Origin: Parabacteroides distasonis | GTDB taxonomy: Bacteria > Bacteroidota > Bacteroidia > Bacteroidales > Tannerellaceae | Assembly: GCF_004793765.1 (NCBI RefSeq) | Contig: NZ_SRYM01000032.1 | Coordinates: 1-44,746 of the forward strand | Direction of reading: 5' to 3' | Length of the DNA stretch: 44,746 bases | Part shown: one piece after another, positions 1 through 44,746 of the stretch | Position numbering within the stretch: the stretch's first letter is position 1 | Layout: every line of letters begins with the position of its first letter | Position numbers and translations under genes: made by a program | Notes under the pieces: generated by a model | The model's input: the letters and a program-made list of their open reading frames with translations, nothing else | Told to the model about the DNA's origin: nothing | Database searches by the model: none

Positions 1-1
1 T

Positions 2-54
2 ACTTTTGGGTCAAGCCAAAAGTGACATACCGATTTGGGTCAAGCCAAAAGTAA
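2..54. repeat. Two tandem copies of a short inverted repeat at the left edge
   Basis: Bases 2-23 read ACTTTTGG, a six-base GTCAAG spacer, then CCAAAAGT, an exact 8-bp inverted repeat. A second copy lies at about 33-53 with the left arm degraded. Sequence of this kind (ACTTTTGG/CTTGACCCAAAAGT) is familiar as dispersed intergenic DNA in Bacteroidota genomes; that is recollection, not a search. It lies just past the 3' end of the minus-strand HU-like gene and could act as a terminator stem, but no T tract follows it. Confidence 0.7.
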
Positions 55-58
55 CGCG

Positions 59-520
59 TCAGATCTCATCAGGCGACTCCGAATCCCCCCCTTCCTCCAC
101 CGGTGTCCCGAGTATCGTGACCTTCAGGAGCGAAGTCTTCTCGCCCAGCAGCGAGTAACGTCGTGCCCCGTTCAAGATGGTATAAGAGGGTGAGAATCCC
201 GGTACGATGCTCCGGATCTGCGTGGCCTTGACCTCCTCGGCGGTCGCCACCCCCTTCTCGGTGACGAATCGGTTATAGACGGTCCCGAACCCCAGCAGCT
301 CCACTTTGTAGCCTTTTTGCAGATTCTTGATGACATACCGCTGATAACGGTCGAGCACATTCAATACATCCCCCTTGGTGAGCGAGGACTCCTCGGCGAT
401 CTGGTCCGAGGCATCCCGTGTGGTGAGGGTTCCGAAATAATAAGGCACCGGTTTGTACACCTCCTGTTTGGGATCTGTCTTCGGTACGAAAAACTTTCTG
501 GCTTGAAATGCTTGTGGCAT
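59..520 (-). CDS. HU-like DNA-binding protein (Bacteroidota HU-family)
   Basis: This is a 153-residue protein of the HU/IHF-like family that is widespread in Bacteroidota. The segment around KGDVLNVLDRYQRYVIKNLQKGYKVELLGFG-like residues (about 66-100 of the longer reading frame) matches the HU dimerisation helices, followed by the Gly-Phe-Gly turn before the DNA-binding arm. Such proteins are longer than classical 90-residue HU, as here. The start is placed at the ATG at 518-520 because the upstream 17 codons of open frame are made of a heptamer repeat (530-557) and give a low-complexity INFQLPIFNYQ stretch unlike a real N-terminus. It heads away from the DUF4248 and primase-helicase genes and probably belongs to their module. 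In related genomes an N-acetylmuramoyl-L-alanine amidase often follows; that would lie left of the window. Confidence 0.8.
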   Translation of the reverse strand: MPQAFQARKFFVPKTDPKQEVYKPVPYYFGTLTTRDASDQIAEESSLTKGDVLNVLDRYQRYVIKNLQKGYKVELLGFGTVYNRFVTEKGVATAEEVKATQIRSIVPGFSPSYTILNGARRYSLLGEKTSLLKVTILGTPVEEGGDSESPDEI

Positions 521-529
521 GGTTTGATA

Positions 530-557
530 ATTAAAAATTGGTAATTGAAAATTAATT
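530..557. repeat. Heptamer tract 1 (ATTGAAA type, four units)
   Basis: Four consecutive 7-base units ATTAAAA, ATTGGTA, ATTGAAA, ATTAATT lie directly upstream of the HU-like start codon. This is the first of ten 28-nt tracts with the same four-by-seven layout in the window. Confidence 0.8.
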
Positions 558-628
558 ATATTGCTGATCAACGTTGCAAAGATAGGTTCCGCCGTAGGGG
601 GCGGTGATGCCGAGTGACGCCCGGGGAG

Positions 629-656
629 ATGAATAATGAATAATTAACAATGAATA
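629..656. repeat. Heptamer tract 2 (ATGAATA type, four units)
   Basis: Units ATGAATA, ATGAATA, ATTAACA, ATGAATA run without gaps in the spacer between the HU-like and DUF4248 genes. It has the same period and length as tract 1 with a related consensus. Confidence 0.85.
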
Positions 657-682
657 ATGGGTGTGATCGGTGTCAGACCATG

Positions 683-774
683 ATGCCCATCGTAAGCTCC
701 CTTGAATGGGCATCGTAAGTAGTTTACGATGGGTATTGTAAGAAGCTTATGATGGGCATTCGAAGAATTGCCAA
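683..774. repeat. Tandem array of four 23-nt units with internal palindromes
   Basis: Units begin at 683, 706, 729 and 752, each starting ATGSSC/ATGGGT and continuing with a CGTAAG...TTACG-type short inverted repeat (for example CGTAAGTAGTTTACG at 714-728). The first and second units also pair with each other through GCCCAT and ATGGGC. The array ends six bases before the stop codon of the DUF4248 gene (780), so it lies downstream of that gene on the minus strand. Confidence 0.8.
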
Positions 775-779
775 CTCGT

Positions 780-986
780 TTACGGTTCTCCGAGGTAGCG
801 GGCGATCAGCGCCACCTGCCGTGGCGTGAGGATCCGTTGCTCGGGGCGGTATCCCGTCTCCCGCAGCCTGTCGTGCAGCTCGGTGCATCGGATGATCCAG
901 CGGCGCAGGCGGTTACAAGCTTGGTGTGAGGCAAGCTCTGGGAAGTAGAGTGCCGCCAGTTCGGACTTTTTTAATGGTAAGGACAT
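780..986 (-). CDS. DUF4248 domain-containing protein
   Basis: This 68-residue protein begins MSLPLKKSELAALYFPEL and carries conserved-looking N-R-L-R-R-W-I and LTPRQVALIARYLGEP segments. These are typical of DUF4248, a small family found in Bacteroidota beside BT4734/DUF3987 genes. The layout suggests an N-terminal winged-helix or HTH-like fold (K-S-E-L-A...L followed by a basic Arg-rich helix), but no function is established. It lies between the HU-like gene and the primase-helicase genes on the same strand. A four-unit heptamer tract sits immediately upstream of its ATG and a 23-nt tandem array immediately after its stop. Family assignment is by recognition of the sequence pattern. Confidence 0.8.
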   Translation of the reverse strand: MSLPLKKSELAALYFPELASHQACNRLRRWIIRCTELHDRLRETGYRPEQRILTPRQVALIARYLGEP

Positions 987-990
987 TTTT

Positions 991-1018
991 ATTTATGATT
1001 TATGATTAATGAATTTGG
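991..1018. repeat. Heptamer tract 3 (ATTTATG type, four units)
   Basis: Units ATTTATG, ATTTATG, ATTAATG, AATTTGG lie between the DUF4248 start codon (986) and the DUF3987 gene stop (1056). It is in the position a leader for the DUF4248 gene would take. Confidence 0.75.
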
Positions 1019-1055
1019 GATGACATGATCGTGAAACTTTCATTCTTTCAAACTT

Positions 1056-2939
1056 TCAACGATCCTTTTCTCTCACACACGTGCGCACGCGTGAAGCGAA
1101 GGAATATTCGCCCCGTCCGTTCTTGACGAGGATCCCTTTCTCCACCATCCTTCTGAGGTGGGTATCGAGGGTATTCTGCGGTATCCCGTTCTTCTCCGCC
1201 TCTTGTGCGGCTTGTTTCCGGCAGAACTTCAGGGGGAGGGCCTTGAGCAGGGAATCTAAGGGCGCGGCCTGTTGCGGGGCAAGCTCCACGGATGGAAGGT
1301 AGCCTAGGATATGGCAGGAATGGCGGTAAAGAGGCTCGACGAGCGACATCACGGACTCGAAGTCCTCATCGGTGACCTGCAGGTCGAGTTTCGGGACGAT
1401 GCCGTCTCGGACGTTCTCCTCCGGGATTTCGTCCGAGGGGGAGAGACCGGGGGAATTGAAAATGGGAAATTGAGAATGGAGAGCGGCTTGTCGGGGAGGA
1501 AGGAGTTTCTCCACCGCCCGCATCAGGGCCACTACGCTCAGGATCCGGCAGGTGTTGATCGCTATGCGTGCCACGGTGCTCCGCATGGATCCTCCGCCTA
1601 AGCATCCGGCGTGGCTGAATATCTGGGCGAAATGCCGGTCGAAACGTTGTTCCTGCTCCTTCGAGAGTCTCAGCTGGATGAGGTTCACCTCTTTCGCGAT
1701 CCGGTCCGCGACCTGTTTCCACTGGCGACCCCATTCGATGAAACGTTGGTCGTAATCCACCCCGTCCGCATGGAACTGGCTCGTCCATTCATTGATGGAA
1801 GGCATGAAATAGAATAACTGGCGTGAGAACAAGCCGTTCTCGGCCGATGGGATGAGGGGTTTGACTTGCGCGGGCGTTCCGCTCAGCAATACGCTCAGGT
1901 AGGAAGCGGCGCATTCCCGGTACTCCTTGTTCGTGCGTCGGTTGAAAGACAGACGCTCATGATCATGACATTTGCGCAAGGTATCGCTCCAATGGCCGTG
2001 GTCGGTGTCGATCGCCGCGCTCACGGTATCGGCCTCGGTCTCGCAGATCAACCCGATCCCCTCGGCCTCGATCAGGTTCTCCAGGATACCTGTGCCGGAG
2101 TTGTTTCCTGCGATGAGGAACATCCTCAAGGGCGGCTGTTTCGGTTCCGGCACCTCGGAGCGTCGCTTGCCCAGCGCGTCCCATTGGGTCTTTTCCGTGC
2201 GGAAGCGATCGTATCTCTCCCGGTAATCGGCCATCAGCTCATCGTGGAAGGGCTCGGCCAGCCGGCGTACCCAGGTGAGCGCTCCCTTTCCAGAGGCGGG
2301 GGGCGCCACGATGAAGGTTTGCAGGCAGGGATACTGGAACTTCCTTCCGTAAAGGATCCTCAGTCGCTTGTTGAGTGTCGCTCCCAGCACGGTGATCGCC
2401 CCCAGCAACAAGATGTCTCGTTGTGCGGGCGAGTTTCCGCAATCCAGCAGTCGCTCCAGGAAGGCGGGCCAGGGCCTGTCGGGGAAACAAGGGGGAAGCG
2501 TTTCCGGGTTCTTTATAACGTACGCTTCGTGCGCACGCTCGTGTGTGAAGGAATTATCGCCTGAAAGATTTGAAAGATTTGAAAGATTCCCGGCCTTTTT
2601 GTCGTTTTTGCGATCGTATCCGGCGGTATAGCCCCGTACGATATCAGTGAGCTGCTTGTCCGGTCTTACGCCGGCGATCTTGGCCCAGTGGAATACGGAT
2701 CCCAGCCCGTTCCGTCCATTGCCCCCCTTGAGGGCGTGGTCGAAGAGCTTGTCCGCCTCGTCGGGCACGTACTTTTCCGACATGCGGCAGATGCGGTGGA
2801 AGAGCGACCGTCCCGCTTCCCCGCAATCATTGGCGATGGCGAAGGCGATCGGCATATACTCTTGATAGGTGGGGGCGATGTTCGCCCCTTGTCTCTCGAT
2901 GGCGGCCACGAGCCGCTCTAAGTCTGATAAAGGATTCAT
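1056..2939 (-). CDS. PriCT-2 and DUF3987 primase-associated NTPase/helicase-like protein
   Basis: This 627-residue protein has two recognisable parts. Residues about 1-95 resemble the PriCT-2 domain found C-terminal to archaeo-eukaryotic-type primases (ANDCGEAGRSLFHRICR...Y.P.EADKLFDHAL..G...G.GSVFHWAK). Residues about 155-500 form a DUF3987 P-loop ATPase: Walker A is APPASGKGAL near residue 215 and a Walker B-like LICETEAD near 300. The C-terminus (LPLKFCRKQAAQEAEKNGI...LDTHLRRMVEKGIL) looks like a winged helix. The primase catalytic part is encoded separately just upstream (2983-3558), so the two probably act together in replication initiation or DNA synthesis. Two repeats are translated in frame: a 9-nt triplication giving NLSNLSNLS (2562-2588) and a heptamer tract giving HSQFPIFNS (1455-1482). 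The ATG at 2937-2939 is the only plausible start. Confidence 0.8.
   Translation of the reverse strand: MNPLSDLERLVAAIERQGANIAPTYQEYMPIAFAIANDCGEAGRSLFHRICRMSEKYVPDEADKLFDHALKGGNGRNGLGSVFHWAKIAGVRPDKQLTDIVRGYTAGYDRKNDKKAGNLSNLSNLSGDNSFTHERAHEAYVIKNPETLPPCFPDRPWPAFLERLLDCGNSPAQRDILLLGAITVLGATLNKRLRILYGRKFQYPCLQTFIVAPPASGKGALTWVRRLAEPFHDELMADYRERYDRFRTEKTQWDALGKRRSEVPEPKQPPLRMFLIAGNNSGTGILENLIEAEGIGLICETEADTVSAAIDTDHGHWSDTLRKCHDHERLSFNRRTNKEYRECAASYLSVLLSGTPAQVKPLIPSAENGLFSRQLFYFMPSINEWTSQFHADGVDYDQRFIEWGRQWKQVADRIAKEVNLIQLRLSKEQEQRFDRHFAQIFSHAGCLGGGSMRSTVARIAINTCRILSVVALMRAVEKLLPPRQAALHSQFPIFNSPGLSPSDEIPEENVRDGIVPKLDLQVTDEDFESVMSLVEPLYRHSCHILGYLPSVELAPQQAAPLDSLLKALPLKFCRKQAAQEAEKNGIPQNTLDTHLRRMVEKGILVKNGRGEYSFASRVRTCVREKDR
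1455..1482. repeat. Heptamer tract 4, translated inside the DUF3987 gene
   Basis: Units ATTGAAA, ATGGGAA, ATTGAGA, ATGGAGA match the consensus of the intergenic tracts. Read on the minus strand it is in frame and encodes residues close to LHSQFPIFNSPG, between the ATPase region and the C-terminal winged-helix-like region, where an insertion would be tolerated. Confidence 0.8.
2562..2588. repeat. Exact 9-nt triplication inside the DUF3987 gene
   Basis: TGAAAGATT is repeated three times without a mismatch. On the minus strand it encodes Asn-Leu-Ser three times, in a linker between the PriCT-2-like and ATPase domains. A change in copy number would keep the reading frame. Confidence 0.9.
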
Positions 2940-2940
2940 G

Positions 2941-2968
2941 ATGAATAATGAATGGTGAATAATGATTT
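2941..2968. repeat. Heptamer tract 5, between the primase and DUF3987 genes
   Basis: Units ATGAATA, ATGAATG, GTGAATA, ATGATTT lie immediately upstream of the DUF3987 start codon (2939) and downstream of the primase stop codon (2983). They occupy most of the 43-base junction between the two halves of the primase-helicase. Confidence 0.8.
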
Positions 2969-2982
2969 ATAACTGTCACTTG

Positions 2983-3558
2983 TCAACTATTAAGTCCGCT
3001 ATTACGCAGTAACGCCGAGGGATCGTGGCAGAGGAAGCAGGCGCGGGCAAGGTCTGCGTTTGAGGCGTCGGCTTCCAGGCCGTATTTCCACTTGAGGTAT
3101 TCCCAGGCGGATTTCCGTGCCTCGTCGAAAGCCCACTCGATCGTGGCGGTAACGGACAGGCGGTAGGGCACGATGAGTTTTACGCCCGTGGCGCTGGGGC
3201 TGATGAAGGCGAGGTCTGGGCGTAGCCGCTCGTCCTCGAACAGCGTATCTCGCCAACGGGTAGCCTCCTCGGGTGAGGGGAGGTGGTCGATGTCGATGAC
3301 GAACTCGCCCGAGGGCACGAGCAGGTGGTCTTCCTTGCGGTAGGAGAAGACCCCGGCGGGGGTGACGTAGGGCAGCAGGCCGCGTTTCAGGGAGGCGAAC
3401 CGCTTGGGGTCGTTTCCAGCGGCACGTACCCGGTCGGTACGCTCTCGCAGCCACTCGTTGGTGGTGATATAGGCGTGCATTTGGCTGATGCAAACAACCC
3501 CGTTCGGCACCTGGTTGGTGATGGGGGCGTTGAAGAAGGAAAAGATAGACTCTTTCAT
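2983..3558 (-). CDS. BT4734-type primase-polymerase-like protein (VirE N-terminal-like)
   Basis: This 191-residue protein belongs to the BT4734/BF3469 group, which comparative work places with the PrimPol clade of archaeo-eukaryotic primases. Visible motifs support that: a hydrophobic strand ending in Asp-Ile-Asp (FVIDIDHL, residues 87-94) as the metal-binding DxD, and SATGVKLIVPY (122-132) as the S-x-x-G-x-K nucleotide-binding strand. The 3' neighbour supplies the PriCT-2 and ATPase domains, so the enzyme appears split over two genes. In relatives the two parts occur either fused or adjacent. The ATG at 3556-3558 is preferred over the upstream ATG at 3658-3660 because the extra 34 residues look like translated spacer. 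No integrase or resolvase is visible nearby. Confidence 0.75.
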   Translation of the reverse strand: MKESIFSFFNAPITNQVPNGVVCISQMHAYITTNEWLRERTDRVRAAGNDPKRFASLKRGLLPYVTPAGVFSYRKEDHLLVPSGEFVIDIDHLPSPEEATRWRDTLFEDERLRPDLAFISPSATGVKLIVPYRLSVTATIEWAFDEARKSAWEYLKWKYGLEADASNADLARACFLCHDPSALLRNSGLNS

Positions 3559-3752
3559 CGAATTGTTTTTGAGTTTGAATTTAAATATCGTTGATCGGAA
3601 ACACCCGCTCCGGATCGGCGGTAAAGATAGAATCCCCGCATTTGGGAGTGGCTCACCCATGTATGAGCCAATTTCAGATTGTTATAACTTAATTTAGTAT
3701 TTCTTCAAGGTTTTGACGTTTCACCATGGGGAGATTTCCCCGATGAGACGTT

Positions 3753-4106
3753 ATGATCGAATCACGAGGCTCCGGTTCCAACCCTTGGATCCGTGTGGCC
3801 GCCATGGAAGTACATTTAATCCTGTATCACTGGGGGCTTTCCTCCATGCGCGAAGCCTCCGATCTCTTGGGTGTCAGCCGGAACACGTTGTCGAAGCTAG
3901 ACCCGAGACATCCGGACGGCAGCCTCCGCTTGGAATCGCTGGACCGTATCTACGCCACGTTCTTTCGTCTGGTACCTTACCAGTTCCCGGAGCGGGAGTG
4001 GGAGATTGAGCGAGATGAATTGAGGCGTTCCAGGTGCCGGATATTGGAGCAAAGCTATCTGCTGCCGAGGAAGGTGCGGGAGAGGGTGGAGAGGGAGATA
4101 CGCTAA
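3753..4106 (+). CDS. Small helix-turn-helix protein of unknown role
   Basis: This 117-residue protein is divergent from the primase gene. A helix-turn-helix is visible at about residues 31-50 (SMREASDLLGVSRNTLSKLD), with the usual small residue, Gly-Val turn and Ser-Arg-Asn-Thr recognition-helix start. The C-terminal third is rich in Arg and Glu (RRSRCRILEQ...RKVRERVEREIR) and probably helical. Base composition resembles the primase module, not the AT-rich polysaccharide genes that begin 54 bases later, so it likely belongs with the former. An internal ATG at 3804 is an alternative start; the upstream ATG is kept because the extra codons look coding. It could regulate the divergent module, which is inference from position only. 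Confidence 0.6.
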   Translation: MIESRGSGSNPWIRVAAMEVHLILYHWGLSSMREASDLLGVSRNTLSKLDPRHPDGSLRLESLDRIYATFFRLVPYQFPEREWEIERDELRRSRCRILEQSYLLPRKVRERVEREIR

Positions 4107-4160
4107 ATCGAGTGCTTATTGTTTTTAGTTCTAATCTACCATTAAATAGAGTATTAGCGT

Positions 4161-5723
4161 ATGGTTTCGTCTCATTTAGGTAATAATCGGATAATAAAGA
4201 ATACTATATTGCTTTATTTCCGTATGATATTGCTGATATTGGTGCAACTTTATATTGTACCTGTTATTTTAAGAAATCTTGGTGTAGCAGATTATGGTTT
4301 GTATAACGTTATAGCTGGGGTTGTTACGATGTTTTCTTTTCTTGGTGGATCCTTGTCGTCAGGAATACAGCGTTTTATGTCTTTTGCGATAGGAAAAAAT
4401 GATAAAGAGCTTTTGAATACGACTTTTGGAGTGACTGCCTCTATATTCATTGTCTTTTCTTTTGTGACTTTTCTACTGTTGGAAAGTTTTGGATCGTGGT
4501 TCGTGAATTGTGGGATGAATATTCCTGCGGAACGAATTGTCGCGGCCAATTGGGTATTTCAATTCTCGGTACTGTCTTTTATTGTCAATCTAGTGACAAT
4601 ACCTTATAATTCTGCTATAATCGCTCATGAACGAATGAGTATCTATGCCTATGCCAGTATTTTTGATGGTGTGTTAAAATTTTTATTGGCCATATCCTTG
4701 TCCTTTTTTTCGTTTGATAAATTGATTTATTATGCAGGTTTTATAGTTGTTATCTCTGTCTCTATTTGTTTGTTTTATATTTATTATTGCAAAAGGAATT
4801 TTGAGGAATGCCGGGATATTAAACTGACCTGGAATCCGGAAATAGGGAGAAAACTCTTGTTTTACTCCGGTTGGAATGTCGTGGGTGTTTTGGCAAATAT
4901 AGGCAGGGGGCAAGGTTTGAACATTGTTATGAACCTTTTCTTCGGTACATTGCTTAATGCGGCTCACGCTATTGCCTTGCAGATAAATGGAGTAGTTTCG
5001 CAATTCATAAGTAACATATATATGGCGACTCGTCCTCCGATTACGAAGTTATACGCTCAAGGTGATATCGGCGGTATGTGGAATTTGATTTTTAGGAGTG
5101 CGAAGATTACTTTTTATCTGCTGATGATTTTGAGTATTCCCGCTATTATAGAAATTGAGACAGTCCTCTCGTTATGGCTTCGCGATGTGCCGGAATATAC
5201 GAGTAATATAGTTGTGTTAATGTTGATGATGACATTGATAGAGACATTGGTGAATCAGTTGATCTCAGCATTCCAAGCGGCTAATAGAATCAAACGATAC
5301 CAGCAATATTCTAGCACTATAATTCTTTTATGCGTGCCTCTATCCTTTGTCGTATTAAAGTTTTGGAAAATGAATCCGATGATCCCATATGTTATATCCA
5401 TAGCTCTTTCGTTTTTTTATGTATTATCTATAGTTGTGGTAGCTAAAATGGAATTGAATATGTCTATGAAAAAGTTCCTGCATTCTGTATTAATACGAAA
5501 TGTTATTGTTTTTGTAATCGTATTTGTATTAGTACGAGTTCTAAGCGATTTATTGGATGCTTCTTTCGGTAGAGTTGTTGTCACGTTTTTGTTGACTTTA
5601 TTGTCATCTGCTATCATGATTTGGATCGTAGGATTGGATGGCGTAGAGAAGGCGTATGTGTCAAATCAAATAAGTAAAGTAATAACGAATATAAAAAATA
5701 ATCGTATTCATGAGAAATCCTAA
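4161..5723 (+). CDS. wzx: Polysaccharide flippase (Wzx-like, MATE/MVF superfamily)
   Basis: This 520-residue protein is almost entirely hydrophobic, with about 12-14 membrane segments. The N-terminus (NTILLYFRMILLILVQLYIVPVILRNLGVADYGLYNVIAGV) is the typical start of Wzx-family lipid-linked oligosaccharide flippases. It should move an undecaprenyl-pyrophosphate repeat unit across the inner membrane. It is the first gene of a run of overlapping genes on the plus strand; its 3' end overlaps the NeuB-like gene by 14 bases, suggesting translational coupling. The DNA becomes visibly AT-rich from here, as usual for exchanged capsule loci. I see no Bacteroidota promoter match in the 54 bases upstream. 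Confidence 0.88.
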   Translation: MVSSHLGNNRIIKNTILLYFRMILLILVQLYIVPVILRNLGVADYGLYNVIAGVVTMFSFLGGSLSSGIQRFMSFAIGKNDKELLNTTFGVTASIFIVFSFVTFLLLESFGSWFVNCGMNIPAERIVAANWVFQFSVLSFIVNLVTIPYNSAIIAHERMSIYAYASIFDGVLKFLLAISLSFFSFDKLIYYAGFIVVISVSICLFYIYYCKRNFEECRDIKLTWNPEIGRKLLFYSGWNVVGVLANIGRGQGLNIVMNLFFGTLLNAAHAIALQINGVVSQFISNIYMATRPPITKLYAQGDIGGMWNLIFRSAKITFYLLMILSIPAIIEIETVLSLWLRDVPEYTSNIVVLMLMMTLIETLVNQLISAFQAANRIKRYQQYSSTIILLCVPLSFVVLKFWKMNPMIPYVISIALSFFYVLSIVVVAKMELNMSMKKFLHSVLIRNVIVFVIVFVLVRVLSDLLDASFGRVVVTFLLTLLSSAIMIWIVGLDGVEKAYVSNQISKVITNIKNNRIHEKS

Positions 5724-6582
5724 AATTATAGCAGAGATTGGTTGTAATCACAAAGGTGATATGAGTATCGCAAAAGAGTTGATAATGACGGCAGCTACTT
5801 ATTGTAAGGTGGATGTGATAAAATTTCAGAAGCGTTGTAATAAGGAATTATTGACTCTCGAGGAGTATAATGCGCCTCATCCTCATCCGGAAAATGCTTA
5901 TGGCTCTACTTATGGGGCTCATCGCGAGTTTCTTGAGTTTACATTGGAGCAACATAATCAATTACAAAAATGGTGTGAGGAATTTGGGATAGAATATTCC
6001 ACCTCGGTTTGGGATGTCACTTCTGCGAAGGAGATAACTTCTCTTCATCCGAAATTAATCAAGGTACCTTCTGCTTGTAATCTCAATAAACCCTTGTTGC
6101 AATATTTGTGTAGTAATTTTGAAGGGGAGATTCATTTGTCGTTCGGAATGACTACCAAGCAAGAGGAGGAAGAGATTGTTTGCTTTTTTGAGCGAAATGG
6201 ACGGGCCAAGGACCTGGTTCTTTATGATTGCACGTCTGGTTACCCTGTACCCTTTGAGGATATTTGTTTACTAGAGCTTACTCGTATGCGTAAGGAGTAT
6301 GCGGGTAGGGTGAAGGCTATAGGTTTTTCAGGGCATCATTTGGGTATTGCGGTGGATAGTGCGGCTGTAGCTTTAGGTGCGGAGTGGATAGAGCGTCATT
6401 ATACGTTAGATAGGACGTGGAAAGGAACAGATCATGCGGCTAGCCTAGAGCCTGATGGCGTAAGGAAGTTGGTTCGCGATTGCCGTGCGGTAGCCCAGGC
6501 TCTTACCTATAAACAAAAGGACGTGCTTGATATTGAGATGGTACAACGTGATAAATTGAAAAAGAATCAGGTAAAATGGTAA
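5710..6582 (+). CDS. NeuB-family nonulosonic acid synthase without SAF domain (KDN- or sialic-acid-phosphate synthase-like)
   Basis: This 290-residue TIM-barrel enzyme condenses phosphoenolpyruvate with a six-carbon sugar. Family motifs are clear: IAEIGCNHKGD near the N-terminus, VIKFQKR (catalytic Lys), LYDCTSGYPVPF, and IGFSGHHLGIAVDS...LGAEWIERHYTLDRTWKGTDHAASLEP. Two points are odd. The C-terminal antifreeze-like SAF domain of classical NeuB (about 350 residues in total) is absent. The usual SGE(I/D) loop reads VPSACNLN, so the conserved Glu is replaced. No ManNAc-forming NeuC epimerase is encoded in the locus, and a KdsC-type phosphatase is fused to the next gene. This fits a phosphorylated intermediate route (for example mannose-6-phosphate to KDN-9-phosphate) better than the classical NeuB route. 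The exact sugar is not determined. Confidence 0.8.
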   Translation: MRNPKIIAEIGCNHKGDMSIAKELIMTAATYCKVDVIKFQKRCNKELLTLEEYNAPHPHPENAYGSTYGAHREFLEFTLEQHNQLQKWCEEFGIEYSTSVWDVTSAKEITSLHPKLIKVPSACNLNKPLLQYLCSNFEGEIHLSFGMTTKQEEEEIVCFFERNGRAKDLVLYDCTSGYPVPFEDICLLELTRMRKEYAGRVKAIGFSGHHLGIAVDSAAVALGAEWIERHYTLDRTWKGTDHAASLEPDGVRKLVRDCRAVAQALTYKQKDVLDIEMVQRDKLKKNQVKW

Positions 6583-6589
6583 TTTAATA

Positions 6590-7753
6590 ATGAAAACAAT
6601 CGCATTTATACCGGTAAGGGGTGGAAGTAAATCAATTCCTCTTAAAAATATCAAACTTTTTTGTGGAAAGCCTTTGGTTTGTTGGAATATTGAGGCTTTG
6701 GTAAATTGTCCGGAAGTGGATGAGATAGTAGTGGCTACTGATTCTGACGAGATTTGGAATACGGTCTCTGCTTGTTGTTACCCCAGGACTATCTTGTATC
6801 GTCGTTTGGCGGAAAACGCGTGCGATACAGCCAGTACGGAAAGTGTTATGTTGGAATATATTGATAAGGCCCAGCTTGCGGAGGATAGTATTTTTATGTT
6901 AGTTCAGGCAACTTCGCCTCTGACGGAGACTCGCCATTTTTCGGAAGCTCTTCGCATGTATTTTAAAGGTGAATATGACAGTATATTGACTTGTGTGCGT
7001 AATTATCGCTTTTTATGGAATGAGAATGGTACGTCGATGAACTATGACTATATGAAGCGTCCTCGTCGGCAAAACTTCAAAGGGCTATTGATGGAGAATG
7101 GCGCTTTCTATATCAATACGGTAAGGAATATACAGGGTTGTGGAAATAGGCTTAGTGGTAAGATTGGCATTTATGAGATGCCGGAGTATACCGCCACGGA
7201 GATTGATGAGCCGGATGATTGGATTGTATTGGAGAATTTAATGCGTAAATACGTGTTGCCACAAAACGTTATGAGGAAAGAGATAAAACTTTTCTTGTGT
7301 GACGTGGATGGGACTCTAACGGATGGAGGTATGTATTATACGGAAAGTGGTGATGAGTTGAAAAAATTCAATGCTCGTGATGGTATGGGGTTCCAATTAC
7401 TCCGAGAGGCTGGGATAAAAACAGGGATCATAACTTCTGAGAATACAAAAATTGTAGAGAATCGTGCCAAGAAATTGAAAGTGGACTTTTTATATCAGGG
7501 AAAGCGAGATGGAGGGAAACTTGCTGTAGCTAAAGAGATTTGTGATATGTTGAAAATCGATTTTGGGGAAGTGGCATATATTGGGGATGATGTTAATTGT
7601 GTGGATTTACTATCTGCGGTTGGATTTGCCGCATGTCCTGCTGATGCGGTAATAGAAGTAAAAAAGATCCCTCATATAAAGTTATTGGAGAAAAGGGGCG
7701 GCGAAGGTTGCGTGAGGGAGTTTATTTCTTTATTCTTAAATAAGAATCGATGA
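6590..7753 (+). CDS. Bifunctional CMP-nonulosonate synthetase fused to a KdsC-type HAD phosphatase
   Basis: This 387-residue fusion has an N-terminal half (about 1-225) that is an acylneuraminate cytidylyltransferase: AFIPVRGGSKSIPLKNI is the CTP-binding loop, with VATDSDEI and LVQATSPL further on. The C-terminal half (about 232-385) is a KdsC-like HAD phosphatase with all motifs present: DVDGTLTDGG (nucleophile and acid Asp), ITSEN, a conserved Lys in QGKRDGGK, and YIGDDVN. With the preceding synthase it gives two consecutive steps, dephosphorylation of a nonulosonate 9-phosphate and activation to the CMP sugar. Mammalian CMAS has the same domain order, but its HAD domain is considered inactive; here the catalytic Asp residues remain. 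It starts 7 bases after the synthase and overlaps the next gene by ATGA. Confidence 0.85.
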   Translation: MKTIAFIPVRGGSKSIPLKNIKLFCGKPLVCWNIEALVNCPEVDEIVVATDSDEIWNTVSACCYPRTILYRRLAENACDTASTESVMLEYIDKAQLAEDSIFMLVQATSPLTETRHFSEALRMYFKGEYDSILTCVRNYRFLWNENGTSMNYDYMKRPRRQNFKGLLMENGAFYINTVRNIQGCGNRLSGKIGIYEMPEYTATEIDEPDDWIVLENLMRKYVLPQNVMRKEIKLFLCDVDGTLTDGGMYYTESGDELKKFNARDGMGFQLLREAGIKTGIITSENTKIVENRAKKLKVDFLYQGKRDGGKLAVAKEICDMLKIDFGEVAYIGDDVNCVDLLSAVGFAACPADAVIEVKKIPHIKLLEKRGGEGCVREFISLFLNKNR

Positions 7754-9213
7754 TTTATAGAGATAAGAAGTTCTTTGTGAAAGCAACCATGTCGCAATTA
7801 TTAATATTATTATTTGCGCTGATTTGCTATTGTAGTATGGATCTCGAATCCTTTTATACGAAGACGGTATTTGAGATTTCTTATTTGCTTGTAATGATAC
7901 AAGCTTTTTATGTACAGAGACGCTTACATGAAGATTGGAAAAATATCTCGAATTTATTCTTATTCTTTTTTTTCTTCTTTTTAGGTAATAGGTTCCTGTT
8001 TGATCTGGTATCAGATGAATATAATGTTTGTTATTTCGAATTTTTTCTAAATAGGATGGTCAATGTTGCAGTTGTCAATAGGGCTTTGTTTAATTTGATC
8101 ATTGCGGTGTGTAGCTATACAATAGGAACAATATGGTGGATTAGTCGTAAACAGGGTAGGCGTAATGAAAAGATTCCATATTTGAGTGTTGCTGGCTTGA
8201 TGTCACAAAAAACTGTGTATTTAATGCTTTTCATAGGCTTTGTGTTCAAAGGTTATTATTCATATCAAACATACCAGGCGTTACTTACTCAGGGGTATTT
8301 GCAATATTTCATAGGAGGGTTTGATATAAATAGGAACTTGTTGATGATGTTCTTGGAAGCTTTCTATGAAATTGCGATATTTATTCTTATCAGTCAAAAA
8401 GAAAGACTGAATAAAATAGATATTTTGTTAATTATAGTATATGTAATCATGTCGTTGGCTACGGGACAGAGAGGTTTTGCTATGCTTTCCTTCGTGTTCA
8501 TTCTGTTTTATATGTATAAATTGGGTAGGATAAAATTGGGATTCACGGCGATAGTGGTACTCGGAATCGTGCTCTTTGTGGTTGCTAGTTCTATGAGTTA
8601 TATTCGTGGAGGAAAAGAGTTTTCTATGGAAGAGATCATGAATGCGTTTTTTGATTTCTTTTATGGACAATCTATTTCTATAACAGTTTTGGTTGCGACG
8701 ATAGATTATGAGAATTATATAGATTTTTCTTTTTGGGATTTGTTTGGACATATTCGTTATCTTTTGACTTATTATTGGGATAAGTTGACATTTCAGTTTG
8801 AACGTCCTGTAGATGCGCTTACTCTTCAGGCTGAAGAATATAAGTGGTATGGGCAGTATATTTCTAGTATAACTAATCAAGATATGTTTTATCGTGGACT
8901 AGGATTAGGCTCTTCTTATATGGGACAGTTTTATGCCGTAGGTAAGGAGTATATGCAATTACTTGGAGGTGTTTTTGTTGGTTATCTTGTGGAATTTCTT
9001 TATGATAAAGTATGTTTGCCTCATTTCTTAAAACGTTTTTGGGCTTTCCACGCATTGACGATAATTGTATTTATTTCAAGAGCTAATTTGTTTGAATTTA
9101 TTAATATGCAGTGGCATGTATATGTGGTGTCTGTTTTATTATATATTTATTTTATTCATCTAAATAGAATTCTTTATCGTAGAACTAATAATAAATGTAG
9201 CAAATATGTATAA
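7750..9213 (+). CDS. wzy: Wzy-like oligosaccharide repeat-unit polymerase
   Basis: This 487-residue protein has about 11-12 hydrophobic segments and one larger polar stretch (roughly residues 310-385, rich in Tyr, Phe and charged residues), the usual pattern of Wzy-type polymerases with a big periplasmic loop. The segment ATGQRGFAMLSFVFILFYMYKLGRIKLGF resembles the T-G-x-R-G signature often seen in this group. It should join lipid-linked repeat units in the periplasm after flipping. Families of this kind are highly divergent, so the call rests on topology, the short motif and position between sugar-activation and transferase genes. It overlaps its upstream neighbour by ATGA and the next gene by eight bases. 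Confidence 0.75.
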   Translation: MIYRDKKFFVKATMSQLLILLFALICYCSMDLESFYTKTVFEISYLLVMIQAFYVQRRLHEDWKNISNLFLFFFFFFLGNRFLFDLVSDEYNVCYFEFFLNRMVNVAVVNRALFNLIIAVCSYTIGTIWWISRKQGRRNEKIPYLSVAGLMSQKTVYLMLFIGFVFKGYYSYQTYQALLTQGYLQYFIGGFDINRNLLMMFLEAFYEIAIFILISQKERLNKIDILLIIVYVIMSLATGQRGFAMLSFVFILFYMYKLGRIKLGFTAIVVLGIVLFVVASSMSYIRGGKEFSMEEIMNAFFDFFYGQSISITVLVATIDYENYIDFSFWDLFGHIRYLLTYYWDKLTFQFERPVDALTLQAEEYKWYGQYISSITNQDMFYRGLGLGSSYMGQFYAVGKEYMQLLGGVFVGYLVEFLYDKVCLPHFLKRFWAFHALTIIVFISRANLFEFINMQWHVYVVSVLLYIYFIHLNRILYRRTNNKCSKYV

Positions 9214-10189
9214 ACTATCAATTGTCGTTCCCATTTATATGGTGGAAAATTATATAGAACGATGTGCTATATCTTTGTTTCAACAAACACTGTCTGATGT
9301 GGAATTTATATTCATTGATGATAGATCTCCGGATAAAAGCGTAGACGTGTTGAAACAAGTTATTTCTAATTTTACTTCGCTTCAAGATTCTATCCGTATA
9401 GTAGAGCATCCAAATAATAGAGGATTAGCCGCGGCAAGAATAACCGGCATAAAACAAGCACGGGGAGAATATATAGCTTTTTGTGATTCTGATGATTGGG
9501 TAGATTCGAATTTGTATGAGCAGATGTATGAAGTGGCCAAAAGAAATGATGCGGATTTGGTTTATTGCAATTTTGAAATGGAGTATCTTTCGAAAACGAA
9601 AGTAGCGGACTTGCCGAAGAAACAGAATGTAGATGATTATATCCGATTTATGATGATGGGTGCTATCCCTTTTTATTCTTGGATTAGGTTGTATCGAAAA
9701 AATATATTACAAGAGCGTGTTGATGAATTGTATCAACTTGGAATCAATATGTGGGAGGACGTTTTAATGAATATGAGATTGTCTTTTTGTCTTAAACAGA
9801 TAGCCTTTTGCCCTGTAGCCGGATATCATTATAACCAGTGTAACTTGAATTCATACACTTTTGTTCGGAGTGAACAATCGCAAAGAAACATACTAGAGGT
9901 GGTTCGTTTGGTTTCTTTGGTTGTTGAGAAGTGGCAGATTTTCATGTTCCCGCTAAGTTGTTTTAGGCTTAATGCATTGTATTCTATTAGTTCTCATTCC
10001 TCAATAGAGGATTTGAAAAAGATGAATTGGCCTTATTCTGTTGAAGATAATAGGTGTATTTGGAAACATCCTATCATGTCTGTTGATAATAAACTGTTCT
10101 TGACATTATTGAGTTTCCGATTGTATAAAACAGCTTATATCTATATGCGAATTAAAAGAAAAATCAAAAATATTATTTTGTTTAAATGA
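9206..10189 (+). CDS. Family 2 glycosyltransferase
   Basis: This 327-residue protein has a GT-A fold N-terminus: LSIVVPIYMVENYIERCAIS, then FIFIDDRSPD, GLAAARITGI and the metal-binding YIAFCDSDDWV. A later WEDVLMNMRLSF carries the Glu-Asp pair typical of the catalytic base region in GT2. It would transfer a sugar from an NDP donor onto the growing lipid-linked repeat unit at the cytoplasmic face. Donor and acceptor cannot be told from the sequence. It is coupled by overlap to genes on both sides, an eight-base overlap upstream and ATGA downstream, so it belongs to the wzx-to-GT52 transcription unit. Confidence 0.88.
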   Translation: MYKLSIVVPIYMVENYIERCAISLFQQTLSDVEFIFIDDRSPDKSVDVLKQVISNFTSLQDSIRIVEHPNNRGLAAARITGIKQARGEYIAFCDSDDWVDSNLYEQMYEVAKRNDADLVYCNFEMEYLSKTKVADLPKKQNVDDYIRFMMMGAIPFYSWIRLYRKNILQERVDELYQLGINMWEDVLMNMRLSFCLKQIAFCPVAGYHYNQCNLNSYTFVRSEQSQRNILEVVRLVSLVVEKWQIFMFPLSCFRLNALYSISSHSSIEDLKKMNWPYSVEDNRCIWKHPIMSVDNKLFLTLLSFRLYKTAYIYMRIKRKIKNIILFK

Positions 10190-11154
10190 GTAATAAGGAG
10201 ATAACACACGTATGTTTGGTGGAAACGGTATATACCTTGTTTCTTTATATGCTTCTTGTCGAAGAGGAGGACTATGAGCATACATTCTTTTTTTGCTCGT
10301 CATTGTTACCTGCTGAGATCAAGAAGAAACTACCTCAATCACATTGTTTCAAATTACCCCACAAACGATATCATAAATGGATTTTTCGTATTCTTTTGTA
10401 TTATACATCTGCTTTACGATGGCCATTCATAAAGCGTTGTACTATTTATGGGAGTGATAATTATCTGTTTAGTTCTGGAATAATTCGTAATAATCGTTTG
10501 AATTTGTTGGAAGATGGAACTTCTAATTATTCATTAACTTATGTTGATCCAAAATTGTACACTTTGAGAAGTTGGCTGATGGGATCTATTGCGGCTTGCG
10601 GATGCGGAGGTAGAGCCCCTAACGTTGAAAAAATCTATTTGACAGGCTTGCTATCTATACCGGAAGAGATACGATCGAAAGTTGAACTTTTTTCTGTTCG
10701 TGATCACTGGGAAAAACTAACTGTTACTTATCAAAGAAAAATTCTAAGTTTGTTCGATATCTCTATCGATGTAATCCGAGATTTGCGTAGATATACTGAT
10801 GTTTTATTTACGCAACCCATGTATGAAGATGGGCTTTTAATAAAAGAGGAGGAAATCGCTTTATACAAACAACTTTTGTCGAATAGCAATAAATGTAAAT
10901 TGGTCATAAAAGTTCATCCTCGTGATAAGATGGATTATCGGGATTTGTTCCCTGATGCATATATATTAAAGACGAAAGTTCCCATGGAGCTACTTTCTAT
11001 TTTAGGTGTTCAGTTTAAGGAAGTGTATACGGTGTTTTCCACAGCGGCTCTTTCGTTACCTTACAAGGCTAATATTCATTTTATGGGGACATCTGTACAT
11101 CCTAATTTAGTAAAACATAGAGGAATTATTGAGTATGATGATTGTTTTTTTTGA
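10186..11154 (+). CDS. GT52-like sialyltransferase family protein
   Basis: This 322-residue protein resembles GT52-type (lipooligosaccharide sialyltransferase-like) enzymes. The supporting motifs are LNLLEDGTSNYSL near residue 105, with the acidic pair before Gly; KLVIKVHPRDKMDY...FPDAYILKTKVPMELL near residues 240-270, with the His-Pro motif that binds the CMP donor; and VYTVFSTAALSLPYKANIHFMGT near 285, with the Ser-Thr pair. This fits the two preceding genes, which make and activate a nonulosonic acid, so the protein is the likely transferase that adds it to the glycan. The family call is by motif recognition and is less certain than for the GT2 and GT4 genes. The gene ends the overlapping run; 96 bases without a gene follow. 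Confidence 0.65.
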   Translation: MSNKEITHVCLVETVYTLFLYMLLVEEEDYEHTFFFCSSLLPAEIKKKLPQSHCFKLPHKRYHKWIFRILLYYTSALRWPFIKRCTIYGSDNYLFSSGIIRNNRLNLLEDGTSNYSLTYVDPKLYTLRSWLMGSIAACGCGGRAPNVEKIYLTGLLSIPEEIRSKVELFSVRDHWEKLTVTYQRKILSLFDISIDVIRDLRRYTDVLFTQPMYEDGLLIKEEEIALYKQLLSNSNKCKLVIKVHPRDKMDYRDLFPDAYILKTKVPMELLSILGVQFKEVYTVFSTAALSLPYKANIHFMGTSVHPNLVKHRGIIEYDDCFF

Positions 11155-11250
11155 AGAATTGTCTATGTTGTTACCTATGCTTAGGATCTGTTTTAGAATT
11201 TGTCTTTTGATGGATGTAAGTTTGTTGGTTTATAATAAATTATCAGTGAA

Positions 11251-12360
11251 ATGAAAATACTTCATGTTATCGATCATTTAGGAATTGGTGGTGCTCAAAA
11301 ACTTGTTTGTGATTTAGCCCAATTACAGTTAGCAAAAGGCCTCTCTGTATCAGTATTATCTCTGTGCAAAACCGATTCTTTTTTAGAAGTGGAATTGCAT
11401 AAAAAAGGCATTAAAGTGGATTGTGTATATAAAAGTATCCGATCTATATATAACCCTTTGACGATATTAAAGATTCATAAGTACCTAAACGAAGCGGATA
11501 TTGTTCATGTGCATCTTTTCCCCGCTAATTATTGGTGCGCATTTTACAAGTTTTTCTTAAATAAGAAACTAAAGTTGATAACAACAGAGCATAACACAAA
11601 TAATAGGAGGCGAAATAAAAGCTATTTTAAGTATATTGATAGGTTTATATATGGAGTGTATGATGCTGTAGTTGCATGTTCACAAAAAGCCCAACAGACC
11701 CTAGAAGGTTATTTGAACAATAGTGATAAGAATAAAGTGCTATTTATTAGTAATGGTGTTCCTATAGCTTCTTTTCAGCAAGCGGTAGGATATGATAAGG
11801 CCGAACTGTATGGAGTGAAAGATGGTGTAAAGGTTGTGACAATGGTCGCTCGTGTCCAAGAACCGAAAGATCAAAGTACAGTTATCCGTTGCTTAAAATA
11901 CTTGGATGAGGATATACATGCTTCGTTTGTTGGGGATGGGGTGTTGAGAGAGGATTGCGAATTTTTAGCAAAGAAATTAGGAGTTGCTGCTCGATGCCAT
12001 TTTTTAGGCTTTAGAAAGGATGTATCCCGTATAGTGAAGACTTCGGATATAAATGTGTTGTCATCTAAATGGGAAGGGTTGTCGTTATCGTCTGTGGAAT
12101 GTATGGCTACAGGAAAACCTTTTATCGGTACAAATGTACAAGGTATTAAAGAAATCGTAACAGGAGCAGGTTTGTTATTTGAATGTGGAGACGAAAAGGG
12201 GCTTGCCACGATTATTAAGCGCCTTTTAGAATCAAAGGAGTTATATCAATCTGTATCATATTCCTGTTATTCTCGAGCTAAAGAGTATGATATACTTTAT
12301 ACCCATAATGCTTATATGAATTTGTATTTTGAGATTTTAAATGAGACTATACATGAGTAA
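11251..12360 (+). CDS. Family 4 glycosyltransferase
   Basis: This 369-residue GT-B enzyme starts MKILHVIDHLGIGGAQKLVCDLA, a characteristic GT4 opening. The C-terminal donor-binding half carries VVTMVARVQEPKDQ, SFVGDGVLRED and the E-x7-E motif in SKWEGLSLSSVECMATGKP, near residue 280. It should be a retaining transferase that extends the repeat unit at the cytoplasmic face of the membrane. The 96 bases upstream contain no clear promoter of the TTTG...TAnnTTTG kind, so it is probably part of the same transcript as the genes before it. Its 3' end touches the next GT4 gene. Sugar specificity is unknown. Confidence 0.88.
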   Translation: MKILHVIDHLGIGGAQKLVCDLAQLQLAKGLSVSVLSLCKTDSFLEVELHKKGIKVDCVYKSIRSIYNPLTILKIHKYLNEADIVHVHLFPANYWCAFYKFFLNKKLKLITTEHNTNNRRRNKSYFKYIDRFIYGVYDAVVACSQKAQQTLEGYLNNSDKNKVLFISNGVPIASFQQAVGYDKAELYGVKDGVKVVTMVARVQEPKDQSTVIRCLKYLDEDIHASFVGDGVLREDCEFLAKKLGVAARCHFLGFRKDVSRIVKTSDINVLSSKWEGLSLSSVECMATGKPFIGTNVQGIKEIVTGAGLLFECGDEKGLATIIKRLLESKELYQSVSYSCYSRAKEYDILYTHNAYMNLYFEILNETIHE

Positions 12361-12376
12361 GCGTTCGTATCCATAT

Positions 12377-13504
12377 ATGACAAAATTATTTATCGTCCTC
12401 AACGAGGACTATTTCCTTCTTACGCACCGTAAGGAGCTGGCTGTTCGTGCGCAAGAATCTGGCTATGACGTGACGATCGTGGCCAAGAATACCGGACGTA
12501 GGAAGCAGGTGGAAGCATTAGGGCTGAAAATGGTGGAGCTTCCTATTAATCCGACGGGAAAAAATCCGATAGAGGAGCTAAAGGCTTTCTGGTTTCTTTA
12601 TCGATTATATAAACGGGAGAAACCAGATATCGTGCATCATGTAGGCTTGAAAGTTATCCTTTGGGGTGGATTGGCCGCAAAACTGACCGATGTGAAGGGT
12701 GTAGTGAACGCTGTCAGTGGCTTGGGAGTGATGTTCTCATTGGAGAAAGAATCTCGGTTGACAAGTTTGATTTTGAGTGTTCTCCGTTTCTCAAATCACC
12801 GGAAAAACTTGATTAATATATTCCAGAACCATGAGGATGAACGGTTGTTTATCGAGAAAGGGGTGGTAACTCATGATCAAATCCGGTTCATTAAAGGATC
12901 GGGAGTGGATCTGAAGAGGTACGCCTATACTCTGGAGCCTGTCTCGGATAAGATTCGGATACTGTTCACGGCAAGGATGGTAGAGGAGAAAGGGGTTTGG
13001 GTATTGGTGAATGCCGCAGAGTCGCTCCGGAAGGAATATGAGGGGCGTGTATGCTTCCTGCTTTGTGGTGGTTTGTCCTCAAATCCCAAGGCGATCAAGG
13101 AGGAGGAATTGAACGATCGTTGTGATGGGAATTATATACAATGGCTGGGATATCGGTCGGATGTGCCGGATTTGTTGAGATCTTCTCATATCGTGGCTTT
13201 CCCTAGTTATTACCGAGAGGGAGTGCCGAAGTCGTTGATTGAGGCTACGGCTATTGGGCGACCAATCGTTACGACCGACTCCATCGGTTGCAAGGATACG
13301 GTAGAGGATGGGACGAATGGTTTTTTGGTTCCTATTAAAGATAACGAGGCATTAGCCGAGAAGTTGAGGATTTTGATTGATGACACAGATTTGAGGAAAC
13401 GGATGGGACTCCATTCACGGCAGATCGCGGAGCGGGATTTTTCCTTGGATGATGTTATCGCAAAGCATTTGTTGATTTATAGGGAATTGTTGCATTGTCA
13501 ATAG
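12377..13504 (+). CDS. Family 4 glycosyltransferase (PglA/EpsD-like)
   Basis: This protein is 375 residues long if started at the ATG at 12377. Upstream ATGs at 12341 and 12353 overlap the preceding gene and add only a short basic stretch. The N-terminus TKLFIVLNEDYFLLTHRKELAVRAQESGYDVTIVAK resembles GT4 enzymes that act early on lipid-linked intermediates (PglA-like). The C-terminal E-x7-E is in YREGVPKSLIEATAIGRPIVTTDS. Codon composition is clearly less AT-rich than in 4161-12360, so the gene may have a different history or be more host-adapted. It could be the first transferase acting after chain initiation, but no initiating sugar-phosphate transferase is encoded next to it. 189 bases without a gene follow. 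Confidence 0.85.
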   Translation: MTKLFIVLNEDYFLLTHRKELAVRAQESGYDVTIVAKNTGRRKQVEALGLKMVELPINPTGKNPIEELKAFWFLYRLYKREKPDIVHHVGLKVILWGGLAAKLTDVKGVVNAVSGLGVMFSLEKESRLTSLILSVLRFSNHRKNLINIFQNHEDERLFIEKGVVTHDQIRFIKGSGVDLKRYAYTLEPVSDKIRILFTARMVEEKGVWVLVNAAESLRKEYEGRVCFLLCGGLSSNPKAIKEEELNDRCDGNYIQWLGYRSDVPDLLRSSHIVAFPSYYREGVPKSLIEATAIGRPIVTTDSIGCKDTVEDGTNGFLVPIKDNEALAEKLRILIDDTDLRKRMGLHSRQIAERDFSLDDVIAKHLLIYRELLHCQ

Positions 13505-13693
13505 TCCCAATATGGATAGGATTCTTTCTTGAATGATCATATTAATGAGGAAATCTTGTCGACTGAAGAGCAAGCCTCTCACCCCAAAAGGCGGTTAAAT
13601 TTGATGAAGGAACTGCTTTCTTGATAAATCAAAGCCTTATTTTCTGCCTGTAACAGGCTTCCTTACACAAATCTTTTTTCAACATACATATTT

Positions 13694-14746
13694 ATGAAGG
13701 TTTTACTGACCGGCTCTGCCGGCTTTATCGCCTCGTTTGTCGCACGGCGTTTGCTGGAGCGGGGAGACGAGGTCGTAGGTTTGGATAATGTCAATGGGTA
13801 TTATGATACGGCTTTGAAGTATGGTCGCTTGAAGGAGGCGGGTATATGGGAAGAGGAGGTGGATTGGTATAAATTGACTCCGAGCCATACGTATGAGAAA
13901 TATCGTTTTATCCGGATGAATCTGGAAGATCGGCAAGCGATGCGGATGCTTTTTGCCAACGAGGGGTTCGATGCGGTGGTTAATTTGGCCGCCCAGGCGG
14001 GCGTACGTTATTCGATCACGAATCCGTATGCGTACGTGGAATCGAACTTGGATGGTTTTATCAATGTGCTGGAGGGATGTAGGCATCATAAGGTGAGTCA
14101 TTTGGTGTATGCCAGCTCCAGCAGCGTGTATGGGCTGAACGCTGATGTGCCTTTTTCGGAGAAAACGAGTATCGCCCATCCCGTTAGCTTGTATGCCGCA
14201 TCCAAGAAATCTAACGAGTTGATGGCACACGCATATAGCCAATTGTATGGGATTCCTACCACGGGTCTGCGCTTCTTTACGGTATATGGTCCATGGGGGA
14301 GACCGGATATGTCTCCTTTCCTGTTTGCTGACGCTATTCTGCATGATCGTTCGATCAAGGTGTTCAATAACGGGGATATGTTACGCGACTTCACGTATAT
14401 CGATGATATTGTTGAGGGGGTGATACGGGTCTTGGACTGTCCGGCTACATCGAATCCGGATTGGGATCCGGAACATCCGGATCCCAGCTCCTCTTCCGCA
14501 TCCTATCGTATTTATAATATCGGTAACTCTCAGCCGGTTAGATTGATGGATTTTATACAAGCTATTGAGATCGCTTGCGGGAAAGAGGCAGTGAAGGATT
14601 TCCTTCCGATGCAACCGGGGGACGTGTATCAGACGAACGCCGATACTACGTTGCTTCAACGGGCGGTGGGTTTTAAGCCTTCGACGGATATTCAAGAGGG
14701 TGTTGATCGGACTGTGGCATGGTTTAAATCATATTATAATCTATAA
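13694..14746 (+). CDS. UDP-glucuronate 4-epimerase-like SDR enzyme
   Basis: This 350-residue extended short-chain dehydrogenase/reductase interconverts UDP-glucuronate and UDP-galacturonate in close homologues. Visible are the NAD-binding VLLTGSAGFIASFVARRLL at the N-terminus, LDNVNGYYDTALKYGRL, which is characteristic of the uronate epimerase subgroup, LAAQAGVRYSITNPYAYVESN, the catalytic Tyr-x3-Lys in SLYAASKKSNELMAHAYS, and GLRFFTVYGPWGRPDM. The third Gly of the GxxGxxG motif is Ala here, a minor change. It is followed 15 bases later by UDP-glucose dehydrogenase, its expected substrate supplier, so the pair should give UDP-glucuronate and UDP-galacturonate for the glycan. The start is the ATG at 13694, after a 189-base spacer that includes a small GCCTG-TAA-CAGGC hairpin. 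Confidence 0.88.
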   Translation: MKVLLTGSAGFIASFVARRLLERGDEVVGLDNVNGYYDTALKYGRLKEAGIWEEEVDWYKLTPSHTYEKYRFIRMNLEDRQAMRMLFANEGFDAVVNLAAQAGVRYSITNPYAYVESNLDGFINVLEGCRHHKVSHLVYASSSSVYGLNADVPFSEKTSIAHPVSLYAASKKSNELMAHAYSQLYGIPTTGLRFFTVYGPWGRPDMSPFLFADAILHDRSIKVFNNGDMLRDFTYIDDIVEGVIRVLDCPATSNPDWDPEHPDPSSSSASYRIYNIGNSQPVRLMDFIQAIEIACGKEAVKDFLPMQPGDVYQTNADTTLLQRAVGFKPSTDIQEGVDRTVAWFKSYYNL

Positions 14747-14761
14747 AATAAATTCTACGGT

Positions 14762-16084
14762 ATGAAAATAGCGATTGTCGGGACAGGATATGTCGGTTTG
14801 GTAACGGGTACCTGTTTCTCGGAGATGGGGGTGGACGTTACGTGTGTGGATGTGGTGGCCGAGAAGATCGAGAACTTGAAGAAGGGTGTTATCCCTATTT
14901 ATGAGCCGGGCTTGGAGGATATGGTCCATAAGAATTATAAGGCCGGACGTTTGAAGTTCACGACGGATCTCGCCTCCGTGCTGGATGACGTAGAGGTGGT
15001 GTTTAGTGCGGTAGGTACGCCTCCGGACGAGGATGGCAGCGCAGATCTGCGTTATGTTCTGGAGGTGGCTCGTACGGTAGGGCGACATATCAATAAATAT
15101 ACGTTAGTGGTGACTAAAAGTACGGTGCCGGTGGGTACGGCCCGGAAGGTGAAGGTCGCTATTCAAGGGGAATTGGATAAACGAGGGGTGTCTGTTGAGT
15201 TTGACGTGGCCAGTAATCCGGAGTTCCTGAAAGAGGGTAATGCGGTGGACGATTTCATGAAGCCGGATCGTGTGGTGGTCGGCGTGGAATCGGATCGGGC
15301 ACGAAAGCTGATGGAGAAGTTGTACAAGCCGTTCATGATGAATAACTATCGCTTGATCTTTACGGATGTTCCTTCTGCCGAGATGATCAAATACGCCGCT
15401 AATTCCATGTTGGCTACCCGTATCAGTTTTATGAATGATATCGCTAATCTTTGTGAGTTGGTGGGTGCCGATGTGAACATGGTGCGTAAGGGGATAGGCT
15501 CGGACAGCCGTATCGGGAGTAAGTTCTTGTACCCGGGCTGTGGCTATGGCGGCTCTTGTTTCCCGAAAGACGTAAAGGCGTTGATCAAGACGGCGGAAAA
15601 GAATGGCTATACGATGAATGTCTTGAGAGCGGTCGAGGAGGTGAACGAGCGGCAAAAGAGCGTGTTGTTCCGTAAACTTCAAAAACATATCCCGGACTTA
15701 TCCGGTAAGACGGTGGCCTTGTGGGGCTTGGCCTTTAAACCGGAGACGGATGATATGCGTGAGGCTACCTCTTTGGTCTTGGTCGATTTGCTGACGAAAG
15801 CGGGTGCTACGGTCAAGGTATATGATCCGATCGCCATGACGGAGTGCAGGCGTAGGCTGGGCGACAAGGTTGTCTATGCGAGTGATATGTATGACGCTAC
15901 GGTGGATACGGATGCGTTGTTGCTGGTTACGGAATGGAAGGAGTTCCGTATCCCTAGCTGGGCTGTACTTAAAAAGCTTATGCGTAATTCCTTATTGATC
16001 GATGGCCGTAATATTTATGATGCCCAAGAGCTTTATGAGACTGGCTTTACCTATGAGTGTATAGGGATGAGCGCAAGGTCGTGA
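14762..16084 (+). CDS. ugd: UDP-glucose 6-dehydrogenase
   Basis: This 440-residue NAD-dependent enzyme oxidises UDP-glucose twice to UDP-glucuronate. Features are the N-terminal Rossmann KIAIVGTGYVGLVTGTCFSEMG, STVPVGTARKV, SNPEFLKEGNAVDDFMKPDRVVVG, and the catalytic Cys in GCGYGGSCFPKDVKAL. The C-terminal half has VALWGLAFKPETDDMREATS and LLIDGRNIYD. Length is normal for the family. The last residues (IGMSARS) run into DNA that in another frame is a manC 3' remnant, so the end of this gene may have been altered by the same rearrangement. It pairs with the upstream uronate epimerase in an operon-like arrangement and ends the polysaccharide region, followed by a terminator hairpin at 16209-16279. 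Confidence 0.93.
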   Translation: MKIAIVGTGYVGLVTGTCFSEMGVDVTCVDVVAEKIENLKKGVIPIYEPGLEDMVHKNYKAGRLKFTTDLASVLDDVEVVFSAVGTPPDEDGSADLRYVLEVARTVGRHINKYTLVVTKSTVPVGTARKVKVAIQGELDKRGVSVEFDVASNPEFLKEGNAVDDFMKPDRVVVGVESDRARKLMEKLYKPFMMNNYRLIFTDVPSAEMIKYAANSMLATRISFMNDIANLCELVGADVNMVRKGIGSDSRIGSKFLYPGCGYGGSCFPKDVKALIKTAEKNGYTMNVLRAVEEVNERQKSVLFRKLQKHIPDLSGKTVALWGLAFKPETDDMREATSLVLVDLLTKAGATVKVYDPIAMTECRRRLGDKVVYASDMYDATVDTDALLLVTEWKEFRIPSWAVLKKLMRNSLLIDGRNIYDAQELYETGFTYECIGMSARS

Positions 16085-16179
16085 TTGAAGGATTTAAGGA
16101 TTATATTGTAGCTGAAAAGAATGGGCGACTATTGATTTGTCGTTTGCGGAATGAGCAAATGATAAAGGAGTGGGGAAGA
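16075..16179 (+). pseudogene. 3' remnant of mannose-1-phosphate guanylyltransferase (manC-like)
   Basis: Translated in the frame of the ATG at 16057, this stretch reads KVVIEGFKDYIVAEKNGRLL and continues ICRLRNEQMIKEW. It closely resembles the end of the Bacteroidota mannose-1-phosphate guanylyltransferase, where a left-handed helix-like strand with DYIVAE and LLICxxxxEQ.IK is conserved. Nothing of the remaining 300-odd residues, such as the N-terminal nucleotidyltransferase domain, is present. The piece overlaps the last few codons of ugd in another frame. The simplest reading is a deletion that removed most of a manC gene and joined its end to ugd. The 70-residue open frame is unlikely to make a functional protein. 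Similarity is from memory of the family, not an alignment. Confidence 0.65.
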
Positions 16180-16208
16180 TCGGGATTTTCTTGTTTTCTG
16201 ATAAACTT

Positions 16209-16279
16209 AAAAATAATCACCTTGGACATTCATTTCCTCTTTGAAGGGGGAGACGAATGGCTGGGGTGATTATTTTTTT
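16209..16279 (+). terminator. Terminator hairpin closing the polysaccharide region
   Basis: The 13-base arm AAAAATAATCACC (16209-16221) pairs exactly with GGTGATTATTTTT (16265-16277), around a 43-base loop that can form a second short stem (CATTC/GAATG). A run of seven T follows inside and after the right arm. The arms start and end with A and T runs, so the hairpin could work in both directions. Confidence 0.75.
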
Positions 16280-16280
16280 A

Positions 16281-16604
16281 GGTTTAATATCGTAATGATT
16301 TGTCTGTAACCTTGTAAGGTTACATTATAAAAATGTATGGAGAGTCTACTTCATGCATATTGCAAACTTCCAGTTGGCTGAGAATGGAATGTGTCCCCGG
16401 AAACATTATACCTCCCTTCTTTGTTATGCCTCATTAAGGATTGAAAACAAACCCTCCCTTTTGCTTATAAAATGTAAGCTTTGTTAACCAAACGTCCGAT
16501 AAAAACATTTTTTCCGTGAAAGTGTCAATTATTTTATGTCTGTTTAAACAATATGTTAGGAATTGTCTGTATCTTTGCGGCAAAATCAAAAAGTTGATTC
16601 GACA
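16281..16604. other. Gene-free stretch between the polysaccharide region and purF-like gene
   Basis: About 324 bases hold no convincing reading frame. The only signal I can support is the promoter-like TATCTTTG near the right end (16570-16577). No repeat, tRNA or large inverted repeat is visible. Confidence 0.6.
16570..16577 (+). promoter_or_regulatory. Promoter -7 element for the purF-like gene
   Basis: TATCTTTG matches the Bacteroidota -7 consensus TAnnTTTG, 27 bases before the ATG at 16605. No good -33 TTTG lies at the usual distance, so the match is one-sided. It also argues that the ATG at 16563, upstream of it, is not used. Confidence 0.6.
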
Positions 16605-18491
16605 ATGGAAGTATTGAAGCACGAGTGTGGTGTCGCCATGGTCCGGTTACTGAAACCTCTGGAATATTATCACGAGAAGTACGGTAGTTGGATGTATGGA
16701 CTGAACAAGCTCTATTTGCTGATGGAGAAGCAGCATAACAGGGGGCAGGAAGGAGCGGGCTTAGCCTGCGTGAAGTTAGAGGCAAATGCCGGAGAGGAAT
16801 ATATGTTCCGTGAACGGGCCGTCGGGACCGGAGCTATTACCGAGATATTTGCCGCAGTTCACGAACACTACAAGGATTTAGCCCCCGGGCAACTCAACGA
16901 TCCGTTATTCGCCAAAGCCAACCTACCTTTCGCCGGAGAGCTTTATATGGGCCACCTCCGTTACAGTACCACCGGAAAATCCGGAATCTCATATATCCAT
17001 CCTTTTTTACGACGCAATAACTGGCGTGCAAAGAACCTTGCCGTTTGCGGAAATTTCAACTTGACAAATGTTCATGAGGTATTCGAGGAGATCACGGCGA
17101 TCGGCCAGCATCCCCGGAAATATTCCGATACGTATATCATGCTGGAGCAGCTGGGACACCGGCTGGACCGGGAAGTGGAGCGTCTGTACCAAAAGTGTGA
17201 GGCGGAAGGATTGAGAGGGATGGATATCACGCATGCTATCGAGGATCAAATTGATTTGTCGAACGTGCTGAAACGCTGTACCCCGGGCTGGGATGGTGGT
17301 TTCGTGATTTGCGGTATCACCGGTAGTGGCGAGTCGTTCAGCGTGCGGGACCCGTGGGGAATCCGTCCGGCCTTCTATTATGCGGATGATGAGATTATCG
17401 TGTTGGCTTCCGAGCGTCCGGTTATACAAACCGTGATGAACGTGCAGGTAGAGAATATCCGGGAGTTGAATCGGGGAGAGGCGATACTCGTCAACAAGAA
17501 AGGCGAGTGGCATATCTCCCAGATCGTGGAGCCGAAGGAGAACAAGGCTTGTTCCTTCGAGCGTATCTACTTCTCACGGGGTAGCGACGTGGATATCTAC
17601 AGGGAAAGGAAGCGTTTGGGAGATAATCTCGTGCATCCGATCTTGAAAGCGGTGGATTATGATTTGAATCATACCGTCTTCTCTTTTATCCCGAATACGG
17701 CCGAGGTCGCTTATTTCGGGATGCAGGAGGGGTTGAACAAGTATTTGAATAAGCTGAAAAAAGAATGGATCGCCGACCGTAGTCACCTGCTCAGGGAAGA
17801 GGAACTGGAGCAAATCCTTTCTATGCGAGTCCGCTCGGAGAAAGTAGCTATAAAAGATATAAAATTACGTACATTTATCGCTGAGGGCAATAGCCGCAAT
17901 GATCTGGCGGCGCACGTGTATGATATTACTTACGGAAGTATTGAACCTTTTATAGATAATCTGGTTGTGATAGATGATAGCATCGTGCGGGGTACTACCT
18001 TACACCAGAGTATTATCGGTATCTTGGATCGCCTGCATCCGAAGAAAATCGTGATCGTAAGCTCTTCTCCACAGGTACGTTACCCGGATTATTACGGTAT
18101 CGATATGTCCCGGATGAACGAGTTTATCGCTTTTAAGGCCGCGGTGGCCCTGTTACGTGACCGGGGGATGGAATACGTGATCTTGGACGCTTATCAAAAG
18201 GCGAGGCGACAACAAACAGCGGCGGATAGTCCGTTGGTGAATTACGTAAAGGAGATATACGCCCCGTTTACGGACGAGGAGATATCCGTTAAGATGGTGG
18301 AGTTGCTTACACCGGCCGGGACGCAGGCGAAAGTAGAGATTGTCTACCAGACTTTGGAGGGCTTGCATGCCTCTTGTCCGGAGCATCCGGGTGACTGGTA
18401 TTTCTCCGGCGATTACCCGACACCGGGCGGGACTCGGTTAGTGAACGAGGCTTTTATTCACTATATGGAAGAAGAATATCTAATTAATTGA
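16605..18491 (+). CDS. purF: Amidophosphoribosyltransferase-like protein (long Bacteroidota type)
   Basis: This 628-residue protein is in the PurF family, which transfers glutamine amide nitrogen to PRPP in the first step of purine synthesis. The glutaminase domain begins MEVLKHECGVAMV; the nucleophile Cys is residue 8, so a short propeptide must be removed. KQHNRGQEGAGLA, HLRYSTTGKSG and the WDGGFVICGI region follow. The phosphoribosyltransferase domain has the PRPP loop VVIDDSIVRGTTLHQSI near residue 470. The protein is well over 100 residues longer than E. coli PurF (505), with an extra region between the domains and at the C-terminus. This is a Bacteroidota form usually found beside carA and carB, as here. 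The stop codon TGA (18489-18491) is part of a heptamer repeat. The start is set by the Cys position and the promoter. Confidence 0.82.
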   Translation: MEVLKHECGVAMVRLLKPLEYYHEKYGSWMYGLNKLYLLMEKQHNRGQEGAGLACVKLEANAGEEYMFRERAVGTGAITEIFAAVHEHYKDLAPGQLNDPLFAKANLPFAGELYMGHLRYSTTGKSGISYIHPFLRRNNWRAKNLAVCGNFNLTNVHEVFEEITAIGQHPRKYSDTYIMLEQLGHRLDREVERLYQKCEAEGLRGMDITHAIEDQIDLSNVLKRCTPGWDGGFVICGITGSGESFSVRDPWGIRPAFYYADDEIIVLASERPVIQTVMNVQVENIRELNRGEAILVNKKGEWHISQIVEPKENKACSFERIYFSRGSDVDIYRERKRLGDNLVHPILKAVDYDLNHTVFSFIPNTAEVAYFGMQEGLNKYLNKLKKEWIADRSHLLREEELEQILSMRVRSEKVAIKDIKLRTFIAEGNSRNDLAAHVYDITYGSIEPFIDNLVVIDDSIVRGTTLHQSIIGILDRLHPKKIVIVSSSPQVRYPDYYGIDMSRMNEFIAFKAAVALLRDRGMEYVILDAYQKARRQQTAADSPLVNYVKEIYAPFTDEEISVKMVELLTPAGTQAKVEIVYQTLEGLHASCPEHPGDWYFSGDYPTPGGTRLVNEAFIHYMEEEYLIN

Positions 18492-18514
18492 AAATTGAAA
18501 ATGGAGAATTGAAA
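18487..18514. repeat. Heptamer tract 6, supplying the purF stop codon
   Basis: Units ATTGAAA, ATTGAAA, ATGGAGA, ATTGAAA begin two bases before the stop codon of the purF-like gene. The TGA within the first ATTGAAA is the stop. Confidence 0.88.
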
Positions 18515-18584
18515 ATTAGGATGGGCGATGGCTTGTTCAGCTTAATTTCCGATGCTCTTTTTATATTATAAAACACAGTTTTTT

Positions 18585-19736
18585 ATGAGAACAGCAACTT
18601 TGATCTTAGACGACGGTACCGTCTTTCGTGGTTACTCTTTCGGCTATGAGAGACCGGTCGCCGGCGAGGTCGTGTTCAATACCGCTATGACCGGATATCC
18701 GGAGAGCTTGACGGACCCTTCGTACGCAGGCCAGTTGATGGTGTTGACTTATCCGCTCGTTGGTAACTACGGTGTCCCGCCTCGTACGTTCGGGACGAAC
18801 GGGATCGCTACGTTTATGGAGAGCGAGAAGATCCACGCCGAGGCGATTATCGTTAGCGATTACAGCCATGAGTATAGCCACTGGAACGCCGAGTGCAGCT
18901 TGGGCGAGTGGTTGAAGGAGGAGAAGATCCCGGGCATATACGGTATCGATACGCGTGCGTTGACTAAGAAATTGCGTGAGCATGGCGTGATGATGGGACG
19001 CATCGTTATCGGCGATGCCGATAACGAGATTGGAAATGGAGAATTGAAAATCGAGAATTATGAGCATGTGAACTATGTGGATCGGGTATCGTGCAAAGAG
19101 ATTATTTGTTACCTGCCCGATGGTACGAGCCAGACCTGTTCTTTATCGGAAGCCCCCAATTCTCGATTCTCGATTCTCGATTCTCAATTCCTAAAGCGCG
19201 TCGTGCTTTTGGACTGCGGCGTGAAACATAACATCATCCGTTGCCTGTTGAGGCGTAACGTGGCGGTGATCCGTGTGCCTTGGGACTACGATTTCAATCA
19301 GCTGGAATACGATGGCTTGTTTATCAGTAACGGTCCGGGCGATCCGGATACTTGCGATGCCGCCGTGCGGAATATCCGTAAGGCGCTTTCTGGGGATAAG
19401 CCGATTTGCGGTATTTGCATGGGTAACCAGTTGTTGGCGAAAGCCGGCGGTGCTTCTATCTATAAATTGAAGTACGGTCATCGTAGCCATAACCAGCCGG
19501 TACGCATGGTGGGTACGGAAAAATGCTTCATCACCTCGCAGAACCATGGTTACGCCGTGGATAACGATACGCTGGGTGAGGAGTGGGAACCGCTGTTCAT
19601 CAATATGAATGACGGGACGAACGAGGGTATCAAGCATAAGACGAAGCCTTTCTTCTCCTCTCAGTTCCATCCCGAGGCTTGCAGCGGGCCGCTGGATACG
19701 GAGTTCATGTTTGATAAGTTTGCGGACTTACTGTAG
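18585..19736 (+). CDS. carA: Carbamoyl-phosphate synthase small (glutaminase) subunit
   Basis: This 383-residue subunit supplies ammonia from glutamine to CarB for arginine and pyrimidine synthesis. The N-terminal domain starts RTATLILDDGTVFRGYSFG and contains NTAMTGYPESLTDPSYAGQ. The class I glutaminase domain has LFISNGPGDPDTC, the nucleophile Cys in ICGICMGNQLLA, and the His-x-Glu in SSQFHPEACSGP. Between the domains the linker is partly repeat-encoded: GNGELKIEN from a heptamer tract at 19029-19063 and NSRFSILDSQF from an oppositely oriented tract at 19159-19186. The enzyme is probably functional, since the linker is variable in the family. The ATG at 18585 is chosen because the family begins within a few residues of RTATLIL; an ATG 33 bases earlier adds a non-conserved LFLYYKTQFF stretch. 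Confidence 0.93.
   Translation: MRTATLILDDGTVFRGYSFGYERPVAGEVVFNTAMTGYPESLTDPSYAGQLMVLTYPLVGNYGVPPRTFGTNGIATFMESEKIHAEAIIVSDYSHEYSHWNAECSLGEWLKEEKIPGIYGIDTRALTKKLREHGVMMGRIVIGDADNEIGNGELKIENYEHVNYVDRVSCKEIICYLPDGTSQTCSLSEAPNSRFSILDSQFLKRVVLLDCGVKHNIIRCLLRRNVAVIRVPWDYDFNQLEYDGLFISNGPGDPDTCDAAVRNIRKALSGDKPICGICMGNQLLAKAGGASIYKLKYGHRSHNQPVRMVGTEKCFITSQNHGYAVDNDTLGEEWEPLFINMNDGTNEGIKHKTKPFFSSQFHPEACSGPLDTEFMFDKFADLL
19029..19063. repeat. Heptamer tract 7, translated inside carA
   Basis: Units ATTGGAA, ATGGAGA, ATTGAAA, ATCGAGA and a partial ATTATGA are in frame in carA. It is oriented opposite to the tract at 19159-19186, so the two can pair in the mRNA. Confidence 0.85.
19159..19186. repeat. 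Heptamer tract 8, nearly perfect, translated inside carA
   Basis: ATTCTCG three times and ATTCTCA once, without gaps; the reverse complement fits the ATCGAGA/ATTGAGA consensus. Because seven is not a multiple of three, gain or loss of one unit would shift the carA frame before the glutaminase domain. Confidence 0.92.
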
Positions 19737-19743
19737 CCCCGTT

Positions 19744-19830
19744 CGTTTCCGGGTGTCGGAATAACTCGTTTCCGGGTGTCGGAATAACCCGTTTCCGGGT
19801 ATCGGAATAACCCGTTTCCGGGTGTCGTAA
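19744..19830. repeat. Tandem array of 23-nt palindromic units between carA and carB
   Basis: Units start at 19744, 19767, 19790 and 19813 and read CGTTTCCGGGTGTCGGAATAAC/T with few changes; the last is incomplete. Each boundary forms a small hairpin, ACCCG-TTTC-CGGGT. The array fills most of the 119-base carA-carB spacer and would be transcribed. Confidence 0.92.
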
Positions 19831-19855
19831 ATACAAACATTAAAAAAATGAAGCA

Positions 19856-22800
19856 ATGAAAGAAGATATAAAGAAAGTCCTGATACTCGGCAGCGGAGCC
19901 TTGAAGATTGGTGAGGCGGGCGAGTTCGATTATTCAGGCAGCCAAGCTCTGAAGGCGATTAAGGAAGAGGGGATTCAAACGGTATTGATCAATCCGAATA
20001 TCGCTACGGTACAGACCTCGGAAGGAGTCGCGGATACGGTTTATTTCCTGCCCGTTACTCCTTTTTTTGTGGAAAAGGTGATCGAGAAGGAACGTCCGGA
20101 AGGCATCTTGCTCGCTTTCGGCGGGCAGACGGCGTTGAATTGTGGCGTGGCCCTTTACCAAAGCGGCGTGCTGGAGAAGTATGGCGTGAAGGTGTTGGGT
20201 ACCCCGGTGCGGGCTATCATGGATACCGAGGATCGGGAGTTGTTCGTACGCAAGCTGGATGAGATCGACGTGAAGACGATCAAGAGCGAGGCCGTGGAGA
20301 ACGCCGCTGACGCTCGTCGTGCGGCCGCTGAGCTGGGGTATCCGGTCATCGTCCGTGCCGCTTATGCGCTGGGGGGCTTGGGTTCTGGTTTCTGCGACAA
20401 TGAGGAAGAATTGGACGTGTTGGTAGAGAAGGCTTTCTCTTTCTCTCCGCAAGTATTGGTGGAGAAAAGCTTGAAGGGCTGGAAAGAGGTGGAGTACGAG
20501 GTGGTGCGCGACCGCTTCGATAACTGCATCACGGTATGTAACATGGAGAATTTCGACCCGCTGGGAATCCATACGGGAGAGTCTATCGTGATTGCCCCCT
20601 CGCAGACCTTGAGCAATACGGATTATCATAAATTACGTGAGTTGGCGATCCGTATCATTCGCCATATCGGTATCGTGGGCGAGTGTAACGTGCAATACGC
20701 TTACGATCCGGAGAGTGAGGATTACCGGGTGATCGAGGTGAACGCCCGCTTGAGCCGTTCTTCGGCCTTGGCTTCTAAGGCGACCGGTTATCCGTTGGCT
20801 TTCGTGGCCGCTAAATTAGGCTTGGGCTACGGTTTGTTCGACTTGAAAAACTCCGTGACGAAAACGACTAGCGCTTTCTTTGAGCCGGCTCTCGATTACG
20901 TGGTATGTAAGATCCCTCGCTGGGACTTGGGTAAGTTCCACGGCGTGGCTCGTGAGTTGGGTTCCAGCATGAAGTCGGTTGGCGAGGTGATGGCGATCGG
21001 ACGTACCTTCGAGGAGGTTATCCAGAAGGGCTTGCGTATGATCGGGCAGGGTATGCACGGTTTCGTGGAGAATAAGGAGTTGGTGATCGAGGATATCGAT
21101 AAGGCGTTGCACGAGCCAACCGACCGCCGTATCTTCGTTATCTCGAAGGCATTCCGGGCCGGTTATACGGTAGACCAGATTCATGAGCTTACCAAGATAG
21201 ACCGATGGTTCCTACAGAAACTATATGGAATCATGCAGACCTCCAAGGAGCTTCACGCTTTCGATATGAAGGGGATCCAACGTTGGCGCATCAATCCGGA
21301 GTTGATCCGCCGGGCGAAGATACAAGGGTTCTCTGATTTCCAGATCGCACGGGCGATCGGTCTCGACGGGGATGTGGAGAAGGGTATGATGTTGGTTCGC
21401 CAGTTCCGTAAGGAGCATGGCATTCTTCCGGCGGTGAAACAGATCGATACCTTGGCCGCCGAGTATCCGGCGCGGACGAATTACCTGTACCTGACGTATA
21501 GCGGTACGGAAAACGACGTGACGTACTTGGGCGATCATCGCTCGATTGTCGTGCTGGGTTCCGGCGCTTACCGCATCGGTAGCTCGGTGGAGTTCGACTG
21601 GTGTGGCGTGCAGGCCTTGAATACGATCCGTAAGGAGGGTTACCGCTCCGTGATGATCAACTACAATCCCGAGACGGTGTCTACCGACTATGATATGTGC
21701 GACCGCCTTTATTTCGACGAGCTTACCTTCGAGCGTGTGATGGATATCCTCGAGCTGGAGAACCCGCACGGCGTGATCGTCTCCACCGGTGGCCAGATCC
21801 CGAATAACCTGGCGATGCGTTTGGACGAACAGCATGTGAATATCTTGGGTACGTCAGCCAAGAGCATCGATAATGCCGAGGACCGTGAGAAGTTCTCCGC
21901 CATGTTGGATCGTATTGGCGTGGATCAACCCCGCTGGAAAGAGCTTTCTTCCATGGAGGATATCAATGGTTTCGTGGCAGAGGTAGGCTTCCCCGTGTTG
22001 GTTCGCCCGAGTTACGTGCTGAGTGGCGCCGCCATGAATGTCTGCTCGAATCAAGAGGAGTTGGAGCGTTTCTTGAAATTGGCCGCCAACGTCAGCCAAA
22101 AGCATCCGGTGGTGGTAAGTCAGTTCATCGAGCATGCGAAAGAGGTGGAGATGGATGCCGTGGCCGATCATGGCGAGATCGTGATGTATGCCATTAGCGA
22201 GCATATCGAGTTTGCCGGGGTTCATTCCGGCGACGCTACGATTCAGTTCCCGGCCCAGAAATTATATGTAGAGACGGTTCGTCGTATCAAGCGTATCAGT
22301 AAGCAGATCGCTAAGGAGCTGAATATCTCCGGCCCGTTCAATATCCAATATCTGGCGAAGGGCAATGAGATCAAGGTGATCGAGTGTAACCTTCGTGCCA
22401 GCCGTTCTTTCCCGTTCGTGAGCAAGGTGCTGAAGATAAACTTCATCGAGTTGGCTACCCGTGTCATGCTGGGCTTGCCGGTAGAGAAACCGAATAAGAA
22501 TGAGTTCGATTTGGATTACGTGGGTATCAAGGCCTCTCAATTCTCGTTCAACCGCTTGCAGAAAGCCGATCCGGTATTAGGGGTCGATATGGCTTCCACG
22601 GGCGAGGTGGGTTGTCTGGGTGATGATGTATCCGAGGCGGTGTTGACGAGTATGCTCGCTGTCGGGCAACGGGTTCCGGAGAAAAATGTCCTTTTGTCTA
22701 CCGGTACGCCGAAGCAGAAGGTAGCCATGCTGGATGCCGCTAAGATGCTGGCGGCGAAAGGCTACAATCTATTCGCTACGGGAGGTACGCACCGTTTCTT

Positions 22801-23083
22801 GGAGGAGAATGGCATTCCGAGTACTAAGGTGTACTGGCCGAGCGAGAAGGGAGAACCGCAGGCGCTTAAGATGCTTCATGAGAAGCAGATCGATATGGTC
22901 GTGAATATCCCTCGTGACCTTTCTGCCGGAGAGCTTGACAACGGCTATAAGATCCGCCGTGCCGCCATCGACCTGAATATCCCGTTGATTACGAATGCCC
23001 GTTTGGCAAGCGCTTTCATTCAAGCCTTCTGTACCTTGAGCGTAGATGATATCTGCATCAAGAGTTGGCAAGAATATAAATAA
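19856..23083 (+). CDS. carB: Carbamoyl-phosphate synthase large subunit
   Basis: This 1075-residue, two-fold repeated ATP-grasp enzyme makes carbamoyl phosphate from bicarbonate, ammonia from CarA and two ATP. The first half starts KKVLILGSGALKIGEAGEFDYSGSQALKA. The second starts near residue 560 with IVVLGSGAYRIGSSVEFDWCGVQA. Each is followed by ATP-grasp motifs (VIEVNARLSRSSALASKATGYP and VIECNLRASRSFPFVSKV). A methylglyoxal synthase-like regulatory domain ends the protein (AAKGYNLFATGGTHRFLEENGI...INIPRDL-like residues). Length is normal for CarB. It lies 119 bases after carA, a gap filled by a tandem palindromic array, so the two are likely co-transcribed. The 3' end lies nine bases before an Fnr-type box. 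Confidence 0.95.
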   Translation: MKEDIKKVLILGSGALKIGEAGEFDYSGSQALKAIKEEGIQTVLINPNIATVQTSEGVADTVYFLPVTPFFVEKVIEKERPEGILLAFGGQTALNCGVALYQSGVLEKYGVKVLGTPVRAIMDTEDRELFVRKLDEIDVKTIKSEAVENAADARRAAAELGYPVIVRAAYALGGLGSGFCDNEEELDVLVEKAFSFSPQVLVEKSLKGWKEVEYEVVRDRFDNCITVCNMENFDPLGIHTGESIVIAPSQTLSNTDYHKLRELAIRIIRHIGIVGECNVQYAYDPESEDYRVIEVNARLSRSSALASKATGYPLAFVAAKLGLGYGLFDLKNSVTKTTSAFFEPALDYVVCKIPRWDLGKFHGVARELGSSMKSVGEVMAIGRTFEEVIQKGLRMIGQGMHGFVENKELVIEDIDKALHEPTDRRIFVISKAFRAGYTVDQIHELTKIDRWFLQKLYGIMQTSKELHAFDMKGIQRWRINPELIRRAKIQGFSDFQIARAIGLDGDVEKGMMLVRQFRKEHGILPAVKQIDTLAAEYPARTNYLYLTYSGTENDVTYLGDHRSIVVLGSGAYRIGSSVEFDWCGVQALNTIRKEGYRSVMINYNPETVSTDYDMCDRLYFDELTFERVMDILELENPHGVIVSTGGQIPNNLAMRLDEQHVNILGTSAKSIDNAEDREKFSAMLDRIGVDQPRWKELSSMEDINGFVAEVGFPVLVRPSYVLSGAAMNVCSNQEELERFLKLAANVSQKHPVVVSQFIEHAKEVEMDAVADHGEIVMYAISEHIEFAGVHSGDATIQFPAQKLYVETVRRIKRISKQIAKELNISGPFNIQYLAKGNEIKVIECNLRASRSFPFVSKVLKINFIELATRVMLGLPVEKPNKNEFDLDYVGIKASQFSFNRLQKADPVLGVDMASTGEVGCLGDDVSEAVLTSMLAVGQRVPEKNVLLSTGTPKQKVAMLDAAKMLAAKGYNLFATGGTHRFLEENGIPSTKVYWPSEKGEPQALKMLHEKQIDMVVNIPRDLSAGELDNGYKIRRAAIDLNIPLITNARLASAFIQAFCTLSVDDICIKSWQEYK

Positions 23084-23091
23084 AAGGGGGC

Positions 23092-23105
23092 TTGACGTAA
23101 ATCAA
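23092..23105. promoter_or_regulatory. Fnr/Crp-type binding box before the Crp/Fnr regulator gene
   Basis: TTGACGTAAATCAA is a near-perfect match to the Fnr-type consensus TTGAT-N4-ATCAA, with one difference in the left half. It overlaps the -33 region of the putative promoter at 23121-23128, so a bound Crp/Fnr protein would either contact or block polymerase. The adjacent gene encodes such a protein, suggesting autoregulation. Confidence 0.7.
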
Positions 23106-23120
23106 GTGGTATTTATTTCG

Positions 23121-23128
23121 TAAGTTTG
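23121..23128 (+). promoter_or_regulatory. Promoter -7 element for the Crp/Fnr regulator
   Basis: TAAGTTTG fits TAnnTTTG, 21 bases before the ATG at 23150. No standard -33 TTTG is seen at 19-21 bases upstream; the Fnr-like box occupies that region instead, as in activator-dependent promoters. Confidence 0.6.
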
Positions 23129-23149
23129 CACATTCAAACAAAAACAACC

Positions 23150-23737
23150 ATGAATATGGATACAGCGATATTTATTGCTCGCAGGATCGCGGCGCAATCG
23201 ATTCTACTCAGTGAGGAAGCCGCCCAGAAACTGGCCTCTATCTTAATTCGGACAGAATTGAAAAAAGGTGCCTTGTTTTTGGGCGAGGGAGAGATTTGTA
23301 CGCAACTCGGTTATGTTTATAAGGGAATGGTCCGCCAGTTTTATTTTAAGAATAAGAAAGAGCTGACCGAGCATTTCGCCAGCGAGGACCACATCTTCAT
23401 TTGCATCGAGAGTTTCTTGCGCCAGCGTCCCGCTAATCTGTTGGTGGAGGCCTTGGAGAATACGGTATTGTATGGCATTCCTCATGATCCTTTATTGGCA
23501 TTGTGCGCCGAGGATTACGAGATCGAGGTCATGTATCGCCGCCTGTTGGAGAATTCGCTGATCCTGTCTCAACGGAAGGCAGACTTCCTTCGTTTCGAGA
23601 CCGCTAATGAACGTTATGCCCGCTTATTGAAAGAACACCCTGAGATCGTGCAGCGTGCTCCCTTGTCCCATATCGCCTCTTATTTGCTGATGACTCCCGA
23701 GACATTAAGCAGGGTAAGGGCTAATATGCAGTTATGA
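23150..23737 (+). CDS. Crp/Fnr family transcriptional regulator
   Basis: This 195-residue protein has an N-terminal cyclic-nucleotide-binding-type beta barrel (KGALFLGEGEICTQLGYVYKGMVRQFYF...ELTEHFASEDHIF, about residues 35-85), a long dimerisation helix (YEIEVMYRRLLENSLILSQRKADFLRFETANERYARLLKEHP) and a C-terminal helix-turn-helix (APLSHIASYLLMTPETLSRVRANMQL). No N-terminal Cys cluster for an iron-sulphur centre is present, so it is not a classical oxygen-sensing Fnr. The ligand is unknown. The start at 23150 is chosen because the upstream ATG at 23126 lies inside the promoter. A Fnr-type palindrome sits over the promoter, and a strong terminator follows. The divergent-ended trp operon lies beyond that terminator on the other strand. 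Confidence 0.88.
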   Translation: MNMDTAIFIARRIAAQSILLSEEAAQKLASILIRTELKKGALFLGEGEICTQLGYVYKGMVRQFYFKNKKELTEHFASEDHIFICIESFLRQRPANLLVEALENTVLYGIPHDPLLALCAEDYEIEVMYRRLLENSLILSQRKADFLRFETANERYARLLKEHPEIVQRAPLSHIASYLLMTPETLSRVRANMQL

Positions 23738-23759
23738 CGGCAAGTACAAGGAACTTATA

Positions 23760-23787
23760 GGACAAAGCTTGAGCTTTGTCCTTTTTT
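23760..23787 (+). terminator. Rho-independent terminator after the Crp/Fnr gene
   Basis: GGACAAAGC, a TTGA loop and GCTTTGTCC form an exact 9-bp stem followed by six T. It ends the plus-strand transcript before the convergent trp operon. Confidence 0.92.
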
Positions 23788-23919
23788 ATTGATTTTTACG
23801 AGATCGTTTTGCGGATCTTGCCCTCTTTTTGTTTGCGAAGGGTACGCAAGGTTCCCGGGAAGACGATCGCTAGGGTCGTTCCATGTGTCAATCTTTATAT
23901 GTAAACATGAATAGGGTTC

Positions 23920-24693
23920 CTATTGTTTTAGGGCTTCCAGTAACTTATCGACCGCCTCGGCGGGAGTAACTTCGCTCTTTAGTAACTGGACGAACTTGCT
24001 ACCGATGATGGCACCGGAAGAATGGGCTGCCGCCGCCTCGAAAGTGGCTTTATTGCTGATGCCGAAACCTACTAAGCGGGGATTCTGTAGGTTCATGGCG
24101 TTGATACGACGGAAATAGGCTTGTTTCTGCTCGTTGAAGTCTTGTTGGGCTCCGGTCGTGGCGGCGCTGGATACCATATAGATAAATCCGTTGGTATGGG
24201 CATCGATCAGCCGGATTCGTTCCTCGGAAGTCTCGGGGGTGATTAGCATGATCATTTTCAGGTCATGGCGATCGGCGATCTCCTTGTAGTCGGAGATGTA
24301 ATCGGCATAAGGCAAGTCGGGGATGATCATTCCGTCTACGCCGGCCTCTACGCAACTGGAGCAGAATTTCTCGAAACCGTATTGCATGATGGGATTCAAG
24401 TAGCCCATCAGGATGATCGGGATCTGTACTTCGCTCCGGATCTCTTTCAATTGCCCGAATAGGAGGCGGAGTGACATCCCGTTACGCAACGCTTGCGTGG
24501 CGGCCTCTTGGATGACGGGGCCGTCTGCCATCGGGTCGGAGAAGGGGATTCCTACTTCTACCATGTGGATACCTTTAGCCTGTAAGGCTTTTAAGATGCT
24601 TGCCGTATCGTTTAAGTTCGGATAACCGGCGGTGAAATAGACGGATAAGATCCCGTCTTTCTGGGTCTGGAATAAGTTTGTGATGCGATTCAT
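23920..24693 (-). CDS. trpA: Tryptophan synthase alpha subunit
   Basis: This 257-residue TIM-barrel enzyme cleaves indole-3-glycerol phosphate to indole and glyceraldehyde 3-phosphate and passes indole to TrpB. Motifs are the N-terminal VYFTAGYPN, the catalytic Glu in [19 protein letters not shown] with substrate-site residues, GMIIPDLPY carrying the catalytic Asp, and phosphate-binding VGFGISNK and AIIGSKFV near the end. Length is normal. It is the last gene of a minus-strand trpBEGDCFA operon, 30 bases after trpF. The operon reads toward the Crp/Fnr gene, and I see no strong minus-strand terminator in the 130 bases after its stop. Confidence 0.95.
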
Positions 24694-24723
24694 TTTGAAT
24701 TCTATTTTGAAATAAAAATACTA

Positions 24724-25392
24724 TCAGACGGTGGGAGACGGGGCACGCCCCATCTCTACAGCTGGATGTGAAATTTGTTGGATGAAATCCTTTAGTTTGT
24801 CGACGTCTTTCAATCCCGGCTCGATCTCGAAGCCACTGTTGAGGTCGATACCCGCGAAACGGGGATGCCAGAAGTGCCGGATCGCCTCCGCGTTTTCCGG
24901 ACGGATGCCTCCGCTGAGCAAGAAGGGAGTCTCTCCTTTATACTCGGTTAGGATGGACCAATCGAAACGTTTGCCTGAGCCTCCATAGCCCTCGCATCTC
25001 GTATCGAAAAGGAAATAATCCACCCGGCCCTCATATTCCCTTGTTTTTTCGAAGTCCTCTTTCGTAGCGATGGGGAAAGCCTTGATCAAGGAATAGCCCC
25101 TTTTTTGCAAGGTGTGGCAATCTTCCGGCGATTCGTTACCGTGAAGTTGGAGATAGTCTAGCTTGTAGGCGGAGGCTTTCTCCATCATGGACTCGATGGT
25201 AGCGTTGACGAAAACGCCCACTTTCTTAGGGGACAATTGTTCACTATCCGTTATTACCTGCTGCTCCGTCGGGCATTGCCCGACAAAGCGCTTGGAACGC
25301 TCGTAGAAGATAAAGCCGATCCAGTTGATGGCTAGGGCGGCTACTTCCCGGATATTCTGAGGCTCCCGCATTCCGCAAACTTTGATGATCAT
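24724..25392 (-). CDS. trpF: Phosphoribosylanthranilate isomerase
   Basis: This 222-residue TIM-barrel enzyme converts phosphoribosylanthranilate to CdRP. It begins MIIKVCGMREPQNIREVA, with the catalytic Cys in KVCGM; YLQLHGNE follows, and FDTRCEGYGGSGKRFDW carries the catalytic Asp. FLLSGGIRPENA and GIDLNSGFEIEPGLKD form the phosphate site. The last dozen residues (HPAVEMGRAPSPTV) have no counterpart in the family and are encoded by a GTAGAGAC-type palindromic repeat at 24731-24759, which also leads to the stop codon. The variable loop after KRFVG contains a 17-bp palindrome and what may be a decayed heptamer tract. The start overlaps the trpC stop by four bases (ATGA), implying coupled translation. 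Confidence 0.94.
   Translation of the reverse strand: MIIKVCGMREPQNIREVAALAINWIGFIFYERSKRFVGQCPTEQQVITDSEQLSPKKVGVFVNATIESMMEKASAYKLDYLQLHGNESPEDCHTLQKRGYSLIKAFPIATKEDFEKTREYEGRVDYFLFDTRCEGYGGSGKRFDWSILTEYKGETPFLLSGGIRPENAEAIRHFWHPRFAGIDLNSGFEIEPGLKDVDKLKDFIQQISHPAVEMGRAPSPTV
24731..24759. repeat. GTAGAGAC-type palindrome, copy 1, inside the trpF 3' end
   Basis: A diverged copy of the palindrome seen exactly at 27906-27933, centred on GGGGCACGCCCC. It is translated on the minus strand as the last residues of TrpF. Confidence 0.85.
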
Positions 25393-26183
25393 GCCAGTCC
25401 TCCTATAAAATCGGCTAGGGTATCGCCCGGCCTCTCGGTTTTCATGAAAGTCTCTCCGATCAGGAATCCACGGAAACCGGCCTCACGCAATCGGCGTACG
25501 GTATCGGTCTCGGATATTCCGCTCTCGGACACTAAAAGAGGGGAGAAGCCTCGCGTCTTATCGACCAACTTGAATGAGTTGTTTACGTCCGTATGGAAGG
25601 TGCCGAGGTTACGGTTGTTCACGCCGAGCATATCGATATCCGCGTTCAGGTATTTGAGCTCGTCCTCGCTATGGACTTCCAGCAAGACTTCCAATTGCAG
25701 GCTATGGGCGGTCTCGGCGAGTATCCGGCATTCTTCTTCCGTAAGGGCGGCGGCGATCAACAAGACAGCGTCGGCACCCATCACCCGGGCTTGGAAGAGT
25801 TGGTAGGTATCGATGATGAAGTCCTTGCGAAGTAACGGGAGATCCACTAGCTTGCGGGCCTTTTGCAAGTCGCCCAAGGAACCTCCGAAGAAATCCCCGT
25901 CCGTAAGGATCGAGCAGGCGGAGGCTCCTCCGGCCTCGTAAGCGGGCACCACGTCGGCGATATTCGCACCCGGATGCAGCCAGCCCTTGGAGGGGCTTTT
26001 ACGCTTGAACTCGGCGATAATACCGGAGGGGGATGATTCCAAAGCCGCACGCATGGAACGTGTGTCACGCTCCATACGGTCGCTACCTAGAGCCAATAAG
26101 GTCTGTAAGCTCACGGCCTGTTTCTGCCGGGCTACCTCGATGCGCTTATTGGCGATAATATCTTGTAAGATGTCCTTTTTCAT
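25389..26183 (-). CDS. trpC: Indole-3-glycerol-phosphate synthase
   Basis: This 264-residue TIM-barrel enzyme cyclises CdRP to indole-3-glycerol phosphate. Signatures are ILQDIIANKRIEVARQK at the N-terminus, IIAEFKRKSPSKGWL (catalytic Lys), ACSILTDGDFFGGSL, LLRKDFIIDTYQLFQARVMGADAVLLI (Lys and Glu of the active site), LLEVHSEDEL, MLGVNNRNLGTF and VSESGISE with the C-terminal phosphate-binding LIGETFM. Length is normal, and it is not fused to TrpF as in E. coli. The gene overlaps trpF by four bases and lies 16 bases after trpD, in the conserved Bacteroidota operon order. Confidence 0.95.
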   Translation of the reverse strand: MKKDILQDIIANKRIEVARQKQAVSLQTLLALGSDRMERDTRSMRAALESSPSGIIAEFKRKSPSKGWLHPGANIADVVPAYEAGGASACSILTDGDFFGGSLGDLQKARKLVDLPLLRKDFIIDTYQLFQARVMGADAVLLIAAALTEEECRILAETAHSLQLEVLLEVHSEDELKYLNADIDMLGVNNRNLGTFHTDVNNSFKLVDKTRGFSPLLVSESGISETDTVRRLREAGFRGFLIGETFMKTERPGDTLADFIGGLA

Positions 26184-26199
26184 AGGATATGTTTCTTTA

Positions 26200-27195
26200 T
26201 CAATGGTTCAAAGATATAAATTTACGGAATGTAGCCAATGCTTTTTCGCTTTCCAGTGATTCACGTGCCTCGGCGATACACGTCTCGATTTTCTTCTCGG
26301 GACAGATCACTTGGATGGCGAAGGCGGAGTTGGCGATCACGCAGCTCTTTTGGGCCTCGGTAGCCCTGTTCCCTAATACGGCGTCGAAGATACGGGCCGC
26401 TTCCTCCGGGGTCTCTCCGCCGTCGAGGTCCGCTTCCGTGCAACGTTTGAATCCGAGCATCTCCGGGGTATAAAGCTTCTCTTTCTCCGGCATGGCTACC
26501 TTGAAATCGGCTGTGAGGGAGATCTCGTCGTAACCGTCCAAGCTATGTACCACGGCGAAACGGGTACCGCTCTCTTGATACGTATAATTATATAGGCGGA
26601 GTAGCGGGAGGTTATATACGCCTAACAATTGGTACGTAGGCATGACCGGGTTGACCAGCGGGCCGAGCATATTGAAGAAGCTGCGCACGCCGAGGCTCTT
26701 CCGTACTGGAGCTACCGCTTTCAGCGCCGGGCTGAACAAGGGGGCGTGGAGGTAGGCGATATGGCAGGTATCCATGGAGGTACGTAGCTTATCGATATCG
26801 TTCGTGAATTTTACGCCGTGTTGCTCCAGCACGTTGCTGGCGCCGCTCACCGAGGTAGCCCCGTAGTTACCGTGCTTTACGACATGGTAACCGGCACCGG
26901 CCACTACGAAACAAGAGCAAGTGCTGATGTTGAACGTGTTTTTCCCGTCGCCTCCGGTACCTACGATATCGATCGGCTTGTATTCGCTTAGATCTACCGG
27001 TACACGCATCTCCAGCAAAGCTTCCCGGAATCCGGTCAATTCCTCTACGGAGATACTGCGCATCAGGAATACGGTGATCAGGCTGGCGATCTGGGAATCG
27101 TTGTAGCGTCCCTCCGCTATATTCTGGAGGATATTCCGGGCTTCTTCCCGGCCTAGATATTGGTGCTCGAATAATCTGTATAATATTTGCTTCAT
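26200..27195 (-). CDS. trpD: Anthranilate phosphoribosyltransferase
   Basis: This 331-residue enzyme attaches anthranilate to PRPP. The small helical N-terminal domain (LYRLFEHQYLGREEARNILQNI...ASLITVFLMRSISVEELTGF) precedes the PRPP-binding DIVGTGGDGKNTFNISTCS with the conserved Gly-rich and Thr-Ser residues, HGNYGATSVSGASNVLEQHGVKF, and SFFNMLGPLVNPVMP. Length matches unfused TrpD proteins. It stands alone and is not fused to TrpG as in enterobacteria. A 125-base spacer with a hairpin at 27218-27241 separates it from the upstream trpG; the spacing to trpC is only 16 bases. Confidence 0.95.
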   Translation of the reverse strand: MKQILYRLFEHQYLGREEARNILQNIAEGRYNDSQIASLITVFLMRSISVEELTGFREALLEMRVPVDLSEYKPIDIVGTGGDGKNTFNISTCSCFVVAGAGYHVVKHGNYGATSVSGASNVLEQHGVKFTNDIDKLRTSMDTCHIAYLHAPLFSPALKAVAPVRKSLGVRSFFNMLGPLVNPVMPTYQLLGVYNLPLLRLYNYTYQESGTRFAVVHSLDGYDEISLTADFKVAMPEKEKLYTPEMLGFKRCTEADLDGGETPEEAARIFDAVLGNRATEAQKSCVIANSAFAIQVICPEKKIETCIAEARESLESEKALATFRKFISLNH

Positions 27196-27217
27196 GTCTG
27201 TAATGTGTTGAATGATA

Positions 27218-27241
27218 AAATATTGCAGTTTTGCGATATTT
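27218..27241. other. Hairpin in the trpG-trpD spacer
   Basis: AAATATTGCA and TGCGATATTT form a 10-bp stem with one mismatch around a GTTT loop, in a 125-base gap inside the trp operon. On the minus-strand transcript it is followed by U-rich sequence, so partial termination or RNA processing between trpG and trpD is possible. This is a structural observation only. Confidence 0.5.
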
Positions 27242-27320
27242 CTTTATCGAAAAACTTTTGTTTCTCTAGGGGAAAACTCTTATTTCGTTAGGAAGAAACT
27301 ATACGTGCCTTAGGAGGTAA

Positions 27321-27887
27321 TTAGCGTTTCAGCCAGTTCTCTATAATTGTCTTCCCTTTGGGTGTCAACACGGATTCCGGATGGAATTGGATACCTCGTA
27401 CATCGTACTCACGATGGCGCAAGCCCATGATCTGTCCTTCTTCCGTATCGACCGCCGTGATTTCCAGACAATCCGGGAAGTTTTCCTTGGAGACCGCCCA
27501 AGAATGATAACGCCCAACACGTATACCCGGTTCTAGTTCCTCGAAGATAGGATCTTTAGCGACAATCCGTATATCGGAGCAAACGCCGTGATGCACATCG
27601 GTAAGGTTTATCAATGTGGCGCCGAATGCCTCGCCGATGGCCTGCTCGCCTAGGCAGACACCTAGGATGCTCTTTGTCGGAGCGTACCGGCAGATCAAGG
27701 GGAGGAGGATGCCGGCTTCCTCGGGGATGCCCGGTCCCGGGGATAATAAGATCTTATCGAAACGCTCTATCTCTTCCAAGGAGATCTTGTCGTTGCGGTG
27801 TACCTCTACGTCCGTACCCAGTTCCTTCAATATATGTAGCAAATTGTAGGTGAAGGAATCGTAATTATCAAATAATAATATCTTCAT
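27321..27887 (-). CDS. trpG: Anthranilate synthase glutaminase subunit
   Basis: This 188-residue class I glutaminase provides ammonia to TrpE. It starts MKILLFDNYDSFTYNLLHIL; LLSPGPGIPEEAG is the oxyanion-hole region, the nucleophile Cys is in SILGVCLGEQAIGEAFG, and the His-Glu pair is in GIQFHPESVLT. The ATG at 27887 is used because the family begins with this motif; an ATG 33 bases earlier lies next to a GTAGAGAC palindrome and adds non-conserved residues. The gene is separate from trpD. It follows trpE after a 56-base spacer containing that palindrome. Confidence 0.95.
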   Translation of the reverse strand: MKILLFDNYDSFTYNLLHILKELGTDVEVHRNDKISLEEIERFDKILLSPGPGIPEEAGILLPLICRYAPTKSILGVCLGEQAIGEAFGATLINLTDVHHGVCSDIRIVAKDPIFEELEPGIRVGRYHSWAVSKENFPDCLEITAVDTEEGQIMGLRHREYDVRGIQFHPESVLTPKGKTIIENWLKR

Positions 27888-27905
27888 TTTATATATATTG
27901 TTGTC

Positions 27906-27933
27906 GTAGAGACGGGGCACGCCCCGTCTCTAC
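27906..27933. repeat. GTAGAGAC-type palindrome, copy 2 (perfect)
   Basis: Perfect 13-bp inverted repeat, from GTAGAGACGGGGC on the left, around a 2-base centre. It lies between trpE and trpG and should form a stable hairpin in the operon mRNA. Confidence 0.95.
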
Positions 27934-27943
27934 AACCGGATAA

Positions 27944-29347
27944 TCAATTGATTAATTTCTCCGCTAGGTCTATCGCCTTCTTCAAGGCTCCCAGCTTATT
28001 GTTTACCTCTTGCAATTCACGCTCATCGTTGCTTTTAGCCACGATCCCGGCTCCCGCCTGATAGTAAAGTACGTTGCCACGACTGACAAAGGTACGGATC
28101 GTGATCGCTTGGTTCAAATCACCGTCCAGACCGATAAAGCCGATACAGCCGCCGTAAGCGCCCCGGTTGTGATGCTCGATGTCGGTGATCAGTTGCATGG
28201 CCCGTACTTTGGGGGCACCGCTCAACGTGCCGGCGGGGAAGGTATCGACGTAGGTTTTTACCGGGTCGCTATCGGTGTTGATCTCGCCGCTCACACGGGA
28301 TACGAGGTGGATGACGTGGCTGTAGTATTGTACCTCCTTATAGAAATCCACTTGCACGTCGTGGGTGTTCCGGCTGAGGTCGTTGCGGGCGAGGTCTACC
28401 AGCATCACGTGCTCGGCGTTCTCCTTGGGGTCGGCTAGCAGGGCCTCGGTACGTTGTTTGTCTACCTCGATATTACCGGTACGGAAAGCGGTCCCGGCGA
28501 TCGGGTCGATGCTGGCGTGTCCGCCCGTTACCTTGCAATGCGTCTCGGGGGAAGAGCCGAAGATACGGAAACCTCCGAAATCGAAATAGAACAAATAAGG
28601 AGAGGGGTTGATACTGCGAAGAGCCCGGTACACCTTGAAGTCGTCTCCCTTGAACGGTTGCTCGAAGCGACGGCTCAATACAATCTGGAAGACATCCCCC
28701 CTGAGGCAGTGCTTGATGCCTTGGCGGACCATCGCCTTGTATTCCTCGCCGGTGATCGGGGAGGTCTCGGGACCCGCTGTCTGGAAGTTGTAGGAGGCGA
28801 AGTTACGGTTCTCGATCAGCGTAAGGATCTCTTCCAACCCGCTATCCTCGCCGTCTTGAACCATCTTCACCAGAGTAAGCTCATTTTTGAAATGGTTGAA
28901 TACGAGAACGTACTTATATAATATGTATAGCATATCGGGGGCGTCGTTCTCCTCGTGATGAACTTCCATGACCGGGATGTTCTCGAAATAACGGACGGCA
29001 TCGAAAGCCGTGTAGCCGAATAATCCGCAGACCTTCTTGTCCGCTCCCTCCACCTTGAAGCGACCGAGGAAAGCGTTCATCGCCTCGGGTACGTTATAGT
29101 CTTCGGTGATTGGGGTAACCTCACGGGTCTCGTCTGGGAAGGTAGCCGTGCATTCCCCGTTGTTGATACTGATGCTCGCCAAGGGGCGGAGCGCTATAAA
29201 GGAAAGGCTATTCTCGTTTCCGTGGAAATCCGAGCTTTCCAACAGGGCCGATTCCGGGTAGATATCCCGCACCTTCAGATAGATGTTTACGGGAGTGTGA
29301 AGGTCGCCCATCACCTTCTTGCTTATTGTCCTAAAGGTATAATCCAT
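27944..29347 (-). CDS. trpE: Anthranilate synthase component I
   Basis: This 467-residue chorismate-utilising enzyme makes anthranilate with TrpG. The C-terminal catalytic domain has HCLRGDVFQIVLSRRF, SPYLFYFDFGGFRIFGSSPETH, the magnesium and chorismate residues in PIAGTAFRTGN and MLVDLARNDLSR, and TLSGAPKVRAMQLI followed by RGAYGGCIGFIGLDGD. The N-terminal domain includes LLESSDFHGNENSLSFIA, where the L-L-E-S motif normally contributes to tryptophan feedback binding, so feedback inhibition is expected. The ATG at 29347 (MDYTFRT) is preferred over one 15 bases earlier that would overlap trpB. It is 11 bases after trpB. Confidence 0.95.
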   Translation of the reverse strand: MDYTFRTISKKVMGDLHTPVNIYLKVRDIYPESALLESSDFHGNENSLSFIALRPLASISINNGECTATFPDETREVTPITEDYNVPEAMNAFLGRFKVEGADKKVCGLFGYTAFDAVRYFENIPVMEVHHEENDAPDMLYILYKYVLVFNHFKNELTLVKMVQDGEDSGLEEILTLIENRNFASYNFQTAGPETSPITGEEYKAMVRQGIKHCLRGDVFQIVLSRRFEQPFKGDDFKVYRALRSINPSPYLFYFDFGGFRIFGSSPETHCKVTGGHASIDPIAGTAFRTGNIEVDKQRTEALLADPKENAEHVMLVDLARNDLSRNTHDVQVDFYKEVQYYSHVIHLVSRVSGEINTDSDPVKTYVDTFPAGTLSGAPKVRAMQLITDIEHHNRGAYGGCIGFIGLDGDLNQAITIRTFVSRGNVLYYQAGAGIVAKSNDERELQEVNNKLGALKKAIDLAEKLIN

Positions 29348-29355
29348 ACATATAA

Positions 29356-29383
29356 TTTTCAATTCTCAGTTCTCAATTTATAA
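29356..29383. repeat. Heptamer tract 9, encoding the TrpB tail and stop codon
   Basis: Units TTTTCAA, TTCTCAG, TTCTCAA, TTTATAA (reverse complement of the ATTGARA type). On the minus strand it gives the last residues of TrpB (YKLRTEN) and its TGA stop. Confidence 0.85.
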
Positions 29384-30552
29384 TTAATGTAAGTGTCCAT
29401 ATCTTTATCGCCACGGCCCGAGACAGTCAGTACCACTACCTCTTCCGGCTTGAAGTTTACCTTGGCCAAGGCTCCCAAGGCATGGGCGCTTTCCAAGGCC
29501 GGGATGATTCCTTCCAGACGGGTCAACTCGAAAGCGGCCTCCAACGCCTCGTCATCATCAACCGCTAGGATTTGCGCACGGTGCTTTACGGAGAGGTTCG
29601 CGTGGATCGGGCCGATGCCCGGGTAATCCAAGCCGGCGGAAACAGAATAAGGTTCCTCGATCTGTCCGTCCTCGTTCTGCATGACCAAGGTACGTGCCCC
29701 GTGGATGATGCCCTCTTTACCCAATTGGATCGTGGCGGCGCTCATGCCGGAGTGGATGCCCTTGCCGCCGGCCTCGGCCAATACGATTTTCACCCGCTCG
29801 TCGTCCACGAAATGATAGATCGTACCGGCGGCGTTACTCCCCCCGCCTACGCAGGCGATCAGGTAATCCGGGTGATCCCTTCCTTCCTTCTCCAGCAGTT
29901 GCTTCTTGATCTCCTCGCTGATAACGGATTGCAGCCGGGCTACCATATCCGGATAAGGATGGGGCCCTACCGTAGAACCGATAATATAATACGTATCCGA
30001 AGGATGACAGCACCAGTCACGGATCGCCTCGTTCGTGGCGTCTTTCAAGGTCATGTTTCCCGAGGTCACGGGCACGACGGTAGCTCCCAGCATCTCCATC
30101 TTCTGTACGTTGGCATGTTGGCGTTCCACGTCTGTCTTCCCCATATAAACGATACATTCCATATTCATCAAGGCACATACCGTAGCCGTGGCCACTCCAT
30201 GCTGTCCGGCACCCGTCTCGGCGATGATACGGGTCTTCCCCATGCGGCGGGCTAGGAGGATCTGGCCGATCGTATTGTTGATCTTATGTGCTCCGGTATG
30301 GTTCAAGTCTTCCCGTTTCAAATAGATCTTGCATCCGTACTTCTCGCTCAACCGTTTGGCCAAGTAAAGAGGGGAGGGGCGGCCTACATAATCACGCAAT
30401 AACTGATCGAACTCTTCCTTGAAGCTATCGCTCTCCAACACTTGCAGATAGGTATTCTGTAAATCTTCCACGCATTGATGAAGGATCTCGGGAACATAGG
30501 CCCCGCCGAACTCACCATAGTACCCATTCTTGTCAACTTGATACGTTTTCAT
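29359..30552 (-). CDS. trpB: Tryptophan synthase beta subunit
   Basis: This 397-residue PLP enzyme joins indole to serine. Signatures are [13 protein letters not shown] near the start, [17 protein letters not shown] with the PLP-binding Lys, [17 protein letters not shown], the phosphate-binding [15 protein letters not shown], and [11 protein letters not shown] with ALESAHALG. The last residues after DKDMDTYIN are encoded by a heptamer tract and probably replace or extend the native tail. It is the first structural gene of the trp operon, 126 bases after the leader peptide stop codon and downstream of the attenuator terminator. Placing trpB first, far from trpA at the end, is the usual Bacteroidota arrangement. 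Confidence 0.96.
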
Positions 30553-30591
30553 CTTTTATCTATTTTAGTTATTTTCCTTTTGAATTTGCCA

Positions 30592-30633
30592 TAAAAAGAA
30601 AAGAGGCCTGCCGCAAGTGCGACAGACCTCTTT
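30592..30633 (-). terminator. trp operon attenuator terminator
   Basis: In the minus-strand transcript, bases 30633 to 30600 form a 16-bp stem around a two-base loop; the only non-Watson-Crick positions are G-U pairs. UUCUUUUUAU follows. It sits 46 bases after the leader peptide stop and about 48 bases before trpB, the expected place for a transcription attenuator. A weaker alternative stem, TATGTA/TACATA at 30641-30664, lies between the leader peptide and this hairpin. Confidence 0.9.
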
Positions 30634-30678
30634 ATATCTTTATGTAGTGCTTTATATATACATACGAGTCTTCGTTCC

Positions 30679-30741
30679 TTACGACCTTTTGAGTTGTACG
30701 GAGCGCCACCACCAATATGTATTTACTACGAATGTTCTCAT
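30679..30741 (-). CDS. trpL: trp leader peptide with three consecutive Trp codons
   Basis: This small reading frame encodes 20 residues: MRTFVVNTYWWWRSVQLKRS. Three TGG codons are adjacent at positions 10-12. It lies downstream of a strong promoter and upstream of a terminator hairpin in front of trpB. The layout is that of a ribosome-mediated attenuator: when charged tRNA-Trp is scarce the ribosome would stall on WWW and change the leader folding so that the terminator does not form. I see this directly in the sequence; I have not identified the antiterminator pairing with confidence. The peptide has no other expected function. Confidence 0.92.
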   Translation of the reverse strand: MRTFVVNTYWWWRSVQLKRS

Positions 30742-30765
30742 GACTCTGTTTTGTTATTACGGCAG

Positions 30766-30796
30766 CAAATATAGAGGATTTTTGACAAACAGCAAA
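30766..30796 (-). promoter_or_regulatory. trp operon promoter
   Basis: On the minus strand, TTTG (30796-30793) and TATATTTG (30773-30766) are separated by 19 bases, an exact fit to the Bacteroidota TTTG-N19-TAnnTTTG promoter. It lies about 25 bases before the leader peptide start codon. Confidence 0.88.
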
Positions 30797-30939
30797 TAAA
30801 ATCGTACTTTTTTATGAATGAGATAAAAAAGATCAGAAGGTCTATTAAAACTGCTCTATTTACAATTTGTAATTCATTGAGCCTTGCGTGGACGTGTATT
30901 GGTGTTTTTGGTATTTGTTTTTATTATTTCGAGGAATAA

Positions 30940-30970
30940 TTTGCTTTCAAAATAATAGTTTCTACCTTTG
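30940..30970 (+). promoter_or_regulatory. aspA promoter
   Basis: TTTG at 30940-30943, a 19-base spacer and TACCTTTG at 30963-30970 match the Bacteroidota consensus exactly. The aspA ATG is 34 bases downstream. The 450-base gap between trpB and aspA therefore holds the trp attenuator, the trp promoter, a plain AT-rich stretch (about 30797-30939) and this promoter. Confidence 0.88.
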
Positions 30971-31003
30971 CGGAAACAATAAAAAACGATTAATATTTCT
31001 AAT

Positions 31004-32437
31004 ATGGATACTAAATTAACTGGAAAAACTCGCATAGAGAGCGATTTGATCGGCGCTCGTGAAATCCCCGCCGAAGCATTATACGGAGTTCAAACCTTGA
31101 GAGGAATCGAGAATTTCTCGATCAGTAAATTCCGTTTGAGCGAATATCCTTTATTCATTAAAGGATTAGCTATAACAAAAATGGCGGCTGCCATGGCTAA
31201 CTTTGAGCTAGGCTTGCTTACCGTAGAGCAAAAGGACGCTATCATCGCCGCTTGCGGGGAGATTATCGATGGCAAGCATCACGACCAGTTCCCGGTGGAT
31301 ATGATCCAAGGCGGAGCGGGTACCACTACGAATATGAACGCGAATGAGGTGATCGCCAACCGTGCCTTGGAGCTGATGGGACATGAGCGGGGTGAATACC
31401 AATACTGCTCACCGAACGACCATGTGAACTGCTCGCAATCCACGAACGACGCATATCCGACCGCTATCCATATCGGTATGTATTTTAAGCATCTTCAATT
31501 GCTTCCCCATCTGGAGGGATTGATCGCCTCTTTCCGTAAGAAAGGAGAGGAGTTCTCGCGGATTATCAAGATGGGACGTACGCAGTTGGAGGATGCCGTA
31601 CCTATGACGTTGGGGCAGACCTTTAATGGCTTCGCCAGCATCTTGCAGGATGAGATCGCTCACTTGAATGAGGCCGCCGCCGATTTCTTAGTGGTTAATA
31701 TGGGAGCTACCGCTATCGGTACGGGTATTTGTGCCGAGCCGGGATACGCGGAGAAATGTATCGCGGCTTTACGTGAGATAACCGGATGGGATATCCGTCT
31801 CTCCCCCGATTTGGTAGGAGCTACCTCGGATACTTCTTGCTTGGTAGGCTATGCTTCCGCCATGAAGCGGGTTTGCGTGAAGATGAATAAGATATGTAAT
31901 GACCTTCGCCTGTTGGCAAGCGGCCCTCGTTGCGGTTTGGGTGAGTTTAACTTGCCTGCTATGCAGCCGGGTTCTTCTATCATGCCGGGTAAGGTGAATC
32001 CGGTGATCCCGGAGGTGATGAACCAGATCGCTTATAAGGTAATGGGTAATGAGCTATGCGTGACCATGGCTGGGGAAGCCGCCCAAATGGAGCTGAACGC
32101 CATGGAGCCGGTGATGGCACAATGCTGCTTCGAGTCCGTGGATTTGCTGATCAATGGTTTCGATACCTTGCGTACCCGTTGCGTGGACGGTATTATCGCT
32201 AACGAGGATCGTTGCCGTGAGGAGGTACATCATAGCATCGGCGTGGTGACGGCCTTGAATCCGGTAATCGGTTATAAGAATTCGACCAAGATCGCGAAGG
32301 AGGCGTTGGAGACCGGCGTTAGCGTTTATCAATTGGTTCTGGATCATGGTATCTTGACCAAGGAGGAATTGGATACGATCTTAAGCCCGGAGAATATGAT
32401 CAAGCCGGTGAAGTTGGATATCAAGCCTCGCCGTTAA
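31004..32437 (+). CDS. aspA: Aspartate ammonia-lyase (aspartase)
   Basis: This 477-residue enzyme of the fumarase/aspartase superfamily releases ammonia from aspartate to give fumarate. Visible are TRIESDLIGAREIPAEALYGVQTLR at the start, TTTNMNANEVIANRALE, SPNDHVNCSQSTNDAYPTA, GRTQLEDAVPMTLGQ and the flexible signature loop GSSIMPGKVNPVIPEVMNQI with the catalytic Ser. The D-L-I-G and M-A-G-E-A-A-Q-M-E-L-N features favour aspartase over fumarase. In anaerobic Bacteroidota, fumarate made this way feeds fumarate respiration. The gene is monocistronic by its own promoter and terminator, and is divergent from the trp operon. Confidence 0.93.
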   Translation: MDTKLTGKTRIESDLIGAREIPAEALYGVQTLRGIENFSISKFRLSEYPLFIKGLAITKMAAAMANFELGLLTVEQKDAIIAACGEIIDGKHHDQFPVDMIQGGAGTTTNMNANEVIANRALELMGHERGEYQYCSPNDHVNCSQSTNDAYPTAIHIGMYFKHLQLLPHLEGLIASFRKKGEEFSRIIKMGRTQLEDAVPMTLGQTFNGFASILQDEIAHLNEAAADFLVVNMGATAIGTGICAEPGYAEKCIAALREITGWDIRLSPDLVGATSDTSCLVGYASAMKRVCVKMNKICNDLRLLASGPRCGLGEFNLPAMQPGSSIMPGKVNPVIPEVMNQIAYKVMGNELCVTMAGEAAQMELNAMEPVMAQCCFESVDLLINGFDTLRTRCVDGIIANEDRCREEVHHSIGVVTALNPVIGYKNSTKIAKEALETGVSVYQLVLDHGILTKEELDTILSPENMIKPVKLDIKPRR

Positions 32438-32472
32438 TTGAGTTCTTATTATATATAATGTATACCATTTGT

Positions 32473-32513
32473 AGACCGTATAGGTGGATTTTTCCATCCT
32501 ATGCGGTCTTTTT
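32473..32513 (+). terminator. Terminator after aspA
   Basis: AGACCGTATAGG (32473-32484) pairs with CCTATGCGGTCT (32498-32509) with one mismatch (a G-T pair), around a short loop. The right arm runs into five T. Confidence 0.9.
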
Positions 32514-32557
32514 AAAATTATAATCTCTATCTTTGAACTGACTTAATTCTAATAATC

Positions 32558-33493
32558 ATGATAAATAGACGAGATTTTTTTAAGAACGCATCCCTTTTTA
32601 CCTTGGGTGGCCTGATGGCCGGAAAGATCGGGAGCGCACATGCGGCTAAACCTGTCACTTCTGAAACGATGGCCGCTAAGACAGTTGGTTTACAAATCTA
32701 TTCTTTAGGCAAGGAACTTTATGCGGATGTACCCGGTGGATTGAAAAAGATCAAGCAAATGGGGTACACGAATCTAGAATTGGCCGGTTACAGGGAAGGC
32801 AAGATCGGTGGTGTAGACATGATGGAATTCAAGAAGATGGCGGATGATGCCGGATTGAAGATCACCAGTTCCCACGTGAATCCTCCGGTACGTGAGTACA
32901 CGAAGGCCAATCGCTCCCAGATCTCCGAGTATTGGAAGAAGACGGCTGATGACCATGCCAAACTAGGCGTGAAGTACCTGATCCAGCCCGGGCAACCGAG
33001 TACCCGTAGCACCGAAGAAACCGCTTTCGTCTGCGAGATTTTTAACGAGGCGGGTAAGATCGTGAAAGCGGCCGGTATTCCTTTCGGCTATCACAACCAT
33101 GAGATGGAGTTCGCCAAGGTAAATCCGGGCAGTACGGAGGCCAAGCTGGGAAGGCGTGTGAAAGGAGATTGCATCTATGAGTTGTTCTTGAAGAATACTG
33201 ATCCTTCGCTTGTATTTTTCGAGATGGATGTTTATTGGGCCGTGATGGGACAACAAGATCCGATGGAATGGTTGAGGAAATATCCGAACCGTATCAAGGT
33301 ATTGCACATCAAGGACCGTGCTATTCTAGGCGAGTCCGGGATGATGAATTTCGAGAATATATTCCGGCAAGCTTACGCGAATGGAATCAAGGATTATTTC
33401 GTGGAGTTGGAGGGTATGCCTGACGGACGTTCCCAGTTTGAGGGTGTGAAAGGGTGTGTGGATTATTTATTGAAAGCATCGTTCGTGAAATAA
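32558..33493 (+). CDS. Tat-exported sugar phosphate isomerase/epimerase-like TIM-barrel protein
   Basis: This 311-residue protein has a twin-arginine signal (INRRDFFKNASLFTLGGLMAGKIGSAHAA, residues 2-30). The rest is an AP-endonuclease-2/xylose-isomerase-like TIM barrel: VGLQIYSLGKEL, YTNLELAGYREGKI, ITSSHVN, FGYHNHEMEF with the metal-binding His and Glu, FFEMDVYWAVMG, LHIKDR and DYFVELEG. The conserved Glu, Asp, His and Glu metal ligands of the barrel appear present. Such exported proteins are common in Bacteroidota near sugar-degradation genes and are annotated as isomerase/epimerases. The true substrate is unknown, and no sugar-utilisation genes lie nearby. The gene is flanked by terminators, so it is probably transcribed alone. 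Confidence 0.85.
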   Translation: MINRRDFFKNASLFTLGGLMAGKIGSAHAAKPVTSETMAAKTVGLQIYSLGKELYADVPGGLKKIKQMGYTNLELAGYREGKIGGVDMMEFKKMADDAGLKITSSHVNPPVREYTKANRSQISEYWKKTADDHAKLGVKYLIQPGQPSTRSTEETAFVCEIFNEAGKIVKAAGIPFGYHNHEMEFAKVNPGSTEAKLGRRVKGDCIYELFLKNTDPSLVFFEMDVYWAVMGQQDPMEWLRKYPNRIKVLHIKDRAILGESGMMNFENIFRQAYANGIKDYFVELEGMPDGRSQFEGVKGCVDYLLKASFVK

Positions 33494-33508
33494 GTCTTTT
33501 GATTCATT

Positions 33509-33560
33509 AAAAACACGCTCATGGCGGTAGGATGCCTCCTCCGTTATGAGCGTGTTTGTT
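33509..33560 (+). terminator. Terminator after the TIM-barrel gene
   Basis: AAACACGCTCAT (33511-33522) pairs exactly with ATGAGCGTGTTT (33546-33557), around a loop with a further small GGAG/CTCC-like stem. A and T runs at the outer ends would allow function in either direction. Confidence 0.85.
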
Positions 33561-33658
33561 CGTAAAGCGATGGCGGGATACCGGCAATGAATTTTCGTGA
33601 TTAACGACTAATTTTTCTTCTTCCTGCTAATAGAATACCAAGATTCTTGAAAAAATAC

Positions 33659-33666
33659 TACCTTTG
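33659..33666 (+). promoter_or_regulatory. Promoter -7 element for the NikR-like gene
   Basis: TACCTTTG fits TAnnTTTG, 26 bases before the ATG at 33693. No convincing -33 element is seen at 19-21 bases upstream. Confidence 0.6.
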
Positions 33667-33692
33667 ACATCGAAAATTATAAAAAAGGGTTT

Positions 33693-34094
33693 ATGTCTTT
33701 AAAACGTTTTGGTGTCTCATTGGAAGACAATCTGTTGGAATCATTGGATCAATATGTGAATGAGAATGGCTTCGCCAATCGTTCGCAGGCGATTCGTTTT
33801 CTGATAGAGAAGAATGTAGCCGAACGTAAATGGCAATGCAACCATATTGTAGCCGGGACGATCGTGATCATGTATGACCAAGTCAAGAAAGAGATCTCAT
33901 TGAAAATCACGGGTATCCAACAAAATTATAAGGATGTGATCTTGTCGTCTTCCCAGTATTATATCAATCAGAATTTTTGCTTGCATATAGTGACGGTGAT
34001 GGGAACAGCTCACCGCTTGACGGAATTGTCGGATAAGTTGACAACAATCAAAGGCATTAAGCATGGTAAGTTGGTGATGAGCCGGGCGGATTAA
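33693..34094 (+). CDS. NikR-like ribbon-helix-helix regulator lacking the histidine nickel ligands
   Basis: This 133-residue protein has the two-domain NikR layout. An N-terminal ribbon-helix-helix (KRFGVSLEDNLLESLDQYVNENGFANRSQAIRFLIEKNV, residues 4-42) includes the family Asn-Arg-Ser at the start of helix B. A C-terminal ACT-like metal-sensing domain ends in KLTTIKGIKHGKLVMS. By alignment to E. coli NikR, His76, His87 and His89 correspond to Gln77, Gln88 and Tyr90 here; only the Cys95 equivalent (Cys96) remains. So nickel binding of the known kind is unlikely, and the ligand is probably another metal or none. It sits 94 bases upstream of a TonB-dependent receptor gene, with an inverted repeat of NikR-operator spacing between them, and most likely regulates that receptor. 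Confidence 0.85.
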   Translation: MSLKRFGVSLEDNLLESLDQYVNENGFANRSQAIRFLIEKNVAERKWQCNHIVAGTIVIMYDQVKKEISLKITGIQQNYKDVILSSSQYYINQNFCLHIVTVMGTAHRLTELSDKLTTIKGIKHGKLVMSRAD

Positions 34095-34112
34095 TGTTTT
34101 TTTTGCAGGTTT

Positions 34113-34142
34113 GGTAACACGTTTTTTAATATACGTGTTACC
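34113..34142. promoter_or_regulatory. Candidate operator for the NikR-like regulator: GTAACA-N16-TGTTAC
   Basis: GGTAACACGT (34113-34122) and ACGTGTTACC (34133-34142) form a perfect 10-bp inverted repeat. Taken as six-base half-sites, GTAACA (34114-34119) and TGTTAC (34136-34141) are 16 bases apart. That is exactly the layout of the E. coli NikR operator (GTATGA-N16-TCATAC). There is no T tract after it, so a terminator is less likely. It ends 46 bases before the TonB receptor ATG and overlaps a TACCGTTG that resembles a -7 element. Confidence 0.75.
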
Positions 34143-34188
34143 GTTGGGCGTTTAAAATAATAAATAGTATAGATATAACAAGTAGTGT

Positions 34189-36060
34189 ATGAGAAAAGAA
34201 CTTTTACTAGTTTCCGGACTATTGATAGGCTCCATGGCATTTGCGATAGATCCGGCAGAGATTGACAGTCTGATCAATTTAAAAGGGGTGGTGGTTTCCG
34301 CCAACAAGATCCATGTGAACCGGAACAGTGTGCCGTTATCTATCTCGGTCATCGAACGGGAGGAAATTGAGGCTAGTAGTGAGTCGGCGTTGCTTCCTGT
34401 ATTATCGGAGCGAGTACCCGGGCTGTTTGTCACGGAAAAAGGGATTACAGGTTTCGGCGTTTCCGAGGGAGCGGCCGGGACAGTTAATATCCGGGGTGTT
34501 GGACAGAGTAATAAGGTCTTGATGTTGTTCGACGGACAGCCTCAATGGGCCGGTATATTTGGCCATTCGCTTCCGGATACCTATGTGGCTTCGGACGTGG
34601 AAAGGGTGGAGGTGATCCGTGGTCCTGGTTCCTTGTTATATGGCTCGAACGCTATGGGAGGTGTCGTGAATATCATTACCCGCCAGCATAATCAGCCGGG
34701 ACGGCGTACACAAGCCCGTATCATGTACGGCTCGTATAACACCCAGAAGTATATGATTAATAATGGGTACAACATCGGTAACTTTAATAGTTATATCTCA
34801 TTGAATCATGACCGCACGGATGGACATCGTCCGGATTCGAAGTTTCATATCACGAATGGTTTCGCTAAGTTAGGATATAAGATTGATGATCATTATAAGA
34901 TCACGGGAGACGTAAGCTTGGCTAAGTTCAAGAACCAGAATCCGGGAGAGATAACGAATCCGCTTATCGATAATATAATGAATATCTTGCGAGGTACTAC
35001 ATCCTTCGCTTTGGAGAATAATTACGAGAAGACAAGTGGTGCCCTTCGTGCTTTCTACATCTGGGGCCATCATAAGATTGATGATGGGTATAATCCGGGC
35101 GGGACACCTAATCCTTATCTGTTTTATTCGGACGATCATAATGCGGGTTTTTTGCTTTATCAGTCTTTCCGCTTGGTGAAAGGGAATAGTTTTACGATCG
35201 GTATCGATTACAAGAACTGGGGTGGTAACGCATGGCAGGATAGTATCAATGGCAATCAGAATGAGTTGGTGAATAAGACCGTGAACGAGGTAGCCGGATA
35301 TGTTATCATGCAGCAAGATCTATTTGATAAGGTAAGCTTGAACGCCGGGGTTCGTTATGAGCATAACAGCACCTTTGGTGGTGAGTGGATTCCGCAGGCC
35401 GGCTTCACGGTGCGTCCGTTCGAGGGGAACGTGATAAAGGCTTCTTTGTCGAAAGGCTTCCGGAGCCCGAATATACGGGAGATGTATATGTTTCCGCCTC
35501 AGAACCCTGATTTGAAACCGGAAAGCATGATGAACTACGAGGTATCCATCGGGCAGACATTCTTGGAGGGTAATTTGTTTACGGAGTTGACTGCCTTTTT
35601 TATCGACGGGCAGGATATGATCGAGACGACACGTATAGACGGACGTCCTAAGAATGTCAATACGGGTACTTTTACAAATAAAGGTATTGAGTTCGATTCC
35701 CGCTATCAGATTCTCAATAATTTGAGCCTCGATATGAACTATAGCTATTTGCATACGAGCAAGGCCCTGCTGGCGGCTCCGGCGCATAAATTTTTCGCTG
35801 GCGTGATGTATGCCCCGGGGCGTTTCACTTTCAACGTGAACGTACAATCCATTTTCGACCTTTATATCAATATGGCGGACAAGGTGAAAGAGGATTACAC
35901 GGTTTTGAACGCAAAGGTAGCCTACCGTTTCGGTACACGTGATAAAGGCTTGAATCTATTTGTCAAAGGAGATAATTTAACGGCTACCCGTTATTCCGTC
36001 AACGAAGGATTCCCGATGCCGAAGGCGATATTTATGGGAGGTATAGACGTAACTTTCTAG
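34189..36060 (+). CDS. TonB-dependent outer-membrane receptor
   Basis: This 623-residue protein has a signal peptide (residues 1-19, RKELLLVSGLLIGSMAFA). A plug domain follows (about 30-150): VVVSANKIHVNRNSVPLSISVIEREEIE, VPGLFVTEKGITGFGV, VNIRGVGQSNKVLMLFDGQPQ and VERVEVIRGPGSLLYGSNAMGGVVNIITR. A 22-strand-type barrel (GFRSPNIREMYMFPPQNPDLKPESMMNYE is typical) ends in the aromatic FMGGIDVTF. It lacks the N-terminal carboxypeptidase-like extension of SusC proteins and is short, so it resembles metal-chelate or cobalamin-type receptors (BtuB-like), not glycan importers. No SusD partner is present. The upstream NikR-like gene and operator suggest control by metal supply. The actual ligand is not determined. 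Confidence 0.92.
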   Translation: MRKELLLVSGLLIGSMAFAIDPAEIDSLINLKGVVVSANKIHVNRNSVPLSISVIEREEIEASSESALLPVLSERVPGLFVTEKGITGFGVSEGAAGTVNIRGVGQSNKVLMLFDGQPQWAGIFGHSLPDTYVASDVERVEVIRGPGSLLYGSNAMGGVVNIITRQHNQPGRRTQARIMYGSYNTQKYMINNGYNIGNFNSYISLNHDRTDGHRPDSKFHITNGFAKLGYKIDDHYKITGDVSLAKFKNQNPGEITNPLIDNIMNILRGTTSFALENNYEKTSGALRAFYIWGHHKIDDGYNPGGTPNPYLFYSDDHNAGFLLYQSFRLVKGNSFTIGIDYKNWGGNAWQDSINGNQNELVNKTVNEVAGYVIMQQDLFDKVSLNAGVRYEHNSTFGGEWIPQAGFTVRPFEGNVIKASLSKGFRSPNIREMYMFPPQNPDLKPESMMNYEVSIGQTFLEGNLFTELTAFFIDGQDMIETTRIDGRPKNVNTGTFTNKGIEFDSRYQILNNLSLDMNYSYLHTSKALLAAPAHKFFAGVMYAPGRFTFNVNVQSIFDLYINMADKVKEDYTVLNAKVAYRFGTRDKGLNLFVKGDNLTATRYSVNEGFPMPKAIFMGGIDVTF

Positions 36061-36133
36061 TATGGGTGGAAAAAGAACTTCTTCGAATACTCATATCTCC
36101 TTGAATTTTGTGTCTACTTCCTAATATTTGTTT

Positions 36134-36141
36134 TATCTTTG
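36134..36141 (+). promoter_or_regulatory. Promoter -7 element for the receiver-domain gene
   Basis: TATCTTTG fits TAnnTTTG, 50 bases before the ATG at 36192. A TTTG at 36107-36110 lies 23 bases upstream, slightly more than usual. Confidence 0.55.
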
Positions 36142-36191
36142 CTTTATCAGAGTTTATTTTCTTTTGATTAAAAGAATAAAACGTTATATAT

Positions 36192-36587
36192 ATGGATGTG
36201 AAAAATGATTTGGGTGGAGGAAAGCCTACGTTGCTGATTGCGGAGGATGAGGAAAGTAATTATCTACTTCTGAAAACCATTTTACATAAATATTGTAATT
36301 TGATCCGTGCTAGGACAGGGTTGGAAGCTGTGGCTCTCTTTAAGGAAAACGAGGTGGACTTGGTCTTGATGGATATAAAGATGCCTGAGATGACGGGTAT
36401 CGAGTCCTTGAAAGAAATCCGTAAGTTATCGAGAGATATCCCCGTAGTCATGCAGTCGGCTTATGTATTCGACTCTGATATGGAAGCCGCTAGAGAGGCT
36501 GGGGCTTCGGGTTTCATCACGAAGCCGATCAATTTGAAGATATTGAAAAATACGATATCGCAATATTGCCCGTCGGTTGTATGGTAA
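36192..36587 (+). CDS. Stand-alone response regulator receiver domain
   Basis: This 131-residue protein consists of one CheY-like domain: LLIAEDEESNYLLLKTIL (acidic pocket), the phosphoacceptor Asp in VDLVLMDIKMPEMTGIE, Ser in VVMQSAYVF at the Thr/Ser position, and Lys in GFITKPINLKIL. All phosphorylation-site residues are present. There is no output domain and no histidine kinase gene next to it, so its partner is encoded elsewhere. The E-S-N-Y-L-L-L opening is like receivers found in hybrid kinases of Bacteroidota, from which such single domains may be derived. A GTAGAGAC palindrome lies 50 bases after its stop. Confidence 0.9.
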   Translation: MDVKNDLGGGKPTLLIAEDEESNYLLLKTILHKYCNLIRARTGLEAVALFKENEVDLVLMDIKMPEMTGIESLKEIRKLSRDIPVVMQSAYVFDSDMEAAREAGASGFITKPINLKILKNTISQYCPSVVW

Positions 36588-36636
36588 GGATAGCGACAAG
36601 TTTGATTTATTGGAACATTCGGTTGAGATCCCTTGA

Positions 36637-36670
36637 GTAGTAGAGACGGGGCACGCCCCGTCTCTACTAC
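36637..36670. repeat. GTAGAGAC-type palindrome, copy 3 (perfect, 34 bp)
   Basis: Perfect 16-bp inverted repeat around a 2-base centre, the same core as copy 2 extended by three bases at each end. It lies between the receiver gene and the DUF2148 gene and may serve as a terminator-like stem. Confidence 0.95.
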
Positions 36671-36769
36671 TGGATTTGGATATATGGAATGGGGGAAATG
36701 AATTTTATAATAACTTACGAATTATGAATTCTATCCTCATGTGTTTGCCTTGGTTTCGTATATTTTCGC

Positions 36770-36777
36770 TAATTTTG
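36770..36777 (+). promoter_or_regulatory. Promoter -7 element for the DUF2148 gene
   Basis: TAATTTTG fits TAnnTTTG, 21 bases before the ATG at 36799. A TTTG at 36744-36747 is 22 bases upstream, close to the usual spacing. Confidence 0.6.
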
Positions 36778-36798
36778 TTTCACTGAATTTAAAAGGAT

Positions 36799-37341
36799 AT
36801 GATACAGAACGAAAGAGAAATCAGGCATGAGCTTGTGTTACAGGCCGCACGCCGCATGATGACAGCCGCCCGCACGGCTCCTAAAGGCAAGGGTATTGAT
36901 ATCATAGAGATAGCGATGGTGACGGATGGGGATATCTTACGCCTGTCTGATGAGATGATCCGGATAGCGGCCGAGACCGGATTCAAGTTCCTGCTCCGTG
37001 ACGCCGAGAATATAAAGAGTGCCGACGCCGTGTTGATTATCGGTACCTCCCAGAAAGTACAAGGCTTGAATTGCGCCCATTGCGGTTTCGATACCTGCGT
37101 GGAGAAGCCGGATTTGGTTCCGTGCGCTATTAATTCCGTCGATCTGGGTATCGCAATCGGCTCAGCTTGCGCTACGGCGGCTGACTTGCGTGTGGATACC
37201 CGTGTCATGTTCAGCGCCGGCTTGGCGGCCCAGCGATTGGGGCTGTTGGGAGACTGTAAATGCGTGATGGCGATACCGGTCAGCGCCTCGTCGAAGAACC
37301 CGTTTTTTGATCGTAAACCGAAAGAAGAACCGAAAAACTAG
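36799..37341 (+). CDS. DUF2148 ferredoxin-domain protein
   Basis: This 180-residue protein is a DUF2148 member, predicted in the family to hold an iron-sulphur cluster. The N-terminus is EREIRHELVLQAARRMMTAARTAPKGKGID, a typical opening. Cysteines are arranged as GLNCAHCGFDTCVEK (C-x2-C-x4-C), with further Cys in VPCAIN and SACATAAD, enough for one or two clusters. The reaction is unknown. It is found in many anaerobes, consistent with a redox role. The gene lies six bases before the next one, so the two are very likely translated from one message. A short basic C-terminal tail (DRKPKEEPKN) follows the domain. Confidence 0.85.
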   Translation: MIQNEREIRHELVLQAARRMMTAARTAPKGKGIDIIEIAMVTDGDILRLSDEMIRIAAETGFKFLLRDAENIKSADAVLIIGTSQKVQGLNCAHCGFDTCVEKPDLVPCAINSVDLGIAIGSACATAADLRVDTRVMFSAGLAAQRLGLLGDCKCVMAIPVSASSKNPFFDRKPKEEPKN

Positions 37342-37347
37342 AAACAA

Positions 37348-38316
37348 ATGAGTGACTCTATTCTAAAATTCGCGAATAAGCTGGAGATACGTTATTCCTT
37401 TAATAATAAATCCAATTATATGGATGCCATGACCAAGCACCGGTGTGAGAAGGAGATTCTTACGCTGATACGTTCCTTGGCGGATATGCTGGACGTGAAG
37501 CTGACGGTTTACAACGAGCCTTACGATAAGGAGGGTGGTTTCCGTGAGAAGCTGGGCGTGGCTGGGGAGAGTAGCCGCTCAATCTCTATCGTGTTGAACT
37601 TGGTGATGCGGATATTGACCCGTCCTTCCTTGTCGATAGGTGGACAACCGCTGATGGATCGTACGCCGGCGGACGAGGAGGAGATGCAGCGTGAACTGTC
37701 CAAGTTACGCCGTGAACTACGGCTGAAGACTCCGGGGGCTACGCCTTCACACCGCTTGATCGACTTGTTGAACGCCTCGCCCCGTTTCTGTAAGTGTAAG
37801 TCTAATTTCTACGAGGCTTTGAAAGGGTATCCGAAGGTGACGAAAATCTCGGTACGTGAGTTGAACGAGAAGGATCGCAACCGTTCCGGTTCGCTGGAGG
37901 TGAAACGGGACCAGTTCGATTATTTTATCTTGCGTAGCGACGATCTGCCTACGGTCAAGGATAATAAGGCCACGATAGAGATCATCTCGCCGGTACTGAA
38001 AGATAGTAAGTATCGGTGGAAAGGTATCTACAACAAGGGAGGCGAGACGATCGATTTCTATATGCAAGATGAGGATTTCAAGAAACAGATGTTCGAGGAC
38101 AAGATCTCGTTCACGAGCGGCATGTGCATCGATTGCGTCTTGGAGATCGCCCGCCGTCTGTCGGAGCTAGGAGAGGTGGTCAACGTGAGCTATACCGTGA
38201 CTACGGTGATACGTACCCGTTTCGATAAGATGGAGATCGTCACCCCTCAAGGCAAGCGGCATCTTCGTAAACTGGAAGCCGCGAAGAAGCAGCTTACGCT
38301 GGATTTGTTCGGCTAA
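37348..38316 (+). CDS. Unrecognised conserved-looking protein, coupled to the DUF2148 gene
   Basis: I do not recognise this 322-residue protein. It is soluble, with no signal peptide or membrane segments. Residues about 1-60 look helical and acidic-basic mixed (KFANKLEIRYSFNNKSNYMDAMTKHRCEKEIL). A charged helix-rich middle (ADEEEMQRELSKLRRELRLKTPG) leads to SHRLIDLLNASPRFCKCKSNFYEALKGYPKV. The second half looks like alternating beta strands (DYFILRSDDLPTVKDN...KATIEIISPVLKDSKYRWKGIYNKGGETIDFYMQDEDF). That strand pattern resembles effector or sensor domains that bind small ligands, but this is a weak impression. It follows the DUF2148 gene by six bases and ends before a bidirectional terminator-like repeat. 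Confidence 0.75.
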   Translation: MSDSILKFANKLEIRYSFNNKSNYMDAMTKHRCEKEILTLIRSLADMLDVKLTVYNEPYDKEGGFREKLGVAGESSRSISIVLNLVMRILTRPSLSIGGQPLMDRTPADEEEMQRELSKLRRELRLKTPGATPSHRLIDLLNASPRFCKCKSNFYEALKGYPKVTKISVRELNEKDRNRSGSLEVKRDQFDYFILRSDDLPTVKDNKATIEIISPVLKDSKYRWKGIYNKGGETIDFYMQDEDFKKQMFEDKISFTSGMCIDCVLEIARRLSELGEVVNVSYTVTTVIRTRFDKMEIVTPQGKRHLRKLEAAKKQLTLDLFG

Positions 38317-38346
38317 TCCGACAGCGGTATTCCCATCGCTCTCAAA

Positions 38347-38453
38347 CACTACCGTGTTCCCACCTGAACACAGTAGTATTCATCAGCGAACACAATAGTA
38401 TTCAATCCCGGACACAATAGTCTTTTTGCTTTGAATACTATTGTGTTTTTTCG
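38347..38453. repeat. 22-nt repeat array forming a bidirectional terminator between convergent genes
   Basis: Direct units start at 38366, 38388 and 38410, each like GAACACAATAGTATTCAATC. An inverted copy follows at about 38432-38447 and another diverged inverted copy lies at 38347-38360. GAACACAATAGTATTC is itself partly palindromic. The last direct unit pairs with the inverted copy ending in TGTGTTTTTT. That makes a terminator for the plus-strand gene, and the minus-strand nhaC gene ends into it from the other side. Confidence 0.85.
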
Positions 38454-38466
38454 TAAGGACGGCAGT

Positions 38467-39762
38467 CTATACGAGTGTATATTTCCTCGGATAATTGAAT
38501 AAGATCGCCAATAAGGCGCCTGCTCCCAGTAGATACGGGTAGTAAAGATATTGCATGATCTCGATAGGGGAGACATGCCCGAGTCCGGCGGCCATCAACA
38601 TCTGGGCGCCGTAGGGGATGATTCCCTGTACGAAGCAAGAGAAGATATCCAATAGGCTGGCGCTGCGGCGGGGATCTATCTTGAACCGGTCCGCTATATC
38701 CTTGGCGATCGGGCCGGCCATGATGAGGGCGATCGTATTGTTGGCCGTGCAAAGATTGGCGAAGCTCACCAAGGCCGCTATGCTCATCTCGGCCCCCTTG
38801 GAGGAATGGATGCGGGAGGTAAGCTTGCGGATGATCCAGTCGATACCCCCGTTATAACGGATCATTTCCAACATGCCTCCTGCCAGAAGCGTCACGATAA
38901 TCAGCTCGCCCATATTGGTGATACCTAGTCCCATGGAGGCGTTCCAGCCCCAAATATCAAAGCTACCGGTCCACAGACCTACTATACCGGACAGGGCGAT
39001 CCCCATGAATAGCACCAACATGACATTGATCCCGCAAACGGCGGTTACCAACACCACCAGATAAGGGATCACCTTGACCCATTCGATCGGGGCCGGGGCG
39101 TAAGCGTTCTCCACGCCGCTTCCCACCAGCACGTATATCAATCCGGTCAGGATCGCTATCGGGAGGGCGATACGGATATTCACCTTGAACTTATCGGACA
39201 TCTGGCAACCCTGCGTGCGGGTAGCTACGATAGTTGTATCGGATATGAACGACAGGTTATCGCCGAACATGGCGCCGCTCACCACGACACCCAGCATAAG
39301 GGCGTCCGGCATCCCCGTCTTGTCTGCGATACCGACGGCTACCGGGGCCAAGGCCACGATCGTGCCCACCGATGTACCTACCGAGATGGATATGAAGCAA
39401 GCGGCTAGGAAGATTCCGGCCGCCAACAGGTTACCGGGCAGGATGGACATCGCCAGATTCACGGTAGCGTCTACGGCGCCCATCGCCTTGGCGGTCTGCG
39501 CGAAGGCCCCGGCGAGGATGAAGATCAATACCATCAGCATGATATTGCTGTTGGCCGCCCCCCGGCAGAACTGCTCGATACGGTTGCTTAATTTACCTCC
39601 CTTGGAGATCGCTATCGCTACGATCGAGGAGATGACGAAGGCTACCGTTATCGGCATCTTATAGAAATCTCCCGCCATGATAGATACCACCAAATAAGTC
39701 AATAAGAATACCACCAGCGGCGTCAATGCCCATGCGCTCGGTCTACGTCCTAACTCCCCCAT
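38467..39762 (-). CDS. NhaC-family sodium/proton antiporter
   Basis: This 431-residue inner-membrane protein has about 11-12 transmembrane segments. Family features are FISISVGTSVGTIVALAPVAVGIADKTG, GVVVSGAMFGDNLSFISDTTIVATRTQGCQMSDKFKVN with conserved Asp and Asn residues inside the membrane, and ANLCTANNTIALIMAGPIAKDIADRF. Homologues exchange protons for sodium and sometimes malate for lactate, so the ion specificity is not fixed by sequence alone. It begins 36 bases after the DUF5686 gene, with a heptamer tract between. Its 3' end runs into the 22-nt repeat array. The start is the ATG at 39762. Confidence 0.88.
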   Translation of the reverse strand: MGELGRRPSAWALTPLVVFLLTYLVVSIMAGDFYKMPITVAFVISSIVAIAISKGGKLSNRIEQFCRGAANSNIMLMVLIFILAGAFAQTAKAMGAVDATVNLAMSILPGNLLAAGIFLAACFISISVGTSVGTIVALAPVAVGIADKTGMPDALMLGVVVSGAMFGDNLSFISDTTIVATRTQGCQMSDKFKVNIRIALPIAILTGLIYVLVGSGVENAYAPAPIEWVKVIPYLVVLVTAVCGINVMLVLFMGIALSGIVGLWTGSFDIWGWNASMGLGITNMGELIIVTLLAGGMLEMIRYNGGIDWIIRKLTSRIHSSKGAEMSIAALVSFANLCTANNTIALIMAGPIAKDIADRFKIDPRRSASLLDIFSCFVQGIIPYGAQMLMAAGLGHVSPIEIMQYLYYPYLLGAGALLAILFNYPRKYTLV

Positions 39763-39770
39763 TTAATTTA

Positions 39771-39798
39771 CAATTTTCAATTCTCAATTTTTAATTCT
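39771..39798. repeat. Heptamer tract 10, at the stop codon of the DUF5686 gene
   Basis: Units CAATTTT, CAATTCT, CAATTTT, TAATTCT (reverse complement of the ATTGARA type). The TGA stop of the DUF5686 gene (39798-39800 on the minus strand) begins the tract, and the nhaC ATG follows eight bases later. Confidence 0.88.
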
Positions 39799-42386
39799 CA
39801 AAAGGAGAACCGCAGCGCTATACGCACGCCCCCCTTCTTGATATTCGGTTGGTCCAGATACGTCAACCGGCGGTAATAATCGATCCGTAATATCTTGAAG
39901 ATGTTCTCCAGGCCTACGCTGGCCTCCAGGTAAGGCGTACGGCCCATCGGCGAGGTTCCCTCGGGGAAACGGTATAGTCCCGTCGGGTCCAAGGCCGGAT
40001 TATTCTTATCGGTCAGTCCTCCGTAGAAACCGCTGAACGATATCACCTCACGCAAACGTAGCCACTTCACGCCGGGAATACGGTTTAAGATCCATCCCTT
40101 CATATAATACGTGAAGTAGAACGAGACATACTGGTCGCTTACGAACTCCAGCGCACGCATCATGTTGAAGGCTTGCGGCTGGATCGTGATGGACTGGTTG
40201 GTATTCGGCATGATGAGCAAAGGGAAAGGAACCTTGTCCCATACCTTGCCCGCCGTTACCAAGGCGTCGATATGTCCGAAGGAAGAGAGCCAGATCCGTT
40301 TCTCGGCGCTGATCTCCGTATGGTTGTAGTTGAAGTCGCCCCCCAACACGTTCTTCAATCCCATCTGATGGGATAGCTTGAATACGGGAGCGTCTTTCGA
40401 GAGGTTGAAAAGAGAGTTCTTACCCTCTCGTCCGTTATAGGCACGCTCGCCCGGGGCGAAGCGGATTTGGGCTCCTAGCTCGGTGTTGGTGAAACTCTTT
40501 AAGTTCGTCAATGTCCCGTCGGCGTTGTAACGGTCGTAGCGGAGCGTTCCGGCCGCCTCGTTGTTCTCGTTTCGCGCCCAAGTGGTAAGGGTCAGGCCAT
40601 TCAGCCATTCCTTTTGGTACTGGAGCATGGTCTTGCGGATGTATTGCATCATGGTGACGGGCTCGCCTACCTTCCATGCCACGAACATATTATCCTTGCT
40701 GGTGAAGAGGAAGTCCTGACCGGGCGTATATACGTCGTACTCTTGGATTGCGGAGATATTGTTCACCAGGCTTTCCCCCTCGTGATATTTCTTCTTGTTC
40801 ACGCTATACGTCAGCTTGGCGTTATACTTTAGCTTACGGTCGTTTACGCCATAGGCCAGATAACCGCTGCCGAACCAGTGTGGGTTGAGGTTTGCCGTCG
40901 TCATACCTCCCACACGCATGCGGAAGCCCTCCAGATGGTTGGCGCTGAAAGTGGTATTCATCGGGCCGAAATCGAACTTGCTCTTATCCTTGTCCGCCGT
41001 GGTCGGGATGTAACCGGTGATCAATATCTCGGCGGTCTTGATGATCACGTTGAAAGCCGGTACCTTGCGGAGTTGCGCCAACAGATCATCCAAGGCGCTC
41101 TCTTTCTCTTTCAAGGGGACGTGGCGGTTGTGTATCCAGAAGGTGTCGGTCTGGGCGGTGGCTTCGGGCAACTCATGGGTCGGGCCGAGAAGGCCGAAGA
41201 TCGAGTCGGCGTTCTGCACGTCGAACTGATACTTATCGAAATTCCTTAGCTGGTGGGCATAGAGCTGTTGCGCCCCTTTTACGATATAGAAATTAACGTA
41301 GGTATTCTCGTTGGCGAGCACCCAAGTACTATCCGGCATCCGCTTGAACTCTTGTTCGATCCGGAGCTTGTCCACCCAGTTGAGGTTGATGTTCGCCGGG
41401 GTGTTCAAGAGGAATTTCTTGACGGCGTAATTACCGTCCAGCGTGATGTACAAGCGGCCCGTGAAGCCGTAGCTCTGGCTGTTTACGGGCACGAAGGTGA
41501 GATCCACACATTTATCTCCGGCAACGTCCACCGTATCCATGATATAATATTTGTAATAGGAGACGGCCAGCGTGGAAGATAACGGGCTCACGAAACGGTT
41601 CAACAAGATATTGATATTGTTGTCGAAGATATTGACGCCCTTGAATATCTCCTCGAGGTTGGAAGTGATAGCGCCTCCATCGTCCAATGTCTTGTCGATA
41701 CCCTGCTGGCGCTTGGCCTTGGTGATCGTCTTCTCCGCCTTGGGATGTTTACGGTAGTATTGGTCGGAGATCGTCTCACGGACGGAGATCGTCAGGATCG
41801 GTTTCCCGTTGAACTCCGAGGTATCCAGGTAGTTCTTGATGAACTTGAATTTCTTCAAGAACTTATTCTTCTCGAGATTGGGGTTGAAGTCGTCCAGCGA
41901 CATGCTGAGCTTCTCGTACACCTCGCTTTGGTACTCGTCCTTCGCCTCGATACGGTTATCGTTCTTATGCTCTATGACTTTCTTGATCAGTTCCACGGCA
42001 GGGTTGTCCTTGCGGGAATATTTCTCGCGCTTAGGCTTGACGACTACCTCGGCAATCTCGAACGAGGTAGGCCGGAGGAGCACGTTGAGGGCGTTGTTCT
42101 TCTGCCCCGCCTTTAGGTTTACGACCTTATTGTCATATCCAAGCGAGGATACGACCAGCCGGGTAAGCCCTTTGTCATTCTGGAGGCTGAAAGCCCCGTC
42201 ATCGTCGGTCATCGCCCCGATCGTCGAGTTCTCGAACATGACGGATACGTAGGATAGGGGTTCCCCGCTTACGGAGTCTCTCACGATTCCGGACGCGGAA
42301 GTTATGCTCTGGGCGTATAGGACGGAAATGCCGGTCACGAATTGTAACAGGACTAGCAAAGTGATATAGCGAATAGATCTTATCAT
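39798..42386 (-). CDS. DUF5686 outer-membrane protein with carboxypeptidase-regulatory-like N-terminal domain
   Basis: This 862-residue protein carries a signal peptide (residues about 1-26, ending LYAQ). A CarboxypepD_reg-like beta-sandwich covers about 27-105 (ASGIVRDSVSGEPLSYVSVMFENSTIGAMTDDDGAFSL). The long DUF5686 region that follows contains many predicted beta strands and ends in the aromatic ALRFSF, typical for outer-membrane barrels. The family is common in Bacteroidota and its function is not established; position in the outer membrane is inferred from the signal peptide and terminal Phe. It lies upstream of nhaC on the same strand. The stop codon is made by a heptamer tract. Family assignment is confident, function is not. 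Confidence 0.88.
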   Translation of the reverse strand: MIRSIRYITLLVLLQFVTGISVLYAQSITSASGIVRDSVSGEPLSYVSVMFENSTIGAMTDDDGAFSLQNDKGLTRLVVSSLGYDNKVVNLKAGQKNNALNVLLRPTSFEIAEVVVKPKREKYSRKDNPAVELIKKVIEHKNDNRIEAKDEYQSEVYEKLSMSLDDFNPNLEKNKFLKKFKFIKNYLDTSEFNGKPILTISVRETISDQYYRKHPKAEKTITKAKRQQGIDKTLDDGGAITSNLEEIFKGVNIFDNNINILLNRFVSPLSSTLAVSYYKYYIMDTVDVAGDKCVDLTFVPVNSQSYGFTGRLYITLDGNYAVKKFLLNTPANINLNWVDKLRIEQEFKRMPDSTWVLANENTYVNFYIVKGAQQLYAHQLRNFDKYQFDVQNADSIFGLLGPTHELPEATAQTDTFWIHNRHVPLKEKESALDDLLAQLRKVPAFNVIIKTAEILITGYIPTTADKDKSKFDFGPMNTTFSANHLEGFRMRVGGMTTANLNPHWFGSGYLAYGVNDRKLKYNAKLTYSVNKKKYHEGESLVNNISAIQEYDVYTPGQDFLFTSKDNMFVAWKVGEPVTMMQYIRKTMLQYQKEWLNGLTLTTWARNENNEAAGTLRYDRYNADGTLTNLKSFTNTELGAQIRFAPGERAYNGREGKNSLFNLSKDAPVFKLSHQMGLKNVLGGDFNYNHTEISAEKRIWLSSFGHIDALVTAGKVWDKVPFPLLIMPNTNQSITIQPQAFNMMRALEFVSDQYVSFYFTYYMKGWILNRIPGVKWLRLREVISFSGFYGGLTDKNNPALDPTGLYRFPEGTSPMGRTPYLEASVGLENIFKILRIDYYRRLTYLDQPNIKKGGVRIALRFSF

Positions 42387-42490
42387 GTAAATGTCTCGTT
42401 ATTCCTTCACGGATAATACAGTTGACAAAGGTATGCTTTTTTCGTGGGAGGGAGGGGGGAGAGGCTATTAATAATCATTAATCACCAGTT

Positions 42491-42517
42491 GTAGAGACGC
42501 AGCACGCCGCGTCTCAT
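42491..42517. repeat. GTAGAGAC-type palindrome, copy 4 (diverged)
   Basis: GAGACGC and GCGTCTC arms around a GC-rich centre AGCACGCC, an imperfect member of the same family, in the spacer between the DUF5686 and acyl-CoA synthetase genes. Confidence 0.8.
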
Positions 42518-42558
42518 CCTCTCTAAACGGTAACTTAAAAATACGATCAGACAGTATT

Positions 42559-42583
42559 GAGATGCGGCGTGCCGCATCTCTAC
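42559..42583. repeat. GTAGAGAC-type palindrome, copy 5, at the acyl-CoA synthetase stop codon
   Basis: GAGATGCGGC and GCCGCATCTC form a perfect 10-bp inverted repeat around GT. Its outer end supplies the TAG stop (42580-42582) of the minus-strand gene. Confidence 0.9.
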
Positions 42584-44481
42584 AACGCCTCCTTGTTCCA
42601 CTTGTTCTGCGGGTTCTTCCCCTCGGGGGTATAGAGCTGGGCGATACGGGCGGCGTAGGCTTTCTCTACCTTGCCCCGGACGATCTTCATGGTGCTGTTT
42701 ACCATGCCGTTTTGCTCGGTAAAAGGCTCGGGGAGGATGGCGAAGGTGGTCGGCAACCAACGATCCGGGAACATACTAGACAGGTCGCTTCCCTTGCGGA
42801 AGCGGTCGATCTGGCGCTGGATGACACGGATGGCCTCTTCCCGGCCTTGATCGCTCGTGAGGTCCAGATTCTGGTGGGCCAGATGCTTCCTCAACCGTTC
42901 TTTGTTAGGGACCAACAGGGCGGTCGTGTACGGACTCTGGTTATTGTACAGGATCAGCTGGTCGATGCAAGAGGAATGCTCTACCAAGGCTTCCTCTATA
43001 CCCTCCGGACTGTATTTCTCCCCGTCGCTTCCGATCAGCAGGCTCTTGAAACGCCCCAACACATAAAGAAGCCCGTCACGCATATATCCCATATCCCCGG
43101 TGTACAGCCAACCCTCCTTTACGGTATCGGCCGTCGATGCCGGGTTCTTCCAGTAGCCGGCCATCACGTTCTCTCCCCGGATGACGATCTCGCCTTTCTC
43201 CCCCGGAGGAAGTACGTTGCCGTCCATGTCGCAGATCTTTAGGTCGAGGGGCCGTACCAATACGCCGCTACTGCCGAAGGTATGGCGGCGGGGGCCGTTG
43301 GTCGAGATGATCGGTGTCGCCTCGCTCAGCCCGTATCCTTGGTACATCGGGATTCCCAAGGCGTAATAGAACTTCTGCAAGTCCTTATCCAGCAAGGCGC
43401 CCCCTCCGATAAAGAACTTTAGCTCGCCCCCGAAGTTCTCACGGACTTTCGTGAACAATAGCTTGTCGAACAAACGGACCAGTGGCTTCAAGAGGACGCG
43501 GAAACCTTTTCCTTCCTCCTCGTCGCTATCCCCGTTATAGATATAACCGATCCGTAAGGCTAGGTTGAAAAGGCGGGCGGCGTTCTTGCCTCGCGCTCGG
43601 ATACCTTGCTCGATATTCTTCTTGAAGTTCTTCGCCAAGGCGGGGACGCTCAGTATCAGGTACGGCTTGAACTCCTTTATATTGATAGGGATATTCTTCA
43701 AGGTCTCCATACCGGTGCGCCCTACCTGCACGGTAGCTACCGAGGCTCCCTTCGACATGAAGATGTAGAATCCTACCACGTGGGCGAAGCAATGGTCCAG
43801 CGGGAGTATCACCAACGTACGCCACGTATCGTCTATATCCACGCAAGTGAGCGCTTGCTCCACGTTCGCCGTATAGTTGCGGTGGGTGAGGATCACGCCT
43901 TTCGGATCGGCGGTCGTGCCGGAGGTATAGGTGATGGTGGCGTAATCATCGTTGCCCAGCGATTGCCCGATCGCCAAGAACTCCTCTAGCGGATGAATAC
44001 CCAGATAGACCTTCCCCATCCGGCGTATCTCGGACAGCGGCATCTCACGGTCTTGGTATTCTGCCTGCTCGTCGAGTACGATGATCTTCCGTACGGCGGG
44101 GAGCTTGTCCTTGATCGCCCGGATTTTCTTGAGTTGCTGGCCCGATACCATGATATATTTCACGTCGGCGTGGACGAGGCGGAATAAGAGGTCATTCGCC
44201 TCCTCCAGCTTGATGGATAGGGGGACATTGGTAGCCCCGGCGTAAAACATGGCCAGCTCTCCGATGATCCATGCGTTGCGGCCCTCGCTTAGCAAAGCCA
44301 TGTTATCCCCTTTCCGCACGCCCAGCGATACGAGGCCTGCGCCTTCCTCATAGACGAGGTTGCGAACCTCGGAGTAAGTGGTTGGCTCGAATCGCTTGCC
44401 CGTCTTCTCCCATAAAAAAGGATTACTCGGGAATCGCTTGGCTGAACTCTCAAAAAGGTCTATAATTGTTTTCTTTTCCAT
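42580..44481 (-). CDS. Long-chain fatty-acid-CoA ligase (AMP-binding)
   Basis: This 633-residue adenylate-forming enzyme activates fatty acids with ATP and coenzyme A. Motifs are the P-loop-like YATITYTSGTTADPKGVILTHRN, GYGLSEATPIISTN, the Asp and Arg of the adenylation site in GWLYTGDMGYMRDGLLYVLGRFKSLLIGSDGEKYSPEGIEE, and a long linker typical of long-chain (FadD15-like) members. Length fits the Bacteroidota group with about 600 residues. No membrane segment is obvious. The stop codon lies inside a palindromic repeat. Upstream of its ATG the 50 bases are duplicated 214 bases away, at the right end of the window, together with a structured non-coding segment. Confidence 0.92.
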   Translation of the reverse strand: MEKKTIIDLFESSAKRFPSNPFLWEKTGKRFEPTTYSEVRNLVYEEGAGLVSLGVRKGDNMALLSEGRNAWIIGELAMFYAGATNVPLSIKLEEANDLLFRLVHADVKYIMVSGQQLKKIRAIKDKLPAVRKIIVLDEQAEYQDREMPLSEIRRMGKVYLGIHPLEEFLAIGQSLGNDDYATITYTSGTTADPKGVILTHRNYTANVEQALTCVDIDDTWRTLVILPLDHCFAHVVGFYIFMSKGASVATVQVGRTGMETLKNIPINIKEFKPYLILSVPALAKNFKKNIEQGIRARGKNAARLFNLALRIGYIYNGDSDEEEGKGFRVLLKPLVRLFDKLLFTKVRENFGGELKFFIGGGALLDKDLQKFYYALGIPMYQGYGLSEATPIISTNGPRRHTFGSSGVLVRPLDLKICDMDGNVLPPGEKGEIVIRGENVMAGYWKNPASTADTVKEGWLYTGDMGYMRDGLLYVLGRFKSLLIGSDGEKYSPEGIEEALVEHSSCIDQLILYNNQSPYTTALLVPNKERLRKHLAHQNLDLTSDQGREEAIRVIQRQIDRFRKGSDLSSMFPDRWLPTTFAILPEPFTEQNGMVNSTMKIVRGKVEKAYAARIAQLYTPEGKNPQNKWNKEAL

Positions 44482-44532
44482 TGTATATTATTTAATCGTT
44501 ATATTTTTGCATAAAGTTTCAACATCAGAGTG
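44478..44532. repeat. Direct repeat, copy A, covering the acyl-CoA synthetase start and leader
   Basis: Bases 44483-44532 recur exactly at 44697-44746, and the match extends left to 44478 and 44692 with one mismatch. This copy carries the real ATG of the acyl-CoA synthetase and its immediate leader. Confidence 0.97.
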
Positions 44533-44663
44533 TGGAATAAGACCGATGTTTCCATGGTCATAAAGACCGTGAGATATGTTTAGCCCCCACACTTTATACA
44601 TCAGAAACCGGATAGTTCAATGGGCTTTTAGACCCCGCATTCACAATGATGGCTCACGATGTA
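44530..44663 (-). ncRNA. Candidate structured RNA segment between two direct repeats
   Basis: Two long-range stems are visible. GTGTGG (44530-44535) pairs with CCACAC (44587-44592), enclosing an inner GGTC-ATAAA-GACC hairpin (44556-44568). TACATC (44597-44602) pairs with GATGTA (44658-44663), enclosing about 55 bases. There is no convincing reading frame. Two adjacent large loops upstream of a duplicated leader could be a small RNA or the non-coding end of an inserted element (IS110-type elements encode a two-loop guide RNA there). The strand is a guess from the direction of the adjacent gene. Confidence 0.35.
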
Positions 44664-44691
44664 CAGATGTTGTTTTAATAAATCATTCAGA

Positions 44692-44746
44692 CCATGGTAT
44701 ATTATTTAATCGTTATATTTTTGCATAAAGTTTCAACATCAGAGTG
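44692..44746. repeat. Direct repeat, copy B, cut by the window edge
   Basis: Same 50-base sequence as 44483-44532 at a distance of 214 bases, running to the last base, so the true repeat may be longer. Here the ATG is followed at once by GTC TGA, so no protein starts from it. Confidence 0.97.

Follow-up and report, generated by a model that had tools for sequence, protein, structure and literature searches.

We identified a palindrome, GGTAACACGT-N10-ACGTGTTACC, at 34113-34142 of a 44,746 nt stretch of Parabacteroides distasonis DNA (contig NZ_SRYM01000032.1; in the following called the window), between an ORF for a NikR-like regulator and an ORF for a TonB-dependent outer-membrane receptor. 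From its sequence and its distribution among relatives, this palindrome is very likely the operator of the receptor gene and consists of two GTRNYAC heptads 14 nt apart. The heptads are likely bound by the NikR-like protein. Since this protein has lost three of the canonical set of four nickel ligands, the signal by which it would switch the receptor should differ from nickel bound at the canonical site. Our best reading of the comparisons is a repressor that derives from NikR and acts on a single receptor gene, with a sensor that probably no longer works through the canonical nickel site.

The regulator ORF (33693..34094, +) encodes 133 amino acids with a ribbon-helix-helix and a NikR_C domain, and the receptor ORF (34189..36060, +) encodes 623 amino acids with the Pfam domains Plug and TonB_dep_Rec_b-barrel. 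Within the perfect 10-bp inverted repeat read from the sequence between them (34113..34142, not assigned to a strand), pattern and comparison delimit a left heptad, GTAACAC (34114..34120), and, 14 nt past it, a right heptad, GTGTTAC (34135..34141). A sequence-only reading had described the palindrome by its six-base half-sites, and GTAACA-N16-TGTTAC is indeed present at 34114-34141 without a mismatch. Perfect 10-bp inverted repeats with a loop of 3-30 nt were found at about 11 separate places in the window (25 nested listings), whereas five Markov controls gave 1, 2, 0, 0 and 0. When two mismatches are allowed, the six-base pattern has 2 matches in the window, where 0.89 are expected. Because a repeat of this kind is not rare in the window, the case for an operator rests on comparison with related loci. 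The GTRNYAC pair occurs once in the window over x = 10-18, at x = 14. Its right heptad is overlapped by TACCGTTG (34139..34146, +), which we call -7-like for having one mismatch to TAnnTTTG, a sequence that we take to be the -7 consensus.

Further elements lie around the two genes. A T run at 34095-34108, right after the regulator's stop codon, is seen in many relatives too and may be part of a terminator or a promoter element. Strong inverted repeats at 33511-33557, after a TIM-barrel gene, and at 36636-36671, after a response-regulator gene, are probable terminators. A Bacteroid-trp leader RNA (Rfam RF01692, 93 bits) was detected at 30621-30761 (-) near genes for tryptophan synthase beta and anthranilate synthase, and a DUF2148 ferredoxin-domain protein is encoded downstream at 36799-37341.

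We scanned the 250 nt past the regulator in 80 named loci, those encoding close relatives of the regulator. Of the spacings x = 0 to 40 in GTRNYAC-Nx-GTRNYAC, x = 14 yielded 39 pairs and no other more than 3, and an exact N13/14 pair was present in 36/80 loci, compared with a mean of 0.03 and a maximum of 1 in 100 Markov shuffles. Apart from its free central base, the heptad reads as a palindrome, GTAACAC and GTGTTAC being one word read from two sides, and for this reason everted as well as direct pairs occur. In the alignment of 37 non-redundant sites, the heptad columns of which were picked by consensus and so give no independent proof of conservation, 18/37 pairs are everted, 9/37 are direct and 10/37 have mixed heptads. 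On account of the direct repeats, we rejected the idea that conservation applies to the 10-bp palindrome, and the perfect inverted repeat loses the defining role that the sequence-only reading had given it. The alignments indicate instead that the conserved unit is two GTRNYAC heptads with N14 between them (centres 21 bp apart); the additional palindromic bases of the window's site are incidental. Half-sites conserved around a variable centre before related receptors, proposed earlier as a check, were found in the 80 loci and in the order set described below. In one locus (L114; also G424 and L061), four GTRNYAC heptads follow the regulator in a row in 21 bp steps, leaving room for more than one tetramer.

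The suggestion that the site covers a -7-like element is backed by the relatives as well. An exact TAnnTTTG runs out of the right heptad in 12/37 non-redundant sites, and allowing one mismatch raises this to 16/37, with the window among the one-mismatch cases. Such an overlap is impossible where the right heptad is GTAACAC.

The direct repeats also bear on a reading of the repeat as an RNA hairpin that terminates or attenuates transcription between regulator and receptor. The 30-mer has an RNA fold of -13.2 kcal/mol and a T run stands past the regulator's stop codon, but this run precedes the repeat rather than trailing it, and the direct repeats of the nine non-redundant relatives cannot fold that way. 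The site also precedes receptors that do not lie downstream of the regulator, and no Rfam family matches there. We rejected the hairpin, which we find barely credible, on the direct-repeat relatives and the missing Rfam match.

The putative operator travels with the receptor gene. Where the receptor adjoins the regulator, the site was found with at most one mismatch in 44/46 loci and with 2 mismatches in the other 2, compared with 0/30 loci at up to one mismatch, and 2 at 2 mismatches, where something else adjoins the regulator; the remaining 4 of the 80 named loci are truncated by the contig end. Among the 34 loci of these last two groups, six have a receptor within the locus on the opposite strand. 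Of these, L139 carries an exact site, L100 one with one mismatch and L124 one with two mismatches, and there is no site within 2 mismatches in L131, L136 and L137. The latter three are related termite-gut-type MAG loci in which regulator and receptor are convergent. With the consensus fixed beforehand, we then looked for receptors elsewhere in the genome for the 28 loci without an adjoining receptor (24 examined, 4 at a contig end); 26 genomes were searched and 19 yielded a receptor. The site preceded 16/19 of these receptors (14 exact, 2 with one mismatch), always with N14, 3 of the 16 stemming from contig-end loci, where the receptor may adjoin the regulator. Of the 3 misses, one has only 89 nt of upstream sequence, and in the other two the receptor is cut off at a contig end.

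Among neighbour families, only the receptor recurred widely (52/80 loci; next family 9/80), and no conserved inner-membrane partner gene stood beside the regulator in the 80 named loci. By its Pfam domains the regulator's likely target is one TonB receptor. Its PDB matches, looked at for a hint of the substrate, are mostly confined to the plug region, with Colicin I receptor and BtuB first.

The site also follows the presence of a NikR gene. Searching 295 genomes of the order for the receptor, we obtained 67 matches, distributed over 66 genomes, and NikR status was assigned from NikR_C, present in 96/393 order genomes; a site was counted when located up to 350 nt upstream with at most one mismatch and a spacing of 12-15. 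It was present before 15/16 receptors from NikR-positive and 0/14 from NikR-negative genomes among the first 30 receptors, and before 13/19 and 0/18, respectively, among the other 37. For all 67 receptors this amounts to 28/35 vs 0/32 (Fisher 1e-12), some order and genus loci overlapping with those that gave the consensus. Seven of the 35 NikR-positive receptors have no site, and 2 of the 28 positives have it about 340 nt upstream. The NikR-negative receptors are 38-50% identical to the query and perhaps not all orthologues, but at the same level of identity NikR-positive ones do have the site. In the set of receptor relatives examined, the site thus recurs only in genomes with a NikR-like regulator; by regulator type, it precedes 18/18 receptors for regulators outside the His-His-His-Cys (HHHC) type and 10/17 for those of the HHHC type. 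Both comparisons, of loci and of receptors, bear out the tie between site, receptor and NikR-family regulator that the sequence-only reading had proposed. They also argue against another regulator binding the site with the NikR-like gene as a bystander, or against NikR activating instead of repressing. That the -7 overlap is not universal, being exact in 12/37 sites, would fit such a scheme, but the site tracks the NikR gene and the heptads equal a NikR half-site listed for deltaproteobacteria in Rodionov et al. 2004, and we consider it quite improbable.

The exact site has one copy in the 4.21 Mb genome, the window's own, compared with 5 for a reversed-pattern control, and the 38 genus genomes contain 0-6 copies each vs 0-11 for the control. 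The pattern being no commoner than its control, no larger regulon is visible, and no further members stand out beyond the receptor site in these 38 genomes. Only 2/78 loci of the window's group have a site before the regulator's own gene; with this site mostly gone, the regulator is likely not autoregulated. Whether or not they have the nickel site, many NikRs at the order level (L248, L253, L298 and others) are preceded by the same operator, located about 28-30 nt before their start. By eye, the HHHC NikRs of L002-L031 adjoin differing uptake genes, coding for periplasmic binding proteins, N-terminally extended TonB receptors and transporter-like membrane proteins, which points to varied targets of the relatives that bear the nickel site.

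The regulator itself has the ribbon-helix-helix and NikR_C architecture of NikR. It matches PF08753 with 80.6 bits (cut-off 22), PF01402, and NCBIfam NF003381 with 114.6 bits (cut-off 105). All 12 PDB sequences matched are NikR, as are the 50 PDB structure matches listed for the AF2 monomer model (pLDDT 91.6). In Helicobacter pylori NikR, nickel is described as bound by His99, His101 and Cys107 together with His88 of another subunit (PMC9860126). By PDB-sequence alignment, the H. pylori positions 88, 99, 101 and 107 correspond to 77, 88, 90 and 96 here, where the window's regulator has Q77, Q88, Y90 and C96 instead of His-His-His-Cys. The square-planar His3Cys nickel site that defines NikR is absent, and we therefore do not class this protein as a nickel-responsive NikR; this loss of three of the four ligands had been overlooked by the sequence-only reading. 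His at 63, 64 and 93 and Glu at 98, common in HHHC proteins, are missing as well. His-His-His-Cys was found in none of the 80 named loci, none of the 30 genus loci and none of the best 120 of 3778 database matches. Among the named loci, position 77 varies (Q in 67/80), and conservation is high for S86 (80/80), Q88 (78/80), Y/F90 (80/80), C96 (78/80) and H98 (77/80); R5, G7, S9, W47 and C49 are each present in 80/80.

For the order set we read 90 of 100 NikR_C matches, leaving out the window's own, two from the same genus, one partial and six weak ones. HHHC was present in 67/90, and the remaining 23 comprised 8 of the Gln-Gln-Tyr-Cys (QQYC) type and 15 in other states. All 23 keep R5, G7, S9, W47 and C49, the first three of which presumably belong to the DNA-contact strand, going by the E. 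coli structure. Judging from these residues and from the site, the regulator looks like a protein that works at DNA as NikR does. C49 is found in 23/23 non-HHHC vs 20/67 HHHC proteins of the order set, and W47 in 80/80 named loci vs 56/67 HHHC proteins. The Trp47 and Cys49 codons were located by sequence alignment and residue counts at 33831..33839 (+). W47 aligns with Trp54 of H. pylori NikR, which is reported to be needed for allostery, nickel and DNA binding being uncoupled without it (PMC9860126). A tree with the ligand columns kept forces at least two nickel-site changes, and with eight pocket columns masked a single non-HHHC clade is compatible with the data (p-AU 0.646). The nickel site would accordingly appear to have been lost once or a few times.

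These patterns speak to the possibility of a dead sensor, that is, a regulator bound constitutively and merely setting a low receptor level. The 15 regulators outside the Gln-Gln-Tyr-Cys type have ligand positions that are nearly all mutually different, as under relaxed constraint, but the window's group conserves the replaced pocket at S86, Q88, Y/F90, C96 and H98, and Trp47 is invariant there, more so than in HHHC proteins. We regard a dead sensor as rather unlikely.

Alternatively, the protein could be an ordinary nickel-responsive NikR that represses a nickel-chelate receptor and holds nickel tightly at other residues. The NCBIfam match is to an equivalog, NCBI names of close relatives read nickel-responsive, and H. 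pylori NikR is reported to control the TonB receptors fecA3 and frpB4 (PMC7055735). The large subunit of [NiFe] hydrogenase scored over the cut-off in 12/38 genus genomes, including the window's, so nickel matters to this cell, and with C96 retained, a metal site of a different kind, perhaps a weak one for nickel, is conceivable. Set against this are the replacement of H77, H88 and H90 by Q, Q and Y, which almost no relative in the group restores, and the additional loss of His 63, 64 and 93 and Glu 98. Moreover, urease alpha and CbiM/NikM occur in 0/38 genus genomes, compared with 34/38 for the regulator; with the hydrogenase in 12/38, the distribution of the regulator does not match that of known nickel enzymes. 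Nickel responsiveness of this kind is improbable in our view, and we favour a NikR-like repressor that would respond to a different signal.

For such a repressor we infer binding, repression and a changed effector as follows. A tetramer would place one ribbon-helix-helix dimer on each heptad, as known NikR structures and the anatomy of the site suggest. With 21 bp, or two turns of B-DNA, between the heptad centres, as in the 28-bp E. coli operator (PMC7055735), both dimers would sit on the same DNA face. Since the -7 element overlaps the right heptad, a bound tetramer would cover the promoter, keep RNA polymerase off it and so repress the receptor. A symmetric dimer could read a palindromic heptad either way round, which would explain how everted and direct pairs replace each other in evolution; that the palindromy of the heptad makes the orientations interchangeable is our own reading. 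The retention of Trp47 suggests that sensor and DNA-binding domain are still coupled. A candidate effector is a ligand or metal that would engage the invariant Cys49 or the remodelled patch of Gln88, Tyr90, Cys96 and His98. Tentatively, and with slightly less than even confidence, we propose a NikR branch without the nickel site that may have acquired a new signal through a Cys49 hinge and a Gln-Tyr-Cys-His pocket, while retaining the old operator code and TonB target, and that databases would mislabel as nickel-responsive.

Metalloregulators get annotated by fold, and here the label is nickel-responsive although the nickel ligands are gone. Because operator and target persist in a common gut genus after this loss, signal and DNA code have come apart. 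This makes the system suitable for asking how metal sensors change their effector, which substrate the TonB receptor takes up, and how many such regulators carry a wrong label in databases. A heptad rule without fixed orientation also explains why both 'forward' and 'reversed' NikR sites have been reported, and offers a means of predicting targets.

Among known systems, we compared the window first with E. coli. The E. coli NikR operator, GTATGA-N16-TCATAC, is described as two half-sites over 28 bp (PMC7055735), the same span as in the window, and the sequence-only reading had noted the shared 16-base separation. The NikR hallmark of two half-sites spanning 27-28 bp is present here, but half-sites of the E. 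coli type, GTATGA, are absent, the window having GTAACA. The E. coli system further differs, by the same account, in its nickel-dependent regulator and its target, nikABCDE (PMC7055735). H. pylori NikR resembles the window's regulator in fold, in the Trp at the domain interface and in the control of TonB receptors (fecA3, frpB4), but has His88, His99, His101 and Cys107 in place of Q, Q, Y and C and, as described, a large regulon (PMC9860126, PMC7055735).

In a literature search with little subscription coverage, we found no paper on a NikR lacking nickel ligands or on NikR in Parabacteroides. The NikR of Geobacter uraniireducens has a distinct binding mode and a related half-site, possibly in tandem. 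As far as this search shows, three points are new: the occurrence of these features together in Bacteroidales, a heptad rule that disregards orientation, and a nickel site lost while operator and target were kept.

The closest counterpart is the deltaproteobacterial NikR signal, given in Rodionov et al. 2004 (PMC545781) as GTGTTAC-[N13/14]-GTAACAC, with the reversed form GTAACAC-[N13/14]-GTGTTAC listed for Desulfotalea. The window shares its half-sites, in reversed orientation, along with the NikR family and a putative metal-uptake target. We therefore rejected a new half-site, and the new DNA specificity suggested by the sequence-only reading falls away, half-site and spacing having been published in that study for deltaproteobacterial NikR. 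For the reversed sites, its table gives N13 and its text N13/14, compared with N14 in the window. The targets reported there are ABC-type nickel transporters and hydrogenase, whereas the window has a single TonB receptor (PMC545781). Unlike the deltaproteobacterial NikR of that study, the window's regulator is without the nickel ligands (PMC545781).
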